Assembly (NCBI RefSeq): GCF_013408525.1
Contig: NZ_JACBZM010000001.1
Coordinates: 2,356,001 to 2,420,000 of the forward strand
Reading direction: 5' to 3'
Source: Nocardioides aromaticivorans
Lineage (GTDB): Bacteria; Actinomycetota; Actinomycetes; Propionibacteriales; Nocardioidaceae
Length of the DNA stretch: 64,000 bases
Shown: piece by piece, positions 1-64,000 of the stretch
Layout of the letters: every line of letters begins with the position of its first letter
Numbering within the stretch: the first letter of the stretch is position 1
The notes under the pieces: generated by a model
Told to the model about the DNA's origin: nothing
The model's input: only the letters and a program-made list of their open reading frames with translations
Databases searched by the model: none
Translations under genes and position numbers: made by a program

Positions 1-2
1 AG

Positions 3-638
3 GGCCAGGCGGAGGACGTCGCGAAGAGCGACGCTCCTGCCGTCGTCATCCCGACCGGGCGGGCGGCGCCCTCGGTCGCCCTGTTCTCACCGCGGCTGGT
101 CAAGCAGCTCCACCTGACCACGGCCGTCGTCGGCGTCCTGGTCAGGGGGCCGATCAGCGGCGAGGCGCAGAAGGACATCACCGAGGCGATGGCGGCGCTG
201 CCCGACGGCCCGTACTTCTACGTCGAGCGCGGCTACCAGCCGGACGAAGCCGTCCGGATCATCCAGGGCGTGCTGGCCGCCCTGGGCGGGATCCTGATGC
301 TCGGCGGCACGCTGACGGCGACCTTCCTCGCCCTCTCCGACGCCCGGCCCGACCTCGCCACGATGGCCGCGGTGGGAGCCCGGCCACGGACCCGCCGTGG
401 CGTGGCAGCGGCGTACGCGCTCGTCGTGGGCAGCATCGGGGCCCTGCTGGGAGCGCCCGTCGGGTTCATCCCCGGCATCGCGATCAGCCACCCCCTGACC
501 GAGGGCAGCGGGGTCGCGTCGCTCGACGTGCCCTGGCTGCTCATCGCGGTGGTCGTGGTCGGGCTGCCGCTGCTCACCGCGGCCGCCGTGGGGGCGTGCG
601 CGCGCGGCCGGCTGCCGCTGACGGCGCGGATCGACTAG
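3..638 (+). CDS. FtsX-like permease, C-terminal part (5' truncated by window edge)
   Basis: The reading frame is open from the window edge and ends in a TAG at 636-638, so only the last ~211 residues are present. It shows a soluble segment followed by three hydrophobic segments (starting about IIQGVLAALGGILMLGG, then YALVVGSIGALLGAPVGFIPG, then LLIAVVVVGLPLLTAAAVG). This is the usual C-terminal topology of MacB/FtsX-type ABC permease subunits that move substrates or mechanical signals across the membrane. The intervening region ALSDARPDLATMAAVGARPRTRR resembles the cytoplasmic coupling loop of FtsX permeases. The ATPase partner is not in the window. Substrate unknown. Confidence 0.7.
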   Translation, partial: GQAEDVAKSDAPAVVIPTGRAAPSVALFSPRLVKQLHLTTAVVGVLVRGPISGEAQKDITEAMAALPDGPYFYVERGYQPDEAVRIIQGVLAALGGILMLGGTLTATFLALSDARPDLATMAAVGARPRTRRGVAAAYALVVGSIGALLGAPVGFIPGIAISHPLTEGSGVASLDVPWLLIAVVVVGLPLLTAAAVGACARGRLPLTARID

Positions 639-750
639 CGTCGCGGCGCATGGCGCCGCATCGGCGTCGTACGTCGCGCCGATCGTCGCGCTCGCTGAGC
701 AGTGCGCGGCCACGCCGGGGTCGGAGCTCCACGTCGACGGCGACTGACGC

Positions 751-1140
751 TCAGCTCCAGCGCGTTCTCACGTCGTCGAAGGAGCGGATGGCATCGTCGT
801 CGGTCAGCAAGGTCAGGCCTTCGAGCTGGGCTTGAGCGACGAGCATCCGGTCGAACGGGTCGCGATGGGACCAGGACATCGCGCCGGCTCGGGCCATGTG
901 CGCGACCGACAGTGGCAGTTCAGCTGCCTGGACGTTGCGCAGCAGTCGCTGCCAGCCGTCGAGCACCTGCGTGCCGCCGGGCAGCCGGCCGAGCCGGGTC
1001 TTCTGGGCAATCTCGTAGGCGGACGCGGCGGAGACATGGCGTTCGGCTGCCGAGCCGAGCAGCTCGCGCTCGTCGGGCCCGAGCCGGGAGCTGTCGCTCG
1101 CGAGCCACAGCAGGACGTGGGTGTCGAGCAGGAGCCTCAC
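751..1140 (-). CDS. VapC-type PIN-domain toxin ribonuclease
   Basis: PIN-domain protein of about 129 residues. It begins RLLLDTHVLLWLASD, with the first catalytic Asp in LLLDTH, and keeps later acidic positions in DPFDRMLVAQAQ and LLTDDDAI, the four-acid layout of Mg2+-dependent PIN nucleases. These are type II toxins that cleave RNA. I chose the GTG at 1140 because it overlaps the antitoxin stop as GTGA (1137-1140), a classic translational coupling. The open frame extends further upstream but only into antitoxin-coding DNA. The antitoxin gene directly upstream on the same strand supports the assignment. Confidence 0.85.
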   Translation of the reverse strand: MRLLLDTHVLLWLASDSSRLGPDERELLGSAAERHVSAASAYEIAQKTRLGRLPGGTQVLDGWQRLLRNVQAAELPLSVAHMARAGAMSWSHRDPFDRMLVAQAQLEGLTLLTDDDAIRSFDDVRTRWS

Positions 1141-1382
1141 GCGCCGCTCTCCGAGGCTGCGCCCTCCCACGCCGCGATCTCCGCCTCCGGGAGGGGGGCG
1201 AAGAACCTTTCGTCGACCTCGACGTCGTAGCCCCCGTAGACGAGGTCAACCCGCTGCAGCGGACGCAGCTCGGCGATCGGCTTGCCGGCCCGAGCGATGA
1301 TCACGGACTCGCCGGCCTCGACCGACTTCAGGAGCTCCGACAACCGGGTCTTGGCGTCCTGCACGTTCACGGTGGTGGGCAC
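1137..1382 (-). CDS. Phd/YefM-type antitoxin of the VapC pair
   Basis: Protein of 81 residues starting at a GTG. The N-terminal half (VNVQDAKTRLSELLKSVEAG, then SVIIARAGKPIAELRPL) is the recognisable Phd/YefM DNA-binding fold; the acidic C-terminal tail (DVEVDERFFAPLPEAEIAAWEG) would wrap the toxin. Family role: neutralise the PIN toxin and repress the operon. The stop codon overlaps the toxin start. The gene is open for a long way upstream in the same frame, but that part is antisense to the YidC-like gene and has no similarity to the family. Confidence 0.85.
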   Translation of the reverse strand: MPTTVNVQDAKTRLSELLKSVEAGESVIIARAGKPIAELRPLQRVDLVYGGYDVEVDERFFAPLPEAEIAAWEGAASESGA

Positions 1383-1388
1383 GAGGCC

Positions 1389-1417
1389 ATCGTACTTCGA
1401 TGAGACCAGGTTGACCA
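1389..1417 (-). promoter_or_regulatory. Predicted promoter of the toxin-antitoxin operon, probably leaderless
   Basis: On the minus strand a TGGTCA (-35, 1412-1417) and TACGAT (-10, 1389-1394) are separated by 17 bp. The expected transcription start falls at or next to the antitoxin GTG at 1382, so the mRNA would be leaderless. The region just upstream repeats the pentamer TGGTC several times on the minus strand (about 1402-1437), a possible antitoxin-binding array. Prediction from sequence only. Confidence 0.4.
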
Positions 1418-1438
1418 GACCAAGATGACCAACAAGGC

Positions 1439-2233
1439 TCACCGCCGCTGCGCCGCCGGCGACCCCGGCGTCGGGAACCACCGCCAGATGACCGCGGCCT
1501 GGCCGCAGGTCCACAGCCCGCTCATCACCCAGTAGGCCAGCAGCGCGACCGGCGCGACGCCACCCGCCATCAGCATCCCGCCCGCGGAGAGCAGCGGGGC
1601 GAGCCGCTGGGCGCTGACCATGGCCTCGGGCATGCCGTCGGTGACGGTGTTCGGCGCGACGAGGTGGCGCTGGGTGACGAGGCTGACCAGCGCGGCGGTG
1701 CCGGCGAGGCCGGCGACGACGGCGAGGTGGGTGCCCCCGCCGGCGTACCCGTGGGCGGCGAGGGGGACGCCGAGGACGGTCGCGGCGCCGAAGGACGCGA
1801 CGAGTGCGGGGGTGAGCGCGCCGACCGCCGTGCCGCCCGCGACCCGGGCGAGCAGGTGGTAGAGCGCCATCCAGACCGGGATCTGCACCAGCGTCGGCAG
1901 GCAGCCGAGCCGGGAGACGCCGTGCTCCTCGCCCAGGCGGCGGCGCTCCTCGAGGAAGGTGCGCATGGTGTCGGGGTCGCGGTTGGCGATCTTCTCGCGG
2001 TACTCCTCGCTCAGTCGCTGCAGGTGCGGCCGGGCGCGGGCCCCGGCGTGGGCCTGGCGGACCCCGCGGACCACGAGTGGCAGTAGCGCGAGGCGGACGA
2101 GGACGACGACGCCGGCGATGCTGAGCAGCCAGGTGCCTGCCCCGTCGGGGTCGGCGCCGAGGGCGGTGACGGCGGAGTGGGCGGTGGCGACGACGCCCGC
2201 GAGGGCATGGGACAGCGGGTCGAGCACGGACAT
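1439..2233 (-). CDS. YidC/Oxa1-like membrane protein insertase (paralogue type)
   Basis: 264 residues with hydrophobic segments at about 33-54 (WLLSIAGVVVLVRLALLPLVV), 108-125, 130-165 and 215-245. The signature features are the early TM followed by a charged coiled region (QRLSEEYREKIANRDPDTMRTFLEERRRL) and then CLPTLVQIPVWMALYHLL, which is the conserved Oxa1/YidC core that helps insert membrane proteins. It is short and lacks the large periplasmic domain, as expected for Gram-positives. It is not in the usual rpmH-rnpA-yidC context, so it is likely a second copy. An AGGAG Shine-Dalgarno precedes the ATG. It follows the small membrane protein gene on the same strand, probably as an operon. 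Confidence 0.85.
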   Translation of the reverse strand: MSVLDPLSHALAGVVATAHSAVTALGADPDGAGTWLLSIAGVVVLVRLALLPLVVRGVRQAHAGARARPHLQRLSEEYREKIANRDPDTMRTFLEERRRLGEEHGVSRLGCLPTLVQIPVWMALYHLLARVAGGTAVGALTPALVASFGAATVLGVPLAAHGYAGGGTHLAVVAGLAGTAALVSLVTQRHLVAPNTVTDGMPEAMVSAQRLAPLLSAGGMLMAGGVAPVALLAYWVMSGLWTCGQAAVIWRWFPTPGSPAAQRR

Positions 2234-2287
2234 GGCGGAGCTCCTGGGAAGGGAAGGGGAGGGGTCGTGGCTCGCACGAAGCGAGCG

Positions 2288-2590
2288 TCAGACCGTCCCG
2301 GGAGCGCGCGGGCGCACGGGGTGCCGGACCGGGTCCGTCACCAGCGAGGCGAGCGCCGGCACCGGCTGGCGGCTGCCCGGCCAGGTGGCCGGCCGGAGGG
2401 CGAGGATGCCGCCGGCCATCGTACCGACGAGGGCGGCGACGGCCATCGCGAGCATCGCGATGCCGGCGGCCAGCGGGGCGTCGGTGCCCATCGCGAGCAG
2501 CGTCGAGGAGAGCGCCGTGAGCAGGCCGACCAGCAGGGCAGTGACGAGCGCGGACGCGCGCGCCGTGTGCCGGTGGCCGGTGCTGCTCAT
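2288..2590 (-). CDS. Small two-TM membrane protein next to the YidC paralogue
   Basis: About 100 residues using the ATG at 2590 (an upstream in-frame codon exists but lies in the promoter region). Two hydrophobic stretches (ASALVTALLVGLLTALSSTLLAMG and AAGIAMLAMAVAALVGTMAGGILAL) are followed by a basic, proline-rich tail. It resembles the short DUF6412-type proteins that accompany YidC paralogues in actinobacteria, but this is from memory of the context and not verified. It is transcribed toward the YidC-like gene with a 54-bp gap. Function unknown. Confidence 0.6.
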   Translation of the reverse strand: MSSTGHRHTARASALVTALLVGLLTALSSTLLAMGTDAPLAAGIAMLAMAVAALVGTMAGGILALRPATWPGSRQPVPALASLVTDPVRHPVRPRAPGTV

Positions 2591-2630
2591 GCGCCGATCG
2601 TACGGGGCCACTGTCCACCAGATCACTTAA

Positions 2631-2668
2631 AGTCAGTCTTGACTGTTTGTTAGTCGGGGCACCATGCT
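2631..2668 (+). promoter_or_regulatory. Promoter/operator region of the TetR-led acyl-CoA catabolic operon
   Basis: A perfect inverted repeat AGTCA-4-TGACT spans 2631-2644. The right arm overlaps a TTGACT hexamer (2639-2644) that can act as -35, with CATGCT (2663-2668) 18 bp downstream as a weak -10. The predicted transcription start lies at about the TetR ATG (2675). The location between a divergent membrane protein gene and the TetR gene makes autoregulation plausible. Inference from sequence. Confidence 0.45.
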
Positions 2669-2674
2669 GGCCCC

Positions 2675-3295
2675 ATGTCCGCCACCGCCCGCGTGCCGCA
2701 GGAGGAGCGCACCCGCGCCATGCGGCAGCGGCTGATGGAGGCGACCGTCGACCTGCTGGTCGAGAAGGGCTTCAGCGGTACGACGACCACGCTGGTCTCG
2801 GAGCGCGCGGGCGTCAGCCGCGGCGCCCAGCTGCACCACTTCCCCACGAAGAACGACCTCGTCGTCGCGGCCGTCGCCCACCTGACGGAGATCCGCGGCT
2901 CCGACCTCGAGGCCGCCGTCGCCCGCCTCCCCGAGGGCAGCGGGCGCATCGAGGCCGTCGTCCAGATGCTCGGCGACCACTTCGCCTCGCCGGTCTTCAC
3001 CGCGGCGCTCGAGCTGTGGGTCGCGGCCCGCACCGACGCGACCCTGCACGAGGCGGTCGCGCCCCTGGAGCAGCGGGTCGGCCGCGAGACCCACCGGCTC
3101 ACCGTCGAGCTGCTCGGCGCCGACGAGTCGGTGCCCGGCGTGCGCGAGCTCGTCCAGGCGACCCTCGACCTGGTCCGCGGCCTCGGCCTGGCCAACACGC
3201 TCGGCGACGACGCCCGTCGGCGCCGCAGGATCCTCAAGGAGTGGTCGCGCTCGCTGGAGTCGGCGCTCGCCCGTGATCAGAAGGAGAAGCCATGA
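2675..3295 (+). CDS. TetR/AcrR-family regulator, first gene of the AtuA-carboxylase operon
   Basis: 206 residues. The N-terminal HTH is clear: RQRLMEATVDLLVEKGFSGTTTTLVSERAGVSRGAQLHHFPTKNDL, ending in the usual HHFPTKNDLV helix. The C-terminal ligand-binding domain is helical and not diagnostic. Its stop overlaps the ATG of the next gene (ATGA at 3292-3295), so it is cotranscribed with the operon it probably controls. The ligand is likely an acyl-CoA intermediate of the pathway; that is inference from context. Confidence 0.88.
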   Translation: MSATARVPQEERTRAMRQRLMEATVDLLVEKGFSGTTTTLVSERAGVSRGAQLHHFPTKNDLVVAAVAHLTEIRGSDLEAAVARLPEGSGRIEAVVQMLGDHFASPVFTAALELWVAARTDATLHEAVAPLEQRVGRETHRLTVELLGADESVPGVRELVQATLDLVRGLGLANTLGDDARRRRRILKEWSRSLESALARDQKEKP

Positions 3296-4089
3296 GTGTC
3301 CTCGACGACGTCCTCGCCGACCTGGCCGCCGAGGGCGACCAGCTCCGCGCCGCCGTGGCCGGCCTCGACGCGGACGGCTGGCGCACCCTGACGCCCGCCG
3401 AGGGCTGGGACGTGGCCACCACGATCGCCCACCTGTTGTGGACCGACGAGGTCGCCGTGCTCGCCGCCGGGTCGCTGACCGACGAGGGCAAGCAGGCGTG
3501 GGACGCCGTCGTACTCCTGGCGATCGAGGACCCGACCGGGTTCGTCGACAAGGAGGCGCTGCGCATCGGCGAGCTCCCCGCCGACGAGCTGCTCGCCCGC
3601 TGGGACGCCGCCCGGCCCGCGCTTGTCGAGGCGCTGAAGGCCTACCCCGAGGGCCTCAAGATGCCGTGGTTCGGCCCGCCGATGTCGCCGACGTCGATGG
3701 CGACCGCGCGGTTCATGGAGACCTGGGCCCACTCCCTCGACGTGTACGACGCCCTCGGCACCCGTCCGGAGGTGACCGACCGGATCCGCCACGTCGCCCA
3801 CATCGGCGTGCGCACCCGCAACTTCTCCTACGCCAACAACGGCCTCGAGGCTCCGGCTGAGGAGTTCCGCGTCGAGCTGACGGCGCCCAGCGGCGCGACC
3901 TGGACCTGGGGCCCGGAGGACGCTCCCCAGAAGGTCACCGGCTCGGCGTACGACTTCTGCCAGCTGGTCACCCAGCGGGTGCACCGTGACGACACCGACC
4001 TGGTGGCCGTCGGCGACGACGCCGAGAAGTGGCTCACCATCGCGCAGGCGTTCGCCGGTCCGGCGGGCGGCGGAAGGGATCCCCGATGA
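3292..4089 (+). CDS. TIGR03084-family DinB/maleylpyruvate-isomerase-like metal-binding protein
   Basis: 265 residues. The N-terminal region is a four-helix DinB-like bundle with metal-ligand candidates in WDVATTIAHLLWTDE (His at about residue 45) and METWAHSLDVYDALG (His near 147). In the family these belong to the mycothiol-dependent isomerase superfamily, and TIGR03084 members routinely sit beside acyl-CoA metabolism genes in actinobacteria. It overlaps both neighbours by ATGA (3292-3295 and 4086-4089), giving tight translational coupling with the TetR and AtuA-like genes. The reaction is unknown. Confidence 0.8.
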   Translation: MSVLDDVLADLAAEGDQLRAAVAGLDADGWRTLTPAEGWDVATTIAHLLWTDEVAVLAAGSLTDEGKQAWDAVVLLAIEDPTGFVDKEALRIGELPADELLARWDAARPALVEALKAYPEGLKMPWFGPPMSPTSMATARFMETWAHSLDVYDALGTRPEVTDRIRHVAHIGVRTRNFSYANNGLEAPAEEFRVELTAPSGATWTWGPEDAPQKVTGSAYDFCQLVTQRVHRDDTDLVAVGDDAEKWLTIAQAFAGPAGGGRDPR

Positions 4090-5813
4090 CCACACCCATC
4101 AAGGTCGCCAACTGCAGCGGCTTCTACGGCGACCGGCTCTCGGCACTGAAGGAGCAGCTGGAGGGTGGCGACGTCGACGTCATCACCGGCGACTACCTCG
4201 CCGAGCTGACCATGCTGATCCTGGGCATGGACACGCTGCGCGACGCCGACCTCGGCTACGCACGCACCTTCCTCAAGCAGCTCGAGGGCACCCTCGGCCT
4301 CGCGATCGACAAGGGCGTCAAGATCGTCACCAACGCCGGTGGCCTCAACCCGGCCGGCCTCGCGACGCAGGTGCAGAAGCTCGCCGCCGAGCTCGGTGTC
4401 GACGCCAAGGTCGCCCATGTCGAGGGCGACGACCTGCGCTCGGCCAACCTGTTCGAGGGGGCGCTGACGGCCAACGCCTACCTCGGCGCGTTCGGCATCG
4501 CCTCCGCCCTGACCCGTGGCGCCGACATCGTCGTCACCGGGCGCGTGACCGACGCCAGCGTCGTCGTCGGTCCCGCGATCGCCCACCACGGCTGGACCCC
4601 CGAGTCGTACGACGCCCTGGCCGGCGCCGTCGTCGCGGGCCACGTCATCGAGTGCGGCACCCAGGCGACCGGTGGCAACTTCTCCGGCTTCACCGACCTG
4701 TTCCGCGCCGGTGCCCCGATGACGAAGCCGCTGGGTTTCCCCATCGCCGAGATCGCCGCCGACGGCAGCAGCATCATCACCAAGCACGACGGCACGGGCG
4801 GTGCGGTCACCGTCGACACCGTCACCGCGCAGCTGCTCTACGAGATCCAGACCACGCGCTACCTCAACCCCGATGTCACCACCCACCTCGACTCCGTCCG
4901 GCTCCGCGACGCCGGCCCGGACCGGGTCGAGATCTCCGGCGTCACCGGCAGCGCGCCGCCCGAGCAGCTCAAGGTCGCGGTCAACACGCTCGGCGGCTAC
5001 CGCAACCAGGTGGAGTTCGTGCTGACCGGGCTCGACATCGACGCCAAGGCGGAGTGGCTGCGCAGCCAGCTCGACCCGCAGCTGACGGCCGCCGACGTGA
5101 CCTGGACCCAGACGCCCGCCCGCGGCGGCGACTCCGACACCGAGGAAGGCGCGTCGGTGATCCTGCGCTGCATTGGCAAGGACCCCGAGGCCGGCCCGCT
5201 CGGCAAGCCGTTCACCGGCCCGGCCGTCGAGCTCGCGCTCGCCAGCTACCCCGGCTTCACGATGACCACCCCGCCGCAGAAGCCCAGCCCGTTCGGCATC
5301 TACAGGCCCGAGTACGTCGACCGGTCGGCCGTCGAGCACACGGTCGTCCACCACGACGGCACCCGCGAGGTGATCGCCGACCCGACCACCTTCGCCGGCC
5401 CGGCCGAGCTCGACCCCGAGCTCGGGAAGCGGCCGTCGCCGTACCCCGCGCCGGCGGACACGATCACCCGCCGCATGCCGTTGGGGAGCTTCGTGCACGC
5501 CCGCTCCGGCGACAAGGGCGGTGACGCCAACCTCGGCCTGTGGGTGAAGAACGACGGCTCGCCGAAGTACGAGGCGCGGGTCCAGTGGCTCGCGAAGATC
5601 GTCAAGGACCGCAAGGTCCGCGAGCTCGTGCCCGAGGCGAAGGACCTCGACGTCGACGTCTACGTGCTGCCCAACCTGGGCGCCGTGAACATCGTGATCC
5701 ACGGCCTGCTCGGCGACGGCGTCGCCGCGTCCACGCGCTTCGACCCGCAGGCCAAGGGCCTGGGCGAGTGGGTCCGCAGCCGCATCGTCCACATCCAGGA
5801 GGACCTTCTATGA
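4086..5813 (+). CDS. AtuA-like (DUF1446) acyclic terpene utilisation protein
   Basis: 575 residues. The ATG at 4086 gives MTTPIKVANCSGFYGDRLSALKEQ, the canonical start of DUF1446/AtuA proteins, and overlaps the previous stop. The DUF1446 domain covers about 1-440 (GLNPAGLATQ, VVTGRVTDASVVVGPA, GTQATGGNFSGF motifs). From about 468 a second small domain (GSFVHARSGDKGGDANLGLWV) matches the AtuA C-terminal ferredoxin-like fold. In Pseudomonas atuA belongs to the citronellol/geraniol cluster that carries geranyl-CoA carboxylase; its biochemical role is unresolved. The carboxylase and dehydrogenase genes downstream agree with a role in branched-acid or isoprenoid catabolism. Confidence 0.85.
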   Translation: MTTPIKVANCSGFYGDRLSALKEQLEGGDVDVITGDYLAELTMLILGMDTLRDADLGYARTFLKQLEGTLGLAIDKGVKIVTNAGGLNPAGLATQVQKLAAELGVDAKVAHVEGDDLRSANLFEGALTANAYLGAFGIASALTRGADIVVTGRVTDASVVVGPAIAHHGWTPESYDALAGAVVAGHVIECGTQATGGNFSGFTDLFRAGAPMTKPLGFPIAEIAADGSSIITKHDGTGGAVTVDTVTAQLLYEIQTTRYLNPDVTTHLDSVRLRDAGPDRVEISGVTGSAPPEQLKVAVNTLGGYRNQVEFVLTGLDIDAKAEWLRSQLDPQLTAADVTWTQTPARGGDSDTEEGASVILRCIGKDPEAGPLGKPFTGPAVELALASYPGFTMTTPPQKPSPFGIYRPEYVDRSAVEHTVVHHDGTREVIADPTTFAGPAELDPELGKRPSPYPAPADTITRRMPLGSFVHARSGDKGGDANLGLWVKNDGSPKYEARVQWLAKIVKDRKVRELVPEAKDLDVDVYVLPNLGAVNIVIHGLLGDGVAASTRFDPQAKGLGEWVRSRIVHIQEDLL

Positions 5814-5874
5814 ATCACCCCACGAACTTCTCCTCCCCCGCTGCGCTCCTCCGGACAAGTTCGCGGGGACCCCG

Positions 5875-5878
<4 letters not shown>
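5810..5878 (+). CDS. 22-codon relay mini-ORF bridging the AtuA-like and acyl-CoA dehydrogenase genes
   Basis: A 22-residue frame starts at an ATG that overlaps the AtuA-like stop (ATGA 5810-5813) and stops at a TGA that overlaps the dehydrogenase start (ATGA 5875-5878). Most of its length is a palindromic repeat. The dehydrogenase ATG has no convincing Shine-Dalgarno (upstream CGGGGACCCCG), so the mini-ORF could carry terminating ribosomes across the hairpin. There is no similarity to a known peptide; the function, if any, is coupling rather than the peptide. Speculative as a gene, but the double overlap is directly visible. Confidence 0.35.
5818..5868. repeat. Palindromic repeat inside the operon (stem CCCC-CGAACTT)
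   Basis: Inverted arms CCCC-A-CGAACTT (5818-5829) and AAGTTCG-C-GGGG (5857-5868) enclose a 27-nt loop rich in CTCC and GCTGCG. One unpaired position interrupts an otherwise perfect 11-bp stem. There is no T-tract, so it is unlikely to be a strong intrinsic terminator in the middle of an operon. It looks like a short dispersed palindromic element. Confidence 0.6.
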
Positions 5879-7025
<1,147 letters not shown>

Positions 7026-7026
<1 letters not shown>

Positions 7027-7511
7027 TGAGCCTCCTCAAGCCGCTCGGCGGCGAGGTGAGCGTGCACATGAAGGCGCCGGTCGAGGACGTGTGGGCGCTG
7101 GTCAGCGACGTGACCCGGATCGGGGAGTTCTCCCCCGAGACCTTCGAGGCGCAGTGGACCCACGGCGCGACCGGCCCCGCGGTCGGTGCGCGCTTCAAGG
7201 GGCACGTGAAGCGCAACGGCGTCGGGCCCGTCTACTGGACGCCCTGCACCGTCACGAAGTGCGTCGAGCCGGGCAGCAACGGCCAGGCGGTCTTCGAGTT
7301 CGCCGTCGGCCTCGACGACAACGCCATCAACACGTGGGGCTACCGGATGGCTCCGGAGAACGGCGGCACCCGCGTCACCGAGTACTTCCGGCTCACCCCG
7401 GCCTGGTACATCCGCGGCTACTGGCTCCTCCTGGGCCGGCTGCGCAGCAAGACCAACGAGCGCGGCATGCGCACGACCCTCGAGAGGATGAAGGCGGTGG
7501 TGGAGGCATGA
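7026..7511 (+). CDS. SRPBCC/polyketide-cyclase-like lipid-binding protein
   Basis: 161 residues: VSVHMKAPVEDVWALVSDVTRIGEFSPETFEAQW is the hallmark start of the START/SRPBCC fold, a hydrophobic cavity that binds lipids or intermediates. The ATG shares one base with the dehydrogenase stop (TGATG) and the stop overlaps the carboxylase ATG, so it is embedded in the operon. Such proteins are not standard members of leucine or terpene clusters; a cavity protein here could hold a hydrophobic acyl substrate. That is inference. Confidence 0.8.
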
Positions 7512-9124
7512 CCACGACGGAGACCGAGGCGGTCGCGGAGGAGCAGACGCCCGAGCAGCTGCGGCGTACGGCCATGGAGGAGAAGCTCGCCTCGCTGCAC
7601 GCCGAGCAGGCCAAGGCGGTCGAGGCCGGCGGCAAGTACATCGCCCGCCACAAGGAGCGCGGCAAGCTCACCGCCCGCGAGCGGATCGAGCTGCTCGTCG
7701 ACGAGGGCTCTGCCTTCCTGGAGCTGATGCCGCTGGCCGGCTGGGGCAGCGACTTCGCGGTCGGGGCCTCGCTCGTCACGGGCATCGGCGTCGTCGAGGG
7801 CGTCGAGTGCATGATCATCGCCAACGACCCCACGGTGAAGGGCGGCGCCCTCAACCCCTGGTCGCTGAAGAAGTCCTTCCGGGCGGCCGAGATCGCCGAG
7901 AAGAACTTCCTCCCGTCGATCAACCTCACCGAGTCGGGCGGCGCCGACCTCCCCACCCAGAAGGAGATCTTCATCCCCGGTGGGCGCGGCTTCCGCGACC
8001 TGACCCGGTCCAGCGCCCGCAAGCAGCCCACCATCTCGGTGGTCTTCGGCAACTCGACCGCGGGCGGCGCCTACGTCCCCGGCATGAGCGACTACGTGAT
8101 CATGGTCAAGGAGCAGGCCAAGGTCTTCCTGGCCGGCCCGCCGCTGGTGAAGATGGCGACCGGCGAGGAGTCCGACGACGAGACCCTCGGCGGCGCCGAG
8201 ATGCACTCGCGGATCTCCGGCTCCTCCGACTTCCTCGCGGTCGACGAGTACGACGCCATCCGGCTCGCCCGTCGTACCGTCGCCCGGCTCAACTGGCGCA
8301 AGGCCGGGACGCCGCCGGCGGTCGACTACGCCGAGCCGGACCTCGACCCCGAGGACCTGCTCGACCTGATCCCGACCGACCTCAAGGAGCCCTTCGACCC
8401 GCGCGAGGCGATCCTGCGCATCGTCGACGGCACGAGCGCCGGCAACGGCCAGCCCTTCGACGAGTTCAAGCCGCTCTACGGCTCGGCGCTGTGCGTCGGC
8501 TGGGCGCAGATCCACGGCCACCCGGTCGGCATCCTCGCCAACGCGCGCGGCGTGCTGATGAGCGAGGAGGCCCAGAAGGCCGCCCAGTTCATCCAGCTGG
8601 CCAACCAGAAGGACACGCCGCTGCTCTTCCTGCACAACACGACCGGCTACATGGTCGGCGCCGAGTACGAGCAGGGCGGCATCATCAAGCACGGCGCGAT
8701 GATGATCAACGCGGTCTCCAACTCGAAGGTGCCGCACCTGACGGTGATCATGGGTGCGTCGTACGGCGCCGGCAACTACGGCATGAACGGCCGCGCCTAC
8801 GACCCGCGCTTCCTCTTCACCTGGCCGTCCGCGAAGTCCTCGGTCATGGGCCCCGCGCAGCTGGCCGGCGTGCTCGAGATCGTCGCGCGCGAGTCCGCGG
8901 AGAAGAAGGGCCAGCCCTTCGACGCCGAGGGCTTTGCGGGCATCAAGGAGATGGTCGAGCAGCAGATCGAGGAGCAGTCGCTGCCCTACGTCCTCTCCGG
9001 GATGGTGTACGACGACGGCGTCATCGACCCGCGCGACACCCGGACGGTCCTGGGCATCTGCCTGTCCGTCATCGACAACCAGCCGATCGAGGGCGCCATG
9101 AACTTCGGCGTCTTCCGCATGTAG
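7508..9124 (+). CDS. Acyl-CoA carboxylase, carboxyltransferase beta subunit
   Basis: 538 residues, normal size for a methylcrotonyl/geranyl/propionyl-CoA carboxylase beta subunit. It has the N-terminal lead RHKERGKLTARERIELLVDEGS and both oxyanion-type glycine motifs: FGNSTAGGAYVPGMSDYVI and MGASYGAGNYGMNGRAYDPR. It transfers CO2 from carboxybiotin on the alpha subunit to an acyl-CoA. The glycine-rich motif GNYGMNGRAYDP and the linked AtuA gene favour the 3-methylcrotonyl/geranyl-CoA branch over propionyl-CoA, but the substrate needs assay. The start overlaps the SRPBCC stop (ATGA). Confidence 0.9.
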   Translation: MTTTETEAVAEEQTPEQLRRTAMEEKLASLHAEQAKAVEAGGKYIARHKERGKLTARERIELLVDEGSAFLELMPLAGWGSDFAVGASLVTGIGVVEGVECMIIANDPTVKGGALNPWSLKKSFRAAEIAEKNFLPSINLTESGGADLPTQKEIFIPGGRGFRDLTRSSARKQPTISVVFGNSTAGGAYVPGMSDYVIMVKEQAKVFLAGPPLVKMATGEESDDETLGGAEMHSRISGSSDFLAVDEYDAIRLARRTVARLNWRKAGTPPAVDYAEPDLDPEDLLDLIPTDLKEPFDPREAILRIVDGTSAGNGQPFDEFKPLYGSALCVGWAQIHGHPVGILANARGVLMSEEAQKAAQFIQLANQKDTPLLFLHNTTGYMVGAEYEQGGIIKHGAMMINAVSNSKVPHLTVIMGASYGAGNYGMNGRAYDPRFLFTWPSAKSSVMGPAQLAGVLEIVARESAEKKGQPFDAEGFAGIKEMVEQQIEEQSLPYVLSGMVYDDGVIDPRDTRTVLGICLSVIDNQPIEGAMNFGVFRM

Positions 9125-9134
9125 GGGCGAGCCG

Positions 9135-11105
9135 ATGATCACCCGAATCCTTGTGGCCAACCGCGGCGAGATCGCCCGCCGCGTCTTCCGTACCGCCCGC
9201 CGCCTCGGCATCGAGACGGTGGCGGTCCACTCCGACGCCGACGCGGGCCTGCCCTTCGTGCGGGAGGCGGACGCCGCCGTACGGCTGCCGGGGAACACGC
9301 CGGCCGAGACCTACCTGCGCGGCGAGCTCGTCATCGAGGCGGCGCGGAGGTCCGGCGCGGACGCCATCCACCCCGGCTACGGCTTCCTGTCCGAGAACGC
9401 GGCGTTCGCCCGGCAGGTCGCCGACGCGGGCCTGACCTGGATCGGCCCCGACCCGGACTCGATCGACCGGATGGGCTCGAAGATCGAGTCCAAGAAGCTG
9501 ATGGAGGCCGCGGGCGTCCCCGTCCTCGGCAACCTCACCGTCGACACCGCGACCGAGGACGACCTGCCGCTGCTGGTCAAGGCGTCGGCCGGCGGCGGCG
9601 GCCGCGGCATGCGCGTCGTCCGGGCGCTGTCCGACCTCGCGGGCGAGGTCGAGAAGGCGTCGTCCGAGGCGGAGTCGGCGTTCGGCGACGGCACCGTCTT
9701 CGTCGAGCCCTACGTCGAGCGGGGCCGCCACGTCGAGGTCCAGGTCGTCGGCGACGGCAAGGGCGGCGTGCTGGTGTTCGGCGAGCGCGACTGCTCGCTG
9801 CAGCGCCGCCACCAGAAGGTCGTCGAGGAGGCTCCCGCGCCGGGGCTCACCGAGGAGGTCGCGGAGGCGCTGCACGACGCCGCCCGCAAGGCCGCCGAGG
9901 CGATCGACTACCGCGGTGCCGGCACCGTCGAGTTCCTCTACGACGCCGACACAGAGCGCTTCTACTTCCTCGAGATGAACACCCGCCTCCAGGTCGAGCA
10001 CCCTGTCACCGAGCAGGTGTACGGCGTCGACCTGGTCGAGCTGCAGGTCGCCGTCGCCGAGGGCCGGCCGCTGCCCGCCGTCGACCCGCAGCCGGAGGGC
10101 CACGCCATCGAGGTGCGCCTCTACGCCGAGGACCCCGCGGCCGACTACGCCCCGCAGACCGGGCGCCTGCTGGAGCTGGAGCTGGAGCACGACGACACGT
10201 TCGCGCTCGACGGGTTCGGCATCCGGCTGGACACCGGCTTCGAGTCGGGCGACGAGGTCGGCACCTTCTACGACGCGATGCTGTCGAAGGTGATCGCCTG
10301 GGCACCGACCCGCGAGCAGGCGGCGCGGGCCCTCGCCCGGACGCTCGAGAGGGCGCGGATCCACGGCCTCACCACCAACCGCGACCAGCTGGTCGCGTCG
10401 CTGCGGCACCCGGCCTTCCTCGACGTCACCGGCGTGGCCACGTCCTTCTACGGCGACCACCCCGAGACGCTCCAGCCGCCGACCGACGACGACCTGCTGC
10501 CCCTCGTGGGCGCGGTCGCGCTCGCCGAGCACCGACGCCTCGGCGCCAAGGTGCAGTCGCGGATCCCCGCCGGCTTCCGCAACGTCGACGCCGGGCCGCG
10601 CACGACGCGGCTCGGTGTGGGCGCCGAGGAGGTCGAGGTCCGCTGGTACGGCGGCCGCGACGGCTACCGCAGCGCCGACCGCGACGACGTGGTGGTCGTC
10701 AGCGCGACGCCGCACGAGGTCGTCGTGGAGCTCGACGGGGTGACCCGCCGCTACGACGTGCGGGTCCTGGAGACGGCCGTGCTCGTGGACGGCCCGCGGG
10801 GTGGCGCCACCCTCCGGATCGTGCCGCGCTTCGTCGACCCCTCGACGCAGGTCGCCGCGGGCTCCCTGCTCGCGCCGATGCCGGGCAGCGTGATCGCGGT
10901 CCGCGCGGCGGTCGGCGACGTCGTACAGGAAGGGCAGGCCATCCTCGTGATGGAGGCCATGAAGATGCAGCACACCATCGCGGCGCCCTACGCGGGCACC
11001 GTCACCGAGCTGTCGGCGAGCGCCGGGCAGCAGGTCGAGGCGGGCGTCGTGCTCGCCATCGTGGAGCCCGCCGAGGCGGCCGGCTCGGAGGAGGAGAACC
11101 GATGA
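9135..11105 (+). CDS. Acyl-CoA carboxylase alpha subunit (biotin carboxylase + BCCP)
   Basis: 656 residues. Biotin carboxylase occupies about 1-445: ITRILVANRGEIARRVFRTA at the start, ATP-grasp KASAGGGGRGMRVV near 160, and EMNTRLQVEHPVTEQVYGVDLVE near 280. A linking/BT region follows, then a C-terminal biotinyl domain with EAMKMQHTI; the biotinylated Lys is at about 609. It carboxylates biotin with ATP and bicarbonate and partners with the beta subunit ten bases upstream. The next gene overlaps its stop (ATGA 11102-11105). Confidence 0.92.
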   Translation: MITRILVANRGEIARRVFRTARRLGIETVAVHSDADAGLPFVREADAAVRLPGNTPAETYLRGELVIEAARRSGADAIHPGYGFLSENAAFARQVADAGLTWIGPDPDSIDRMGSKIESKKLMEAAGVPVLGNLTVDTATEDDLPLLVKASAGGGGRGMRVVRALSDLAGEVEKASSEAESAFGDGTVFVEPYVERGRHVEVQVVGDGKGGVLVFGERDCSLQRRHQKVVEEAPAPGLTEEVAEALHDAARKAAEAIDYRGAGTVEFLYDADTERFYFLEMNTRLQVEHPVTEQVYGVDLVELQVAVAEGRPLPAVDPQPEGHAIEVRLYAEDPAADYAPQTGRLLELELEHDDTFALDGFGIRLDTGFESGDEVGTFYDAMLSKVIAWAPTREQAARALARTLERARIHGLTTNRDQLVASLRHPAFLDVTGVATSFYGDHPETLQPPTDDDLLPLVGAVALAEHRRLGAKVQSRIPAGFRNVDAGPRTTRLGVGAEEVEVRWYGGRDGYRSADRDDVVVVSATPHEVVVELDGVTRRYDVRVLETAVLVDGPRGGATLRIVPRFVDPSTQVAAGSLLAPMPGSVIAVRAAVGDVVQEGQAILVMEAMKMQHTIAAPYAGTVTELSASAGQQVEAGVVLAIVEPAEAAGSEEENR

Positions 11106-12271
11106 CCCAGACCATGTTCACCGAGCCGGAGGAGCGCGTCGCCCTGCGCGAGGCGGTCAAGAAGCTGGCCGGCAAGTACGGCCGCGAGTACGTCGAGAAG
11201 CAGGCCCGCGAGGGCGGCAAGATGACCGAGATGTGGCTCGAGATGGGCCAGAACGGCTTCCTCGGCGTCAACATCCCCGAGGAGTACGGCGGCGGTGGCG
11301 GCGGCATGTCCGATCTGGCGGCCGTGCTCGAGGAGTCCGCCGCGGCCGGTGCGCCGCTGCTGATGATGGTCGTCTCACCGGCGATCTGCGGCTCGATCAT
11401 CGCCCGCTGCGGCACCGAGGAGCAGAAGCAGCGCTGGCTCCCGTCGATCGCCGACGGCACCCACCTGATGGCCTTCGGCATCACCGAGGCCGACGCCGGC
11501 TCGAACTCCCACCAGATCACCACCACCGCCACCCGCGACGGCGACCACTGGGTGCTCAAGGGCCAGAAGACGTTCATCTCCGGCGTCGACGAGGCCCAGT
11601 CGGTGCTCATCGTCTCGCGCACCGAGGACGCCAAGACCGGCAAGCTCAAGCCGGCCCTGTTCGTCGTACCGACGGATGCCGAGGGCTTCACCAAGCAGGT
11701 CATCCCGATGTCGTGGCAGGCGCCGGAGAAGCAGTTCACCCTCTTCCTCGACGACGTCCGGGTCCCCGTCGACGCGCTCGTCGGCGACGAGGACGGCGGC
11801 CTGTGGCAGCTCTTCGCCGGCCTCAACCCCGAGCGGATCATGGGCGGCGCCATGTCGTGCGGCCTCGCCCGCTTCGCCCTCGACAAGGCGGTCGCCTACG
11901 CCAAGGAGCGCTCGGTCTGGAAGGACCAGCCCATCGGCGCCCACCAGGGCATCGCGCACCCGCTGGCCAAGGTGAAGATCGAGCTCGAGCAGGCCCGCCT
12001 GCTCTGGCAGAAGGCCGCCGCGCTGTACGACGCCGGCGACGACTTCACCGCCGGCGAGTACGCCAACATGGCCAAGTACGCCGGCGGCGAGGTCGCCTGC
12101 AACGCCACTGACGTCGCCGTCCACACCCACGGCGGCAACGGGCTCACCCAGGAGTACGGCCTGGGCAACATGCTGGTCGCAGCACGGCTGGGGCGGATCG
12201 CGCCGGTCAGCCGGGAGATGATCCTCAACTTCGTGGCGATGCACTCGCTGGGGCTGCCGAAGAGCTACTGA
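11102..12271 (+). CDS. Acyl-CoA dehydrogenase 2, last gene of the operon
   Basis: 389 residues with complete acyl-CoA dehydrogenase architecture: AFGITEADAGSNSHQITTTATRDGDHWVLKGQKTFIS in the middle domain and VHTHGGNGLTQEYGLGNMLVAARLGRIAPVSREMIL at the C terminus. It differs clearly from the first dehydrogenase of the operon (for example NGLTQEYGL in place of MGYMRESEV), so the two probably act on different acyl-CoA intermediates. The stop at 12269-12271 is followed after 11 bp by a cluster of palindromic repeats that may also end the transcript. Confidence 0.9.
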   Translation: MTQTMFTEPEERVALREAVKKLAGKYGREYVEKQAREGGKMTEMWLEMGQNGFLGVNIPEEYGGGGGGMSDLAAVLEESAAAGAPLLMMVVSPAICGSIIARCGTEEQKQRWLPSIADGTHLMAFGITEADAGSNSHQITTTATRDGDHWVLKGQKTFISGVDEAQSVLIVSRTEDAKTGKLKPALFVVPTDAEGFTKQVIPMSWQAPEKQFTLFLDDVRVPVDALVGDEDGGLWQLFAGLNPERIMGGAMSCGLARFALDKAVAYAKERSVWKDQPIGAHQGIAHPLAKVKIELEQARLLWQKAAALYDAGDDFTAGEYANMAKYAGGEVACNATDVAVHTHGGNGLTQEYGLGNMLVAARLGRIAPVSREMILNFVAMHSLGLPKSY

Positions 12272-12282
12272 GAAGCCGTTGG

Positions 12283-12393
12283 GAGTTTCACCGGCCGGCC
12301 GGAGAAACTCACGGTTGGACGATGAAGTTTCGTCGTCCAACCGTGAGTTTCGTCGTTCAAGCACGCGAGTTTCACCGGCCGGCCGGTGAAACT
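12283..12393. repeat. Cluster of three palindromes with GTTTC/GAAAC ends and CCGG cores
   Basis: Three palindromes lie back to back. First, GAGTTTC (12283-12289) pairs with GAAACTC (12304-12310) around a CCGG-rich core; only one position mismatches. Second, a perfect 19-bp inverted repeat GAAACTCACGGTTGGACGA (12304-12322) pairs with 12333-12351 across a 10-nt loop. Third, a perfect 26-bp palindrome occupies 12368-12393, sharing AGTTTCACCGGCCGG with the first. The first and second overlap at GAAACTC, so only one can form at a time. No open gene lies here. Confidence 0.85.
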
Positions 12394-12429
12394 GGCACGA
12401 GCCCGCCCGCCAACAGGCATGATCCCGCC

Positions 12430-12801
12430 ATGCGTTTCCTGCCCTTCGCCCTCGTCGGCCTGCTCTGGCTCTACTGCCTCGTCGAGGTGATCACCTCCCG
12501 CGAGGACAGCGTGCGCAACCTCGCGAAGTCGTGGTGGCTGCTGATCGTGCTGTTCTTCCCGCTCGCGGGCTCGATCGCGTGGATCATCGCCGGGCGTCCG
12601 CAGCACGAGCGGCCGCTGACCCGCGGCCAGGGCGCGGCGCCGGGCTTCCCCGAGTACGAGCGGCGGGGTCGGTTCGCGGCGGCCGACCCGGAGAAGGACG
12701 AGGACTTCCTGCGCAAGGTCCGCGAGCGGGCCGAGGAGCAGCGGCGCCGGTACGAGGCCCAGCGGCGCGACGAGGAGCGCCGGGAGCAGCAGGGCGACTA
12801 G
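12430..12801 (+). CDS. PLDc_N-type small membrane protein with charged C-terminal tail
   Basis: 123 residues. Two TM segments (FLPFALVGLLWLYCLVEVI and WWLLIVLFFPLAGSIAWIIAG) form the PLDc_N/cardiolipin-synthase N-terminal module, without any HKD catalytic motif, followed by about 60 residues rich in Arg and Glu (REEQRRRYEAQRRDEERREQQ), probably helical. I used the ATG at 12430 because the upstream in-frame start lies inside the palindrome cluster. Common, uncharacterised in actinobacteria. Confidence 0.75.
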   Translation: MRFLPFALVGLLWLYCLVEVITSREDSVRNLAKSWWLLIVLFFPLAGSIAWIIAGRPQHERPLTRGQGAAPGFPEYERRGRFAAADPEKDEDFLRKVRERAEEQRRRYEAQRRDEERREQQGD

Positions 12802-12862
12802 CTCGTCCCACGGCGAGGGGCCCCGCGCTTTAAGTCGAGTAAGTCTATGTAGTATCTCCGGC

Positions 12863-14788
12863 ATGACGACGACCGCCGTGCCCGCCACCCGCCGTACCGT
12901 GCTGCGCGGAGCAGCCGTCGGCTGTGCGGGCGCGCTGACCCCGGTCGTGGGAGCAGGCCTCGCCGAGGCCGTCACCGGCACCCCGGCGACGGCCGCCCGC
13001 CCGACGGCCGCCCGCCCGGCGGTCGACCGGCCCAACGTCATCGTGGTCTCCATCGACGACCTCGGCTGGGACGAGCTGGGCTGCTACGGCAACCGGTTCA
13101 ACGAGACGCCGCACATCGACCGGCTGGCGCGCGAGGGTGTCCGCTTCACCCAGGCGTACGCCGCCGCCCCGCTGTGCTCCCCGACGCGGGCGGCCCTGGT
13201 GACCGGCCGCTACCCGGGCCGGACCGGGATCACCGACTACCTGCGGGGTGAGGGCGCGGCCAGCGACCTCCACCTGTCGCCGCGGATCCCCGGCATCCCC
13301 TCGGTGCTCAAGCCGCGCGGCTACACCACCGGCCACATCGGCAAGTGGCACCTGACGGAGACCTACCACGGGCACTACCGGTCGCGGCCGGGCAACCCGT
13401 ACGCCCACGGCTTCGACGAGGTGATCCTCTCCGAGCACCGCTACATCGGCGGCGGGGACTACTTCGCGCCGTACGAGTTCCTGCCGGGGGTCCCGGGCCG
13501 CACCTCGCACGAGTACCTCACCGACCGGCTCGCCCTCGAGGCCGTCGGCTTCATCCGGCGTCACCGCAACCAGCCGTTCTTCCTGCACGTCGCCAACTAC
13601 GCGGTCCACACCAAGCTGCGGGGCAAGTCGGCGCTGGTCGAGAAGTACCGCGCGAAGCCCGGTGCGGGCGGGCCGGGCGCGCGGCCGACGCTCGCGGCGA
13701 TGCTGGAGAGTGTCGACACCCAGGTCGGGCGGATCGTGCGGACGCTGAAGGACCTCGGCATCGCCCGCAACACCCTGCTGCTGGTCACCAGCGACAACGG
13801 TGGCCAGAACCGTCCCGCCAACCGGCCGCTGCGCGGCGGCAAGGGCGAGCTGTACGAGGCCGGGATCCGGGTGCCGCTCGTCGCGTGGTGGCCGGGCCAG
13901 GCCCCCGGCGGACGGGTGACGTCCGAGCTCGCCAGCACCATCGACATCCTGCCGACGGCGGCCGCGCTCGCGCACGGCACGACCCCGAAGGGCGTCGACG
14001 GCATCGACCTGTCGCCGGTCATCCGCGCGAAGGCGCCGAGCGGCCGCGACACGCTCTTCTGGGCCTACCCCCACCACATCGGCGGGTGGCACCCCTCGGC
14101 GGCCGTGCGCCAGGGCGGCTTCAAGGTGGTCCGGCGGCTGCGCACCGGGCGCGACGAGCTCTACGACCTGGTCGCCGACCCGGCCGAGACGACCGACATC
14201 GCGAAGCGCGCCCCCGAGACCCGCAAGCGACTCTCCGCCCTGCTGACCGAGCACCTCGACGAGCTCGACCTCTTCGCGCCGCCACCGGGCAGCGTGGACT
14301 ACGCGCGGGTCGCGACGACGGGCGGCTTCCACGCCCTCCCCGGCACGGGCCTGCGCCGCAGCACCGAGCACGTCGCCGCGGGCCGGTTCGCACTGACCAT
14401 CGCGACCTCCGGCCTGGTCGCGGCCGGCCGGGGCGAGATCCGGCTCGGGGTCGCGCAGGACGCCGACAACCTGCTCGTCGTCCGCTACTCCCACCGACGC
14501 CGCGGCGTGCGCTGGGAGCTGCGCCACCGTGGCCGGTCGATCACCCAGGGCGCCGAGCCGGTGCGCACCCTCGACGGCACCGTCGACCTGTCCCGCCCCG
14601 GCGCGCGCCTGGGCATGGCGGTCCGCGGCAGCCAGGTGACGGCGTACGGCGACCCGGGCACCGGCCGCTGGCAGATGCTCTTCCGCTTCGACGTCGGCGG
14701 CGTGCTCGACTTCGACTCCAGGACCGTGCGCTCGCGCTACCGGTACGCCGCCACGAGCGGGAAGGGCTTCCGCGCACGATTGGCCTGA
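12863..14788 (+). CDS. Tat-exported type I sulfatase with extra C-terminal beta domain
   Basis: 641 residues. The N terminus has a twin-arginine signal (TRRTVLRGAAVGCAGALTPVVGAG). The sulfatase core begins at RPNVIVVSIDDLGWDELG with metal-binding Asp pair, and carries the CSPTRAALVTGRYPGR motif; Cys105 would be converted to formylglycine. LLLVTSDNGGQN supplies the second Asp-Asn metal site. From about 475 there is a separate region of beta-rich sequence (LRRSTEHVAAGRFALTIATSG... to the end) that resembles a sugar- or ligand-binding sandwich. Predicted role: extracellular hydrolysis of a sulfate ester. The formylglycine-generating enzyme is not in the window. Confidence 0.88.
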   Translation: MTTTAVPATRRTVLRGAAVGCAGALTPVVGAGLAEAVTGTPATAARPTAARPAVDRPNVIVVSIDDLGWDELGCYGNRFNETPHIDRLAREGVRFTQAYAAAPLCSPTRAALVTGRYPGRTGITDYLRGEGAASDLHLSPRIPGIPSVLKPRGYTTGHIGKWHLTETYHGHYRSRPGNPYAHGFDEVILSEHRYIGGGDYFAPYEFLPGVPGRTSHEYLTDRLALEAVGFIRRHRNQPFFLHVANYAVHTKLRGKSALVEKYRAKPGAGGPGARPTLAAMLESVDTQVGRIVRTLKDLGIARNTLLLVTSDNGGQNRPANRPLRGGKGELYEAGIRVPLVAWWPGQAPGGRVTSELASTIDILPTAAALAHGTTPKGVDGIDLSPVIRAKAPSGRDTLFWAYPHHIGGWHPSAAVRQGGFKVVRRLRTGRDELYDLVADPAETTDIAKRAPETRKRLSALLTEHLDELDLFAPPPGSVDYARVATTGGFHALPGTGLRRSTEHVAAGRFALTIATSGLVAAGRGEIRLGVAQDADNLLVVRYSHRRRGVRWELRHRGRSITQGAEPVRTLDGTVDLSRPGARLGMAVRGSQVTAYGDPGTGRWQMLFRFDVGGVLDFDSRTVRSRYRYAATSGKGFRARLA

Positions 14789-14816
14789 GCGCCGCCGCCG
14801 GTGGTGGGATCGACGT

Positions 14817-15737
14817 GTGGGTGGAGTGCTCGAGGGGTTCCTGACGATCGCGATCGTGATCTCCCTCGGCGCCCTGCTCGCCCACCTCGGCATCGTCGAC
14901 GCCGCCGGCCAGCGCAGCCTGTCGCTGGCGTCCTTCTACCTCGCCAGCCCCGCGCTGCTGGTCACCGTGCTCGAGGACTCCGACCCGTCGCGGGTGCTGT
15001 CCGGGCCGCTGGTCGCGACGGCGGCCGGGGTGCTGGTGAGCGGGGGCGTGCTGGTGGCGATCGCGATCGTGCGCGGCCTCGACGCCGGTACGACGGTCGT
15101 CGCCACCCTCTGCTCGGCCTACGTCAACGCCGGCAACCTCGGCATCCCGATCGCCGCCTACGCGCTGGGCGATGCCGCCCTCGTCGTACCCGCCCTCATG
15201 ATGCAGCTGCTCTTCCTGCAGCCGCTCGCGCTGACGGTGCTCGACGTCGTGACCAGCCCGGAGCGGCCGACCCTCGGCAGGATCCTGCGCCGCCCGGTCA
15301 CCAACCCGCTCACCATCGCGTCCTTCGCCGGCCTCGCGCTCGCCGTCACCGACGCCGAGCTGCCGCAGGTCGTCCACGCGCCGCTGGAGCTCGTCGGCGG
15401 GATGGCCGTCCCCGCGATGCTCCTCGCGTACGGCGTGGCGCTGCGCCTGGGCCCGCTCCCCGGACGCGGCGTACCCCCGCGCGCGCTGGCCACCGTGTCG
15501 CTGCTGAAGATGGTCGTCCAGCCGGTCGCGGCGTACGTCGTCGGCCGGTTCGCCGTCGGGCTCGACGGGCACGACCTGTTCGCCGTGACCCTGCTGTCGG
15601 CCCTGCCGACGGCGCAGAACGTCTTCGTCGTGGCGACCCGCTACGACCGCGGGATCCTGCTCGCGCGCGACGCCATCTTCGTCACCACGCTGGCCTCCGC
15701 GCCCGTCGCGATCGGCATCGCCGCGCTGCTGGCCTGA
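14817..15737 (+). CDS. AEC-family (auxin efflux carrier-like) transporter
   Basis: 306 residues, GTG start. About ten hydrophobic segments in two halves, with the family features of a polar break in each half (AYVNAGNLGIPIAAYALG and SALPTAQNVFVVATRYD). AEC permeases move organic anions such as malate, malonate or related acids. It begins 28 bp after the sulfatase stop on the same strand, so co-transcription is possible. Substrate unknown. Confidence 0.85.
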   Translation: MGGVLEGFLTIAIVISLGALLAHLGIVDAAGQRSLSLASFYLASPALLVTVLEDSDPSRVLSGPLVATAAGVLVSGGVLVAIAIVRGLDAGTTVVATLCSAYVNAGNLGIPIAAYALGDAALVVPALMMQLLFLQPLALTVLDVVTSPERPTLGRILRRPVTNPLTIASFAGLALAVTDAELPQVVHAPLELVGGMAVPAMLLAYGVALRLGPLPGRGVPPRALATVSLLKMVVQPVAAYVVGRFAVGLDGHDLFAVTLLSALPTAQNVFVVATRYDRGILLARDAIFVTTLASAPVAIGIAALLA

Positions 15738-15804
15738 GCGCCGCTCGGTCCCGAACAGGGCAGTGGTCCCCGGGTCGTCGTACCCGGAGTTATAGGTTGC
15801 GCCT

Positions 15805-16929
15805 GTGGGACTCGTCGGAGACATCGATCGCGGCCAGCGCCGCAATTCGGTGTTCGGCTTCCCGCTGGCGGTCGTCTACAAGTTCTTCGACGACCAGGGC
15901 AACTACCTCGCGGCGATCCTCACCTTCTACGCCTTCCTCTCGATCTTCCCGCTCCTGCTGCTCGCCACGTCGATCCTCGGCTTCATCCTCGAGGGCAACC
16001 CGCGGCTGCAGGAGCAGGTCCTCGACTCGGCCCTCGGCCAGTTCCCGATCATCGGCGACGCGCTGGGCCGGCCGGAGGGGATCCAGGGCTCGACGGGCGG
16101 TGTCATCGTGGGCTCGCTGACCGCCCTGTACGGCGCCCTCGGGCTCGGCCTCGCGCTGCAGAACGTGCAGTCCGCCGCGTGGGCCGTGCCGCGCAACAGC
16201 CGACCCCACCCGGTGATGACCCGGGTCAACAGCCTCTTCATCCTCGCCGTGGCCGGCACCGTGATCTTCACGATCTCGGTCGGCTCCGCGGTCCTCACCG
16301 AGACCCGCCTCGTCGGCGAGCTCTCGCAGCACGGCTGGTTCCACTGGCTGGTGCGCCTGCTGACGATCCTCATCCTCGGCGCGACGATGACCGTGCTGCT
16401 GCGGATGGCCGCCGCGCGTGCGATCCGCGCCAACGTCATCCGGGCCGCTCCCGGCGGCTACACCATCGCCGTCATGTGGCAGCTCCTGCAGTGGATCGGG
16501 ACGATCTACGTCACCAACGTCATCGCCAGCGCCGACCGCAACAGCATGGCTGGCGTCTTCGGCGTCGTCCTCGGCCTGATGGGCCTGCTCTACATGGGCG
16601 CCGTGATGGGCGTCCTCGGCATCGAGGTCAACGTGGTGCTCGCCCGCCGGCTCTGGCCGCGTGCGCTGCTCACGCCGTTCACCGACTCCGTCGACCTCAC
16701 CGAGGCCGACCGCCGCGCGTACGCGATGTACGCCCAGATGCAGCGCCACAAGGGCTTCGAGACGGTCGCCGTCCGCTTCGAGGGCCGCGACGGCGACACC
16801 CACGACATCGTGCTCGACCCGAGGACCGAGAAGGTCATCAAGCAGCACCTCCCCGGCAAGCCCCCGCGCGCCGAGGCCGTCGACGAGCCCACCCAGCCCT
16901 TCCAGCTGCCGGCGCCGCCGGAGATCTGA
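15805..16929 (+). CDS. YihY/BrkB-family inner membrane protein
   Basis: 374 residues from a GTG. The first TM region FDDQGNYLAAILTFYAFLSIFPLLLLATSILGF is diagnostic for YihY/BrkB (once misnamed RNase BN). Five more hydrophobic segments run to about residue 285, and the tail is soluble and ends in a proline-rich stretch (AEAVDEPTQPFQLPAPPEI). Proposed roles in the family include transport or envelope integrity; unproven. It lies directly upstream of the repeat region. Confidence 0.85.
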   Translation: MGLVGDIDRGQRRNSVFGFPLAVVYKFFDDQGNYLAAILTFYAFLSIFPLLLLATSILGFILEGNPRLQEQVLDSALGQFPIIGDALGRPEGIQGSTGGVIVGSLTALYGALGLGLALQNVQSAAWAVPRNSRPHPVMTRVNSLFILAVAGTVIFTISVGSAVLTETRLVGELSQHGWFHWLVRLLTILILGATMTVLLRMAAARAIRANVIRAAPGGYTIAVMWQLLQWIGTIYVTNVIASADRNSMAGVFGVVLGLMGLLYMGAVMGVLGIEVNVVLARRLWPRALLTPFTDSVDLTEADRRAYAMYAQMQRHKGFETVAVRFEGRDGDTHDIVLDPRTEKVIKQHLPGKPPRAEAVDEPTQPFQLPAPPEI

Positions 16930-16959
16930 GTCGCGACGGCTCGGCCGTGGGTGGTCGCG

Positions 16960-17025
16960 GTGGGTCGCCGTGGTGTGCGTCGTGGGTCGCTGTGGTGTGC
17001 GTCGTGGGTCGCCGGGGTTTGCGTC
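16960..17025. repeat. Three 22-bp tandem repeats abutting the DUF559 cassette
   Basis: Three consecutive 22-bp units start at 16960, 16982 and 17004, all of the form GTGGGTCGC then GGTGTGCGTC with small changes. The first two differ by one base; the third differs at a few positions and runs into the left inverted repeat of the cassette. No reading frame of interest crosses it. Confidence 0.85.
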
Positions 17026-17063
17026 ATACGAAGTGGTCGTCGGAACGCTCGGTTCGTATGACG
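17022..17063. repeat. Solitary palindromic unit upstream of the DUF559 gene
   Basis: Arms CGTCATACGAA (17022-17032) and TTCGTATGACG (17053-17063) pair perfectly over 11 bp around a 20-nt loop. The same stem occurs in the five-unit array 1.06 kb downstream, where the left arm has a G in place of A (a G-T wobble if transcribed). The loop differs from the array loops mainly in its middle (TCGGAACG here, TTCCAGCG there). Confidence 0.9.
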
Positions 17064-17131
17064 TCCCCACCGTTCTCCACAGCTCGCCGACAGCCGGTGT
17101 CGTCCCGAGGGCCACCGGGCACGCACGGCGC

Positions 17132-18052
17132 ATGGATGACGTACGACGTGCGCGGGTCGACGAGCTCGCCGGGAACCAGTCCGGTGTGGTCGGGCGGCGG
17201 CAGCTCTACGCGGCGGGCATCACCCGCAGCGACGTGCGCGCGGCACTGCGCGCGCGGCGGTGGCAGCGGGTGAGCGACCAGGTCGTCGCCGTACACAACG
17301 GCCCGCTCACCCAGCGCGCCCATGAGTGGGCGGCCGTGCTGCAGGGCGGTCCGCGAGCGCAGCTGGACGGCGCCTCCAGCCTCATCGCCTCCGGCCTCGA
17401 GAGGTTCACCGTCGACCGGATCCGGGTGTCGGTCCCGCGAGGTGCGCGGGTGCGTCGTACTCGCTCCTACAACGTTCGCCAGACCCGCCGCTGGTCCGCT
17501 GACGACCAGGCACCCGGCGGAATCCCGCGCACGAAGGTCGCCGTCGCCGCCGTCCGCGCGGCGTTGTGGCTCGCCAGCAACGAGCAGGCGCGCCTGGTCC
17601 TGACGATGGTCGTCCAACAGGGACTGGCCACACCACAGCAGCTGGGCGAGGAGGCGCTGCGGATCCGCCGCGACCGTCGCCGCGACCTCATCCACGTGAC
17701 GATCGGCGACCTGCTCGACGGCGCCCGCGCGCTCGGCGAGCTCGACATCAAGCGCGAGCTGCGCCGCCGCGGGTTGCCGGCGCCGCAGCAGCAGGTGCTG
17801 CGCAAGGACCGGCGGGGCCGGTACTACCTGGACCTCCACTGGCCCGACCTCGGTGTCGTCGTGGAGATCGACGGCATCCACCACGCGTGGGCCGAGAACG
17901 TCGTCGGCGACGCCTTGCGCCAGAACGCCCTCGCGCTCGACGGCGACATCGTGCTGCGCCTGCCACTGCTCGGCCTCCGGATCCAGCCGGACGACTTCTT
18001 CGCGCAGATCGCGCGGGCGCTCGACATGGGTCGGCAGCGGAAGGCGGCGTGA
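17132..18052 (+). CDS. AbiEi-type HTH plus DUF559 (Vsr-like nuclease fold) protein
   Basis: 306 residues. Residues ~10-50 (ELAGNQSGVVGRRQLYAAGITRSDVRAALRARRWQRV) match the AbiEi-type winged HTH found in antitoxins of type IV systems. The C-terminal ~90 residues carry DUF559: RYYLDLHWPDLGVVVEIDGIHHAW, then a basic/hydrophobic end. This arrangement (acidic residue on a beta strand followed by E-x-D-G) is that of very-short-patch-repair-like PD-(D/E)XK enzymes. No AbiEii toxin is adjacent. Such proteins are frequent in actinobacteria but uncharacterised. Here the gene lies between palindromic repeats and inside an inverted repeat, so it may bind or nick them; that is a hypothesis. Confidence 0.8.
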   Translation: MDDVRRARVDELAGNQSGVVGRRQLYAAGITRSDVRAALRARRWQRVSDQVVAVHNGPLTQRAHEWAAVLQGGPRAQLDGASSLIASGLERFTVDRIRVSVPRGARVRRTRSYNVRQTRRWSADDQAPGGIPRTKVAVAAVRAALWLASNEQARLVLTMVVQQGLATPQQLGEEALRIRRDRRRDLIHVTIGDLLDGARALGELDIKRELRRRGLPAPQQQVLRKDRRGRYYLDLHWPDLGVVVEIDGIHHAWAENVVGDALRQNALALDGDIVLRLPLLGLRIQPDDFFAQIARALDMGRQRKAA

Positions 18053-18084
18053 CGGGTCGTCCGTGCCGTGGGTCGCGCGCGTTA

Positions 18085-18418
18085 CGTCATGCGAAGTGGT
18101 CGTTCCAGCGCTCGGTTCGTATGACGTCCGCCCGCACCCGCGCCGGACGGTCGGCAGCGTCATGCGAAGTGGTCGTTCCAGCGCTCGGTTCGTATGACGT
18201 CCGCCCGCGCCCGCGTCGGACTGTCCGCAGCGTCATGCGAAGCGGTCGTTCCAGCGCTCGGTTCGTATGACGTCCGCCCGCGCCCGCGTCGGACGGTCCG
18301 CAGCGTCATGCGAAGCGGTCGTTCCAGCGCTCGGTTCGTATGACGTCCACCCGCACCCGCGTCGGACTGTCCGCAACGTCATGCGAAGCGGTCGCCCCAG
18401 CGCTCGATTCGTATGACG
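18085..18418. repeat. Array of five palindromic units with exact 73-bp period
   Basis: Units start at 18085, 18158, 18231, 18304 and 18377. Each has left arm CGTCATGCGAA, a 20-nt loop (GTGGTCGTTCC then AGCGCTCGG, with small variants) and right arm TTCGTATGACG. Four 31-bp spacers separate them; each spacer begins TCC and holds a CGGAC which, with the preceding GTCCG, can form a second small hairpin. Spacers differ by a few bases. The array fills most of the 434-bp gap between the DUF559 gene and the phosphatase; nothing else codes there. Confidence 0.95.
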
Positions 18419-18486
18419 CAAACCCCGGCCACCCCGCAGACCGCGGCGACCCCGGCCACCGCAAGGAGCCGCACCTGCAGGCAGCG

Positions 18487-19251
18487 TCACTCCGCCCGGA
18501 GCAGCCCCCGCAGCCGGCCCAGGACGGCGTCGTCGAGGCCCAGCCCGTCGCGCAGGTACGACGCCCGGTCGCCGTACCGCTCCTCGACGGCGGCCCAGGC
18601 GGCGTCGAGGTACTCGATGTCGACGACGAGCGTCGGCTCGTAGACGGCGACGAGGTCGGGGCCGCCGTGCTTCTCGATCTCGGCCTCGACGCGCGCGCGG
18701 GAGGCGGCGCTGAGGGCGTTGGTCAGCAGGTAGTCGGACTCGATGGTCGGGTCGTCGACGCCGGCGACGTGGAGCAGCAGGGCGGCGACCCAGCCGGTGC
18801 GGTCCTTGCCCTGCGAGCAGTGGAAGAGCTGGGGGCCGCCGGTGGCGAGCTGGCGGAGCACGTCGCCGAAGGCGGTGCGGCAGTGCTGCTCGACGACGAA
18901 GCCGCGGTAGACCTCGTCCATCAGCGCGATCGCCTCGGCGCGGCTGGTCAGGCTGGAGAGCCGTTCGATGGGGATGCCGATGGCGTCGAAGTGGAGGTTC
19001 TGCACGCCGGGCACCTCGGGGTCGGGGTGCAGCGCGATCTCGGTGGCGGACCGCAGGTCGATGATGGTGTTGAGGCCGATGCGGTGCAGCGCCTCGAGGT
19101 CGACGTCGGTCAGCCGCAGGTCGTTGGACCGGTAGAAGACCCCGGTGCGCAGGCGGCCGCCGTCGCTCGTGGCGTAGCCGGTGCCGGCGACGTCGCGGAA
19201 GTTGTCGGCCGACGCCAGCCGGAGGTACTCGTCGCTCGCCTGCTCGCTCAC
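18487..19251 (-). CDS. Tyrosine-protein phosphatase (Y_phosphatase3/PtpB-like)
   Basis: 254 residues. The active-site loop HCSQGKDRTGW has the CX5R signature (Cys145, Arg151) with the KDRTG form seen in MptpB-like dual-specificity and phosphoinositide-active phosphatases. The N terminus SADNFRDVAGTGYATSDGGRLRTGVFYRSNDL is the conserved entry of this family. No signal peptide is evident. It is convergent with the repeat array and divergent from the sigma factor operon. Substrate unknown. Confidence 0.88.
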   Translation of the reverse strand: MSEQASDEYLRLASADNFRDVAGTGYATSDGGRLRTGVFYRSNDLRLTDVDLEALHRIGLNTIIDLRSATEIALHPDPEVPGVQNLHFDAIGIPIERLSSLTSRAEAIALMDEVYRGFVVEQHCRTAFGDVLRQLATGGPQLFHCSQGKDRTGWVAALLLHVAGVDDPTIESDYLLTNALSAASRARVEAEIEKHGGPDLVAVYEPTLVVDIEYLDAAWAAVEERYGDRASYLRDGLGLDDAVLGRLRGLLRAE

Positions 19252-19369
19252 GAAAAGTCAGGGTAGGCGGCGTGCAACCATTCCCGGGTCCCGGGTGGTG
19301 GAAGAGCACGTGAACACGATGCAGTCCCCGCCTCGGGTGCAGGGAGCCGGCACAGCCTCGGGAGGGTCG

Positions 19370-19873
19370 ATGGACGCACGCGCCGACTTCGACGCCTTCG
19401 TCGGCGCCCGGTCCAGTGCGCTGCTGCGGACCGCCTACCTGCTGACGCGCGACCACGCGCTCGCCGAGGACCTGCTCCAGACCGCGTTGACGAAGGCGTG
19501 GTTCGCGTGGCGCCGGATCGACGGCGACCCGGAGGCCTACGTCCGCAGGATCCTCGTCAACACCTACGCGACCTGGTGGCGGCGGAGGTGGAACGGCGAG
19601 CGCGCGACCGACGAGCTCCCCGAGCCGGCCAGCGGTGGACACCCCACCGCGCACGACCGCAGCGACACGACCCACGACCTGTGGACCGCCCTCGGCCGCC
19701 TCCCGCGCCGGCAGCGTGCCGTCGTCGTGCTCCGCTACGTCGAGGACCTCAGCGAGGCGGAGACCGCCCGCGTCCTCGGCTGCAGCGTCGGCAACGTCAA
19801 GAGCCAGGCCAGCCGCGCCCTCGCGAAGCTGCGCATCGACCCCGCCCTCACCACCGAGGAGGACCGCGCATGA
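19370..19873 (+). CDS. SigE-family (SigM-like) ECF RNA polymerase sigma factor
   Basis: 167 residues from the ATG at 19370, preceded by GGAGGG at 19361-19366; the longer frame upstream is antisense to the phosphatase. Region 2 is seen in LLRTAYLLTRDHALAEDLLQTALTKAWFAWRR and region 4 in LPRRQRAVVVLRYVEDLSEAETARVLGCSVGNVKSQASRALAKL. The length and FDAFVGARSSALLRTAYLLTRDH start match the SigE-family ECF group that is abundant in actinobacteria. Its stop overlaps the next gene (ATGA). Confidence 0.92.
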   Translation: MDARADFDAFVGARSSALLRTAYLLTRDHALAEDLLQTALTKAWFAWRRIDGDPEAYVRRILVNTYATWWRRRWNGERATDELPEPASGGHPTAHDRSDTTHDLWTALGRLPRRQRAVVVLRYVEDLSEAETARVLGCSVGNVKSQASRALAKLRIDPALTTEEDRA

Positions 19874-20571
19874 ACACCCTCGACGACCTCCGTCGCACCC
19901 TCGCCGACCACACCCCCGACGACGGTGACCTCGCCGCCCGCCCGGCCGCCGTCGCCCGCCGCGTCCAGTCGGTACGACGACGGCGGGCCGCCGTCGCCGC
20001 GCTGGCCGCCGTCGCGGTCGTCGGCGGGGGCGCCGTCGCCGCCGTGGTGCGGCCCGCGGGCGACGACTCCGCGCCCCGGCCGGCCGATCGGCGGACGACC
20101 ACCGCCCCCACCGCTCGCGAACAGGTCACCTTCCGTCCCGAGGCGGGCGGCTACCGGCTCCACTCCTCGGCCCTGGCCGATCCCGGCGACCGCCGGATCG
20201 ACCTCAGCACGGTGCTGCCGAGCGACGTGCAGTTCGCCGTCCACTGCACGTCGTCGGTGAAGGTGGGGAGCGGGGCCCGCATGCCGTGGGTGACCGTCGA
20301 CGTCCTGGGCTGGCAGGTGGTCCAGGTGTCCTGCGGCACCGGCGGATCGCCGTACGACGACCCGGCGGCCTACCTCTACGGACCCGACGCCACGTCCGAC
20401 GGCGGCTTCACGGGACACCGCACCACCGCGGACGGCACCGTGCGGGACCGCCACTTCGCCCCCGACACCAACATCTCGTTCACGGTGCGCCTGACCGACC
20501 AGGACGGCCGGCCCTCCGAGCGCCCGATCAGCGACGTCGAGCTCGGCATCGGGATCTACGGCCGGCCCTGA
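19870..20571 (+). CDS. Membrane-anchored protein cotranscribed with the sigma factor (putative anti-sigma)
   Basis: 233 residues. A cytoplasmic N terminus (DDLRRTLADHTPDDGDLAARPAAVARRVQSVRRRR) precedes one TM helix (AAVAALAAVAVVGGGAVAAVV), then a ~165-residue extracytoplasmic domain with two Cys (in AVHCTSS and QVSCGTG) that may form a disulfide. This is the layout of anti-sigma partners of SigE-family factors, and the ATGA overlap supports pairing. There is no zinc-finger motif, so the anti-sigma role is inference. Confidence 0.7.
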   Translation: MNTLDDLRRTLADHTPDDGDLAARPAAVARRVQSVRRRRAAVAALAAVAVVGGGAVAAVVRPAGDDSAPRPADRRTTTAPTAREQVTFRPEAGGYRLHSSALADPGDRRIDLSTVLPSDVQFAVHCTSSVKVGSGARMPWVTVDVLGWQVVQVSCGTGGSPYDDPAAYLYGPDATSDGGFTGHRTTADGTVRDRHFAPDTNISFTVRLTDQDGRPSERPISDVELGIGIYGRP

Positions 20572-20575
20572 GCCG

Positions 20576-21382
20576 TCACCGCCGGGGCGGACGCGGCAGG
20601 AGCATCGGCGTGCGGGCGGCGTACTCGGGATAGCCGGGGCGCTGCATCATCGTCCGCTCCAGCAGGCGGGCGCCGGTCGCGAAGGCGAGGAAGTAGGTCA
20701 TCACGACGGGGGCGAGCACGGTCGCCAGGCCGGCGACCCACCCGGACGCGAGTCCGCCGACGAGCCAGATGCCCCACCACACGCACGCGTCGCCGAAGTA
20801 GTTGGGGTGGCGGGTCCAGGCCCACAGCCCGGTGTCGAGCACCCGCGGCCGGCGGTCCCGCGGCAGCGCCCGGTACGCCGCCAGCTGCGCGTCACCGACC
20901 GCCTCGAAGGCGAGCCCGACGAGCCACAGCACGCCTCCGGCCACCACCAGCGGCCACCACACGACCTCCCGGACCACGCCGACGGTGACGGGCAGGGCGA
21001 CGAAGGCCAGGGCCGCGCCCTGCACCGCGAAGACCTTCCGGATCGCGACTCCCATCCCGACCGACGTCAGCGGCCCGCCGAGCAGCTCCTCGTAGCGCGG
21101 GTCCTCGTCGCGGTGACCGCTGCTGCGGCGATGGATGTGGGCCGCGAGCCGCAGCCCCCACACGACGACGACCGCCACCAGGAAGCAGGTGCGCAGGCCG
21201 TCGCCGACGTCGCGGGCCAGGGCGACGGCGCCGCAGGCAAGTGCGGCGACCACGAAGCCGAGGCCCCACGCGACGTCGACGACGGCGACCCGGCGCTGCT
21301 GCCGGGCCACCGCGGCGGTCACCCCCATGACAACCACCGCGGCCGCGATCGAGGTCCCGAGAGAGACGAGCAGGTCCGTCAT
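20576..21382 (-). CDS. DUF1295 steroid-reductase-like membrane protein (Rv0446c-like position)
   Basis: 268 residues, six or seven hydrophobic segments. The C-terminal stretch VLDTGLWAWTRHPNYFGDACVWWGIWLVGG is the DUF1295/ICMT-like motif (RHPNY) of isoprenylcysteine methyltransferase and steroid 5-alpha-reductase relatives, which bind NADPH or SAM. It is the last gene of the SigK-linked operon; in Mycobacterium tuberculosis the equivalent protein (Rv0446c) sits between sigK and ufaA1. A lipid-modifying step is likely, the reaction unproven. Confidence 0.85.
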   Translation of the reverse strand: MTDLLVSLGTSIAAAVVVMGVTAAVARQQRRVAVVDVAWGLGFVVAALACGAVALARDVGDGLRTCFLVAVVVVWGLRLAAHIHRRSSGHRDEDPRYEELLGGPLTSVGMGVAIRKVFAVQGAALAFVALPVTVGVVREVVWWPLVVAGGVLWLVGLAFEAVGDAQLAAYRALPRDRRPRVLDTGLWAWTRHPNYFGDACVWWGIWLVGGLASGWVAGLATVLAPVVMTYFLAFATGARLLERTMMQRPGYPEYAARTPMLLPRPPRR

Positions 21383-21389
21383 CGGCGGC

Positions 21390-22856
21390 TCACCACGACC
21401 GGGTCCAGGGCAGTCCGTGCGGACCGCCCGGGCGCACCAGCAGGACCTGGTCGACGCCCATCCGGCCGTCCCGGAACGCCATCGACCCGCCGACGAGGTA
21501 GAGCCGCCAGACCCGCACCAGCTCCTCGCCGACGAGGTCGGTGATCGCATCGACGTTCGCCTCGAAGCGCTCCAGCCAGCCGGCCACGGTGAGCACGTAG
21601 TGCTCGCGCAGGGCGTGCACGTCGCGAGCCTCCAGCCCGGACGCCTCCAGCAGCGCGACGGTCTCCCCGACGGGACGCATGTGCATGTCGGGTGCGATGA
21701 ACGACTCGATGAACGGCCCGCCGCCGGGCCAGCGCCCGGTCCGGGACATCTGCTGGACGAGCACCCGGCCGCCGGGGCGAACGGCGTCGTGCAGCACCTG
21801 CGCGTAGGTGGCGTAGTTGGCCTGTCCGACGTGCTCGCCCATCTCGAGGGAGGCGACGGCGTCGTACAGAGCCTCCGTCCCCCGGCGCCCGTCTGCTGCG
21901 CGCCGCGATGCGGGCGCGCTGACTGCGTTGCCGTCGGTCGACGGTGCAACCAGACCGCCTTCGCTCCGGCGCCTTGCCATCGCACCCGCCTCACGGCGCT
22001 CGCGACGACGATCGCCGGCGGACGGAGGCTCCGCGCCGCGGTGGGGCACCGCGTCGCGGTAGTCGCAGAGCCGGAACTCCACGAGGTCCGTCAGCCCGCG
22101 GCGGCGTGCGGCCGCCTCGGCGAAGCGCTTCTGCTCCGCCGAGATCGTCACGCCGACGACCCGCGCGCCGAACTGCTCGGCCGCGTGCAGCGAGAGCGAG
22201 CCCCAGCCGCAGCCCACGTCGAGCAGGCGCATCCCCGGCTCGAGGCCGAGCTTGCGGCAGACCAGGTCGAGCTTCGCGTGCTGCGCCTCGGCGAGCGGCT
22301 GGTCGGCGGAGGCGTGGTAGCCGCACGAGTACGCCATCGTCTCCTCGTCGAGGATCAACGAGTAGAAGTCGGCGGTCGTGTCGTAGTGGTGGCTGATCGC
22401 GCTGCGGTCGCGGTCCTTGCTGTGCAGCCGGCCGCGGATCCGTGCCTGGGTGGCCGGGGGAGCGGGCGGACGGCCGATGAGGTCCAGTCCGAAGGCCGTC
22501 CGCACCGCTCCGGCCAGGGCGCGCACCGGAGGACGGCGGCCCGACAGGCCCCGCTCCTTCGCGACGGCGAACGCGTGGGTGAGCGCGGCGTCGAGGTCGC
22601 CGGGCACGTCCAGCTCCCCGGTCACGTAGGCCTGCGCGGCGCCGAGCTCGCCGGGGTGCCACAGCAGGCGGCGCAGCGCCTCGGGGGAGCGCAGCTCCAC
22701 CACGGGGGAGTCCTCGGGCCCGGCGACCGAGCCGTCCCAGGCGACCAGCCGGACGGGCAGGTCGCCGCCGATGAACGGCCGCAGCGCCTCCTCGAGCCGC
22801 GCCGCGACGCCGTCCGTCGCCGGGGCGTGCGGGCGGTGGTGCAGCACGCTGGTCAT
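21390..22856 (-). CDS. Cyclopropane-fatty-acid-synthase-like methyltransferase with in-frame palindromic insertion
   Basis: 488 residues. The SAM-binding motif RLLDVGCGWGSLSLHAAEQFGARVVGVTISAEQ and the downstream YDAVASLEMGEHVGQANYATYAQVLHDAVRPGGRVLVQQMSR identify a CFA/mycolic-acid-cyclopropane-synthase-type enzyme acting on acyl chains of phospholipids. Between CDYRDAVPHRG and YDAVAS lies an extra stretch of about 55 residues (276-330), Arg/Ala/Gly-rich and low in complexity, encoded by the palindromic element at 21869-22031. The insertion keeps frame, so the enzyme may still fold with a surface loop. The ATG overlaps the stop of the sister methyltransferase. Confidence 0.85.
   Translation of the reverse strand: MTSVLHHRPHAPATDGVAARLEEALRPFIGGDLPVRLVAWDGSVAGPEDSPVVELRSPEALRRLLWHPGELGAAQAYVTGELDVPGDLDAALTHAFAVAKERGLSGRRPPVRALAGAVRTAFGLDLIGRPPAPPATQARIRGRLHSKDRDRSAISHHYDTTADFYSLILDEETMAYSCGYHASADQPLAEAQHAKLDLVCRKLGLEPGMRLLDVGCGWGSLSLHAAEQFGARVVGVTISAEQKRFAEAAARRRGLTDLVEFRLCDYRDAVPHRGAEPPSAGDRRRERREAGAMARRRSEGGLVAPSTDGNAVSAPASRRAADGRRGTEALYDAVASLEMGEHVGQANYATYAQVLHDAVRPGGRVLVQQMSRTGRWPGGGPFIESFIAPDMHMRPVGETVALLEASGLEARDVHALREHYVLTVAGWLERFEANVDAITDLVGEELVRVWRLYLVGGSMAFRDGRMGVDQVLLVRPGGPHGLPWTRSW
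21869..22031. mobile_element. 163-bp palindromic (MITE/REP-like) element inserted in frame within a methyltransferase gene
   Basis: The element is bounded by inverted repeats: GAGCCTCCGTCC (21869-21880) and GGACGGAGGCTC (22020-22031), extending inward to 19 bp with a single mismatch (21869-21887 and 22013-22031). A central hairpin at 21927-21950 (GTTG-CCGTCG / CGACGG-TG-CAAC) completes the fold. It matches exactly the residues that have no counterpart in the enzyme family. No target-site duplication is obvious. Confidence 0.7.
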
Positions 22857-24130
22857 CGCGCCTCCCGGGTGAAGGTCAGCTGGTGGTCGTCGATGTAGCC
22901 GGCGGCGAAGCCTCCGCGGCAGTACTCCAGGTAGAAGTGCCACATCCGCACGAAGGTCTCGTCGAAGCCGAGCGCGGCCACCCGCTCCCGTGCGGCGAGG
23001 AAGGCGCGGTCCCACCGCTGGAGGGTCGGCGCGTAGTGGGCACCGAAGGCCAGCTCGTCGCTCACCCGCAGCGAGGTGTGGCGTCGTACGACGTCGTGGA
23101 TCGCCTCGACCGACGGCAGCGCGCCGCCCGGGAAGATGTACTTGGTGATGAAGGTGTGCGTCGACCGGGTGGCGAGCATCCGGTCGTGCGGCATCGTGAT
23201 CGCCTGGAGGGCGACCCTCCCGCCGGGCGCCAGGACGTGGTCCAGCGTGCGGAAGTACGTCGGCCAGAACTCCCAGCCGACGGCCTCGATCATCTCGACG
23301 GACACCACGGCGTCGTACCCGCCGGCGGGCTCGTCGAGCAGCGCCCGGTAGTCGCACAGGTCGACCCGCACCCGGTCGGCGTGCCCGGCCGCGGCGATCC
23401 GCTCGCGGGCCAGCTGCTGCTGCTCGACGGACAGCGTGATGCTGCGGACGTCGGCGCCGCGGGCGGCCGCACGGATCGCGAGCTCGCCCCAACCGGTGCC
23501 GATCTCGAGGAGCCGGGTGCCGGGGCCGACACCGGCCTGGTCGAGGAGCCGGTCGATCTTGCGGTGCTGGGCAGCCGCGAAGTCCTCGGTGAGCGCCGTC
23601 TCCAGGTCCTCGAAGAGCGCTGCCGAGTAGGACATCGTCGGGTCCAGGAAGGCGGCGAAGAGGTCGTTGGACAGGTCGTAGTGGTGGGCCACGTTGGACT
23701 GCGTGTTCTCCCGGGTCCCGCGGTGGCTGCGCGGCAGCCGCGGCGAGACGAGGGCCCGGAGGCGCTGCAGCGACGGCGGCACCAGGTGCGCGACGTCGGC
23801 GGCGAGCACGGTCAGGAAGTCGCCGAGGCTGCCGTCGCCGGGCACGCCGTCCTCCGACCAGGCGCCGGTCATGTAGGCCTCGCCGAAGCCGATCAGCTTG
23901 TCGCGGCCGATCCGGGCGAAGAGCTCGGCCGGCCGGTGCACCACGACGGCCGGGCCGCCGAGGCCGAGCTCCTCGGTGGTGCCGTCCGGGTGCGCGAGGC
24001 GCACGGTGACGTGGAGGCGGCCGATGGCCGAGCGGAACAGCCGCTCGGCGATCCGGGACGACAGGCCGCCGGTGGGCGGCTGACGGAGGCTGGCCCACGG
24101 GGCCGTCGTACGGGCGTCGGTGACGGTCAT
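22853..24130 (-). CDS. Cyclopropane-fatty-acid-synthase-like methyltransferase (UfaA1-like)
   Basis: 425 residues. SAM-binding motif LLEIGTGWGELAIRAAARGADVRSITLS, and the family blocks NVAHHYDLSNDLFAAFLDPTMSYSAALF and YDAVVSVEMIEAVGWEFWPTYFRTLDHVLAPGGRVALQAITM. ITKYIFPGGALPS is also typical. It lacks any insertion and is the closer match in position to M. tuberculosis UfaA1 (Rv0447c). It methylates or cyclopropanates unsaturated acyl chains. Both ends overlap neighbours by ATGA, so it is translated as part of the operon. Confidence 0.9.
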   Translation of the reverse strand: MTVTDARTTAPWASLRQPPTGGLSSRIAERLFRSAIGRLHVTVRLAHPDGTTEELGLGGPAVVVHRPAELFARIGRDKLIGFGEAYMTGAWSEDGVPGDGSLGDFLTVLAADVAHLVPPSLQRLRALVSPRLPRSHRGTRENTQSNVAHHYDLSNDLFAAFLDPTMSYSAALFEDLETALTEDFAAAQHRKIDRLLDQAGVGPGTRLLEIGTGWGELAIRAAARGADVRSITLSVEQQQLARERIAAAGHADRVRVDLCDYRALLDEPAGGYDAVVSVEMIEAVGWEFWPTYFRTLDHVLAPGGRVALQAITMPHDRMLATRSTHTFITKYIFPGGALPSVEAIHDVVRRHTSLRVSDELAFGAHYAPTLQRWDRAFLAARERVAALGFDETFVRMWHFYLEYCRGGFAAGYIDDHQLTFTREAR

Positions 24131-26253
24131 CGGAGGGGACCTTCCTGGAGCTCGCGGGCGGGGACATCGGTGCCGGTGGCGGTGCCGGTGGCGGTGCGGG
24201 GCTGCACGGGCAGGCGGCGCGCCCACAGCGCGATGCCGTGGGCCCGGATCAGCGCGGCGCCGCGCAGTCCGGCGAGGGGCAGCAGGGGCGGCGGCGCCGG
24301 CTCGCCGGTCAGCCCGGCGTCGAAGCGGGCGCCGTCGGCGGTCCGGAGCCCGACGGCCAGCCGCAGCTGCCCGGTGGTGGCGTCCGGCGGCGGGGCGACC
24401 ACCTCGTAGTGCCCGTCGGTGCCGTGGAACGGCGAGACGTACAGCGCCTTGTCCACCACGGCGCGCCCCCGTTCGTCGGTGTCGAGCAGGTAGGCGTGCC
24501 GCCCGCCGTAGGTGTTGTGCACCTCGACGACGGTGGCTGCGGGACGGCCGCTGCCCTCCCGGTCCCAGCACCAGTGGACCGTGATCGGGTTGAAGCAGTG
24601 GCCGAGCATTCGGGGTTGCGCAGCCATCAGCGCGCGGCCGCCCCGCAGGTCGATGCCGTGCGCGGCCAGGAAGCGGTCGAGGCCCTCGCGCACGGTGGTG
24701 GTGTCGCCGTCGAAGTGGTCGCGGCCCAGGAACCGGCCGCGACCACCCGGGACACGCCCGCGCTGGTCGACGGCGTCGAGGTCGACGACCCAGAGGCGGG
24801 TCCGGTGCTCGAAGCGGTTCTCGATCGGCTCGCGCCGCTGGTGCACCAGGGTGGTCCGGTAGGCCTGGACGGCCTTCCCGCCGCGGATCGTCGCGGCGGC
24901 CGGGTTCGGGCCTGCCGGGTCCTCTCCTGGCTTCCCGGCAGGCCCGGGCGCTGGGCCGCCCCACAGCAGGCCCAGTCGTTCGGTGGCGCGCAGCCCGGAG
25001 CGCGCGCCGTCCTCGTGGAAGCCCCAGCCGTGGTAGGCCCCCGCGAAGACCAGCCGGTCGCTGTCGATCTCCGGGAGGTGGCGCTGCGCGGCGACCGAGG
25101 ACGGCGTGTAGAGCGGGTGCGCGTAGTCGCGGCGCACGATGACCGAGTCGGGGTCGACGAGGTCCTCCCCGCCGAGCGTCACGAGGTAGCGGATGCCCGT
25201 GGGCAGGCGCTGCAGCCGGGTCATGTCGTAGGTGACGAGCACGCCGGCGCGCTCCGCGGCGGGTCGCCGGAAGTTCCAGGATGCGTGCGCGTCCTCGGCC
25301 CGCGGCATCAGGCGGGCGTCGGTGTGCAGCAGGGCGGTGTTGGCGCTGTACGGGATGGCACTAAGCACCTCGCGCTGCGCGGCGGTCGGCTCGGTCAGCA
25401 TGCCGAGCGCCTGCTCCGGGTGGGCGGCGACGACCACGGCGTCGTACACCTCGGGGCCGGTGGGGGTGACCACCTCGACCCCGCCGGTCGTCTCCCGGAC
25501 GGAGACGACCGGCGCGCCGGTGCGGATGTCGCCACCGCGCCCCCTGACCGCGGCGGCGATCGCATCGACGTAGGTGCGGGAGCCGCCGGTCACCGTGCGC
25601 CAGGTCGGCGATCCGAAGACCTGCAGCATCCCGTGGTGGGACAGGAACGAGAAGAGGTACGCCGCCGGGTAGTCCAGCGCCGTCTCCGGGTCGCACGACC
25701 ACACCGCCGCCACCAGCGGCTCCATGAAGTGCCGCCGGAAGTACGGCGAGAAGCGGCCCCGGTCGAGGAAGGCGGCCAGGGTCGTCGGGTCGGCCGCCGG
25801 GTCCTCCGCCTCGGCGAGCAGCCGGCGCGCGCGCCGGTGGAAGCGCGGGACCTCGCGCAGCATCCGCAGGTAGGCGGGGTTGCGGTGGTTGCCCGCCCCG
25901 GCCGGGAAGATCCCGCGCCGGCCGAGCGCGCCGGCCCACTCCAGGCCGGTCACCTCGTCGCTGATCGACATCGACATCTCCGACTCCTGGGTCGGTACGC
26001 CGAGCTCGTCGAAGATCCGCAGCAGCACCGGGTAGGTGCGCCGGTTGTGCACGATGAAGCCGCTGTCGATGCGCAGGGTGCGCCCGGTCGCGTCGGTGAC
26101 GTCGTGGGTGTCGGCGTGCCCGCCGAGCCGGTCGTCGGCCTCGAGGAGCGTGACGTGGGCGCCGTTGGCGGGGTCGGAGGCGACGTACGCCGCGGTGAGT
26201 CCGGCGACGCCGGAGCCCACCACGGCGATCCGCCGTGGTGTCGGGGTGGCCAT
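24127..26253 (-). CDS. Fusion of FAD-dependent amine-oxidase-like oxidoreductase and DUF1365
   Basis: 708 residues. Residues ~1-430 are an FAD oxidoreductase: IAVVGSGVAGLTAAYVASD (dinucleotide fold), LLEADDRLGGHADTHDV, and a C-terminal LVFAGAYHGWGFHEDGARSG. After a Gly/Pro/Ala linker (GPAPGPAGKPGEDPAGPNPAAA), residues ~470-705 are DUF1365 (TTLVHQRREPIENRFEHRTRLWVVDLD, and MLGHCFNPITVHWCWD). In most bacteria, including M. tuberculosis (Rv0449c and Rv0448c), these are two adjacent genes. The linker looks like a genuine fused junction, with no frameshift visible. Expected role: oxidation and modification of membrane acyl chains with the CFA-like enzymes. Confidence 0.88.
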   Translation of the reverse strand: MATPTPRRIAVVGSGVAGLTAAYVASDPANGAHVTLLEADDRLGGHADTHDVTDATGRTLRIDSGFIVHNRRTYPVLLRIFDELGVPTQESEMSMSISDEVTGLEWAGALGRRGIFPAGAGNHRNPAYLRMLREVPRFHRRARRLLAEAEDPAADPTTLAAFLDRGRFSPYFRRHFMEPLVAAVWSCDPETALDYPAAYLFSFLSHHGMLQVFGSPTWRTVTGGSRTYVDAIAAAVRGRGGDIRTGAPVVSVRETTGGVEVVTPTGPEVYDAVVVAAHPEQALGMLTEPTAAQREVLSAIPYSANTALLHTDARLMPRAEDAHASWNFRRPAAERAGVLVTYDMTRLQRLPTGIRYLVTLGGEDLVDPDSVIVRRDYAHPLYTPSSVAAQRHLPEIDSDRLVFAGAYHGWGFHEDGARSGLRATERLGLLWGGPAPGPAGKPGEDPAGPNPAAATIRGGKAVQAYRTTLVHQRREPIENRFEHRTRLWVVDLDAVDQRGRVPGGRGRFLGRDHFDGDTTTVREGLDRFLAAHGIDLRGGRALMAAQPRMLGHCFNPITVHWCWDREGSGRPAATVVEVHNTYGGRHAYLLDTDERGRAVVDKALYVSPFHGTDGHYEVVAPPPDATTGQLRLAVGLRTADGARFDAGLTGEPAPPPLLPLAGLRGAALIRAHGIALWARRLPVQPRTATGTATGTDVPARELQEGPLR

Positions 26254-26254
26254 G

Positions 26255-27025
26255 TCAGGCTTCCAGTGCCAGGACGGCGATCGGTGTGGTCGTCGGCAGC
26301 GGCGAGCCGCCGTCGGGCTCGACGGTGATCCCGACCGCCTTCGCCTCCGAGGCGTCCCCGTCGAGGAGGATCTCGTTGTCCGCCTCGTCGGGCATCAGCC
26401 CGGCCGGCACCATGGCGCCCTGCGGGGTCTGCAGCCACAGCTCGTAGACCTTGCCCGTCGGGGCGAGGGCCATGTCCTCGGTCTGGATCACGGCGCGACC
26501 CTCGCTGCGCGAGACCGTCACCGTGGCTCGGGAGCCGTCGGGGAACTCCTTCTCGACGCTCGTCGCGTCGGCGGCGGTGAGCACCCGGTCGATGGCAGAC
26601 AGCCTCGGCTCGTCCGTCCGGTTGTCGGCCCACGGCCGCACCAGCGCGGTCCCGACCGCGAGCAGCAGCACCACGGCGGCGGCGACCAGGAGCGGCGTCC
26701 GGGCCAGGCGCTGCGCCAGCGAGCGACGGGTACGACGGGCGGCGAGCTCGTCGCCGGAGGTCGGGGTGGCCGTGGGTGTGGTCTCGGACGTGACCGGCGG
26801 GAGCGGACGGATCGACGCGATGCCAGCGAGGACGGAGTCCCGCACCGAGCTCGGGGGCTCGACCGGGTCGGTGCCGAGCAGGGCGGCCGCCTCCTGGAGG
26901 CTGGCCACCTCCTCACGGCAGTCGGCGCACGTGGCGAGGTGGGCCTCGAAGCGGGCCCGCTCGTCGGCGTCGAGGGCATCGACGGCGTACGCGCCGGAGA
27001 GCGCGTGCTGGTCGTGATCGGTCAT
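26255..27025 (-). CDS. rskA: RskA-like membrane anti-sigma factor
   Basis: 256 residues. The N terminus holds the zinc-binding anti-sigma motif HLATCADC (His29-X3-Cys33-X2-Cys36) within a helical domain starting ALSGAYAVDALDADERARFEAHL, then a TM helix at about 109-130 (TPLLVAAAVVLLLAVGTALV) and an extracytoplasmic RskA domain (VYELWLQTPQGAMVPAGLMPDEADNEILLDGDASEAKAVGITVEPDGGSPLPTTTPIAVLAL). It inhibits SigK until cleaved by regulated intramembrane proteolysis in mycobacteria. The ATG overlaps the sigma factor stop (ATGA 27022-27025). Confidence 0.92.
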   Translation of the reverse strand: MTDHDQHALSGAYAVDALDADERARFEAHLATCADCREEVASLQEAAALLGTDPVEPPSSVRDSVLAGIASIRPLPPVTSETTPTATPTSGDELAARRTRRSLAQRLARTPLLVAAAVVLLLAVGTALVRPWADNRTDEPRLSAIDRVLTAADATSVEKEFPDGSRATVTVSRSEGRAVIQTEDMALAPTGKVYELWLQTPQGAMVPAGLMPDEADNEILLDGDASEAKAVGITVEPDGGSPLPTTTPIAVLALEA

Positions 27026-27627
27026 CGTCCTACTCCGATCGAGTCGCGCAGCCTGATCAGGCCGTCACGGATCCTTGTCTTCGCGGTCCCGACCGGTAGG
27101 TCGAGGAGGGCGGCCACCTCCGTGTGGGTGTAGCCGCCGAAGTACGCCAGCTCGATCGCTTCGCGCTGGACGTCGGTGAGGTGGTCGAGGGCGGCGCGGA
27201 CCCGCCGCGCCTCGAGCGATGCGTGCGCCGCCTCGGCGGTCACGTCGTGGTCGGGCACCTGGTTGCGCTGCTCGTAGGCGACGTCGCGCCGGGTGGCGGC
27301 CTCGGCGCTGCGGACCCGGTCGACCGCCTTGCGGTGCGCGATCGTCATCAGCCACGCCAGCGCGCTGCCGCGCGCGTCGTCGTACCGGCTGGCCTGGCGC
27401 CAGACCTCGAGGAACACCTCCTGGGTGACCTCCTCGGCCTGGGCCCGGTCGCGGACGACCCGCAGCACGAGTCCGTGGACACGGGCCGACGTGGCGTCGT
27501 ACAGGGTGGCGAACGCGGCCTGGTCGCCGCGGGCGGACCGCTTCAGCAGGGCCGCCAGGTCGGCGACCGCGCCGGCCGGCGCCCCCTCGTGGGGAGCGCC
27601 GGCCGGGTTGCCGGGGACCGGATCCAT
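27022..27627 (-). CDS. sigK: ECF sigma factor SigK
   Basis: 201 residues from the ATG at 27627; the frame extends upstream but has no start with a ribosome site. Region 2 (FATLYDATSARVHGLVLRVVRDRAQAEEVTQEVFLEVWRQASRYD) and region 4 (LTDVQREAIELAYFGGYTHTEVAALLDLPVGTAKTRIRDGLIRLRDSIG) are typical of the SigK group. The assignment rests on the pairing with rskA and the neighbouring fasciclin, FAD/DUF1365, CFA and DUF1295 genes, which together recreate the mycobacterial SigK regulon in one place. Confidence 0.9.
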   Translation of the reverse strand: MDPVPGNPAGAPHEGAPAGAVADLAALLKRSARGDQAAFATLYDATSARVHGLVLRVVRDRAQAEEVTQEVFLEVWRQASRYDDARGSALAWLMTIAHRKAVDRVRSAEAATRRDVAYEQRNQVPDHDVTAEAAHASLEARRVRAALDHLTDVQREAIELAYFGGYTHTEVAALLDLPVGTAKTRIRDGLIRLRDSIGVGR

Positions 27628-27668
27628 GGTGCTGATCCTTCCGGAGGAGAGGTGGTCCTGACGAGGGG

Positions 27669-28346
27669 TCACTTGACCCCGGTCAGCACCTTGTCGATCA
27701 CGTAGACGGTCGCGTTGGCGGTCGGGATGTTGCCGCACAGCACGTTGGCGGTGACGGTGCCGTCGGAGACGGTCATGCCGGACTCCGGGTCACCGGCGAC
27801 GGTCAGCTTGTCGCCCGCGAGGGTGTCCTGCTTGCCGGCCACGGCGTCGGCCTTCTCGTTGGCGCCGACCACGTGGTGGGCGAGGATCTTGTAGAGGGCG
27901 CTCTTGTCGCCCTTCTCCTTGCCCTCCATGACCAGGCCGTTGAGGTCGGCCTCCGGGATCTCGGCGAAGGCGTCGTTGTACGGCGCGAACACGGTCAGCG
28001 CCTCGGCGCCGTTGAGGGTGTCGGCGAGGCCGTCGATGCTGGTGACGGCGGTGACCAGGGTGCTGAGCAGCGGGTTGTTGCTCGCGGCCGTGGCGACCGG
28101 GTCCTTGACCATGCCGTCGAAGGAGCCCTTGCCGGAGGTCGGGATCGCCGAGCAGCCGGGACCGAAGGTCTCCGCGCCGGCGCCCTCGGCCATCGGGCTG
28201 TCGGAGGAGTCCGACGACTGCGAGGACGTGTCGTCGGAGCCGCTGGTGGGCTCGTCGTCCTCGCTGCTGCACGCGGCGAAGGTGGCGCTCATGGCCAGGA
28301 TCGCGATGCCGGCGCCGGCGGAGCGGCGGATCTTCTGGAGCTTCAT
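27669..28346 (-). CDS. Fasciclin-domain lipoprotein (MPT70/MPT83-like)
   Basis: 225 residues. A lipoprotein signal ends in AMSATFAACSS (Cys26), followed by a Ser/Asp/Glu-rich spacer and one fasciclin (FAS1) domain: NPLLSTLVTAVTSIDGLADTLNGAEALTVFAPYNDAFAEIP and YVIDKVLTGVK. In M. tuberculosis MPT83 is the lipoprotein and MPT70 the secreted form; both are SigK targets. Here the gene sits directly upstream of sigK (41-bp gap), consistent with SigK autoregulation. Predicted extracellular, adhesive or envelope-related. Confidence 0.9.
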   Translation of the reverse strand: MKLQKIRRSAGAGIAILAMSATFAACSSEDDEPTSGSDDTSSQSSDSSDSPMAEGAGAETFGPGCSAIPTSGKGSFDGMVKDPVATAASNNPLLSTLVTAVTSIDGLADTLNGAEALTVFAPYNDAFAEIPEADLNGLVMEGKEKGDKSALYKILAHHVVGANEKADAVAGKQDTLAGDKLTVAGDPESGMTVSDGTVTANVLCGNIPTANATVYVIDKVLTGVK

Positions 28347-28389
28347 GGTGGTGCCTTCCGTAGGGGGCGTTGGTGTGTCGTCGGGGGTG

Positions 28390-28416
28390 ATTCGGTGCCG
28401 GTTCGGGCCCGGATTG
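28390..28416 (-). promoter_or_regulatory. SigK-like promoter upstream of the fasciclin-sigK genes
   Basis: On the minus strand the 101-bp gap before the fasciclin gene contains CAATCC (28411-28416) and CCGAAT (28390-28395), 15 bp apart, resembling the mycobacterial SigK elements CCATCC and CCGAAT as I recall them. Exact spacing in the reference promoter should be checked. The remaining gap is GC-rich with no other match. Confidence 0.4.
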
Positions 28417-28447
28417 CCCGGAAGTACGGTCTTTTTCGAGGTGCGCG

Positions 28448-29947
28448 TCACTTCACGGTGACGAGGAGCTCGTGGATGCCGCTGGCGCCGTTCGGGAACG
28501 GCTCGGCGCGGACGGCGGTCTGGGGCTCGCCGTCGCCGGAGACGGCGCGCACGGCGATCCGGTGCGACCCGGACTTCGCCGGCCACTTGTGGAACCACTG
28601 CCGCCAGTAGTCGTCGCCACCGTCCGGCCCGAGCTGCGCGTCCTCCCAGCCGCCGCCGTCGATGCGCACCTGCACCTTCGCGATCCCGCCGCGCTCCTGC
28701 GCCCAGGCGACCCCGCCGATGACCACGTCGCCGGGGTCGAGCTGCGCCAGCGCCTTGGGGGTGTCGATGCGCGCGGAGATCTTGATCGGGGCGTCCGTGG
28801 CCCAGTCCCGCTCCGTCCAGTAGGCCTTCTGGTCGTCGTACGTCGTCAGGGTGAGCCGGGTGACCCACTTGGTCGCGCTGATGAAGCCGTAGAGGCCCGG
28901 GATGACCATCCGCACCGGGAAGCCGTGCTCGCGGGGCAGCTGCTCGCCGTTCATGCCGACGGCGAGGATCGCGTCGCGCCCGTCGGTGGCGAGGTCGAGC
29001 GGGGTGCTGATCGTCATCCCGTCAAAGTCCGTCGAGAGGATCTGGTCCGCCTTCGTGCGGTCGATGCCGGCGAGGTCGAGCACGTCGGTGAGTCGTACGC
29101 CGAGCCAGCGGGCCCCGCCGACGTACGGGCCGCCGACGCTGTTGGAGACGCAGGTCAGCGTGATGTCGCGCTCGATCATCGGCATGTCGAGCAGCTCGTC
29201 GAAGGTCAGCGTGACCTCCTTCTGGACGTCGCCGTCGATGGTCAGCGTCCAGTCCTCGCTGCTGACCACGGGCGTGTCGAGGCGGGTGTCGACGCGGTAG
29301 AAGTCCTTGTTCGGCGTGCGGAACCTCGTGATGCCGGGGACCTGGTCGTCGAGGCCGCGCGGCAGCGCCTTCGCAGGCTCCGCGGGCGTCGGCAGGGCGA
29401 TGTCCTCCGGCCGGGTCCGCAGCGAGGTGACCACCCGGCCGCCGAGGCCGCCGACCGCCGCTGCGGCGGTCAGTGCCGCGCCGGTCAGCAGCAGGGTGCG
29501 CCGGCTCCCGTCGGCCTCCGCCTGCTGGTGGGTCCGGGCCAGCAGGCGGAGGGCGACCGGCCCGATGACGGCGGCGACCAGGCTCGGGAGGAGGTCGAGG
29601 GGCTCGGCGCTGGGCCGGCTCAGGGCGGCCACCGCGGCGATGGCCACGAGGGCGAGCAGGATGCCGGCCCCGAGGGCCAGCCGGCGGCGGGCGACCAGGC
29701 CGGCCACCGCGGCGAGCAGGAGGACGCCGGCCAGCACGGAGCCGACGAGGATGGTCTTGTCGGCGCTCCCGAACTGCCGGATCGCCCATTCCTTCATCGG
29801 GGTGGGGGTCAGGTCGATCACGGTCGACCCGACGGCCAGCACCGGTGAGGCGGCAGGGTCGGTCAGGGCGGCGGCGAGGTGGGCGAGGCCCACGGCGACC
29901 AGGGTCGCCAGGACGCCGTACGCGGCCCAGGGGAGTCGTGCCTTCAT
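28448..29947 (-). CDS. Membrane-anchored molybdopterin oxidoreductase (sulfite oxidase/YedY-like)
   Basis: 499 residues. The first ~165 contain several TM helices (AAYGVLATLVAVGLAHLAAAL, ILVGSVLAGVLLLAAVAGLVA, LGAGILLALVAIAAVAALS and more) and the rest is the molybdopterin domain: EVTLTFDELLDMPMIERDITLTCVSNSVGGPYVGGARWLGV with the Mo-ligating Cys266, then NGEQLPREHGFPVRMVIPGLYGFISATKWVTRLTL. A C-terminal dimerisation-like domain follows. An integral membrane anchor on a YedY-type enzyme differs from the usual Tat-exported soluble form. It probably reduces or oxidises oxidised sulfur compounds outside the cell. Confidence 0.88.
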   Translation of the reverse strand: MKARLPWAAYGVLATLVAVGLAHLAAALTDPAASPVLAVGSTVIDLTPTPMKEWAIRQFGSADKTILVGSVLAGVLLLAAVAGLVARRRLALGAGILLALVAIAAVAALSRPSAEPLDLLPSLVAAVIGPVALRLLARTHQQAEADGSRRTLLLTGAALTAAAAVGGLGGRVVTSLRTRPEDIALPTPAEPAKALPRGLDDQVPGITRFRTPNKDFYRVDTRLDTPVVSSEDWTLTIDGDVQKEVTLTFDELLDMPMIERDITLTCVSNSVGGPYVGGARWLGVRLTDVLDLAGIDRTKADQILSTDFDGMTISTPLDLATDGRDAILAVGMNGEQLPREHGFPVRMVIPGLYGFISATKWVTRLTLTTYDDQKAYWTERDWATDAPIKISARIDTPKALAQLDPGDVVIGGVAWAQERGGIAKVQVRIDGGGWEDAQLGPDGGDDYWRQWFHKWPAKSGSHRIAVRAVSGDGEPQTAVRAEPFPNGASGIHELLVTVK

Positions 29948-29989
29948 GGGGGTTGTTCGGAGCCACCCCCGTCAGCGGATCGGTGCGGC

Positions 29990-30739
29990 TCAGCAGCGCT
30001 CGACGACGACCGGCGTCGCCGACTCCGTGACGCACACCGTGCCGAGGTCCTCGGCCACCAGCCGCGGGTCGAGGTCGTCCGTGCCGCCGCCCTCGCCGGG
30101 GCCGCTGACCGCCCAGCGGTAGAGCCGGTACTGGTCCGGCCTGCCGGTCGCGACGCGGGTGAAGGCCTGTCCGGCCGCGTCGAACCAGGTCCGGCGCGTC
30201 CCTCCCTCGGGGGTGAAGCCGCCACCGAGGTCGGGGTCGCCGGGCGTCGGGGTGGCGGGCACCAGCCTGCCGGCGCGGATCACGTACACCGTCAGCCGTG
30301 TGGAGTCGCCGCCCTCGTGGCCCACGACCCAGCCGGCGCCCGCCTGGCCGAGCTCGAGCTGCACGTCCAGGAGGTACGGCGTGTCCGCGTCCTCCGGGAT
30401 CGTCGCCGTGACCACGTCGGAGCCGTTGCGGACCTGCAGCTGGTCGCGGCCGCCACGCTCGACGAGCTCGGCGGTGATCCCGGTGCCGTCGTCGGCGACG
30501 GTGGGGGAGCCCGCCCGGAGCTCGGCGACCTGCGCCTCGGTGAAGATCGCGACCAGGTCCGCGGGCCCCTCGACCGTGGGCGCCTGCGTCACCTGCGTCT
30601 CCTGCTCGCTGGCCGGGGTGGAGGCCTGCGTGGGCGACGGGTCGGGCGCGGCGGCGGGCTCGTCGCCGCAGCCGACGAGGCCGAGCAGGGCGAGGGACAG
30701 GACGGCGGTGAGGGCGGCAGGGCCGAGAGTGCTCTTCAT
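29990..30739 (-). CDS. Putative lipoprotein of unknown function
   Basis: 249 residues with signal peptide and lipobox ALLGLVGC (Cys24), a low-complexity Pro/Ala/Thr/Glu region (EPAAAPDPSPTQASTPASEQETQVTQAP), then a folded domain with two further Cys near the end (TVCVTESATPVVVERC). I do not recognise the family. It is the most upstream gene of the minus-strand SigK block, 42 bp from the molybdoenzyme, so it may be transcribed with it. Confidence 0.7.
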   Translation of the reverse strand: MKSTLGPAALTAVLSLALLGLVGCGDEPAAAPDPSPTQASTPASEQETQVTQAPTVEGPADLVAIFTEAQVAELRAGSPTVADDGTGITAELVERGGRDQLQVRNGSDVVTATIPEDADTPYLLDVQLELGQAGAGWVVGHEGGDSTRLTVYVIRAGRLVPATPTPGDPDLGGGFTPEGGTRRTWFDAAGQAFTRVATGRPDQYRLYRWAVSGPGEGGGTDDLDPRLVAEDLGTVCVTESATPVVVERC

Positions 30740-30792
30740 GCCGGGGTGGACGCGCGAGCTCGCCCGCCGGTTGGCAACGCGTGCCGGCGAGC

Positions 30793-31752
30793 TCAGACCG
30801 GGGTCGCCACGTGGACGAGCGCGTCGCCCGCGTTGACGATCGGCGCCCGGGTCAGGCCGATCGCGATGCCGGGACGGTCCGCGTGCACGAGGCGCACCCG
30901 GCGGCCGAAGGTGTCCGACAGCCCGCCGAGGCGCTGGCCCTCCTCGACCCACTCGCCGAGGTGGACGTCGAGGTGCAGGATGCCGGTGCCGCGCGCGCGG
31001 ACCCAGCTGCTCGCCCGGGCCTCGACCACCTCGACGGGGGCCTCGGTCGCCGGTTCGTCGTCGATCATGCCGAGCGAGGCGAGCACCCGTCGTACACCAC
31101 GGACGCCGACGGCGATCGCGTCCTCGTCGAAGCGCAGCGCCTCACCGGCCTCGTAGAGCAGCACCGTCGCGCCGCGGTCGCGCGCGGCCTGGCGCAGCGA
31201 GCCGTCGCGCAGCCGGGCGTGCAGCATCACGGGCGCACCGAACGCCTCGGCCAGCCCACGGGTGCGGGGGTCGTCGAGGTCGGCGCGGATCTGCGGCAGG
31301 TTGGCGCGCCGGTCGGCCGCGGTGTGGAGGTCGAGGCCGACGTCGCACTTGCTGACGACCTCGGTCATGAACAGGTGCGCGATCCGGCTGGCGAGCGAGC
31401 CACGGGCCGAGCCGGGGAAGGACCGGTTGAGGTCGCGGCGGTCCGGCAGGTAGCGGTCGCCGGTCATGAAGCCCAGCACGTTGACGACGGGTACGGCGAC
31501 CAGCGTGCCCCGGAAGGTACGGGCCGACAGCGTCGCCATCGCCTGGCGGATCACCTCGACCCCCATCACCTCGTCGCCGTGGATCGCCGCGTTCACCCAC
31601 ACGGTCGGGCCGTCCTCGCGGCCGTGCACGACACGGACCGGCAGGCTCACGTCGCCACCGGTGACCAGCCGCGTGATCGGGAGCTCGACCTCCTTGGTCG
31701 AGCCGGCGCGGACCCGGACGTTGCCGATCGCGAAGGACTCACGCAGTGCCAC
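30793..31752 (-). CDS. Succinylglutamate desuccinylase/aspartoacylase-family zinc hydrolase
   Basis: 319 residues. Zinc ligands fit the AstE/AspA pattern: NAAIHGDEVMGVEV (His and Glu) and later CDVGLDLHTA. LNRSFPGSARGSLASRIAHLF is the conserved Arg-containing segment that binds the substrate carboxylate. The C-terminal ~90 residues form an all-beta extension (AEAPVEVVEARASSWVRARGTGILHLDVHLGEWVEEGQRL), typical of the M14 AstE/AspA group. It overlaps the preceding protease gene by 14 bp. With the neighbouring RimK ligase it suggests making and trimming of an amide- or peptide-linked amino acid. Confidence 0.88.
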   Translation of the reverse strand: MALRESFAIGNVRVRAGSTKEVELPITRLVTGGDVSLPVRVVHGREDGPTVWVNAAIHGDEVMGVEVIRQAMATLSARTFRGTLVAVPVVNVLGFMTGDRYLPDRRDLNRSFPGSARGSLASRIAHLFMTEVVSKCDVGLDLHTAADRRANLPQIRADLDDPRTRGLAEAFGAPVMLHARLRDGSLRQAARDRGATVLLYEAGEALRFDEDAIAVGVRGVRRVLASLGMIDDEPATEAPVEVVEARASSWVRARGTGILHLDVHLGEWVEEGQRLGGLSDTFGRRVRLVHADRPGIAIGLTRAPIVNAGDALVHVATPV

Positions 31753-32251
31753 GCCCGGACCCTCCCGTCGCGACGCCGCGGTTCTTGCGGCGGACCTTCC
31801 GCGGCGGCCGGCCGCCGAGGTAGGAGTGACCGGAGTCGACGACGAAGCCCTGGCGCAGCGCCTCGCGGCCGACGAGCATCCGGAAGCCCATCTCGTCGCG
31901 GCGGGTCAGGGTCACCTCGGTCGTGATGGTGCGGCCGAGCAGCTCCAGCTCGGTGAGGACCACGAACCGCTCCTGGGTGTGGCCCGTGGAGCTCCGGATC
32001 GTCCGGCGGTCGTGGACCGGGCACTCGACGTACACGGCATCGTCGGCCGAGCGCTGCCACGGGTGCACGGAGAACCGCACCCAGGTGGCGCCGTCGCGCT
32101 CGAAGCGGGTGAGGTCGAACGCGTGCAGCGCGGAGGTGCGCGCGCCGGTGTCGAGCTTCGCCTTCACCGGCCCCACCCCGAGCGCCGGGAGCCGGACCCA
32201 CTCTCGCCAGCCGGCGACCACCGGCGTGCTGCTTGAATGGGAGCTGACCAC
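31739..32251 (-). CDS. RimK-associated zinc protease (PF05618-type, retropepsin-like fold)
   Basis: About 170 residues from a GTG (an upstream TTG at 32263 is the alternative). The core is AKLDTGARTSALHAFDLTRFERDG, a retropepsin-like DTGA active-site loop, followed by VHPWQRSADDAVYVECPVHDRRTIRSSTGHTQERFVVLTELELLGRTITTEVTLTRRDEMGFRMLVGREALRQGFVVDSGHSYLGG. This matches proteins called ATP-dependent zinc protease or RimB-like that accompany RimK ligases. It is divergent from the RimK-like gene and co-oriented with the deacylase. Confidence 0.82.
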   Translation of the reverse strand: MVSSHSSSTPVVAGWREWVRLPALGVGPVKAKLDTGARTSALHAFDLTRFERDGATWVRFSVHPWQRSADDAVYVECPVHDRRTIRSSTGHTQERFVVLTELELLGRTITTEVTLTRRDEMGFRMLVGREALRQGFVVDSGHSYLGGRPPRKVRRKNRGVATGGSGRGTA

Positions 32252-32262
32252 GTCACCATCCA

Positions 32263-32293
32263 ATCAGGTCCCATCCGCCAGTCCGATCAGGTC
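32263..32293. promoter_or_regulatory. Direct repeat ATCAGGTC in the divergent RimK/protease gap
   Basis: The octamer ATCAGGTC occurs at 32263-32270 and 32286-32293, 23 bp apart, in the short divergent gap between the protease and RimK-like genes. The second copy ends just before the GGGA ribosome site of the RimK-like ATG. Two helical turns of spacing suit a dimeric regulator. Prediction only. Confidence 0.35.
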
Positions 32294-32297
32294 GGGA

Positions 32298-33485
32298 ATG
32301 AAGCTCGCGATCCTCTCCCGCGCTCCGCGGTCCTACAGCACGCAGCGCCTCCGCACGGCAGCCCTCGACCGGGGCCACCAGGTGAAGGTGCTCAACACCC
32401 TCCGCTTCGCCATCGACCTCTCCGGGGACGAGCCGGACCTACAGTTCCGCGGCAAGCAGCTCTCCGACTACGACGCCGTGCTGCCGCGGATCGGCAACTC
32501 GATCACGTACTTCGGCACCGCCGTCGTGCGGCAGTTCGAGCAGATGGACGTCTACACGCCGTGCACCGCCAACGGCATCTCGAACTCGCGCGACAAGCTG
32601 CGCGCCTCGCAGATCCTGTCGCGGCACAACATCGGCATGCCGGCGACCACCTTCGTGCGCGACCGGGCCGACGTGATCCCCGCGATCGAGCGGGTCGGCG
32701 GTGCGCCCGTCGTGATCAAGCTGCTCGAGGGCACCCAGGGCATCGGCGTCATCCTCGCGCCCAGCATCAAGGTCGCCGAGGCGATCATCGAGACCCTGCA
32801 GAGCACCAAGCAGCAGGTGCTGATCCAGCGCTTCGTCAAGGAGAGCCGCGGCCGCGACATCCGCGCGCTCGTCGTCGGCGACCGGGTCGTCGCCGCGATG
32901 CGCCGGGTCGCCCAGGGCGACGAGTTCCGCTCCAACGTGCACCGCGGCGGCAGCGTCGAGCCGGTCGAGCTCGACGAGGACGCCGAGCGGATCGCCGTAC
33001 GGGCCGCGCAGATCATGGGCCTCAAGGTCGCCGGCGTCGACATGCTCGAGGCCGACGAGGGCCCGCTGGTCATGGAGGTCAACTCGTCCCCGGGCCTCGA
33101 GGGCATCGAGCAGGCCACCAAGCTCGACGTCGCCGGCGCGATCATCGACTACATCGACAACCAGGTCGCCTTCCCCCAGATCGACGTCCGCGAGCGGCTG
33201 TCCGTCTCGACCGGGTACGGCGTCGCCGAGCTCGTCGTCCACGGCGACGCCGACCTCGTCGGCAAGTCCATCGGCGACTCCGGCCTGCGCGACCGCGACA
33301 TCACCGTGCTGACCCTGCACCGCGGCACGATCGTCATCCCGAACCCCTTCCCGCACCACGTGCTGGAGGCCGAGGACCGGCTGCTGTGCTTCGGCAAGCT
33401 GGAGGAGATGCGGTCGATGATCCCGGCGCGGCGGAAGCGGACCCGGGTGAAGAAGCTGCCGAAGAAGCCGATTCATTCCGATTAG
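32298..33485 (+). CDS. RimK-family alpha-L-glutamate ligase with C-terminal TrkA-C domain
   Basis: 395 residues. Residues 1-290 are ATP-grasp RimK-type (MKLAILSRAPRSYSTQRLRTAALDRGHQVKVLNTLRFAIDLSGD; GAPVVIKLLEGTQGIGVILA; VDMLEADEGPLVMEVNSSPGLEGIEQ). It ligates amino acids (Glu in RimK) to a protein C terminus or small molecule. Residues ~310-385 (STGYGVAELVVHGDADLVGKSIGDSGLRDRDITVLTLHRGTIVIPNPFPHHVLEAEDRLLCFGKLEEM) match an RCK-C/TrkA-C domain, which binds small ligands and is not part of the E. coli enzyme. This fusion may give ligand-gated ligase activity. Confidence 0.88.
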   Translation: MKLAILSRAPRSYSTQRLRTAALDRGHQVKVLNTLRFAIDLSGDEPDLQFRGKQLSDYDAVLPRIGNSITYFGTAVVRQFEQMDVYTPCTANGISNSRDKLRASQILSRHNIGMPATTFVRDRADVIPAIERVGGAPVVIKLLEGTQGIGVILAPSIKVAEAIIETLQSTKQQVLIQRFVKESRGRDIRALVVGDRVVAAMRRVAQGDEFRSNVHRGGSVEPVELDEDAERIAVRAAQIMGLKVAGVDMLEADEGPLVMEVNSSPGLEGIEQATKLDVAGAIIDYIDNQVAFPQIDVRERLSVSTGYGVAELVVHGDADLVGKSIGDSGLRDRDITVLTLHRGTIVIPNPFPHHVLEAEDRLLCFGKLEEMRSMIPARRKRTRVKKLPKKPIHSD

Positions 33486-33661
33486 CCGAGCGTGTCGCCG
33501 ATCGCGGGCTGCGGACGGACCCTCCGGGCCCGCCCTTGCCCGCGATGCGCTGCGCGCGGGGCGCCACGCTGCCGGCTCGCGGTCGAGGCGGGCGACACCA
33601 GCGCTCGCCTGGCGGCAAGACGCCGGAGCGGTGGCGGAGCGTGTCCGGTTGAATGCATCTC
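33486..33661. repeat. Intergenic repeat region before the enoyl-CoA hydratase
   Basis: A 176-bp gap. ATCGCGGGC (33501-33509) pairs with GCCCGCGAT (33538-33546). Further on, GAGGCGGGCG (33585-33594), GGCAAGACGCCGGAGCG (33614-33630) and TCCGGTTG (33644-33651) echo in the same order the minus-strand motifs of the 21.9-kb insertion element (there GGCAAGGCGCCGGAGCG at 21962-21978). It may be a diverged relative; a promoter for the hydratase is also expected but not obvious. Confidence 0.4.
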
Positions 33662-34423
33662 ATGACTGACGCACCTGCGGAGCTCGTCCACCTCGACGTC
33701 GCCGACGGCGTCGCGACGATCACGCTCGACTCGCCCCACAACCGCAACGCCCTCTCCCGCCAGCTCGTCACCGAGCTGGTCGCCCACCTCACCACGGTGG
33801 ACGCGGCGGACGACGTGCGCGTGGTGCTGCTGAAGTCGTCGGGCCGGGTCTTCTGCTCGGGCGCGGACCTCTCGGAGGCCTCGACCGTCCCGATGCAGGA
33901 GGGGGCGCGGGCGATCGTCGGCGTGCAGCGCCAGATCGTGGCGCTCTCGAAGCCGGTGGTGACTGTCGTCGAGGGTGCGGCGCGGGCCGGCGGCATCGGG
34001 ATCGTGGCCGCCTCCGACGTGGTCGTCGTCGCCGAGGACGCCACCTTCGCGCTGACCGAGGTCAAGCTCGGCCTCACCCCGGCCGTCATCTCGCTGACGG
34101 TCTTCCCCCGGCTCACGCCGCGCGGGCTCGCGTGGACGGCGCTGGGGGGCGAGGTGTTCACGGGCACGGAGGCGGTGGACTACGGGCTCGCCACCTTCGC
34201 CGTACCGGCCGGTGACCTCCAGGCCAGGGTCGACGACGTCGTCGCCAAGATCGCCACGGGCGCGGCCCAGGGCCTGCGCGAGACGAAGAGGCTCGTCGGC
34301 GCGGAGCTGCTCGAGCGGATCGACGCGAAGGGCGAGGAGCTCGTGGAGCTCAGTGCCCGGCTGTTCGGGTCCGACGAGGCCCGCGAGGCGATGATGGCGT
34401 TCCTCAGCCGCAAGAAGGGTTGA
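33662..34423 (+). CDS. Enoyl-CoA hydratase/isomerase family protein
   Basis: 253 residues from the second ATG. Crotonase fold landmarks: VRVVLLKSSGRVFCSGADLSEAS (oxyanion-hole loop) and EGAARAGGIGIVAASDVVVVAEDATFALTEVKLGLTPAVISLTV. The residue after EVKLGLTPAV is not the catalytic Glu pair of classic hydratases in an obvious way, so the exact reaction (hydration, isomerisation) is open. It stands apart from the acyl-CoA operons, convergent with the LOG gene three bases away. Confidence 0.88.
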   Translation: MTDAPAELVHLDVADGVATITLDSPHNRNALSRQLVTELVAHLTTVDAADDVRVVLLKSSGRVFCSGADLSEASTVPMQEGARAIVGVQRQIVALSKPVVTVVEGAARAGGIGIVAASDVVVVAEDATFALTEVKLGLTPAVISLTVFPRLTPRGLAWTALGGEVFTGTEAVDYGLATFAVPAGDLQARVDDVVAKIATGAAQGLRETKRLVGAELLERIDAKGEELVELSARLFGSDEAREAMMAFLSRKKG

Positions 34424-34426
34424 GGC

Positions 34427-35011
34427 TCAGGTCCCGCTGAGCTTGTCGACGTACGCCGCACCGGCCCGGTCCGCGAGGCCGGCCAGCGCGGCGTCGAGGT
34501 CGGCGGTGACGACGGCGTCGTCGAGCACCGCCTGGCGGACGAAGCCGGCGTCGACGAGGCCCTGGAGCGCGCCGAGCAGGGGCTGCCAGAACCCGCCCAC
34601 GTCGTAGAAGCACACCGGGTCGGCGTGGAAGCCGAGCTGGCGCCAGCTCCAGACCTCGACGATCTCCTCGAGCGTGCCGATGCCGCCGGGGAGGCAGAGG
34701 AAGCCGTCGGCGAGCTCGGCCATCAGCGCCTTGCGCTCGTGCATGGTCTCGACGACGTGCAGCTCGGTCAGGTCGTCGCGACCCCACTCGCGCTCGACCA
34801 TGCTCCGCGGGATCACGCCGACCACTTCGCCGCCCGCGTCGAGCGCGCCCTGCGAGACCGCGCCCATCAGGCCGTGCCCGCCGGCGCCGTACACGAGGCC
34901 GAGGCCGCGCTCAGCGAGACCGCGCCCGACGTCGTACGCCGCGTCCACGAGCGCTGGGTCGTTGCCGGGCGCAGATCCGCAGAAGACGGCGATCCGCCGC
35001 AACGTGGTCAT
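34427..35011 (-). CDS. LOG-family Rossmann-fold protein (TIGR00730, cytokinin riboside monophosphate phosphoribohydrolase-like)
   Basis: 194 residues. The LOG signature PGGIGTLEEI is present, with the earlier motif YGAGGHGLMGAVSQGALDAGG. In plants and some actinobacteria LOG releases free base from nucleoside 5'-monophosphates; in bacteria many members are nucleotide hydrolases. It begins 9 bp after the end of the OYE-like gene on the same strand and is probably cotranscribed with it. Confidence 0.88.
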   Translation of the reverse strand: MTTLRRIAVFCGSAPGNDPALVDAAYDVGRGLAERGLGLVYGAGGHGLMGAVSQGALDAGGEVVGVIPRSMVEREWGRDDLTELHVVETMHERKALMAELADGFLCLPGGIGTLEEIVEVWSWRQLGFHADPVCFYDVGGFWQPLLGALQGLVDAGFVRQAVLDDAVVTADLDAALAGLADRAGAAYVDKLSGT

Positions 35012-35020
35012 GGCCCGAGG

Positions 35021-36958
35021 TTAGAGCGAAGCCACGAGTGCCGCCGCGGCAGCGGTCGCGCCGCGGATCAGGCCGAGCCCGTTCGCGTCCCCGACGGTCC
35101 GTACGTCGACGGCGGGCAGCTCCCGCGCCAGCTCCTCGGCCAGGGCCGGGTCGGCGACCACCTCGCCCGCGAGCACGACCGTGTCGGCGGGCAGCTCCCG
35201 AGGGGTGCCGTGGGCGGGCGTCCATGCGACGCCGGTGGGCGTGATCGCGGAGACGGTGCAGCCGACGTGGCTGGTGATCCCGAGCCGGTCGAACCGGTCC
35301 ATGTGCTCCTTGCGCCGCTTGGACCCGAACTCGGGCGCGAGCTCGGGGCCGGTCGTCAGCAGCGCGACGAGTGCGCCCTCGCCGGCCAGCGTCTCGGCGA
35401 GCTCGACGGCCGCGCCCCGCCCGCCGACGACCACCACCCGGTGTCCGGCGGCGGGTGCGGCGGTGTCGATGCCGTGACGGACGTGCGGCAGGTCGGCGCC
35501 CGGCAGGTCGGGCAGCTCCACGCGGCCGCCGGTGGCCACGACCACCAGGTCGGGCTCGAGCGCCCGGACGACGGCGGCGTCGGCCGGCGCCGCCAGCCGC
35601 ACGGAGACCGACGACGCGGCGACCTCGGCGAGCAGCCAGTCCAGGTAGGGCCGGTTCTCCTCGTGCACGACCGAGGCGTCGCACAGGGCGCCGCCGAGGC
35701 GGTCGCTCGCCTCCAGCAGGGTGACGTCGTGGCCCGCGGCCGACGCGCGGACCGCCGTCTCCAGGCCGGCCGGTCCGCCCCCGACCACGACCACCCGGCG
35801 GACCGCGGCCGCCGGGGCGGGCGCGGGAGCCCGGTCCAGGTCGTGCCCGGTCAGCGGGTTCACCGCGCACTCGGTCGACAGCTTCTCCTCGAGGGTGTCG
35901 ATGCAGTTCTCGCACGAGATGCAGCGGCGCACCCCCGCCGCACCGCCGCCCCAGCCGCCCAGCTTGCGCGGCAGGTCGGGGTCGGCGAGCAGCGGCCGGC
36001 CGAGCGCGACGAAGTCGGCCCGGCCCTCGGCCAGCACCCTCTCCGCCAGCGCGGGGTCGTGCAGCCGCCCGACCGCGATGACCGGTACGTCGACGACCTC
36101 CCGCACCGCAGCGGCGCCGCCGACGTTGAGCCCGTCGCCGTCGTCGGCCGCGTTGACCATCCCGGTCACCAGCCGGTCGATGACGCCGCCGCTGACGTGG
36201 AAGGCGTCGACCCCGGCCTCGACCAGCAAGGGCGCCATGGCGGCGGTGTCCCAGACCGGCCGGCCGGCGGCGACCCGCTCGTAGCCGGAGATCCGCAGCG
36301 TCAGGGGGAAGTCCGCCCCGACCTCCGAGCGGATGGCGGCGAGCGCCTCGAGCACCACGCGGATCCGGCCCTCCACCGAGGTGCCGCGGTAGCGGTCGCC
36401 GCGCCGGTTGCGCTGCGGCGCCAGGAACGAGCCGAGGAACATGTACCCGTGCGCGGCGTGGAGCTCCAGACCGTCGTACCCGGCCTCGCGGACGCGGACG
36501 ACCGCCGCGCGGAACTGGTCGAGGACCGCCGCGATCTGCTCCTTCGTCGCCTCGGCGGACGGCCGTCCGGTGAGGTACGACGGGATCACGGACGGTCCGA
36601 GCGAGGTGACGCCGAACATCTCCGGGCCCAGCCCGTCCGGGCCGGCGTGCACGACCTGCGGCTGGATCCGGGCGCCGTGCGCGTGGACCGCCTCGACCAG
36701 GCGCCGGTGGGCGGCCACGGCCGCATCGGTGCCGATCTGCAGCCCGCCGGGCGTCTCGGGGTGCTGCGGGTCGATCCCGGTCGCCCCGACGGTGACCAGC
36801 CCCGCGCCGCCTTCCGCGCGCCGGGCGAAGTGGGCGACCGTCCGGTCCGAGGGGTGGCCCTCCGGCGTGCCGTACATCGTCTCCATCGGCGACATGACGA
36901 TCCGGTTGCGCAGCTCCATCGAGCCGATCCGGCCGGGCGCGAGCAGGTGGGAGAACAC
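35021..36958 (-). CDS. NADH:flavin oxidoreductase/2,4-dienoyl-CoA-reductase-like multidomain enzyme
   Basis: 645 residues, GTG start. N-terminal ~365: OYE TIM barrel with FMN (MELRNRIVMSPMETMYGTPEGHPSDRT; GYDGLELHAAHGYMFLGSFLAPQRNRRGDRY), then a 4Fe-4S motif CISCENCIDTLEEKLSTECAVN (~340-362), then an FAD/NAD(P)-binding Rossmann pair (VRRVVVVGGGPAGLETAVRASAAG near 383; HRVVVVGGRGAAVELAETLAGEGA). This is the DCR/trimethylamine dehydrogenase architecture; the enzyme reduces activated C=C bonds of acyl-CoA or steroid-like enones. A KstR-type box lies in its promoter. Confidence 0.9.
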   Translation of the reverse strand: MFSHLLAPGRIGSMELRNRIVMSPMETMYGTPEGHPSDRTVAHFARRAEGGAGLVTVGATGIDPQHPETPGGLQIGTDAAVAAHRRLVEAVHAHGARIQPQVVHAGPDGLGPEMFGVTSLGPSVIPSYLTGRPSAEATKEQIAAVLDQFRAAVVRVREAGYDGLELHAAHGYMFLGSFLAPQRNRRGDRYRGTSVEGRIRVVLEALAAIRSEVGADFPLTLRISGYERVAAGRPVWDTAAMAPLLVEAGVDAFHVSGGVIDRLVTGMVNAADDGDGLNVGGAAAVREVVDVPVIAVGRLHDPALAERVLAEGRADFVALGRPLLADPDLPRKLGGWGGGAAGVRRCISCENCIDTLEEKLSTECAVNPLTGHDLDRAPAPAPAAAVRRVVVVGGGPAGLETAVRASAAGHDVTLLEASDRLGGALCDASVVHEENRPYLDWLLAEVAASSVSVRLAAPADAAVVRALEPDLVVVATGGRVELPDLPGADLPHVRHGIDTAAPAAGHRVVVVGGRGAAVELAETLAGEGALVALLTTGPELAPEFGSKRRKEHMDRFDRLGITSHVGCTVSAITPTGVAWTPAHGTPRELPADTVVLAGEVVADPALAEELARELPAVDVRTVGDANGLGLIRGATAAAAALVASL

Positions 36959-36968
36959 GCGATGAGGC

Positions 36969-36982
36969 TAGAACCTGTTCTA
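36969..36982. promoter_or_regulatory. Perfect KstR-type palindrome between divergent genes
   Basis: TAGAACCTGTTCTA is a perfect 14-bp palindrome that fits the KstR consensus TnnAACnnGTTnnA at every defined base. It lies centrally in the 45-bp gap between the OYE-like gene (start 36958, minus) and the LLM oxidoreductase (start 37004, plus), so it could control both. KstR represses cholesterol catabolism genes in actinobacteria; the regulator itself is not in the window. Confidence 0.6.
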
Positions 36983-37003
36983 TTTCCTGACTAGGGTCAG
37001 CCC

Positions 37004-37894
37004 GTGGACTTCGCGATGGTGACCGCCTACCAGCCGATCGACCAGCTGGTGGCGCTCGCGCGCGCCGCCGAGGAGGCCGGCTTCCGCGCGCTGAGCATCG
37101 CCGACCACGTGGTCGACCTCGAGACGGTGCGCACCCCCTACCCGTACACCCCGACCGGCGAGCGCCGCTGGACGCCCGACGTCGACTGGCCGGACCCGTG
37201 GGTCACCGTCGGCGCGCTCAGCCAGGTGACCACCCGACTGGAGTTCTTCACCTCGATCTACGTCGCCGCGATGCGCAACCCGTTCGTCGTCGCGAAGGCC
37301 GTCGGTACGGCGGCCGCCCTGTCCGGGGGCCGGGTCGCCCTCGGCGTGGGCGTCGGCTGGTGCCGGGAGGAGTTCGAGCTCCTCGAGCAGGAGTTCGCGA
37401 CCCGCGGTCGTCGCACCGACGAGGCGCTCGACCTGATGAAGGCGCTCTGGGCGCCGGGCTGGACGGAGTTCTCCGGCGAGTTCTACAGGTGCGAGCGGCT
37501 CGCCATGAGACCGGAGCCGCCCGGTCCGGTGCCGGTGTGGGTCGGCGGCCTGTCCGACGTCGCGATGCGCCGGGCCGCGCGCCACGACGGCTGGGTGGGG
37601 GACATGGCGACGGTCGACGAGGCGATCGCGATCGCGGAGCGCCTCCGGCAGCTGCGCGTCGAGGCCGGCCGCGACCCGGGCGAGCCCTTCGACGTCGTAC
37701 CGGCGCTCACGGACGCGCTCGCGCCCGAGGACTTCCTGCGCGCCGCCGAGGGCGGCGTCACGATGTGCATGACGATGCCGTGGATGTACTACGTCGGCCA
37801 GCACGCCCCGCTGGAGGACAAGCTCGCCGCCGTCCGGAGGTTCGGTGACGAGGTCATCGCGCCGGTCCGACAGCTGGCAGGCCTCGAGACCTAG
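37004..37894 (+). CDS. LLM-class F420-dependent oxidoreductase (luciferase-like)
   Basis: 296 residues from a GTG. Landmarks of the bacterial luciferase-like fold: FRALSIADHVVDLETVRTPYPYTPTGERRWTPDVDWPDPWVTVGALSQVTTRLEFFTSIYVAAMRNPFVVAKAVGTAAALSGGRVALGVGVGWCREEFELLEQEFATRGRRTDEALDLMKALW. This is the TIGR03619-like group that uses coenzyme F420 in mycobacteria and relatives. Divergent from the OYE-like gene and under a shared KstR-type palindrome, so it may reduce or oxidise steroid-like or fatty intermediates. Confidence 0.88.
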   Translation: MDFAMVTAYQPIDQLVALARAAEEAGFRALSIADHVVDLETVRTPYPYTPTGERRWTPDVDWPDPWVTVGALSQVTTRLEFFTSIYVAAMRNPFVVAKAVGTAAALSGGRVALGVGVGWCREEFELLEQEFATRGRRTDEALDLMKALWAPGWTEFSGEFYRCERLAMRPEPPGPVPVWVGGLSDVAMRRAARHDGWVGDMATVDEAIAIAERLRQLRVEAGRDPGEPFDVVPALTDALAPEDFLRAAEGGVTMCMTMPWMYYVGQHAPLEDKLAAVRRFGDEVIAPVRQLAGLET

Positions 37895-37906
37895 CTGACA
37901 TCACAC

Positions 37907-38527
37907 CTAGCCCTCCAGGTAGGCCGTCAGCATCGTCACCATCGCCTGGTGCGCCCGGTCGATGTCGACGTGGGTGCCGAGCAGCTGCTCGTTGCGCAGG
38001 CTGCGCAGCATCGCCGGCATCACCTCGGACATGGCCGTCCGCCGCTCCTCGTCGAGGCCCTCCAGGCCGTCGAAGAAGTGGACGAACGCCAGCGAGGCGA
38101 GCTCGTCGAGGCGGCGGATCGACGCGGCCGTGCGCGGATGGGTCTCCGCGAGCACGTCGAGCGGGCGCGGGAGCGCCCAGCGCATCGTCTCCACGCTGAC
38201 GGCGTACGGCGACTCGAGCACCGCGCGGTAGAGCTCGGCGATCTCGGCGACCCGTCCGGCGATGGTCGTGCTCGTCGGCTTCGCCCAGAGCTCCGGGCCC
38301 ACCTCGGCGACCTGGTCGGCGACCGCGGACCAGAAGCCGTCGGAGTCCCCGAAGAGGTTCTGGACCGAGCCCCAGCTGAGGCCGGCCTCCTTGGCGACGA
38401 GGTTGATCGAGACGGACTCGGGCTTCCCCTCGCCCAGCAGGCGCAGGGCCGTGGACAGGAGCTGCTCCCGGGCCGCCACTCCTCGGCGGTTCGGCTTCCG
38501 TGTCGATGCTGCTGGCGTCGTTGTCAT
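37907..38527 (-). CDS. TetR-family regulator
   Basis: 206 residues. HTH domain: AREQLLSTALRLLGEGKPESVSINLVAKEAGLSWGSVQNLFGDSDGFWSAVADQV. The C-terminal domain is uncharacterised. The gene is convergent with the LLM oxidoreductase (12 bp between stops). A CTAG-CCCCC-CTAG palindrome (38528-38540) lies immediately upstream of its ATG and could be an autoregulatory operator, suggesting a leaderless mRNA. Target genes unknown. Confidence 0.85.
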   Translation of the reverse strand: MTTTPAASTRKPNRRGVAAREQLLSTALRLLGEGKPESVSINLVAKEAGLSWGSVQNLFGDSDGFWSAVADQVAEVGPELWAKPTSTTIAGRVAEIAELYRAVLESPYAVSVETMRWALPRPLDVLAETHPRTAASIRRLDELASLAFVHFFDGLEGLDEERRTAMSEVMPAMLRSLRNEQLLGTHVDIDRAHQAMVTMLTAYLEG

Positions 38528-38673
38528 CTAGCCCCCCTAGCTGCGATGCCTCCCACCATCTAAGCACCCTTCTCAGCCCTGTAGAGTTGACTGCTTGCTG
38601 CGCGGGACCGAGCGGGACCAAGGTCCCCCGGGCGGCAGATCGGACAACGGAGCGGACGGCAGGGGTCACGTCG

Positions 38674-40896
38674 GTGGCAGACGAGCTGGTGGAGCGCGAG
38701 GTCGCGGCAGAGCAGGCCTTCGTCGACCGGGTCTACCGGCAGCTGGGTGAGGCCGGGAAGGCCGCACAGCAGCTGGCGAAGGAGGGGCACTCGCGCGGCC
38801 GGATGGGCCACGAGGGCGGCCTCGTCGAGCGCGACGCGATGGTCTTCCAGGCGGCGAAGCGGATCGCGCAGCTCGACGCCGCGCAGGAGGGCCTCGTCTT
38901 CGGGCGCCTGGACCTCGACGCGACCGTCGACGCCGAGCCGCGCTACGTCGGCCGGATCGGCCTGCGCGACGACAACCGCGACTCGCTCCTCATCGACTGG
39001 CGCGCGCCGGCGGCCGCGGTCTTCTACCAGGCGACGGCGGCCGAGCCGCACTCCGTCATCAGGCGCCGGGTGCTGCGCAGCGCCGGCCAGCGGGTCGTCG
39101 GCGTCGAGGACGAGCTGCTCGACGCGGAGGCGCTGAGCGCCGCCGAGGAGCAGGGCCGCGACCTGCCCATCGTCGGCGAGGGCGCGCTCATGGCGCAGCT
39201 CTCCCGCGCCCGCGACCGCTCCATGCACTCGATCGTGGCGACCATCCAGGCCGAGCAGGACAAGGCGATCCGCGCCCCCTCCAAGGGCGTCGTGAGCATC
39301 TCCGGTGGTCCCGGCACGGGCAAGACGGTGGTCGCGCTGCACCGGGCGGCGTACCTCCTCTACACCGACCGCCAGCGCTACGAGCGCGGCGGCGTGCTCG
39401 TGGTCGGCCCGTCCGGCGTCTTCATGCGCTACATCGAGCGCGTCCTGCCCTCGCTGGGCGAGACCGCCGTCGCGCTGCGCAGCCTCGGCGAGGTCGTCGA
39501 CGACGTCCGCGCCACCCGCCACGACGAGCCGGCCGTCGCCGACGTCAAGGGCTCGGAGCGGATGGCCGAGGTGATGCGCCGGACCGCGCGCCAGCAGGTG
39601 CCGGGCAGCCCGCGCGAGTACCGCGTCTTCTGGCGCGACGACCGCCTCGTCCTCGACCGCGGGCGGCTCGGCCAGATCCGCCGCCAGCTGATGTCGCAGG
39701 GCCTGCGCAACAAGCAGCTGCCGCGCGTCTCCAACGCGCTGCTCGACGCGATGTGGCGCCAGGTCCGCGGCGAGCGCGGCCGCGAGCAGGGCCGCGAGAA
39801 GTTCAACGACGAGATGCTCTCGCGCCAGGACTTCCTCGACTTCGCCCACGGCTGGTGGCCGCCGCTCGACGCGCCCACCGTGCTGTGCTGGCTGCGCGAC
39901 CCGGAGTTCGTCTCGCGGGTCGCCGACGGCGTGCTCTCGCCCGAGGAGCAGCGCCTCGTCGCCAAGTCGTGGAGCCACCTCGACCCCGAGCGCCCGATCG
40001 GCCCCCAGATCTCGATCGAGGACGTCCCGCTGCTCGACGAGCTGCGCTACGCCCTCGGCGACGTGCCGCAGAAGGCCGACGACGAGCGCGACGACCCGCT
40101 CGCGGTCATCGAGGGCGCGGTCAACGTGCAGGAGCTGATCACCGCCTCCGACCGCGAGTTCGCCACCGGCCCGGCGTGGCGGGCGCCGGTCAGCAGCATC
40201 GAGGACGACGGCTACGCCCACGTGCTCATCGACGAGGCGCAGGACCTCACGCCGATGCAGTGGCGGATGGTCGGCCGCCGCGGCCGTACGGCGTCGTGGA
40301 CCATCGTCGGCGACCCCGCCCAGTCCTCGTGGCCGGCCCCCGCCGAGGCGGCTGCGGCGCGGGGTGCGGCGCTGGAGCGCAAGCAGCTGCACGAGTTCCA
40401 CCTGTCCACGAACTACCGCAACTCCGCGGAGATCTACGCCCACGCGGCGGCCTACGCGGAGCGGGTCGGCCTCGGCGCCGACCTCCCGGACGCCGTGCGC
40501 CGCACCGGCGAGGAGCCGAAGGAGGTCGTCCTGCCGGCCGGCGGCGACCTCGAGTCGGCGACGCGCGAGGCCGTGCTGGAGCTGGCCGGCCGGGTCTCCG
40601 GCACCGTCGGCATCGTGGTCCCCGTCGCCCGCCGCTCCGAGGTCAACGCCTGGCTGGCGTCCTGGCCCGAGCTCGCCGACGACGCCCCCGGCGCCCGCGC
40701 CTCGGTCGACTCCTCGGTCACCCCCTCCGGGGAGGACCGCGTCGTCGTCCTGACCGGCCTGGACACCAAGGGACTCGAGTTCGACGGCATCGTCGTGGTC
40801 CGGCCGCAGGAGATCGAGGACGAGTCCGCGACCGGACGGGCGACCCTGTACGTCGTGCTCACGCGGGCGACGCAGCTGCTCACGACCATTTCCTGA
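38674..40896 (+). CDS. helD: HelD-like RNA polymerase recycling ATPase (UvrD superfamily)
   Basis: 740 residues, GTG start; the open frame upstream lacks a plausible start. A coiled N-terminal arm (VEREVAAEQAFVDRVYRQLGEAGKAAQQ) is followed by the ATPase: Walker A SISGGPGTGKTVVALHRAAYLL near 210, DEAQDLTPMQWRMVG near 519, NYRNSAEI and GLDTKGLEFDGIVVVRP late. This layout matches actinobacterial HelD, which frees stalled RNA polymerase and helps rifampicin tolerance. The next gene starts 19 bp downstream. Confidence 0.88.
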   Translation: MADELVEREVAAEQAFVDRVYRQLGEAGKAAQQLAKEGHSRGRMGHEGGLVERDAMVFQAAKRIAQLDAAQEGLVFGRLDLDATVDAEPRYVGRIGLRDDNRDSLLIDWRAPAAAVFYQATAAEPHSVIRRRVLRSAGQRVVGVEDELLDAEALSAAEEQGRDLPIVGEGALMAQLSRARDRSMHSIVATIQAEQDKAIRAPSKGVVSISGGPGTGKTVVALHRAAYLLYTDRQRYERGGVLVVGPSGVFMRYIERVLPSLGETAVALRSLGEVVDDVRATRHDEPAVADVKGSERMAEVMRRTARQQVPGSPREYRVFWRDDRLVLDRGRLGQIRRQLMSQGLRNKQLPRVSNALLDAMWRQVRGERGREQGREKFNDEMLSRQDFLDFAHGWWPPLDAPTVLCWLRDPEFVSRVADGVLSPEEQRLVAKSWSHLDPERPIGPQISIEDVPLLDELRYALGDVPQKADDERDDPLAVIEGAVNVQELITASDREFATGPAWRAPVSSIEDDGYAHVLIDEAQDLTPMQWRMVGRRGRTASWTIVGDPAQSSWPAPAEAAAARGAALERKQLHEFHLSTNYRNSAEIYAHAAAYAERVGLGADLPDAVRRTGEEPKEVVLPAGGDLESATREAVLELAGRVSGTVGIVVPVARRSEVNAWLASWPELADDAPGARASVDSSVTPSGEDRVVVLTGLDTKGLEFDGIVVVRPQEIEDESATGRATLYVVLTRATQLLTTIS

Positions 40897-40915
40897 CCCC
40901 CGGCACACTGGGGGG

Positions 40916-41782
40916 ATGACGGATCTCTCCGGTCTGCGCGACCGGCTCGGGGGCGCGATCTTCCACCGCGTCGCCGGGCCTGACGGCGCGCGGCACCGCG
41001 ACCGGATCCACCACACGCCGGGGCCGCGGTGGTTCGAGCCGGGCAGCCCGATCGCGCAGGTGCACGGGGACGCCTCCATGTTCGTCGGCGGCATCCGGGC
41101 GCTGCTGCTGCAGAGCCTCCATCCGGCGGCGATGCGGGCGGTCTCCGAGCACTCCGGCTACCGCGGCGACATGTGGGGCCGGCTCGCCCGCACCAGCCGC
41201 TTCCTCGCCGTCACCACCTTCGGCACCGCAGCCGACGCGCAGCAGGCGGTGGACGCGGTGCGGGCGATCCACGACCGGATCACCGGCACGATGGCCGACG
41301 GGTCGTCGTACGCCGCGTCCGACCCGCACCTGCTGCTGTGGGTGCACGTCGCGGAGGTCGACAGCTTCCTGCGCGCGCACCAGGCCTACGGCGCCGAGCC
41401 GCTGGACCAGGCGGGCCGCGACCGGTATGTCGCGCAGACCGCGGAGGTCGCGCGGCGGCTCGGTGTCCTCGACCCGCCGACGACCGAGGCCGGGCTCGCC
41501 GACGTCCTCGCCGGCTTCCGGCCCGAGCTCCGCGGGACGCCCGAGGCACGCGAGGCGGTCGGCTACGTCCTGCTGAGGCCGCCGCTCCCGCTGCTGGCCC
41601 GACCCGCCTACGGGGTGCTCGCCGCAGCCGCCGTCGGGCTGATGCCGGCGTGGACCCGCGTCCCCCTGCGGCTGCCGTGGCTCCCGGTCGCGGAGCGGAC
41701 CGTCGTCCGCGTGCTCGGTGGTGCGGCGGTCGGGACCATCCGCTGGGCGATGTCCGCGCCGGTGCCGCCCCCTGCGGCGTAG
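40916..41782 (+). CDS. MpaB/DUF2236-type oxygenase-family protein
   Basis: 288 residues. Family motifs: MFVGGIRALLLQSLHPAAMRAVSEHSGYRGDMWGRLARTSRFLAVTTFG and HLLLWVHVAEVDSFLRAHQAYG. DUF2236 includes the latex-clearing protein-related MpaB and Lcp-like heme oxygenases; the HPAAMRAVSEHSGYR histidines would bind heme. The target here is not inferable. It follows helD closely and may be cotranscribed. Confidence 0.82.
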   Translation: MTDLSGLRDRLGGAIFHRVAGPDGARHRDRIHHTPGPRWFEPGSPIAQVHGDASMFVGGIRALLLQSLHPAAMRAVSEHSGYRGDMWGRLARTSRFLAVTTFGTAADAQQAVDAVRAIHDRITGTMADGSSYAASDPHLLLWVHVAEVDSFLRAHQAYGAEPLDQAGRDRYVAQTAEVARRLGVLDPPTTEAGLADVLAGFRPELRGTPEAREAVGYVLLRPPLPLLARPAYGVLAAAAVGLMPAWTRVPLRLPWLPVAERTVVRVLGGAAVGTIRWAMSAPVPPPAA

Positions 41783-41791
41783 CCTTTCCGC

Positions 41792-42013
41792 ATGGACCCG
41801 GAGGATGACGAGTCGACCGCGTGGGAGCGGGGTGACCACCTGCCCACCGACGCGCGGCGGATGGGCCTGAGCCCGCTCGTGCCCGACGGCGCGATCCTCG
41901 AGTTCGCCGGCTCCCTCGACAGCTCGAAGCTCTCGCACCGCCTCGTCGCCTGGGTGCTGCTCGTGGCGTTCACGCTGCCGGTGCTGTTCACGGTGCTGCG
42001 CCTGCTGGGCTGA
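41792..42013 (+). CDS. Small single-TM protein, unknown
   Basis: 73 residues: an acidic N-terminal half (MDPEDDESTAWERGDHLPTD) and one C-terminal TM helix (LVAWVLLVAFTLPVLFTVLRLLG), like a tail-anchored protein. It starts 9 bp after the MpaB-like stop. I do not recognise a family. Confidence 0.6.
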   Translation: MDPEDDESTAWERGDHLPTDARRMGLSPLVPDGAILEFAGSLDSSKLSHRLVAWVLLVAFTLPVLFTVLRLLG

Positions 42014-42057
42014 GCCGTTCCCGTTTGAACAGGCCTGCCGTCGGCGAGGATGGGCGC

Positions 42058-42363
42058 GTGCACGTCTACATCCGCCCCGCCCAGCGCTTCCTCTCCTGCC
42101 AGGTCTGCGCGTGCCTCGTCTTCTCCCAGCGCGAGATCAAGATGACCACGACCGGGATGACCTTCATGGACCTCGACTGGCTGAACAGGTCCGCCGACGG
42201 GGCGATCTGCGTGCGCTGCGGGTTCGTCCACACGTTCATGGGCGACGCCCACCAGTGGGTCGCGCCGGAGGACGTGAAGGAGGGCGACCTGCCCGAGGAC
42301 CCGCTCGCGGGTACGTCGATGCCGGTCAGCCCCGACGACCTGCGTGGTGGCCTGCTCGGCTGA
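42058..42363 (+). CDS. Small protein with two Cys pairs (putative zinc ribbon)
   Basis: About 101 residues from the GTG at 42058 (an earlier in-frame TTG exists). Four Cys in two CxxC groups (LSCQVCACLVF and AICVRCGFVH) suggest a small zinc-binding fold; the C-terminal part (PEDVKEGDLPEDPLAGTSMPVSPDDLRGG) is acidic. It is not a family I recognise. It is convergent with arsC, with a hairpin between the two stops. Confidence 0.6.
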   Translation: MHVYIRPAQRFLSCQVCACLVFSQREIKMTTTGMTFMDLDWLNRSADGAICVRCGFVHTFMGDAHQWVAPEDVKEGDLPEDPLAGTSMPVSPDDLRGGLLG

Positions 42364-42377
42364 GGTCGCCTGCCCGA

Positions 42378-42423
42378 GTCGTGTGCCTGGCACAGCGGAC
42401 ATGCGCTGCCTCGGGCACACGAC
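42378..42423. terminator. Hairpin between convergent genes (possible bidirectional terminator)
   Basis: GTCGTGTGCC (42378-42387) and GGCACACGAC (42414-42423) form a perfect 10-bp stem around a 26-nt loop, in the gap between the Cys-pair protein and arsC. No T-tract follows on either strand, so it may be a transcription barrier or simply another palindromic repeat. Confidence 0.45.
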
Positions 42424-42438
42424 CCGCCTGCGGGGAGC

Positions 42439-42837
42439 TCAGCCCACCAGCTCGGCGACCAGCGCCTCCACCCGTCCGCGGATCTCGTCGCGGATCGGCC
42501 GCACGGCCTCGATGCCCTGCCCGGCCGGGTCGTCGAGCACCCAGTCCTCGTAGCGCTTGCCCGGGAAGTAGGGGCACTCGTCGCCGCAGCCCATCGTGAT
42601 CACGACGTCGGCCTCCTGGACGGCCGACGTCGTGAGCACCTTGGGCTGCTCGGACGCGATGTCGATGCCCTCCTCGGCCATCGCGGCGACCGCGACCCGG
42701 TTGACCTGGTCGGCGGGCTGGGAGCCGGCCGAGAGGACCTCGACCCGGTCACCCGCGAGGTGCTGGAGGTAGCCGGCGGCCATCTGGGAGCGGCCGGCGT
42801 TGTGGACGCAGACGAAGAGCACGGTGGGACGGGTCAT
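42439..42837 (-). CDS. arsC: Arsenate reductase (LMW-phosphatase fold)
   Basis: 132 residues. N-terminal VLFVCVHNAGRSQMAAGYLQ has the CX5R active site (Cys10, Arg16); a later Cys (VVITMGCGDECPYFPG) matches the redox Cys pair used by thioredoxin- or mycothiol-coupled ArsC enzymes. It reduces arsenate to arsenite. The ATG overlaps the aquaporin stop, so reductase and channel are made together. Confidence 0.92.
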   Translation of the reverse strand: MTRPTVLFVCVHNAGRSQMAAGYLQHLAGDRVEVLSAGSQPADQVNRVAVAAMAEEGIDIASEQPKVLTTSAVQEADVVITMGCGDECPYFPGKRYEDWVLDDPAGQGIEAVRPIRDEIRGRVEALVAELVG

Positions 42838-43550
42838 CGGGACTCCTGGGTGACGGACGGGACCGGCGGTGCGGACGGGTGCAGCAGGCGTACGACGAGC
42901 AGGCCCGCCAGGCCGCCGAGGACCTGCATCGCCACGAAGGCGGGGACGGACGACGGGGCGATCCCGGCGAACGTGTCGGAGAGGGTCCGGGCGAGGGTCA
43001 CGGCCGGGTTGGCGAAGCTGGTCGAGCTGGTGAACCAGTACGCCGCGGCGATGTAGCCGCCGACGGCGTACGCGACCGTCTCGACCCGCTCCGAGCGCAG
43101 CGCACCGAAGACGACCAGCACGAGGCCGAGCGTGGCGACCACCTCGGCGACCAGGAGGCCGGACCCGGTGCGGTCGTGGCCGGAGACCTCGACGGCGGGC
43201 AGCTCGAACATCAGGTTGGCGACGACGGCCCCGAGCGCGCCGCCCGCGAGCTGGGCGGCCACCAGCGCGCCCGCCTCGGTCGGCCGCACCCGCCCCAGGC
43301 CGGCCTCGACCAGGGTGACGACCGGGTTGAAGGACGCCGACACCGGCTGGAACGCGATGATCAGGGCGACCAGGGCGGCGCCCGTCGCGAGGCTGTTCTC
43401 GAGCAGCTGCAGCCCGGTGTCGCCCGGTGAGAGCCGCTGCGCGGCGATGCCGGATCCCACTACCGTGGCGACGAGGAAGGCCGTGCCGAGCAGCTCGGCC
43501 AGCAGGCGGCGCGACAGTCGGTGGGGTGCGGGAGTGCTCACGGCAGACAT
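42834..43550 (-). CDS. Aquaglyceroporin, AqpS-like arsenite channel
   Basis: 238 residues, six TM segments and the two half-helix motifs of MIP channels: FNPVVT (about 74) in place of the first NPA, and FANPAVT (about 180). A variant first NPA is common in AqpS and other arsenite channels. Combined with arsC (ATGA overlap) it gives the AqpS route, where arsenite made by ArsC leaves by facilitated diffusion. It is the first gene of its operon, opposite the ArsR-ArsC fusion. Confidence 0.85.
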   Translation of the reverse strand: MSAVSTPAPHRLSRRLLAELLGTAFLVATVVGSGIAAQRLSPGDTGLQLLENSLATGAALVALIIAFQPVSASFNPVVTLVEAGLGRVRPTEAGALVAAQLAGGALGAVVANLMFELPAVEVSGHDRTGSGLLVAEVVATLGLVLVVFGALRSERVETVAYAVGGYIAAAYWFTSSTSFANPAVTLARTLSDTFAGIAPSSVPAFVAMQVLGGLAGLLVVRLLHPSAPPVPSVTQESR

Positions 43551-43569
43551 CTTGACGATCCGGAGATTA

Positions 43570-43585
43570 CTCAGTCAACATTGAG
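43570..43585. promoter_or_regulatory. Candidate ArsR operator before the fusion gene
   Basis: CTCA and TGAG flank TCAACATTGA (43575-43584), itself TCAA-CA-TTGA, just 3 bp before the ATG of the ArsR-ArsC fusion at 43589. ArsR-family sites are usually A/T-rich palindromes with TCAA/TTGA ends. Divergent aqpS starts at 43550, so one site could serve both. Confidence 0.4.
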
Positions 43586-43588
43586 GCA

Positions 43589-44287
43589 ATGAACGCTGAG
43601 CGAACTGCCACGCTGCAGCAGCGCGCCGCCGTGTACGCCGCGCTCGCGGACCCGACCCGGCTGCAGGTGGTCGATGTGCTCACCGTCGGCGACGCGGCGT
43701 CCTCGGAGCTGTCCTCCCGACTGGGGACCCCGTCGAACCTGCTCGCCCACCACCTGAAGATCCTCGAGGGCGCCGGTGTGGTCGAGCGGCGCCGCTCGGA
43801 GGGTGACCGCCGGCGCAGCTACTGGCGGCTGGTCCACGGTGTCGTCGGCACGCTCGTCGGCCCGCTCACCGGGCCGGCGCTCAAGGCGCCCGGGCGGGTC
43901 GTCTTCGTCTGCACCGCCAACACGGCGCGCTCCCACCTCGCCGCCGCGCTCTGGCGGGCGACGAGCGACATCCCGGTGACCTCCGCGGGCACCCACCCCG
44001 GCGACCGCATCGCGCGAGGAGCGCTCGCGACGGCCGGCCGGCACGGTCTGGACCTCCCCGACATCGCCCCGCGGCGGCTGGACGAGATCGGCCGGCCGCC
44101 CCGTGGTGGCGACCTGCTCATCACCGTGTGCGACCGGGCGCACGAGGACCTCGCCGGGGCGGACGACCTGCACTGGTCGGTCCCGGACCCGGCGGCCGGC
44201 GGCACCCGCGCCGCCTTCGACCGTGTGCACGACGAGCTCGCCGACCGGATCCGGGTCACGACGCCACTGCTCCGCCGGGCGTCCTGA
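43589..44287 (+). CDS. ArsR regulator fused to LMW-phosphatase-type arsenate reductase
   Basis: 232 residues. 1-85: ArsR HTH (RAAVYAALADPTRLQVVDVLTVGDAASSELSSRLGTPSNLLAHHLKILEGAGVVERRRSEGDRRRSYWRL). From about 103: phosphatase-type domain with VVFVCTANTARSHLAAALW (Cys108 and Arg114 of CX5R), GTHPGDRIARGALATAGRHGLDLPDIAPRRLDEI and VCDRAHEDL. Fusions of a repressor with its cognate reductase are known in actinobacteria. It could derepress and detoxify at once. It shares the divergent region with aqpS. Confidence 0.88.
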   Translation: MNAERTATLQQRAAVYAALADPTRLQVVDVLTVGDAASSELSSRLGTPSNLLAHHLKILEGAGVVERRRSEGDRRRSYWRLVHGVVGTLVGPLTGPALKAPGRVVFVCTANTARSHLAAALWRATSDIPVTSAGTHPGDRIARGALATAGRHGLDLPDIAPRRLDEIGRPPRGGDLLITVCDRAHEDLAGADDLHWSVPDPAAGGTRAAFDRVHDELADRIRVTTPLLRRAS

Positions 44288-44321
44288 GCCCGCTGCGCCG
44301 GTCCGCCAGACTGACCCGGTG

Positions 44322-45146
44322 ATGACGGGCGAGGAACCAGCGGCACCGGTCCGCGGGCGTCGTGACGGGGTCGCGTGGCCGCTGGCCGCGGGCGCCGCCA
44401 TCGGCGTGCTGGGTGGCCTGATCGGCCTCGGCGGGGCGGAGTTCCGGCTCCCGCTGCTGATGGCGCTCTTCGGGTTCGCCGCACTGCAGGCCGTGATCGT
44501 CAACAAGGCGATGAGCCTCGTGGTCGTCGTCGCTGCCCTTCCGGCGCGCGCCTTCGCGGTCCCGTGGGGCGATGTGGCCGACCACTGGTGGATCGTGGTC
44601 AACCTGCTGGCGGGTTCGCTCGTCGGGGCCTGGCTCGCTGCCGGGTGGGCCGTCCGGTTGCACGCCCGCGCGCTCCACCGCACCCTGGCGGCATTGCTGG
44701 TCGTGATCGCCGTGGTCCTGGCGGGCACCCACTACGCCGAGCTCGGCACCCTGGACCTGCCCGTCGTCGTACGTGCCGTCGCCGGCGTGGTCGCGGGCGT
44801 GCTGATCGGGATGGTCGCCGCCTTCATGGGCGTCGCGGGCGGGGAGCTGCTGATCCCGACGATCGTCCTGCTCTTCGGGGCCGACATCCGGCTGGCCGGC
44901 AGCCTCTCACTCCTGGTCTCGCTGCCCACCATGCTGGTCGGCTTCGCCCGCTACAGCCGGGACAGCTCGTTCGAGGTGCTCCGCGGCAACCTCAGGTTCG
45001 TGCTGCTGATGGGTGCCGGGTCCGTCGCGGGTGCCGTCGTCGGCGGCGCGCTGCTGCCGTACGTCGCCGGGCCCGCCCTCATCGGCGCCCTGGCGCTGAT
45101 CCTGCTCGCCTCGGCCGTCAAGGTGTGGCGCCACGCGGACGACTGA
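44322..45146 (+). CDS. TauE/SafE-family membrane transporter
   Basis: 274 residues from the ATG at 44322 (a GTG sits one codon upstream). Two repeats of four TM segments, the family hallmark GLIGLGGAEFRLPLLMALFG and the second-half GMVAAFMGVAGGELLIPTIVLLFGADIRLAGSLSLLVSLP. TauE/SafE proteins export sulfite, sulfoacetate or similar anions. Position in an arsenic cluster suggests an oxyanion or thio-arsenic substrate; unproven. Its 3' 240 bp overlap the opposite-strand MFS frame. Confidence 0.85.
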   Translation: MTGEEPAAPVRGRRDGVAWPLAAGAAIGVLGGLIGLGGAEFRLPLLMALFGFAALQAVIVNKAMSLVVVVAALPARAFAVPWGDVADHWWIVVNLLAGSLVGAWLAAGWAVRLHARALHRTLAALLVVIAVVLAGTHYAELGTLDLPVVVRAVAGVVAGVLIGMVAAFMGVAGGELLIPTIVLLFGADIRLAGSLSLLVSLPTMLVGFARYSRDSSFEVLRGNLRFVLLMGAGSVAGAVVGGALLPYVAGPALIGALALILLASAVKVWRHADD

Positions 45147-46397
45147 GCCCCGGCCTGCGGTCGCCGCCAGGCCGGCACTCGCCAGCGCGAGGAGCCCGAG
45201 CACGGCGAACAGCGCCGGGTGGCTGCCGGTCCAGGCCGCCACCGCGGCGCCGAAGGCCGGCGACAGGGCGGCCGCGACGCCGAGGGGCGCGTTGTAGACG
45301 CCGTTGAGGGCGGCGTACCGCTCCGTGCCCCAGTGCTCGCTGACGACCGTCGCGCTGACGAGGGTGAACAGGCCGCGGGCGGCGCCGCTGAGGACGGCCA
45401 CGGCGACGAGGAGCGCGGCCGGGCCGGGGACGGCGGCCAGCAGGAGGAGGCTCGCCGCGAGCACGCCGATCACCAGCACGGCCCGGGCGTGCGGTCCGAG
45501 CCGGCGGTCGAGCCGCGGGTAGAGCAGTCGCCCGCCGACCTGCCCGGCGCCGCTCAGGCCGAGTGCCCAGGCGGCGAGCTGCACGTCGAGCCCGCGGTCG
45601 AGGAGCAGCGGGACGAGGTGGACGAGCGAGGTGTACATCGCGAGCGAGGCCAGCGCCCCGGACGCCGTGACCACGAAGAACGTCCGGCTGGTCAGGATCG
45701 TGCGGTCGGTGGCCCGCGCCGATGCCGGGCCCGGGCCGGCCGCGGGCCGCCACGGCCGGGCGAGCCCCACGGCGTGCGCGGGCCCGGTGGCCAGCAGGAC
45801 GCCCGCCAGGACGCCGTACGCGCCGCGCCAGCCGAGCTGGTCGCCCAGGACCGCGGTGAGCGGGGCGAAGACGGTCGAGGCGAAGCCCGCCACGAGGGTC
45901 AGCGCGGTGATCGCGCGCACCCGGTGGGCGCCGTACCACTCGGTCAGGGCGGCGAAGGCCGGTGCGTAGAAGGTGCCCGCGCTCGCCGCCCCGGCGAGCA
46001 GCCAGCCGGCGACGAACACCGGGAGGGCCGGCGCCGTCGCGACCACCACCATCGCCGCCGCGCCGAGGACGCTGCCGGTCGTCATGACCAGGCGTGGCCC
46101 GCGGCGCTGCAGCAGCCGCCCGGCGACAATGCCCGCGACGGCGCCGAAGAGGCTGCCGGCCGAGAACGCCGTCGTGACCGCGGTCGTCGACCAGCCGGTG
46201 TCCTCGGCGATCGCGGGGGAGAGGACGGTGAAGGCGTAGTAGAGGACGCCGTACGCGACGGTGACCGTCACGCACAGCGTGACCAGCACCCGGCGCGCGC
46301 CGGCGTCCTCCGCGCGACCCTCAGGCGCCGACAGGAGCCCGGCCGATCTCGAGCAGCTCGGTCGGTGCGGCGACCGCGGGTGCGCAGCAACCGCCAC
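44907..46397 (-). CDS. MFS transporter with an anomalous long C-terminal overlap
   Basis: Up to 496 residues with 12 TM segments beginning VLVTLCVTVTVAYGVLYYAFTVLSPAIAEDTGW. The last TM ends near LAATAGRG; the final ~85 residues (GRGSVVRVAPHLDGRGEQDQRQGADEGGPGDVRQQ...) are hydrophilic, low-complexity and are the antisense of the TauE/SafE gene (44907-45146). The true protein may end earlier through a frameshift, or the overlap may be real. The start is also uncertain: ATG 46397 overlaps ArsO by 77 bp; GTG 46289 gives a short N terminus right at TM1. Probably an arsenical exporter by context. Confidence 0.7.
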   Translation of the reverse strand: MAVAAHPRSPHRPSCSRSAGLLSAPEGRAEDAGARRVLVTLCVTVTVAYGVLYYAFTVLSPAIAEDTGWSTTAVTTAFSAGSLFGAVAGIVAGRLLQRRGPRLVMTTGSVLGAAAMVVVATAPALPVFVAGWLLAGAASAGTFYAPAFAALTEWYGAHRVRAITALTLVAGFASTVFAPLTAVLGDQLGWRGAYGVLAGVLLATGPAHAVGLARPWRPAAGPGPASARATDRTILTSRTFFVVTASGALASLAMYTSLVHLVPLLLDRGLDVQLAAWALGLSGAGQVGGRLLYPRLDRRLGPHARAVLVIGVLAASLLLLAAVPGPAALLVAVAVLSGAARGLFTLVSATVVSEHWGTERYAALNGVYNAPLGVAAALSPAFGAAVAAWTGSHPALFAVLGLLALASAGLAATAGRGSVVRVAPHLDGRGEQDQRQGADEGGPGDVRQQRAADDGTRDGPGTHQQHEPEVAAEHLERAVPAVAGEADQHGGQRDQE

Positions 46398-47655
46398 CGG
46401 CGCTCTCCGGGTCGTCGAACACGCCGGCCCCGCCGCACACGCCGGTGTCGGGCAGGACCAGCTCGACCCGGGCCGCGGCCTCGTGGTCGCCCGCGAGGGC
46501 CGCCACGACGCTGCGCACCTGCTCGTAGCCGGTGAGCGCCAGGAAGGTCGGCGCCCGGCCGTAGGACTTCATGCCCACGAGGTAGAGGTCGGTCTCGGGC
46601 TGCGCGAGGTCCGCGGCGCCGGTGGCCTGCACCGACCCGCAGGAGTGGATGTTGGGGTCGATCTCCGCGGCGATCCGCCGCGGTGCCTCGAGGGTCGGGT
46701 CGAGGTCGAGGCGCAGCTCCGAGAGGAACGAGAGGTCCGGCCGGAAGCCGGTCAGCACGACGACGGTGTCGGCGGCCGGGAGCTCGCGCCCGTCCTCGCC
46801 GACCAGCACCGCCCGCTCGCCCTCGCGACGCACCTCCGCCGTCCGGAAGCCGGTCACGAGCTCGACCGCACCGGACTCCACCGCCCGCCTCGCCCGCTGG
46901 CCGAGCGCCCCGCGCTCGGGGAGCTGGTCGGCAGCGCCGCCGCCGAAGGTGCCGTCGCCGACCACCCGGCGGATCGCCCAGGTGACCCGCGTGCCGGGGT
47001 GCTCCTGCGCGACCTGCACCAGCTCGTGGATCGCGTTGAACGCCGAATCGCCGGCGCCGACGACCACGGTGTGCCGGCCGGCGTAGCGCTCGGGCGCCGA
47101 CCGGTCGGGGACCTGGTAGGCGATGAGGTCCGCGGCCGCGCGCTCGCCGAGGGCCGGTACGCCGTCGGCGCCGGCCGGGCTGGGGCGGCGCCACGTGCCC
47201 GAGGCGTCGATGACTGCGCGGGCCTCCAGCCGCGACTCGCGCCCGAGCGCGTCGCTCACGTGCACGGTGAAGGGCTGCTCGGCCCGGTCGGCGTCGACCA
47301 GCCGGTCGCGGCCCTTGCGGGACACCGCGATCACCCGGGCGTCGTACCGCACCCGGTCGCCGAGGGCGGTGGCCAGCGGCGCGAGGTAGCGCTCGATCCA
47401 CGCGGCGCCGGTCGGGTAGCCGGACTCCGGGCGCTGCCAGCCGGTCGGCTCGAGCAGGCGCGCGGACGCGGCGTCGACCAGCTCGGGCCAGGCCGAGAAC
47501 AGCCGGACGTGCCCCCACTCGGCCACCGCCGAGGCGGGTCCGGCGCCGGCCTCGAGCACGAGCGGCTCCAGGCCGCGCTCGAGCAGGTGCGCCGCCGCGG
47601 CGAGGCCCTGCGGACCGGCGCCGATCACGACGACGGGGAGGGTGCTGTCGTTCAT
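46321..47655 (-). CDS. arsO: ArsO-like flavin-dependent monooxygenase/FAD oxidoreductase
   Basis: 444 residues. An N-terminal FAD fold (LPVVVIGAGPQGLAAAAHLLERG) and a second dinucleotide motif (RHTVVVGAGDSAFNAIHEL) define a flavin monooxygenase-like protein, with GYEQVRSVVAALAGDHEAA near the end. The C-terminal tail has Cys residues (VCGGAGVFDDPESAGGGCCAPA), possibly metal(loid) binding. ArsO-type genes sit in arsenic islands, probably oxidising organic arsenicals. It is divergent from arsR across twin operators. Confidence 0.8.
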   Translation of the reverse strand: MNDSTLPVVVIGAGPQGLAAAAHLLERGLEPLVLEAGAGPASAVAEWGHVRLFSAWPELVDAASARLLEPTGWQRPESGYPTGAAWIERYLAPLATALGDRVRYDARVIAVSRKGRDRLVDADRAEQPFTVHVSDALGRESRLEARAVIDASGTWRRPSPAGADGVPALGERAAADLIAYQVPDRSAPERYAGRHTVVVGAGDSAFNAIHELVQVAQEHPGTRVTWAIRRVVGDGTFGGGAADQLPERGALGQRARRAVESGAVELVTGFRTAEVRREGERAVLVGEDGRELPAADTVVVLTGFRPDLSFLSELRLDLDPTLEAPRRIAAEIDPNIHSCGSVQATGAADLAQPETDLYLVGMKSYGRAPTFLALTGYEQVRSVVAALAGDHEAAARVELVLPDTGVCGGAGVFDDPESAGGGCCAPAVAAPTELLEIGRAPVGA

Positions 47656-47675
47656 CTCGTCATTCCACCATTCGT

Positions 47676-47728
47676 ATAGACGTTTGTCGATGGGTCAGAT
47701 CCTGACCAACGCATCGACAAATGTCAAT
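47676..47728. promoter_or_regulatory. Twin ArsR operators in the arsO/arsR divergent region
   Basis: Two 16-bp sites of the ATnGACnnnTGTCnAT type: ATAGACGTTTGTCGAT (47676-47691) and ATCGACAAATGTCAAT (47713-47728). They are also inverted copies of each other (TTTGTCGATG 47683-47692 pairs with CATCGACAAA 47712-47721), with GGTCAG/CTGACC between. The right site ends 2 bp before the arsR ATG. This fits autorepression plus control of arsO. Confidence 0.75.
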
Positions 47729-47730
47729 GG

Positions 47731-48108
47731 ATGAGTCAGAATGGCCGCGTGCCCTCCCCGCTGCCGGTCCTCCAGCCCGACGAGCTCGCGGCCTGCTGCT
47801 CGCCGGTCACCGCCGGGGTGGTGTCCGACGACGCCGCGGAGGCGCTGGCGCGGATGTTCAAGGCGCTCGGCGACCCGACCCGCGTGAAGCTGCTGTCGAT
47901 GATCGCCGCGGCGCCTGGGGGCGAGGCGTGCATCTGCGACATGACCGAGCCGGTCGGCCTCAGCCAGCCCACCGTGTCCCACCACATGAAGCTGCTCGTC
48001 GAGGCGGGCCTGGCGACCCGCGAGCAGCGCGGCCGGTGGGCCTACTACCGGGTCGCGCCGGAGGTGCTGCGCGCCCTGGCCGGCGCCCTGTCGCCGATCG
48101 CCGGCTGA
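47731..48108 (+). CDS. arsR: ArsR/SmtB-family arsenic-responsive repressor
   Basis: 125 residues. HTH core: ARMFKALGDPTRVKLLSMIAAAPGGEACICDMTEPVGLSQPTVSHHMKLLVEAGLATREQRGRWAYYRV. CIC in EACICDM corresponds to the ELCVCDL metalloid-binding segment and an N-terminal CC (LAACCSP) provides more thiols, as in ArsR proteins with three sulfur ligands. The operator sits directly before its start. Confidence 0.92.
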   Translation: MSQNGRVPSPLPVLQPDELAACCSPVTAGVVSDDAAEALARMFKALGDPTRVKLLSMIAAAPGGEACICDMTEPVGLSQPTVSHHMKLLVEAGLATREQRGRWAYYRVAPEVLRALAGALSPIAG

Positions 48109-48160
48109 GCCCGGGGGCTGCCCTCGGGCGGCACGCCGACCTGCGGCTCGACGCGTCGTG

Positions 48161-48199
48161 TTGTGCAGGCTGCCAACGACCATAACTCAACTTGTGCAG
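48161..48199 (+). promoter_or_regulatory. Repeated TTGTGCAG motif upstream of the alkane monooxygenase
   Basis: TTGTGCAG occurs at 48161-48168 and 48192-48199, 31 bp apart (about three helical turns). The first lies in an imperfect palindrome (GTTGTGCAGGCTGCCAAC), the second in GTGCAGCAC. They lie 90-125 bp before the monooxygenase ATG at 48285. Possible activator or repressor sites of alkane-inducible expression. A GAGGAG site precedes the ATG. Confidence 0.4.
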
Positions 48200-48284
48200 C
48201 ACGCCCGAGACCCGGGAGGGCCTCCGGAAGCACCCTTGAGGGGTACCAGCGACCTAGTGGTCGCACCACCCGAGGAGGCATCCG

Positions 48285-49736
48285 ATGGCGAAGTACGCAA
48301 CACAAGGAGCTGACGGCCAGACCGTCGCGTGGCGCGACAAGAAGCGCTATCTGTGGGTCCTGGGACTCGTCGTCCCGCTGACCCCCATCGTCGGGATCGG
48401 CCTCTTCGAGGCGACCGACCACGCCCTCTTCTTCTGGCTGACGCCGGTCGTCTTCTTCGGGATCATCCCGCTGATCGACCTCGTCGCCGGGTACGACGAC
48501 ACCAACCCGCCCGACGACGTGATCGAGGCGCTCGAGAACGACAAGTACTACCGCTGGGTGACCTACCTCTACCTGCCGGTCCAGTACGGCGGCTTCGTCG
48601 CCGCGATCTGGTACCTCGCCACGACCGACATGTCGGTGCTCGCCAAGGTCGGCCTCGCGATCTCGGTCGGCGTCGTCGGCGGCGTCGCGATCAACACCGC
48701 CCACGAGCTGGGCCACAAGCGCGAGTCGGTCGAGCGCTGGGCGTCCAAGATCGCCCTCGCCCAGACCTTCTACGGCCACTTCTACATCGAGCACAACCGC
48801 GGCCACCACGTCCGGGTCGCGACCCCCGAGGACCCCGCCAGCGCCCGGATGGGCGAGAGCGTCTACCGCTTCTGGCCGCGGACCGTCGCCGGCTCGCTGA
48901 AGAGCTCGTGGGAGCTCGAGGCCAAGCGCTACCAGCGCAAGGGCACGCACCCGTTCCACCTCGGCAACGACGTGCTCAACGCCTGGCTGATGACCGTCGC
49001 GCTGTGGGGCGGCCTGATGCTCTGGCTCGGGCTCGCGTACGACGTCAACCCGCTCTCGCTGCTGCCCTATCTCGTGCTGCAGGCCGTCGTCGGGTTCTCC
49101 CTGCTCGAGGTCGTCAACTACATGGAGCACTACGGCATGGTCCGGCAGAAGGTCGGCACCCCGGGCAAGATGCGCTACGAGCGGGTCACCCCGGCGCACT
49201 CGTGGAACTCCAACAACATCGCGACCAACGTGCTGCTCTACCACCTGCAGCGCCACAGCGACCACCACGCGAACCCGACCCGTCGCTACCAGACGCTGCG
49301 CGACTTCAAGGACGCCCCGGTCCTGCCGACCGGCTACACCGGCATGATCGTCGTCGCGATGTTCCCGCCGGCCTTCCGGGCCCTCATGGACAAGCGCGTC
49401 ATCGCCCACTACGACGGCGACCTGCGCCTGGCCAACCTCCACCCCGCGAAGCGCGAGAAGCTGCTGCGCACGTACCCCGTCCCCGCCGAGAAGCTGGCCG
49501 CCGAGGCCGGGCTCCGCGCCGACACCAGCGCCCACGAGTTCGAGGGCGAGGTGCTCGCCGCGCAGTGCCCGGGCTGCCAGTACACCTACGAGGTCGCCGA
49601 GGGCAACGAGCTCGAGGGCTTCGCCGCCGGCACCGCCTGGAAGGACATCCCGGACGACTGGTGCTGCCCCGACTGCGGCGTCCGCGAGAAGGTCGACTTC
49701 AAGGCCGTCGAGCCCCGTCACAAGGTCGGTGCGTGA
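48285..49736 (+). CDS. alkB: Alkane 1-monooxygenase AlkB with fused C-terminal rubredoxin
   Basis: 483 residues. Integral membrane diiron hydroxylase with His boxes HELGHK (~139), EHNRGHH (~169) and LQRHSDHHANPTRRYQ (~321), plus the substrate-channel motif NYMEHYGM. Residues ~425-475 are a rubredoxin: CPGC at about 428 and CPDC about 461, the two iron-binding CxxC pairs. The fusion supplies the electron carrier that is separate in Pseudomonas; it is known from actinobacteria such as Dietzia and Nocardioides. It initiates n-alkane oxidation to the primary alcohol. Rubredoxin reductase not seen in the window. Confidence 0.93.
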   Translation: MAKYATQGADGQTVAWRDKKRYLWVLGLVVPLTPIVGIGLFEATDHALFFWLTPVVFFGIIPLIDLVAGYDDTNPPDDVIEALENDKYYRWVTYLYLPVQYGGFVAAIWYLATTDMSVLAKVGLAISVGVVGGVAINTAHELGHKRESVERWASKIALAQTFYGHFYIEHNRGHHVRVATPEDPASARMGESVYRFWPRTVAGSLKSSWELEAKRYQRKGTHPFHLGNDVLNAWLMTVALWGGLMLWLGLAYDVNPLSLLPYLVLQAVVGFSLLEVVNYMEHYGMVRQKVGTPGKMRYERVTPAHSWNSNNIATNVLLYHLQRHSDHHANPTRRYQTLRDFKDAPVLPTGYTGMIVVAMFPPAFRALMDKRVIAHYDGDLRLANLHPAKREKLLRTYPVPAEKLAAEAGLRADTSAHEFEGEVLAAQCPGCQYTYEVAEGNELEGFAAGTAWKDIPDDWCCPDCGVREKVDFKAVEPRHKVGA

Positions 49737-49930
49737 TGCACATCGTCGCGGACCTCGGGAAGTGCGAGGGCCTGGGGATGTGCGAGTCCATGGCCAACGA
49801 CTACTTCGAGGTCGACGAGGACGAGGAGCTGGTCACCGTGCTCGACGCGAACCCGCCGGAGTCCGACCGGGCCCACGTGTACGCCGCCGTCCAGGCCTGC
49901 CCCGTGCTGGCCCTGACCCTCGAGGGCTGA
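49736..49930 (+). CDS. 3Fe-4S-type ferredoxin (CYP-associated family)
   Basis: 64 residues. Cys10, Cys16 and Cys54 in KCEGLGMC...ACPVLAL are the three-cysteine pattern of the actinobacterial 3Fe-4S ferredoxins that serve P450s. It shares one base with the AlkB stop (TGATG). It could carry electrons to AlkB or to the P450 of the downstream regulon; the AlkB fusion already has its own rubredoxin, so the real partner is open. Confidence 0.88.
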   Translation: MHIVADLGKCEGLGMCESMANDYFEVDEDEELVTVLDANPPESDRAHVYAAVQACPVLALTLEG

Positions 49931-49953
49931 CCCCGCCCTCGACCTCCCGAACC

Positions 49954-49990
49954 ACTGGGGACGTGCTCACCTGCCGGGCACGTCCCCAGT
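49954..49990. terminator. Hairpin after the ferredoxin gene
   Basis: ACTGGGGACGTGC (49954-49966) and GCACGTCCCCAGT (49978-49990) form a perfect 13-bp stem around an 11-nt loop. It lies 23 bp after the ferredoxin stop and can act as a transcript end. There is no T-run. The right arm merges into the tandem repeat that follows. Confidence 0.6.
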
Positions 49991-50036
49991 GCCGTTCCCG
50001 GTGCCGTCCCCGGTGCCGTCCCCAGTGCCGTCCCCG
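49989..50036. repeat. Four tandem 12-bp repeats (GTGCCGTCCCCG)
   Basis: Units at 49989, 50001, 50013 and 50025 read GTGCCGTTCCCG, GTGCCGTCCCCG, GTGCCGTCCCCA and GTGCCGTCCCCG. A slippage-type minisatellite in the convergent gap between the ferredoxin and the PucR-type gene. Confidence 0.85.
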
Positions 50037-50106
50037 GTGGTCGAGGAGGTTGCGCAGCAACCGTCGCGAGACCCCGGCCCCGGGACGGCGACCGTGCCGG
50101 TCAGGC

Positions 50107-51342
50107 TCACGCGCCGCGGTCTCGGTGGAACAGCTCGTGGTGTCGCAGCGCCGTCGCGAGCTCGGGGCTGATCTTCGCCACCGGGCGGCCGAGCAGCTCC
50201 TCGGCCTGGCCGAGCCGGTAGCGGATCGTGTTGCGGTGGACGACCAGCGCCCGGGCGGCCTCCTCGGCGCTGCCGCCGCTGCCCAGGAAGGCGGTCAGGG
50301 TCTCGCGGATGCGGGCCATCGCCTCGTCGTCGCCGACGAGCGGGCCCAGCTGGCGGGCCATGAACCGGTCGACCTCCGGCGAGCAGCCGAGCAGCACGGG
50401 GAGCTCCACCTCGTCGTACCGGGTCAGCCAGGTGGTGTCGCCGGGGGCGGCGACGCGCAGGGCGCCCAGCGCCTCGCGGTGGCTGGCGACGAGACCGGCG
50501 ATGCCGCTCGTCGAGGTCCCGACCCCGACGCAGGTGTCGACGCGGGCGGCCGAGGCGTTGGCCCCCGCGAGGCCGTCGAGGTCGAGCGGGTCGCGGGTGC
50601 CGATCCACATCCACAGCTGGCGGCCGCCGGGCTTGACGATGAGCGGGTTGCTGGCCCCGACGGCGCGGACCAGGTCGGCGGCGAGGGTCTCCAGGCCGCC
50701 GGCCCGCTCGGCGTCTCCGACCGACAGCACGAACGCCGTGTGGTGGACCGAGATCGGGTAGCCGCCGAGGGCCGAGGACGCCTCGCGGGCGTCGGTCAGC
50801 TCGCCGGCGAGGATCGCCTTCACCGACTCGTAGCGCTGGGCCGCGGCGCCGGCGAGCACCCGGCTGCGGGCGCCCTGGTAGATCTCGATCGACGCGCTGA
50901 TCGACCTGTCGAGCCAGACGCCGGCGCGGTTCCAGAAGTACATGAGCAGGTCCGCGCGGTCGAAGTCGCTCGGTGGCAGGTCCTTGATGACCTCGCTGAC
51001 GTAGTCCCAGACCTCCTGCTGCGCGACCCGGTAGAACTGGATCAGCAGCTCGAGCGGGATCTGCAGGTCGGCGACCAGCGTGGACAGCCGCTCCGCGGCG
51101 TCGACCAGGTGGAAGTGCTGCGCCGGCTGCGCGAAGTCGGCGAGGAAGGCCACCCAGTGCTCGCGGACGGTGATCCGCAGCAGCTCGTCGAGGCCGTCGA
51201 AGGCGCGGATGTCGGGCATCTCGGTGAGGATCGCGTTGGTGACCCGGTCGACCCACGCGTCGACCTGTGCCGGCTGGGCCTGCTCGGCGACGTAGGCCAG
51301 GAGCCAGGGCTCGATCCCGTTGGGCACGCCGTCGTTGCTCAC
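50107..51342 (-). CDS. PucR/CdaR-type helix-turn-helix transcriptional regulator
   Basis: 411 residues, GTG start. The C terminus has the PucR HTH: ARALVVHRNTIRYRLGQAEELLGRPVAKISPELATALRHHELFH. The rest includes a GGDEF-like/CdaR middle region (IYQGARSRVLAGAAAQRYESVKAILAGELTDAREASSALG). Such regulators respond to metabolites and typically control adjacent catabolic genes. Neighbour on the same strand, transcribed upstream of it, is the LDI-like gene, so it may control that or the alkB pair. Confidence 0.85.
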   Translation of the reverse strand: MSNDGVPNGIEPWLLAYVAEQAQPAQVDAWVDRVTNAILTEMPDIRAFDGLDELLRITVREHWVAFLADFAQPAQHFHLVDAAERLSTLVADLQIPLELLIQFYRVAQQEVWDYVSEVIKDLPPSDFDRADLLMYFWNRAGVWLDRSISASIEIYQGARSRVLAGAAAQRYESVKAILAGELTDAREASSALGGYPISVHHTAFVLSVGDAERAGGLETLAADLVRAVGASNPLIVKPGGRQLWMWIGTRDPLDLDGLAGANASAARVDTCVGVGTSTSGIAGLVASHREALGALRVAAPGDTTWLTRYDEVELPVLLGCSPEVDRFMARQLGPLVGDDEAMARIRETLTAFLGSGGSAEEAARALVVHRNTIRYRLGQAEELLGRPVAKISPELATALRHHELFHRDRGA

Positions 51343-51360
51343 GCGCCCAGACTAGGAGCC

Positions 51361-53283
51361 TCAGGTCGAGGGGCGCACCCGCACCGCCGTCCGCCCGCCG
51401 AGGTCCAGCTCGAGCTCCGCCCGGCCGGCCGCGTCGGCGACCAGCCGGTCGCGGGCCGCCCCCTCGACGTCGTACGACGCCCCGGGGCGCAGCTGCGCGA
51501 GCCGCAGCGTCGTGCGGACCGGCCCGGCGCCGGGCACCAGCACGAGGTCGAGCGCCGCACCGTCCGACACGGCCCGGGCCACCAGCACGTCCGGGTAGGC
51601 GGCCTCGTCCAGCACCGGTCCGTCGCGCCAGGCTGCGGGCGGCCCGAAGGCGACCAGGTCGCGCAGGCCGTCGTGCCGCCCGAAGCGGCCGAGGTTGAGA
51701 TAGGAGTTGGCCAGGCCGCTGGCGTCCGCGAACCGCTCGGCGCCGTTCTCGACCTCGAGCCGCTCGCGCTCGGCGAGGGTCCGCTCCGCGGCGAGCGCCG
51801 TCTCCTCGTCGCCGATCTCCCGGGCGGCCATGGTCGTCACGGCGAGGCTGAAGGTGTCGCTGCGGATCTGGTAGTTGCCGGGGTCCAGGCGGCTGACCAG
51901 TCCGCGCGGCGTGCGCACCCGGCCGTCCTCGACCTGCAGCCAGCCGTCGCGGATCAGCCACCAGGTGCGGTGGGCGAGGTCGGGCATCCCGGGGTGCATC
52001 CAGTACGTCGTCGCGAGCTGGACCGACGGGCTGGACCAGAAGTTCCAGGACAGCCCGAGGTGGGACGACCGCACGCCGACGATGCGGCCGTCGGGGCGCA
52101 GGAACTCCTCCTCGTAGGCGCGCCGGAGCCGGGCGCGGACGTCGTCGGCCTCGTGCGAGGCCTCGAGCTGCTCGTCGACGAGCACGGTGTTGAGGCCGAA
52201 GGTGTTGCAGATCGTGTAGATCCAGTTGGGCTCGCACGGATAGAGGCTGAAGTCCGAGCGCCGCACGTTCTCGCGGACGTTGGCCGCCATGCCCTTGAGG
52301 TCGTGGGCGAAGGCCGTGTCCCGGTCCCAGCGGAAGGTGAGCGCGCCGGGCTGCCGGTAGCGGTCGTCGTTGAGGACGGAGTACATCCCGACCTGCAGGC
52401 CGTGGAAGCCGGTGAGCATCACGTTGCCGCCGAGCGGCACCGGGTCCTTGTCGCGACGCAGGTTGCCCCATGCGTTCTCGAGCGCCCAGTAGCCCCAGAT
52501 GCGGCGGTCCAGGACCTTCTCGACCAGGTTGCGCTGCGCCTCGGCGAGGTAGCCGCGGAAGGCCGGCGTGCGGGTGAACTGCGCCATGGCGAGCCCGTAG
52601 CCGACGGCATTGATCTGGTACCGCAGGGCGCCCTCGCGGAACTGGTCGAGCCGGGTGAAGCCGGCCAGCCCGTCGACCGGCTGCAGCCCGATGTCGAGCG
52701 CCGCGCGCAGCCGGCGCAGGTCGGTGTCGGTGTGCTCGACGACCGGGACGCCGGTCGCGATGTCCGGCGGCCCGCTGATCGTGAAGGAGACCCGACGCAG
52801 CCGCTCGTTGATCGCCGCCCCACGACGGGCCTGCGCCCGGTGCCGCAGCGCATGGACGGCGAGCGAGCCCACCAGCAGCGCCGGTACGACGACCAGCACC
52901 GCCGTCGCACCACCGTCGCTCACCTCCGGCCGGTCCAGCAGCACCGCGGGCAGCACGGCACCGGCCACCCAGGCGAGCGGCGGCAGCACCGTCGGGCCGG
53001 CGGCCCACCACACGAAGACCGCCACCAGCAGCCCGGCCAGCACGAGCAGGCCGCCGACGACGTGGCCGGTCGCCAGCAGCCCGCCGCCGGGGAGCGCCAG
53101 CCCGAGGCCGGCGACCTGCCACCGGGCATCCAGCCCGAGCAGGAGCGGCAGCAGGGCGGCGAGCCACAGGACGGCGTACCCGGTGACGCTGCGGAGCATC
53201 GCCCGCCGGGTGGCCCGCGGCAGGAGCGGCAGGTCCTGCGGGAGCAGGACGGTGGTGCCGGTGGGGGCTGCGGTCGTCGTCAT
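51361..53283 (-). CDS. Linalool dehydratase/isomerase-like enzyme with N-terminal membrane domain
   Basis: 640 residues. The first ~165 contain four or so TM helices (AVLWLAALLPLLLGLDARW; GLALPGGGLLATGHVVGGLLVLAGLLVAVFVWWAAG; and others). The rest resembles linalool dehydratase/isomerase (PF18566 type): YPCEPNWIYTICNTFG holds Cys350 and Cys359, nine apart as in the catalytic pair of the Castellaniella enzyme. GALRYQINAVGYGLAMAQF and SSHLGLSWNFWSSPSVQL are other matching blocks. LDI hydrates beta-myrcene and isomerises geraniol/linalool. The membrane anchor is unusual. It forms an operon with the small membrane protein upstream (ATGA). Confidence 0.8.
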   Translation of the reverse strand: MTTTAAPTGTTVLLPQDLPLLPRATRRAMLRSVTGYAVLWLAALLPLLLGLDARWQVAGLGLALPGGGLLATGHVVGGLLVLAGLLVAVFVWWAAGPTVLPPLAWVAGAVLPAVLLDRPEVSDGGATAVLVVVPALLVGSLAVHALRHRAQARRGAAINERLRRVSFTISGPPDIATGVPVVEHTDTDLRRLRAALDIGLQPVDGLAGFTRLDQFREGALRYQINAVGYGLAMAQFTRTPAFRGYLAEAQRNLVEKVLDRRIWGYWALENAWGNLRRDKDPVPLGGNVMLTGFHGLQVGMYSVLNDDRYRQPGALTFRWDRDTAFAHDLKGMAANVRENVRRSDFSLYPCEPNWIYTICNTFGLNTVLVDEQLEASHEADDVRARLRRAYEEEFLRPDGRIVGVRSSHLGLSWNFWSSPSVQLATTYWMHPGMPDLAHRTWWLIRDGWLQVEDGRVRTPRGLVSRLDPGNYQIRSDTFSLAVTTMAAREIGDEETALAAERTLAERERLEVENGAERFADASGLANSYLNLGRFGRHDGLRDLVAFGPPAAWRDGPVLDEAAYPDVLVARAVSDGAALDLVLVPGAGPVRTTLRLAQLRPGASYDVEGAARDRLVADAAGRAELELDLGGRTAVRVRPST

Positions 53284-53861
53284 GCGGATGCCGCCTTCGT
53301 AGAGGGGTGGAGGGAGGGTCGGCGCCGGAGGAGGCGGGGGACCAGGACGGCCAGCACGAGGAGCCCGCTGCCGTGGAACAGGACGTCGAGCAGCACCGGG
53401 GCGGTGCGGAACTCGAACAGGCCGAGCACGTGCATGTCGACCAGGCCGAGCTCGGTCCAGGCCGCGGCGGCGCCGGCCAGCGCCCAGGACCGGTCGGCGC
53501 CGTCCTGCCGGGTGCGCAGGGAGCCGAGCGTCGCGGCGGCCGCGACGACGGCGAGCCCGGTCGCGCGCAGCGACCATGCTCCGTCGAGGGCCCGGGTCGC
53601 CGGGGTGGCGAGCAGGGCGGCCACCGCGACGGCGTACAGAAGGGTGCCGGCGGCGATGCCGGCCAGCAGCCCGGCGGTGCCCCGTCGTCCGCGGGACAGG
53701 GTGGCGGCCGGTGGGGCGGTCGCGACGAGGGGCCCGGCGCCGAGCGGGCGCCGGGCGGGCGGGGCGAAGCCGGCTTCGACCGGCCGGGCCCCGGGGACGA
53801 CCCGGAACCACGCCGAGCGGAGCACGCCGATGACGAGCGCGATCGCTGCGCAGCAGGCCAT
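53280..53861 (-). CDS. Small multi-TM membrane protein, partner of the LDI-like gene
   Basis: 193 residues with four hydrophobic segments (MACCAAIALVIGVL; TAGLLAGIAAGTLLYAVAVAALLA; ATGLAVVAAAATLGSL; VLLDVLFHGSGLLVLAVLVPRLL). No recognised domain. Its stop overlaps the LDI-like ATG, so both proteins are made together; a role in membrane docking or substrate entry is plausible. The start is preceded by the imperfect 22-bp palindrome shared with the TetR gene. Confidence 0.7.
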   Translation of the reverse strand: MACCAAIALVIGVLRSAWFRVVPGARPVEAGFAPPARRPLGAGPLVATAPPAATLSRGRRGTAGLLAGIAAGTLLYAVAVAALLATPATRALDGAWSLRATGLAVVAAAATLGSLRTRQDGADRSWALAGAAAAWTELGLVDMHVLGLFEFRTAPVLLDVLFHGSGLLVLAVLVPRLLRRRPSLHPSTKAASA

Positions 53862-53879
53862 CCGCCTCGCCTCCTCAAA

Positions 53880-53901
53880 TCTGTTACGGCACCGTCACAG
53901 A
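53880..53901. promoter_or_regulatory. Imperfect 22-bp palindrome between the LDI operon and TetR
   Basis: TCTGTTACGGC and ACCGTCACAGA (53880-53890 and 53891-53901) match as an inverted repeat at 9 of 11 positions. It lies between the start of the membrane protein (53861, minus) and the TetR (ATG 53962, plus), a typical TetR operator location that could control both. Confidence 0.6.
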
Positions 53902-53961
53902 ATTTAGGACGGCGCGCGAGCCACGTCAATGGCCGCCGTGGCGGTGCGCGAGGATGGCCCC

Positions 53962-54570
53962 ATGGCAGCGACCCCCCGCCCCTACGGCGGCATCAGCGCG
54001 GCCGAGCGCCAGTCGACCCGCCGGGCGCGGCTGCTCGAGGCCTGCCGCGACCTCGTCGGCCGCGAGGGCGTGGCCGGCGTGACGGTCGAGGCCGTGTGCG
54101 GCGAGGCATCGCTGGGCAAGCGGTACTTCTACGAGAGCTTCGCGACGCGCGACGAGCTGCTCCTCGCCGTCGCCGACGCCTTCTTCGTCGGCCTCCGCTC
54201 GCGGATGGAGGAGGCGCTCGCCGGTGTCGACCCCGCCGAGCGGCCGGTCGTGGTCGTCCGCACCCTCGTCGGTGCCCTGCGCGAGGACCAGCGCGAGGCG
54301 CGCCTGTACGTCGAGAGCCCGGCCGTGCCCGTGCTCGCCGCCCGCCGGGAGCAGGCCGTCGCCGACTACGCGGCGTTCGTGGCCGAGGTCGTGCTGCCCG
54401 ACCCGCCGCCCGAGCAGCACGCGATCGTGCGCCGCCGGCTCGCCAGCCGCCTGCTGGTCGCGGGCACGACCGACCTCGTGACCAGCTGGCTCGCGGGGGA
54501 CGTCGAGGGCGACGTCGACGACGTCGTCGACGCGATCGTCGCGGTCGGCCGGGGCGTCCTCTCCGCCTGA
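53962..54570 (+). CDS. TetR-family regulator divergent from the LDI operon
   Basis: 202 residues from the second ATG (an in-frame ATG at 53929 is less likely because it lies in the operator region). HTH: RRARLLEACRDLVGREGVAGVTVEAVCGEASLGKRYFYESFATRDELLLAVADAFF. The gene is divergent from the LDI-like operon across the palindrome, making it the probable local repressor. Ligand unknown; terpenoid by context. Confidence 0.85.
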   Translation: MAATPRPYGGISAAERQSTRRARLLEACRDLVGREGVAGVTVEAVCGEASLGKRYFYESFATRDELLLAVADAFFVGLRSRMEEALAGVDPAERPVVVVRTLVGALREDQREARLYVESPAVPVLAARREQAVADYAAFVAEVVLPDPPPEQHAIVRRRLASRLLVAGTTDLVTSWLAGDVEGDVDDVVDAIVAVGRGVLSA

Positions 54571-54581
54571 GCGGGGTCCGC

Positions 54582-55292
54582 CTAGGGGCTCGTCACCTCG
54601 AGGATCGTCCGCGCCACCAGACTGGGATCGTCGGTCATCGGCACGTGCCCGACGCCGCGCAGCCGGACCAGCTCCGCGCCCGGCACCAGCGTGCGGAACA
54701 CCACGCCGTGGTGGCGCCACGGGATGGTGCGGTCGTGCAGCGGCCACGCGATCCGCGCGGGCACGCCGCCCACGTCGAAGGGCGCCAGCGGACCGTGCTG
54801 CTCCATCCAGCGCACCAGCGGCGGGAGCGCGGTGCAGGCGCGGGCGTCGGCGAGCAGCGGCGACAGTCGGGCAGCGCCCGGCAGCCGCGAGATGCCCGCG
54901 ATCAACCGCAGCTTCGCCAGCAGCAGGTGGTACGACGGCCGCCCCGTCCAGGTGCCGGCAGGGGAGAACGCCACCACCGACGATGCCCGCCCGCGCCGCG
55001 CGAGCTCGAGGGCCAGCCACCCGCCGAGCGAGTTGCCGACGACGTGGGCCCGCTCCCAGCCCGCGGCGTCCATTCGCTCCTCGACCGCCTCGACCAGCGG
55101 ACCGATCCCGATCCGGCCGGCCGGCCACGCCGGTCCGCCGCGGTGGCCGGCCAGCGTCGGTGCGAGCACCTCGTGGTGGGCCTGCAATCCGGCGAGCACG
55201 GGCTGCCACGCGTGCCACGACATGAACAGCCCGTGCAGCAGCACCAGCGGCGGACCGGAGCCTCCGCGGAAGGCGGGGCCGGTCGGGGTCAC
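54582..55292 (-). CDS. Alpha/beta-hydrolase
   Basis: 236 residues, GTG start overlapping the SCP2 stop (GTGA 55289-55292). Nucleophile elbow GNSLGG and lid/oxyanion HGLFMSWHAW. Late acid/base region GVGHVPMTDDP. It hydrolyses an ester or thioester; as the last gene of the minus-strand operon it may release a product acyl chain. Confidence 0.85.
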   Translation of the reverse strand: MTPTGPAFRGGSGPPLVLLHGLFMSWHAWQPVLAGLQAHHEVLAPTLAGHRGGPAWPAGRIGIGPLVEAVEERMDAAGWERAHVVGNSLGGWLALELARRGRASSVVAFSPAGTWTGRPSYHLLLAKLRLIAGISRLPGAARLSPLLADARACTALPPLVRWMEQHGPLAPFDVGGVPARIAWPLHDRTIPWRHHGVVFRTLVPGAELVRLRGVGHVPMTDDPSLVARTILEVTSP

Positions 55293-55699
55293 GCGATCAG
55301 GTCCGCCCGTCCGTCGGCGGCCAGCGTGGCGACGTACCGCTGCTGGATCGGCTTGGCGCTGGGCAGCAGCGCGATCAGCTTCGGCAGCGCGCCGCCGAGC
55401 TTGATCTGGCCGCGCGCGACGGCGAGCGGGACGCTGACCTTGCCCTGCCAGAACCGGTTGGCGGTGTCGGCGGTCAGGCCGAGGGTCATGTTCGCCTCGG
55501 GAGCCCCACTGTCGCTGTCGCCGGTGTGGATGGTCTGGTTGACGAGGTCGACGGTCATCACCAGTTCGGGCTCGGTGACGTCCATCCGCAGCACCAGCCC
55601 GGACTTCGCGAGCGCGGGACTGATCTCCGGGTCGTCGAAGCCCGCCTGGAAGACGCTGGCGAGGTAGTGCGTGGCGTCGGCGGTGTCGGTGAAGGGCAT
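55289..55699 (-). CDS. SCP2 sterol-binding domain protein
   Basis: 136 residues, single SCP2-type domain (VLRMDVTEPELVMTVDLVNQTIHTGD; MTLGLTADTANRFWQGKVSVPLAVARGQIKLGGALPKLIALLPS). It binds lipids, sterols or fatty acyl-CoA. It fits the operon as substrate carrier for the P450 and acyl-CoA-related enzymes. Confidence 0.88.
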   Translation of the reverse strand: MPFTDTADATHYLASVFQAGFDDPEISPALAKSGLVLRMDVTEPELVMTVDLVNQTIHTGDSDSGAPEANMTLGLTADTANRFWQGKVSVPLAVARGQIKLGGALPKLIALLPSAKPIQQRYVATLAADGRADLIA

Positions 55700-55741
55700 G
55701 GCGGTTCTCCTCGGTTTAGGGGGGGCGTTCGGGGACGGGGA

Positions 55742-57142
55742 TCAGAAGATGAGGCGGAGCAGGCGCCGGGTGAGCGGTCCGTAGGGCGGGTAGACGACGC
55801 GCGGGTCGATCCGGGCCGATCGCGCGAGGTGCGCCTTGCGGTGGCTGAAGGCCTCGAAGCCCCAGCGCCCGTGGTAGGCGCCCATCCCGCTGTTGCCGAC
55901 GCCGCCGAACGGCAGCTCCGGGCAGAGCACGTGCATCGCGGCGTGGTTGGTGACCACCGCCCCGGCCGGCACCTCGGCGCGGAAGAGTCGCTCCTCCTCG
56001 CCCGACTCGCTGAAGAGGTACGCCGCCAGCGGCTTCGGTCCCGCGTTGACCCGCTCCACGGCCTCGGTCACCGAGTCGACCGTCACGACCGGCAGGATCG
56101 GCCCGAAGATCTCCTCCTGCATCAGCGCCGCGTCGGCGGCCGGGTCGAGCACGACGGTGAGGTCGTGCCGCCGGTCGGCGGGAGCGGAGCCACCGCCGAG
56201 CAGGATCTCGCCGCCGTGGCCCTCGAGCAGGCCGGCGAGCCGGGCGGCGTGCCGCGCGGTGACGATCGGCAGGTCGCGCCCGCCCCTGCCGTCGGGCGCC
56301 ATGTCGCGGAAGGCCCGCAGCAGGGCGGCGACGAACTCGTCGCGCACGGAGCGCTCGACGAGCACGTAGTCGGGCGCGATGCAGGTCTGGCCGGAGTTGA
56401 GCAGCTTGGTCCACGCGATCCGGCGCGCGGCGACGTCGACCACGGCGTCGGACGAGACCACCGCGGGGCACTTGCCGCCGAGCTCCAGGGTGACCGGCGT
56501 GAGGTGCGGCGCGGCAGCGGCCATCACGGCCTTGCCGATCTCCGGGCCGCCGGTGAAGAAGGCGTGGTCGACACCCTGCGCGAGCACGCCCTGGGTGACC
56601 TCGGGACCGCCGTTGAGCACGGTGAAGGCGTCGGGGTCGAGGTACCGCGGCACCAGCCGGGCGAGGGCGTCGGCGACGGCCGGCGCGTGCTCGGACGGCT
56701 TGAGGACGGCGCAGTTGCCGGCCGCGATCGCTCCGACGAGGGGTCCGAGGGTGAGGTAGACCGGGTAGTTCCAGGGCCCGATGACCAGCACCACCCCGAG
56801 CGGCTCGAAGTCGAACCATGCCCGGCCCGGTCGCTGCGAGAGGGGCAGGCCCACCCGCTGCGGCCGACGCCACCGCGCGAGCTTCCTCAGCGCGAAGCGC
56901 ACCTCCGCCAGGGTCGGTGCGATGTCGCCGAGGAAGCTGTCGTTCGCGGGCCGGCCGAGGTCGGCGAGCAGGGCGGCGGCGAGCTCGGCCTCGTTGTCGA
57001 CGAGGAGCCGCTCCAGGCCGCGCAGCTGGGCGAGCCGCCACTCGTCGGGCCGGGTGCGTCCGGCGCGGAAGGTGGCGCGCAGCCGGGCCACCTCGGTGAC
57101 CTCGAGCGCGCCGTCCGGGGTGGTGGCGATGGATGTCGTCAT
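55742..57142 (-). CDS. Aldehyde dehydrogenase (class 3-like)
   Basis: 466 residues from the ATG at 57142. FFTGGPEIGKAVMAAAA (NAD site), TLELGGKCPAVV (general base Glu) and GQTCIAPDYVLV (nucleophile Cys) define the family; the SILNGG segment and GVGNSGMGAYHGRWGFEAFSHRKA end suit class 3-like fatty aldehyde dehydrogenases. It oxidises a fatty or terpenoid aldehyde, following the SDR/P450 steps. Confidence 0.9.
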   Translation of the reverse strand: MTTSIATTPDGALEVTEVARLRATFRAGRTRPDEWRLAQLRGLERLLVDNEAELAAALLADLGRPANDSFLGDIAPTLAEVRFALRKLARWRRPQRVGLPLSQRPGRAWFDFEPLGVVLVIGPWNYPVYLTLGPLVGAIAAGNCAVLKPSEHAPAVADALARLVPRYLDPDAFTVLNGGPEVTQGVLAQGVDHAFFTGGPEIGKAVMAAAAPHLTPVTLELGGKCPAVVSSDAVVDVAARRIAWTKLLNSGQTCIAPDYVLVERSVRDEFVAALLRAFRDMAPDGRGGRDLPIVTARHAARLAGLLEGHGGEILLGGGSAPADRRHDLTVVLDPAADAALMQEEIFGPILPVVTVDSVTEAVERVNAGPKPLAAYLFSESGEEERLFRAEVPAGAVVTNHAAMHVLCPELPFGGVGNSGMGAYHGRWGFEAFSHRKAHLARSARIDPRVVYPPYGPLTRRLLRLIF

Positions 57143-57155
57143 GGCAGGACCCCCT

Positions 57156-57983
57156 TCAGGACTGGCTGATCCGGTCGTCGTAGCCCGCGCGCTGGCCACG
57201 GTCGAAGTGCAGGAAGGTGTCGTAGGCGCCGAGCCGGCGGCTCATCGCGTCGCGCAGGCGTCGGCCCAGCAGTGGCTGGGTCCGCAGCAGCGGGCCGATC
57301 ATCCGGGGCACGAAGACGTCCTTGCGCCGGTGCACGATGGCCTCCGCGATCGCCGCCGCCACGTCCTCGGGCTGCACGACCGGGACCAGCCGGGTCGCGG
57401 TCGTGCCGGCGATCAGCTCGGTGTTGGTGAAGTGCGGCATCACGCAGGTGAAGTCGACCCCCGTGCCGTCGTACTCGACCCGCGCGGTCTCGGTCAGCGC
57501 CACCACCGCGGACTTCGTGGCGCAGTAGGCGATCCCACCCGGGACCGGGGTGCGCCCGGCGGTCGACGCGACGTTGACGACGTGCCCCGAGCCGCGCTCG
57601 ACCATGGCGGGCAGCGCGAGCTGCAACCCGTTGAGGCAGCCGAGGACGTTGACGTCGAGCGCCCGGCGCAGCGTGGCGGGCGACTGCTCGACGAGCGGGC
57701 CGATCGGCATGATGCCGGCGTTGTTGACGAGCACGTCGAGCGGCCCGTCGACGGTCGCCGCCTCGAGGAAGGCGGCGTACGACGCGTGGTCGGCCACGTC
57801 CAGCGCGAGCCCGGCGACGTCCGGCCCGATGGAGGCGGCCGCAGCGGCCGCGATGTCGCCGTCGAGGTCGCCGACGACGACGGTGGCACCCCGATCGTGG
57901 AGCAACCGGGCGGTGGCCAGGCCGATGCCGCGCGCGGCTCCGGTGACGGCGATCCGCCGGCCGGCCAGGGAGTTGGTGGTCAT
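57156..57983 (-). CDS. Short-chain dehydrogenase/reductase
   Basis: 275 residues. Cofactor motif TGAARGIG and catalytic YCATK with upstream STAGRT; the NNAGIM segment is typical. It oxidises an alcohol to an aldehyde or ketone, or the reverse. It lies 13 bp from the aldehyde dehydrogenase, and would act on the hydroxyl made by the P450. Confidence 0.92.
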   Translation of the reverse strand: MTTNSLAGRRIAVTGAARGIGLATARLLHDRGATVVVGDLDGDIAAAAAASIGPDVAGLALDVADHASYAAFLEAATVDGPLDVLVNNAGIMPIGPLVEQSPATLRRALDVNVLGCLNGLQLALPAMVERGSGHVVNVASTAGRTPVPGGIAYCATKSAVVALTETARVEYDGTGVDFTCVMPHFTNTELIAGTTATRLVPVVQPEDVAAAIAEAIVHRRKDVFVPRMIGPLLRTQPLLGRRLRDAMSRRLGAYDTFLHFDRGQRAGYDDRISQS

Positions 57984-57990
57984 CGATTCC

Positions 57991-59289
57991 TCATCTCTCG
58001 GGGGTGGGGTCGGCGGTGCTGAAGGCGGCGAGGAGGTCGTCGGCCGCCGCCCGGATGTCGTCGACGAGCCGGGTGCCGTCGGGCAGGCGGCGTGGGTCGG
58101 TGGTGACGGAGAAGGTGAGCCGGCCGGCGTAGCTGAGAACCGCCACGGTCAGCGCGTGCCTGCGGGTGAGCGGGGTGGCCCCGAGGATCAGCTCGAGCTC
58201 GCGGCCCAGGAAGTGCACCGGCACCGGCGGGCCGGGCACGTTGGTGACGGTCAGGTTGAACAACCCGGCCCGGAGCTGCAGGACGCGGTTGAGGACACCG
58301 GCCAGCGGCGCCGGCGCCAGGCCCAGCGCCGACATCAGCGTCGCCGTGGTCGACGGCTGGTGGCCGCGCACGGCCTCGGTGGAGGAGCGCTGGACGAGCG
58401 CCAGGCGCTCCCGGGCGGTCATCACCCCGACGGGCAGCGCCGGGTAGGTCATCGCGATCTGGTTGCCGAGCCGGCCGCGGTCGTCACTGGCGCGCCGGTT
58501 CACCGGGACGAACGCGTGCACCCGGTCGACCTCCTCGCCGCGCCGGTGGAGGTAGCGCTCGAGCCCGCCGGCCACGACCGTCAGCACCACGGTGTTGAGG
58601 CTGGCCTCGGCGGCCTGCTGCACCGCCCGGAGGTCGTCGAGCGGGAGCGTCGCGTAGCGCGTGCGCCGGGTGGGACCGGACGGGCCCGCGTTGAGCGCCG
58701 AGCGTGGCGCCTGGCCGAGCATGGCGAGGGTCCCGCCGACCCGGTGGCGCAGCGACGTGCCGGCGCGGGCGGCGGCGGGCCGCGACGTCCCGACGGGCCG
58801 CGCCACCACGGGCAGCGGGTCCACCAGCGCCCCGAAGATGTCCATGATCGACAGGCCGTCGACCATGCAGTGGTGCACCTTCAGCGAGATCGCGAAGCCG
58901 GCGCCGACGCCCTCGACCAGGCCCAGCTCCCACACCGGCCGGCGCAGGTCGAGCGGCGCGGTCGTCAGCTGGTCGATGTGCGCCTCGACCTCGGCCTCCC
59001 CGCCGGGAGCGGGGAGTGCGACGTGTGAGAGGTGGTAGTCGAGGTCGAAGGCCGCGTCCTCCACCCAGCGCGGACGACCGAGCCCGAGGACCGAGCCCGC
59101 CAGCCGCTGCCGGAAGCGGGGCAGGTCGAGGAGGCGCCCCGCGACGGCGGCCCGGAAGTCGTCGTACGACGGCGCGGGGCCCTCGAAGAGCAGCATGCCG
59201 GCGAGCTGCATCCGGTTCTCCGCGTCCTCGACCTGGAGGAAGGCCGCGTCGAGGGCGCTGAGCCGCTGGCTGGCGGGTCGGCCGGTCAT
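57991..59289 (-). CDS. WS/DGAT-type wax ester/triacylglycerol acyltransferase
   Basis: 432 residues. The active-site motif HHCMVDG (His139-His140) and NVPGPPVP near 355 are diagnostic for bifunctional WS/DGAT proteins of actinobacteria (Tgs-type). It transfers an acyl-CoA to an alcohol or diglyceride, making wax or triacylglycerol. Inside this operon it could esterify an alcohol derived from the P450 pathway. Confidence 0.92.
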   Translation of the reverse strand: MTGRPASQRLSALDAAFLQVEDAENRMQLAGMLLFEGPAPSYDDFRAAVAGRLLDLPRFRQRLAGSVLGLGRPRWVEDAAFDLDYHLSHVALPAPGGEAEVEAHIDQLTTAPLDLRRPVWELGLVEGVGAGFAISLKVHHCMVDGLSIMDIFGALVDPLPVVARPVGTSRPAAARAGTSLRHRVGGTLAMLGQAPRSALNAGPSGPTRRTRYATLPLDDLRAVQQAAEASLNTVVLTVVAGGLERYLHRRGEEVDRVHAFVPVNRRASDDRGRLGNQIAMTYPALPVGVMTARERLALVQRSSTEAVRGHQPSTTATLMSALGLAPAPLAGVLNRVLQLRAGLFNLTVTNVPGPPVPVHFLGRELELILGATPLTRRHALTVAVLSYAGRLTFSVTTDPRRLPDGTRLVDDIRAAADDLLAAFSTADPTPER

Positions 59290-59296
59290 CCCCGGC

Positions 59297-60274
59297 TCAC
59301 AGGTCCAGCACGAGGCGGTCGGAGCAGGCCCGCGAGACGCACGGCATGAAGCAGCCCTCGGCGCGGTCGTCGTCGCCGAGCACCGAGTCGCGGTGGTCGG
59401 GCTCGCCGTCGAGCACGACGGTCTCGCAGGTGCCGCACACGCCCTCGCTGCACGAGCGCACGACGAACACGCCCTCCGCGGTGGCGACGTCGAGGATCGA
59501 GACGCCGGCGGGCACGGTCGCGGTCACGCCGGAACGGGCGAACTCGACCTCGAACTCGGTGTCGACCGTGTCCGGGTCGACGGCCCGCGGCGCGAACCGC
59601 TCGAGGTGGAGGCTGCCGGCCGGCCAGCTCGCGCAGTGCTGCTCGACCGCGTCGAGCAGGACCTCCGGGCCGCAGCAGTAGACCGCGGTGTCCTCGCGCG
59701 GGGTGCCGAGCACGGAGGCCAGGTCGAGCAGGCCGTCGGTGTCGGCGGGCTGCACCCTCACCCGGTCGCCGTACGACGCCAGCTCGGCCAGGTAGGCCAT
59801 GGACGCCCGGCTGCGACCGCCGTACAGCAGGTGCCAGTCGGCGCCTGCGGCCTCGGCGGCGCGGACCATGGCGAGGATCGGGGTGATCCCGATGCCGCCG
59901 GCGATGAACTGGTAGCGGGGCGCCTCGACGAGCGGGAAATGGTTGCGGGGGCCGCGGACCTGCAGCGTGGTGCCGACCGCCAGCTCGTCGTGGACGTAGG
60001 CGGAGCCACCGCGGCCGTCGGTCTCGCGCAGCACGGCGACCCGCAGGTAGCGCCGGTCGGCGGGGTCGCCGCACAGGGAGTACTGGCGGGCCAGGTCGGG
60101 GCCGAGCAGGAGGTCGACGTGGGCGCCCGGTCCCCACGGCGGCAGCGTCGAGCGCGCCTTGAGGACCAGCTCGACGACGCCCTCGGAGAGCGGGCGCTTC
60201 TCCTCGAGGGTGAGGGTCAGGTTGAGCTCGGTGCTGGGCTGGACGGCCGGCGGGGCCGGGGCAGTGGTGGTCAC
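59297..60274 (-). CDS. PDR/VanB-type ferredoxin reductase (FMN/NAD + 2Fe-2S)
   Basis: 325 residues from the GTG at 60274, chosen because GAGAGGAG lies 5 nt upstream; the longer ATG would start inside the leader. ARQYSLCGDPADRRYLRVAV (FMN/FAD site), GGIGITPILAMVRAAEAAG (NAD) and CSEGVCGTCETVV (2Fe-2S, CX4CX2C) show the phthalate-dioxygenase-reductase family. It is the first gene of the minus-strand operon and faces the P450, so it likely supplies electrons. Confidence 0.9.
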   Translation of the reverse strand: MTTTAPAPPAVQPSTELNLTLTLEEKRPLSEGVVELVLKARSTLPPWGPGAHVDLLLGPDLARQYSLCGDPADRRYLRVAVLRETDGRGGSAYVHDELAVGTTLQVRGPRNHFPLVEAPRYQFIAGGIGITPILAMVRAAEAAGADWHLLYGGRSRASMAYLAELASYGDRVRVQPADTDGLLDLASVLGTPREDTAVYCCGPEVLLDAVEQHCASWPAGSLHLERFAPRAVDPDTVDTEFEVEFARSGVTATVPAGVSILDVATAEGVFVVRSCSEGVCGTCETVVLDGEPDHRDSVLGDDDRAEGCFMPCVSRACSDRLVLDL

Positions 60275-60307
60275 GGTTGCTCCTCTCAGGGGCTGCTCGT
60301 GAGACAT

Positions 60308-60338
60308 AACATAAGTTACATTACAATCCTCCTGTCAA
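60308..60338 (-). promoter_or_regulatory. Minus-strand promoter with operator for the ferredoxin-reductase operon
   Basis: TTGACA (-35, 60333-60338) and TATGTT (-10, 60308-60313) lie on the minus strand 19 bp apart (18 if TTATGT is used). Between them is TGTAATGTAAC, the same core as in the P450 operator, within the near-symmetric TAACATAAGTTACATTA (60307-60323 approx). Confidence 0.55.
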
Positions 60339-60342
60339 GGGG

Positions 60343-60384
60343 TTGACGGATCCCGACGCAGATGTAATGTAAGTCGTATTACAT
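60343..60384 (+). promoter_or_regulatory. P450 promoter overlapped by a ATGTAAT/ATTACAT operator
   Basis: TTGACG (-35, 60343-60348) and TAATGT (-10, 60365-60370) are 16 bp apart. Perfect 7-bp arms ATGTAAT (60362-60368) and ATTACAT (60378-60384) separated by 9 nt cover the -10 and the expected start point. The AGGAGG at 60393-60398 is 8 nt before the P450 ATG. Repressor control is strongly suggested. Confidence 0.65.
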
Positions 60385-60406
60385 TTGACTCGAGGAGGTG
60401 GCTCCC

Positions 60407-61699
60407 ATGCCGACCCTTGCTCCGAACAGCGTCTCCGCGACTCCCGCCGGCGCCCGCCCGCACGACCCGATCGAGCTCTCGAGCGAGTCCTTCTGGGCGC
60501 AGACCGCCCGCCAGCGCGACGAGTCCTTCGCCGTGCTGCGCCGCGAGCGACCGGTCTCCTGGCAGCCGCCGGCGTACGGCTCCCTCATGCCGGACCCCGA
60601 CGACACCGGCTACTGGGCCGTCGTCGCGCACGAGGACGTCGTCGCCGTCAGCAAGGCCCACGACGTCTTCTCCTCCGCGCCCGAGAACGGCGGCGTGATG
60701 TTCGAGGACGTCCCGGCGCCGCTGCTCGAGGAGACCCAGTCGATCCTCGCCATGGACGAGCCCCGGCACGGGATCACCCGCAAGCTGGTGCACGCCGCGT
60801 TCAGCCCGCGCCAGATCCGCCGGATCGAGGAGCAGATCAGGCAGCAGGCCGGGGCGATCGTGACCGACTTCCTCACCGAGGGGCCGCGCGACTTCGTCGA
60901 GCAGGTCTCGATGCGGTTGCCGCTGTGGACCATCTCCGGGATGCTCGGCGTGCCCGACGACCTGCGCGAGCGCATGGTCAAGGCGGTGGACGACATGGTC
61001 GGCCACAACGACCCCGAGTACATCGGCGAGTCCGGCGACCCGTTCACCTGCCTGCTCGGCGGCATCGCCGAGCTGCACGACATCGCGCAGACCCTGATCG
61101 ACGCCCGCCGCTCGCACCCCACCGACGACCTGATCAGCGACCTGGTCGCCGCCGAGATCGACGGCCACCGGCTCACCGACGACGACATCCGGTCCTACTT
61201 CTGCCTGCTCGCCATCGCCGGCAACGACACGACCCGCAACACCACGAGCCACGGGATGAAGGCGCTCAGCGACCACCCCGACCAGAAGGCCCTGCTGACG
61301 GAGAACTTCGACCGCGCCATCCCCGGCGCGATCGAGGAGTTCGTGCGCTGGGGCAGCCCGGTGATGACCTTCCGTCGTACCGCCACGGTCGACGCGGTCG
61401 TCGGCGGCGTCGACGTGGCGGCCGGCGAGAAGGTCGTCCTGTTCTACTCCTCGGCCAACCGCGACGAGTCCGTCTTCGTGGACCCGTGGCGCTTCGACAT
61501 CACGCGCAATCCCAACCCCCACGTGGGGTTCGGGGGCGGCGGGCCGCACTACTGCCTCGGCAACCACGTCGCCCGGCTGCAGCTGCGGGCGCTCTTCCGC
61601 GAGCTGCTGACCCGCGTCCCGACGCTGGAGCTCGGCGAGCCGGAGCTGGTCGGCGGCCACTTCATGCACGCCGTCAAGCGGATGCCCTGCACCTTCTGA
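60407..61699 (+). CDS. Cytochrome P450
   Basis: 430 residues. I-helix AGNDTTRNTTSHG, ExxR in EEFVRWG, and heme signature FGGGGPHYCLGNHVARLQL (Cys at about 383). The RKLVHAAFSPRQIRRIEEQIRQQA segment and MDEPRHG... entry recall the CYP125/CYP142/CYP124 group acting on steroid side chains and methyl-branched lipids, although the name is not certain. The ATG at 60407 uses AGGAGG at 60393-60398. The start is in a divergent regulon with a ferredoxin reductase and aldehyde dehydrogenase. Confidence 0.9.
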   Translation: MPTLAPNSVSATPAGARPHDPIELSSESFWAQTARQRDESFAVLRRERPVSWQPPAYGSLMPDPDDTGYWAVVAHEDVVAVSKAHDVFSSAPENGGVMFEDVPAPLLEETQSILAMDEPRHGITRKLVHAAFSPRQIRRIEEQIRQQAGAIVTDFLTEGPRDFVEQVSMRLPLWTISGMLGVPDDLRERMVKAVDDMVGHNDPEYIGESGDPFTCLLGGIAELHDIAQTLIDARRSHPTDDLISDLVAAEIDGHRLTDDDIRSYFCLLAIAGNDTTRNTTSHGMKALSDHPDQKALLTENFDRAIPGAIEEFVRWGSPVMTFRRTATVDAVVGGVDVAAGEKVVLFYSSANRDESVFVDPWRFDITRNPNPHVGFGGGGPHYCLGNHVARLQLRALFRELLTRVPTLELGEPELVGGHFMHAVKRMPCTF

Positions 61700-61720
61700 G
61701 CCCCTGAGGAGTCCACACCG

Positions 61721-63271
61721 ATGTATCCCGGCACCCACGCCCGGACCACCCCGGACAAGCCGGCCGTCGTGATGGCCGGCAGCGGCCGGGTCGTCACGTA
61801 CGCCGAGCTCGACGACGGCTCGCGACGGCTGGCCGTCGCGCTGCACGACCTCGGGCTGCGCCGCGGCGACGTCGTCGCGATGCTCAGCGACAACGCCGCC
61901 GAGTGCTTCACCCTCTACTGGGCGGCGCTGCGCTCGGGCCTCTACCTGACGGCGATCAACCACCACCTGACCGCGGGCGAGGCGGCGTACATCGTCGACG
62001 ACTGCGACGCCCGGGTCCTCATTGCGTCCGGCCGGCTGGCCGGCCTGGCGGCCGAAGTGCGGGCGCAGGCGCCACGAGTCGAGCACGCCGTCGCCTTCGG
62101 CGGCGCCGTCGACGGCTTCGGCTCGTACGACGACCTGCTCGCCTCCGCCGGCGAACGGCAGCTCGACGAGCAGCCGCGCGGCAGCGACATGCTCTACTCC
62201 TCGGGCACGACCGGCCGGCCCAAGGGGGTCAAGCCGCCGCTGCTGCCGATCGCCGTCGACGAGCCCGGCGACCCGCTGACCGGCCTCGCCGGCGCCGCCT
62301 TCGGCTTCGGCCCCGACGACGTCTACCTCTCGCCCGCGCCGATCTACCACGCGGCGCCGCTGCGCTGGTGCGGCGTCGTGCACGCCCACGGCGGGACGGT
62401 CGTGGTGATGGAGCGCTTCGACGCCGTCGAGGCACTGGCCGCGATCGAGTGGCACCGGGTCACGATCACGCAGATGGTGCCGACGATGTTCGTGCGGCTG
62501 CTCCAGCTCGACGAGGCCGACCGGGCGGCGTACGACGTCGGGAGCCTGCGGCTCGCGATCCACGCGGCCGCGCCCTGCCCGGTCGACGTGAAGCAGGCGA
62601 TGGTCGAGTGGTGGGGGCCGATCCTGGTCGAGTACTACTCCTCGACCGAGAGCGCCGGACTGACCCTGATCACCACGCCCGAGTGGCTCGAGCGCCGGGG
62701 CTCCGTGGGCCGCAGCATGTTCGGCCCGGTGCACATCTGCGACGAGTCGGGCGCCGAGGTCCCGGCGGGCGAGGTGGGCGCGGTGTACTTCGAGCGCGAG
62801 GTGCGGCCCTTCGAGTACCACAAGGACCCCGACAAGACCCGCGCCGCCGAGCACCCCGAGCACCCGACCTGGACCACGGTCGGCGACCTCGGCCGGGTCG
62901 ACGAGGACGGCTACCTCTACCTGACCGACCGCAAGTCCTTCATGATCATCTCCGGCGGCGTGAACATCTACCCGCAGGAGGTCGAGGACGCGCTCACCCT
63001 CCACCCCGCCGTGTACGACGTCGCGGTGATCGGTGTGCCGGACCCGGAGATGGGCGAGCAGGTGAAGGCCGTCGTCCAGCTCCGCGCGGGCGTCACCGGC
63101 ACCGACGAGCTGGCCGCCGAGCTGGTCGGTCACGTCAGGGAGCGGCTGGCGTCGTACAAGGCGCCGCGGAGCGTGGACTTCGTCGACGACCTGCCGCGCA
63201 CGCCGACGGGCAAGCTGGTGAAGCGGACCCTGGTCGAGCACTACCGCGCGCTCGCCGGCGCGGGCGCCTAG
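61721..63271 (+). CDS. Acyl-CoA synthetase (AMP-binding, FadD-type)
   Basis: 516 residues. P-loop-like DMLYSSGTTGRPKGVKPP, the motif YYSSTESAGLTLITTPEW, and the late GDLGRVDEDGYLYLTDRKSFMIISGGVNIYPQEVED with the catalytic Lys in TPTGKLVKR. It activates a carboxylic acid, made from the P450/SDR/ALDH steps, to its CoA ester. It starts 21 bp downstream of the P450. Confidence 0.92.
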   Translation: MYPGTHARTTPDKPAVVMAGSGRVVTYAELDDGSRRLAVALHDLGLRRGDVVAMLSDNAAECFTLYWAALRSGLYLTAINHHLTAGEAAYIVDDCDARVLIASGRLAGLAAEVRAQAPRVEHAVAFGGAVDGFGSYDDLLASAGERQLDEQPRGSDMLYSSGTTGRPKGVKPPLLPIAVDEPGDPLTGLAGAAFGFGPDDVYLSPAPIYHAAPLRWCGVVHAHGGTVVVMERFDAVEALAAIEWHRVTITQMVPTMFVRLLQLDEADRAAYDVGSLRLAIHAAAPCPVDVKQAMVEWWGPILVEYYSSTESAGLTLITTPEWLERRGSVGRSMFGPVHICDESGAEVPAGEVGAVYFEREVRPFEYHKDPDKTRAAEHPEHPTWTTVGDLGRVDEDGYLYLTDRKSFMIISGGVNIYPQEVEDALTLHPAVYDVAVIGVPDPEMGEQVKAVVQLRAGVTGTDELAAELVGHVRERLASYKAPRSVDFVDDLPRTPTGKLVKRTLVEHYRALAGAGA

Positions 63272-63296
63272 GTCGAGGTCGGGATAGCGTTGCGCC

Positions 63297-63848
63297 GTGC
63301 GACTGCTGGTGACCCGCGACGACTACTTCGCCTCGGCGATGGACCTGCTCGCGACCGAGGGCGCGGGCCGGCTGAAGATCGCCGTGCTCTGCAAGCGGCT
63401 GAAGGTCACCACGGGCTCCTTCTACGGCTACTTCGGCAGCTTGGACGGCTTCGTCGAGCAGTTCCTCGAGTACTGGGAGGAGGAGCAGACCAACCGCATC
63501 GAGCGGCTGGTGGCGGCCTCCGAGGACCCGCTCGAGCGGGTGCTGGTGATGAAGAGGCTCGTGGCCACGGTCCCGCACGCGGCCGAGGCGGCGATCCGCG
63601 GGTGGGCGCACACGAACGCCGCGGTCGACGTCGTGCAGAAGCGGGTCGACGAGCACCGGGTCCGGGCGCTGCAGGACGTGCTCGCCTCCGTCATCCCGGA
63701 CGCCGCGGAGGCGCACCGGCTCGCCGTCATGGGCATCACGCTGCTCGTCGGCCTGCAGCAGTGGCGCTCGCCGGTCACCCCGGCCGACTTCGACCTCGTC
63801 TTCGACAGCTACGAGCAGATGGTGCTCGCCCGGGTCGCTCGCGGCTGA
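63297..63848 (+). CDS. TetR-family regulator, last gene of the plus-strand regulon
   Basis: 183 residues, GTG start. HTH: RDDYFASAMDLLATEGAGRLKIAVLCKRLKVTTGSFYGYFGSLDGFVEQFLEYW. It follows the acyl-CoA synthetase by 25 bp and is the natural candidate for the repressor of the twin TGTAATGTAA operators in the P450/reductase gap. The ligand is probably an acyl-CoA or a substrate of the pathway. Confidence 0.88.
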   Translation: MRLLVTRDDYFASAMDLLATEGAGRLKIAVLCKRLKVTTGSFYGYFGSLDGFVEQFLEYWEEEQTNRIERLVAASEDPLERVLVMKRLVATVPHAAEAAIRGWAHTNAAVDVVQKRVDEHRVRALQDVLASVIPDAAEAHRLAVMGITLLVGLQQWRSPVTPADFDLVFDSYEQMVLARVARG

Positions 63849-63884
63849 TCCCCCGCGGGCCGCGCCTGTCGAGCCCGTTGTGCA

Positions 63885-63903
63885 GCCGGACAATCCGTCC
63901 GGC
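63885..63903. terminator. Short hairpin downstream of the TetR gene
   Basis: GCCGGAC (63885-63891) and GTCCGGC (63897-63903) form a 7-bp stem with a 5-nt loop, 37 bp after the TetR stop. No T-tract. The rest of the final 150 bp shows no convincing gene; a short open frame starts at 63952 but runs off the window. Confidence 0.45.
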
Positions 63904-64000
63904 GAGCGTTGGACCTTCGCCACGAGCCTGTGACGGTCGTCTCCCGGTCTCATGGACCTCCACCGGAGATGGCGTCCGAGCAGGGGGACGTCGCCCGGCC

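Follow-up and report, generated by a model that had tools for sequence, protein, structure and literature searches.

The gene for a DUF559 protein in Nocardioides aromaticivorans and the palindromes on either side of it probably form a REPtron-like unit, in which a nuclease of the Vsr/EDxHD fold would stand in for the tyrosine transposase and from which copies of the palindrome would have spread through the genome. Among bacterial repeats, palindromes of the REP type are common, and to our knowledge the enzymes tied to their spread are the RAYTs. Comparison of sequences shows that the gene is bracketed by palindromes, that its two sides match, that palindrome copies are dispersed, that gene and palindrome co-vary in a species-specific way, that insertion has occurred at sites empty in relatives, and that Y1 transposases are nearly absent. 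We infer that the nuclease binds and cuts the palindrome and drives its spread. The original prediction, that the window (the whole stretch of 64,000 nucleotides analysed) holds a self-contained unit of a nuclease-like protein and its repeats, is supported by co-occurrence, synteny and empty-site comparisons.

Table 1. Features of the DUF559 unit, in window coordinates.
Feature	Position	Strand	Remarks
Interval from stop codon to stop codon of the two convergent genes (YihY-like and phosphatase), holding the unit	16930..18486	.	1557 bp
Outer inverted repeat (22 bp), left arm: outer arm of the palindrome with the extension GGGTTTG	17011..17032	+	exact reverse complement of 18408-18429
Upstream 42-bp palindromic unit	17022..17063	.	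outer stem of 11 bp, perfect; 68 bp from the end of the unit to the ATG
AbiEi-DUF559 protein gene	17132..18052	+	306-aa ORF
Downstream palindromic unit 1	18085..18126	.	
Downstream palindromic unit 2	18158..18199	.	
Downstream palindromic unit 3	18231..18272	.	
Downstream palindromic unit 4	18304..18345	.	
Downstream palindromic unit 5	18377..18418	.	
Outer inverted repeat (22 bp), right arm	18408..18429	+	exact match to the left arm's reverse complement

The ORF and all six palindromic units, one before the gene and five after it, were located as predicted (Table 1), and the perfect 22-bp inverted repeat enclosing them proved exact. It consists of the outer arms of the first and last palindromes and an extension, GGGTTTG/CAAACCC, which is seen again after some of the units in other arrays of the same genome. 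Because it is made of palindrome arms and a recurring extension, the inverted repeat is not an independent feature. All units in the window start with CGTCAT and finish with ATGACG, and the five downstream units are spaced 73 bp apart. The claim that every unit shares the stem CGTCATrCGAA was right in part: the 11-bp outer stem is perfect only in the upstream unit, since all five downstream ones have a G opposite a T at position 7 of the arm. In the folded unit, whose outer stem is 11 bp, CGTC is paired with GACG at the opposite end; the middle of the palindrome is imperfect, with 14-15 of 21 positions pairing. The four units (of six) that were folded as single-stranded DNA gave energies between -10.8 and -14.4 kcal/mol, with z from -4.0 to -5.0. 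On the window stretch taken by itself, palindrome scores are unremarkable (12 for one unit and 11 for three, with 30 shuffles giving 0-2 at 11 or above), and the evidence for the palindromes is their recurrence. Rfam gave no match in 16900-18500 up to an E value of 1. At 16950-17025, three imperfect 22-bp tandem copies adjoin the outer side of the upstream inverted-repeat arm and overlap part of it. If the DNA at 18085-18418 is drawn as hairpins, the G opposite T at arm position 7 might be a Vsr-like substrate. The substrate of Vsr is T:G, and the resemblance is offered as an idea, not a result.

The 306-residue protein appears to have two parts. By fold matching, residues 4-195 take the AbiEi-antitoxin fold and residues 200-302 a Vsr/EDxHD-type nuclease fold, the latter matching the catalytic domain of the homing endonuclease I-Bth0305I, of the EDxHD class. 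EDxHD enzymes are homing nucleases, as the title of 3r3p also has it. Weaker fold matches (nucleotidyltransferases, NLR proteins and others) are common arrangements and were set aside. E203, D234, E245, D247 and R263 are shared by all 89 aligned homologues (100%), and identity is 98% at H251 and 97% at D260. DUF559 (PF04480) is the sole Pfam family over its cut-off in the protein (21.5 bits against a gathering threshold of 20.6), and it matched 18 of the 32 members of A1 (E 0.001). The PADLOC model of AbiEi matches residues 5-184 (E 3e-13); none of the four neighbouring proteins scanned is matched by any PADLOC model, and no AbiEii nucleotidyltransferase toxin was found among them.

If the unit inserts, relatives should include some in which its two neighbours adjoin, and such sites were found. 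Around the phosphatase gene 30 loci were read, of which 11 had the YihY-like gene in reach, three with the DUF559 gene and eight without it. Six of those eight are empty sites, with the two stop codons -4 (G025), 8 (G042), 15 (G145), 25 (G035), 51 (G186) and 76 bp (G020) apart; the other two are G192 (647 bp, another gene) and G062. Where the element is present, the stop-to-stop gap is 1557 bp here, 1191 bp in G033, 1177 bp in G091 and 856 bp in G093, whose gene is truncated. The 647-bp gap of G192 (L153) holds, besides its gene, a long palindrome beginning GTCGTAGGAGCC, like the palindromes of second-tier DUF559 genes. The dispersed arrays behave similarly. The flanks of 12 arrays were compared with 10 relatives, yielding 10 sites at 6 arrays with both flanks matched; at 7 of the 10 the relative has 5-91 bp where the own genome has 146-467 bp, and at the other three it has 155, 208 and 1512 bp of other DNA. 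No score-12 palindrome was present at any of the 10 sites. At the gene locus and the arrays alike, the intergenic DNA of the relatives is too diverged to fix the boundaries that would define exact ends or a target-site duplication.

Ordinary synteny had been named as an explanation that might undo the prediction. The 97 gene loci of the Nocardioides survey fall into 30 groups when both flanks must match (the largest with 16 loci) or 22 when any flank suffices, and these counts are upper bounds, as they rest on 1.3-kb flanks. One ancestral neighbourhood is insufficient for this pattern, and many copies are nonetheless inherited in place. Our reading is that the gene loci reflect inheritance in place together with repeated relocation; since gene copies are so often inherited in place, movement would be rare.

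The survey covered 196 Nocardioides genomes, 87 of which encode subfamily homologues at E <= 1e-60. In the profile search, with at most 11 candidates scored per genome, full-length subfamily members reached at least 442 bits and other DUF559 proteins at most 177, with fragments between or at the edge. Palindromes found de novo at a score threshold of 12 flank 93 of the 97 subfamily loci on at least one side and 58 on both. The corresponding controls gave 13/485 and 14/475 for dinucleotide shuffles (about 3%), 5/97 inside the gene and 7/97 in the distal flank. At a threshold of 14, 76 of the 97 loci are flanked on either side, with shuffles at 2/485 and 2/475. A named genome collection gave 77 of 80 loci with a flanking palindrome, including loci of Pseudactinotalea, Aeromicrobium, Segeticoccus and Terrabacter; its species overlap the 97-locus set, so it is not independent.

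Palindromes and gene also co-occur at the level of whole genomes. The pattern GTCATNCG..CGNATGAC is present in 134 of the 196 genomes in up to 87 copies, and its reversed control in 5 (1 to 7 copies). At least 5 copies outside the gene locus were found in 56 of 87 gene-bearing versus 15 of 109 gene-less genomes (Fisher p 1e-13, with no correction for phylogeny), and in 50 of 79 versus 9 of 91 when genomes at least 95% complete were compared. The repeat being widespread without any DUF559 gene had been put forward as grounds for abandoning the idea. Genomes lacking the subfamily gene do carry palindromes, for example G106 with 69 copies and G037 with 27, and conversely 11 of the 87 gene-bearing genomes have no copies beyond the gene locus with the pattern used. 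Palindromes in such numbers where the gene is missing speak against a strict dependence on it. The best DUF559 match of gene-less G106 is bracketed by a different palindrome; those of G057 and G013 have none above threshold.

In the N. aromaticivorans genome itself, the arm CGTCATRCGAA occurs 42 + 44 times and its reversed control 0 times. Allowing up to 5 mismatches, there are 54 full units at 21 loci including the window, and 20 of 22 other regions examined hold full units. The arrays have periods of 72-74, 83-84 or 93 bp. Six DUF559 homologues were found in this genome; the one in the window sits at an array site, and no homologue was detected beside any of the other array sites. A paralogue 70% identical to the window protein has a 46-bp palindrome of its own upstream, in single copy and not dispersed. 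The repeat sites are clustered, 21 of 24 (two being single arms only) lying at 1.13-3.33 Mb of contig 1 of this genome (G000); so dense a 2.2-Mb arc of the 5.07-Mb contig was equalled in 6 of 5000 random placements. At one locus (L018, G000:C1:1960126-1961585), a dehydrogenase-like gene has an array of the window repeat on either side, and the two arrays enclose no DUF559 gene. The right flank of another (L020) carries a different dispersed repeat, present in well over ten copies in the relative G139.

If each gene is tied to its own palindrome, the two sides of a locus should resemble one another, and dispersed units should resemble the gene locus of their own genome. Units found with the pattern GTCAT..ATGAC vary at their inner positions. 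Across the 64 two-sided loci, inner identity is 0.80 within a locus versus 0.46 between loci, and for 45 of the 64 the own locus is unbeaten as the upstream/downstream inner match. The dispersed units compared number 72, namely all those listed for seven gene-bearing genomes minus the units at the gene (37 picked ones were tested first). For 40 of them the gene locus of the own genome is unbeaten, and for 64 it is among the top 5 of 85 loci, leaving 8 outside the top 5. Resemblance to the own locus is weak in G053 (ranks 10, 5, 1 and 3), and individual dispersed units of G000, G074, G080 and G159 rank 6 to 52. Similarity between proteins and similarity between palindromes are correlated over 78 loci (Mantel r 0.39; 0 of 999 permutations).

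A rather unlikely alternative sees in the protein an AbiEi-type repressor, which would control its own gene by binding at the upstream palindrome, with the downstream copy serving as a terminator or second operator and the dispersed copies being regulatory or neutral and spread in some other way. The AbiEi-like fold would suit such a role, as would the position of the upstream unit, whose end lies 68 bp from the ATG here and mostly 75-170 bp from it in homologues. Moreover, both AbiEi and Rv2827c are reported to bind their own promoters at inverted repeats (PMC7319586). This account leaves unexplained the matching copy just past the stop codon, the tandem arrays, the species-specific array insertions and the likeness of dispersed copies to the local gene locus. 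The arrays also seem to keep clear of promoter regions: a heuristic gene call places the 21 array groups outside the window between convergent genes in 10 cases, tandem genes in 10 and divergent genes in 1, and 4 of the 21 overlap a predicted ORF. An operator role and a spreading role could both be true at once.

We consider it improbable that the palindromes move by other means, such as an unknown transposase, replication slippage or recombination, with the nuclease either a resident enzyme active in processing or limiting hairpins, or cargo caught between two copies. The persistence of palindromes in gene-less genomes (at least 5 copies in the 15 of 109 noted above) and the own-genome arrays bracketing a dehydrogenase-like gene at 1.960-1.961 Mb would fit it. 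On the other hand, nearly all subfamily loci and most of the distant paralogues examined are bracketed, and the palindromes differ between lineages, which would not be expected of cargo captured by chance. That the gene is a defence or toxin-antitoxin gene of the AbiE type, as the PADLOC match to AbiEi might suggest, is very hard to credit, with no PADLOC match among the four neighbours scanned and the same two neighbours standing together without the DUF559 gene at empty sites.

A REPtron-like unit remains the reading we favour, and among known systems REPtrons are the closest in organization. A palindrome-flanked gene with dispersed copies in the same genome is what marks a REPtron, and it is what we find here. 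As in REPtrons, the gene is present once or a few times per genome and often inherited in place, its flanking palindromes have dispersed intergenic copies, and the pairing of enzyme and repeat is specific to the lineage. Unlike theirs, the DUF559 protein has a predicted PD-(D/E)xK/Vsr-like rather than HUH/Y1 fold, and its palindromes lack the GTAG tag; the RAYTs are HUH/Y1 enzymes with GTAG-tagged REPs (PMC3733652). We rejected RAYTs as the explanation for the Nocardioides palindromes: Y1_Tnp (PF01797; RAYT-type) was not found in the own genome and was found in 1 of the 196 Nocardioides genomes. The same 2013 survey leaves CGTC-type repeats without an enzyme (PMC3733652). Those repeats resemble ours in being intergenic, and ours start with CGTCAT; as described there, however, they have an unpaired CGTC tag at one end and stems of 8-9 bp, whereas here CGTC is paired and the stem is 11 bp. 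Membership in the CGTC-REP superfamily was rejected because the tag is paired with GACG in the folded unit.

Three other systems share a domain with the window protein. The DUF559 part has the predicted fold of the I-Bth0305I catalytic domain. We know of no dedicated, self-dispersing flanking palindromes as part of that class of EDxHD homing endonucleases; the Nocardioides nuclease gene differs in having dedicated flanking palindromes that appear to disperse on their own. To AbiEi and Rv2827c the likeness is confined to the antitoxin-like fold of residues 4-195; here there is in addition a nuclease domain, no toxin partner was seen among four neighbours, and palindromes lie after the gene and dispersed through the genome. 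VsrA of Caulobacter is a Vsr-like DUF559 protein that is reportedly needed for a DNA damage response when a methyltransferase is mutated (PMC12907096). It shares the DUF559 domain with the window protein, and differs in that it is discussed as mismatch repair tied to cytosine methylation, with flanking repeats unmentioned in the available part of that paper (PMC12907096). In the open-access literature, excluding bioRxiv and most subscription papers, we found no DUF559 paper title on repeats and did not find the pairing described.

The association of gene and palindrome is wider than the original prediction had it. Distant paralogues at 32-39% identity (20 chosen from the profile-search matches and four from the own genome) have a flanking palindrome in 21 of 24 cases, on both sides in 12, with sequences differing by locus. 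A second palindrome family, GTCGTCCGCCT..AGGCGGACGAC, occurs in 18 of the 196 genomes in at most 12 copies each, with a control of 0. Its coordinates place it to either side of a second-tier gene in G190, G050, G041, G184 and G144, and on one side only in G101, G182 and G158.

With E. coli YcjD as query, DUF559 was found in 43 plasmid records, of which 26 were examined. Outside Actinobacteria, 11 of the 26 plasmid genes (8/14 plus 3/12) are bracketed by repeats, direct or inverted, whose length exceeds that at every one of 220-270 control positions drawn at random from the region around the gene. The 26 include two Sinorhizobium cases with the same palindrome, which may be one event, and one case that is a domain of a 4.8-kb gene. 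No such bracketing was seen at the other 15, at E. coli ycjD or at three Sphingomonas genes. On the plasmids of Deinococcus proteolyticus and D. psychrotolerans, CCTCCCC..GGGGAGG hairpins number just two, the pair that flanks the DUF559 gene. The same motif has 48 copies in A. brasilense (control 1), 17 in Methylobacterium (control 0) and 18 in S. meliloti (control 2), and it is absent from 4 of the 11 records searched (A. lipoferum, Novosphingobium, Qipengyuania and Pseudanabaena). GTCAT..AT hairpins were rejected as the plasmid counterpart: at 14 genes few lay near the gene, and the bracketing there is by other repeats, for example CCTCCCC..GGGGAGG. Some DUF559 genes lie inside operons (among L244, L256, L262, L252, L253 and L263), between sufB and sufC, between two transhydrogenase genes or between paaD and paaZ; others of this set lie antisense within hpa gene clusters on three Deinococcus plasmids.

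In the mechanism we propose, the unit of gene and palindromes would insert into intergenic sites, and palindrome-only copies, often amplified as tandem arrays, would spread through the genome. Most likely the AbiEi-like N-terminal part would recognise an inverted-repeat site in the palindrome, which the Vsr/EDxHD-fold nuclease at the C-terminus would nick or cut, perhaps as an extruded hairpin. Through repair, new sites would then gain copies of palindromes and, now and then, of the whole unit. Every DUF559 lineage would have its own cognate palindrome.

The broader generalization is one to which we give slightly less than even chances: that solitary DUF559 nucleases of the Vsr/EDxHD fold are the dedicated enzymes of a large, phylum-crossing, RAYT-independent class of palindromes, each lineage carrying, recognising and spreading its cognate palindrome, with very many separate pairs across Actinobacteria, Alphaproteobacteria, Deinococcus and Cyanobacteria. 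DUF559 has been a family of unknown function, and its tie to cognate palindromes, in a genus nearly without Y1 transposases, gives it a testable role. The many natural pairs of nuclease and target may allow a specificity code to be read out. If true, miniature palindromes would have a second way to spread, unrelated to the first.
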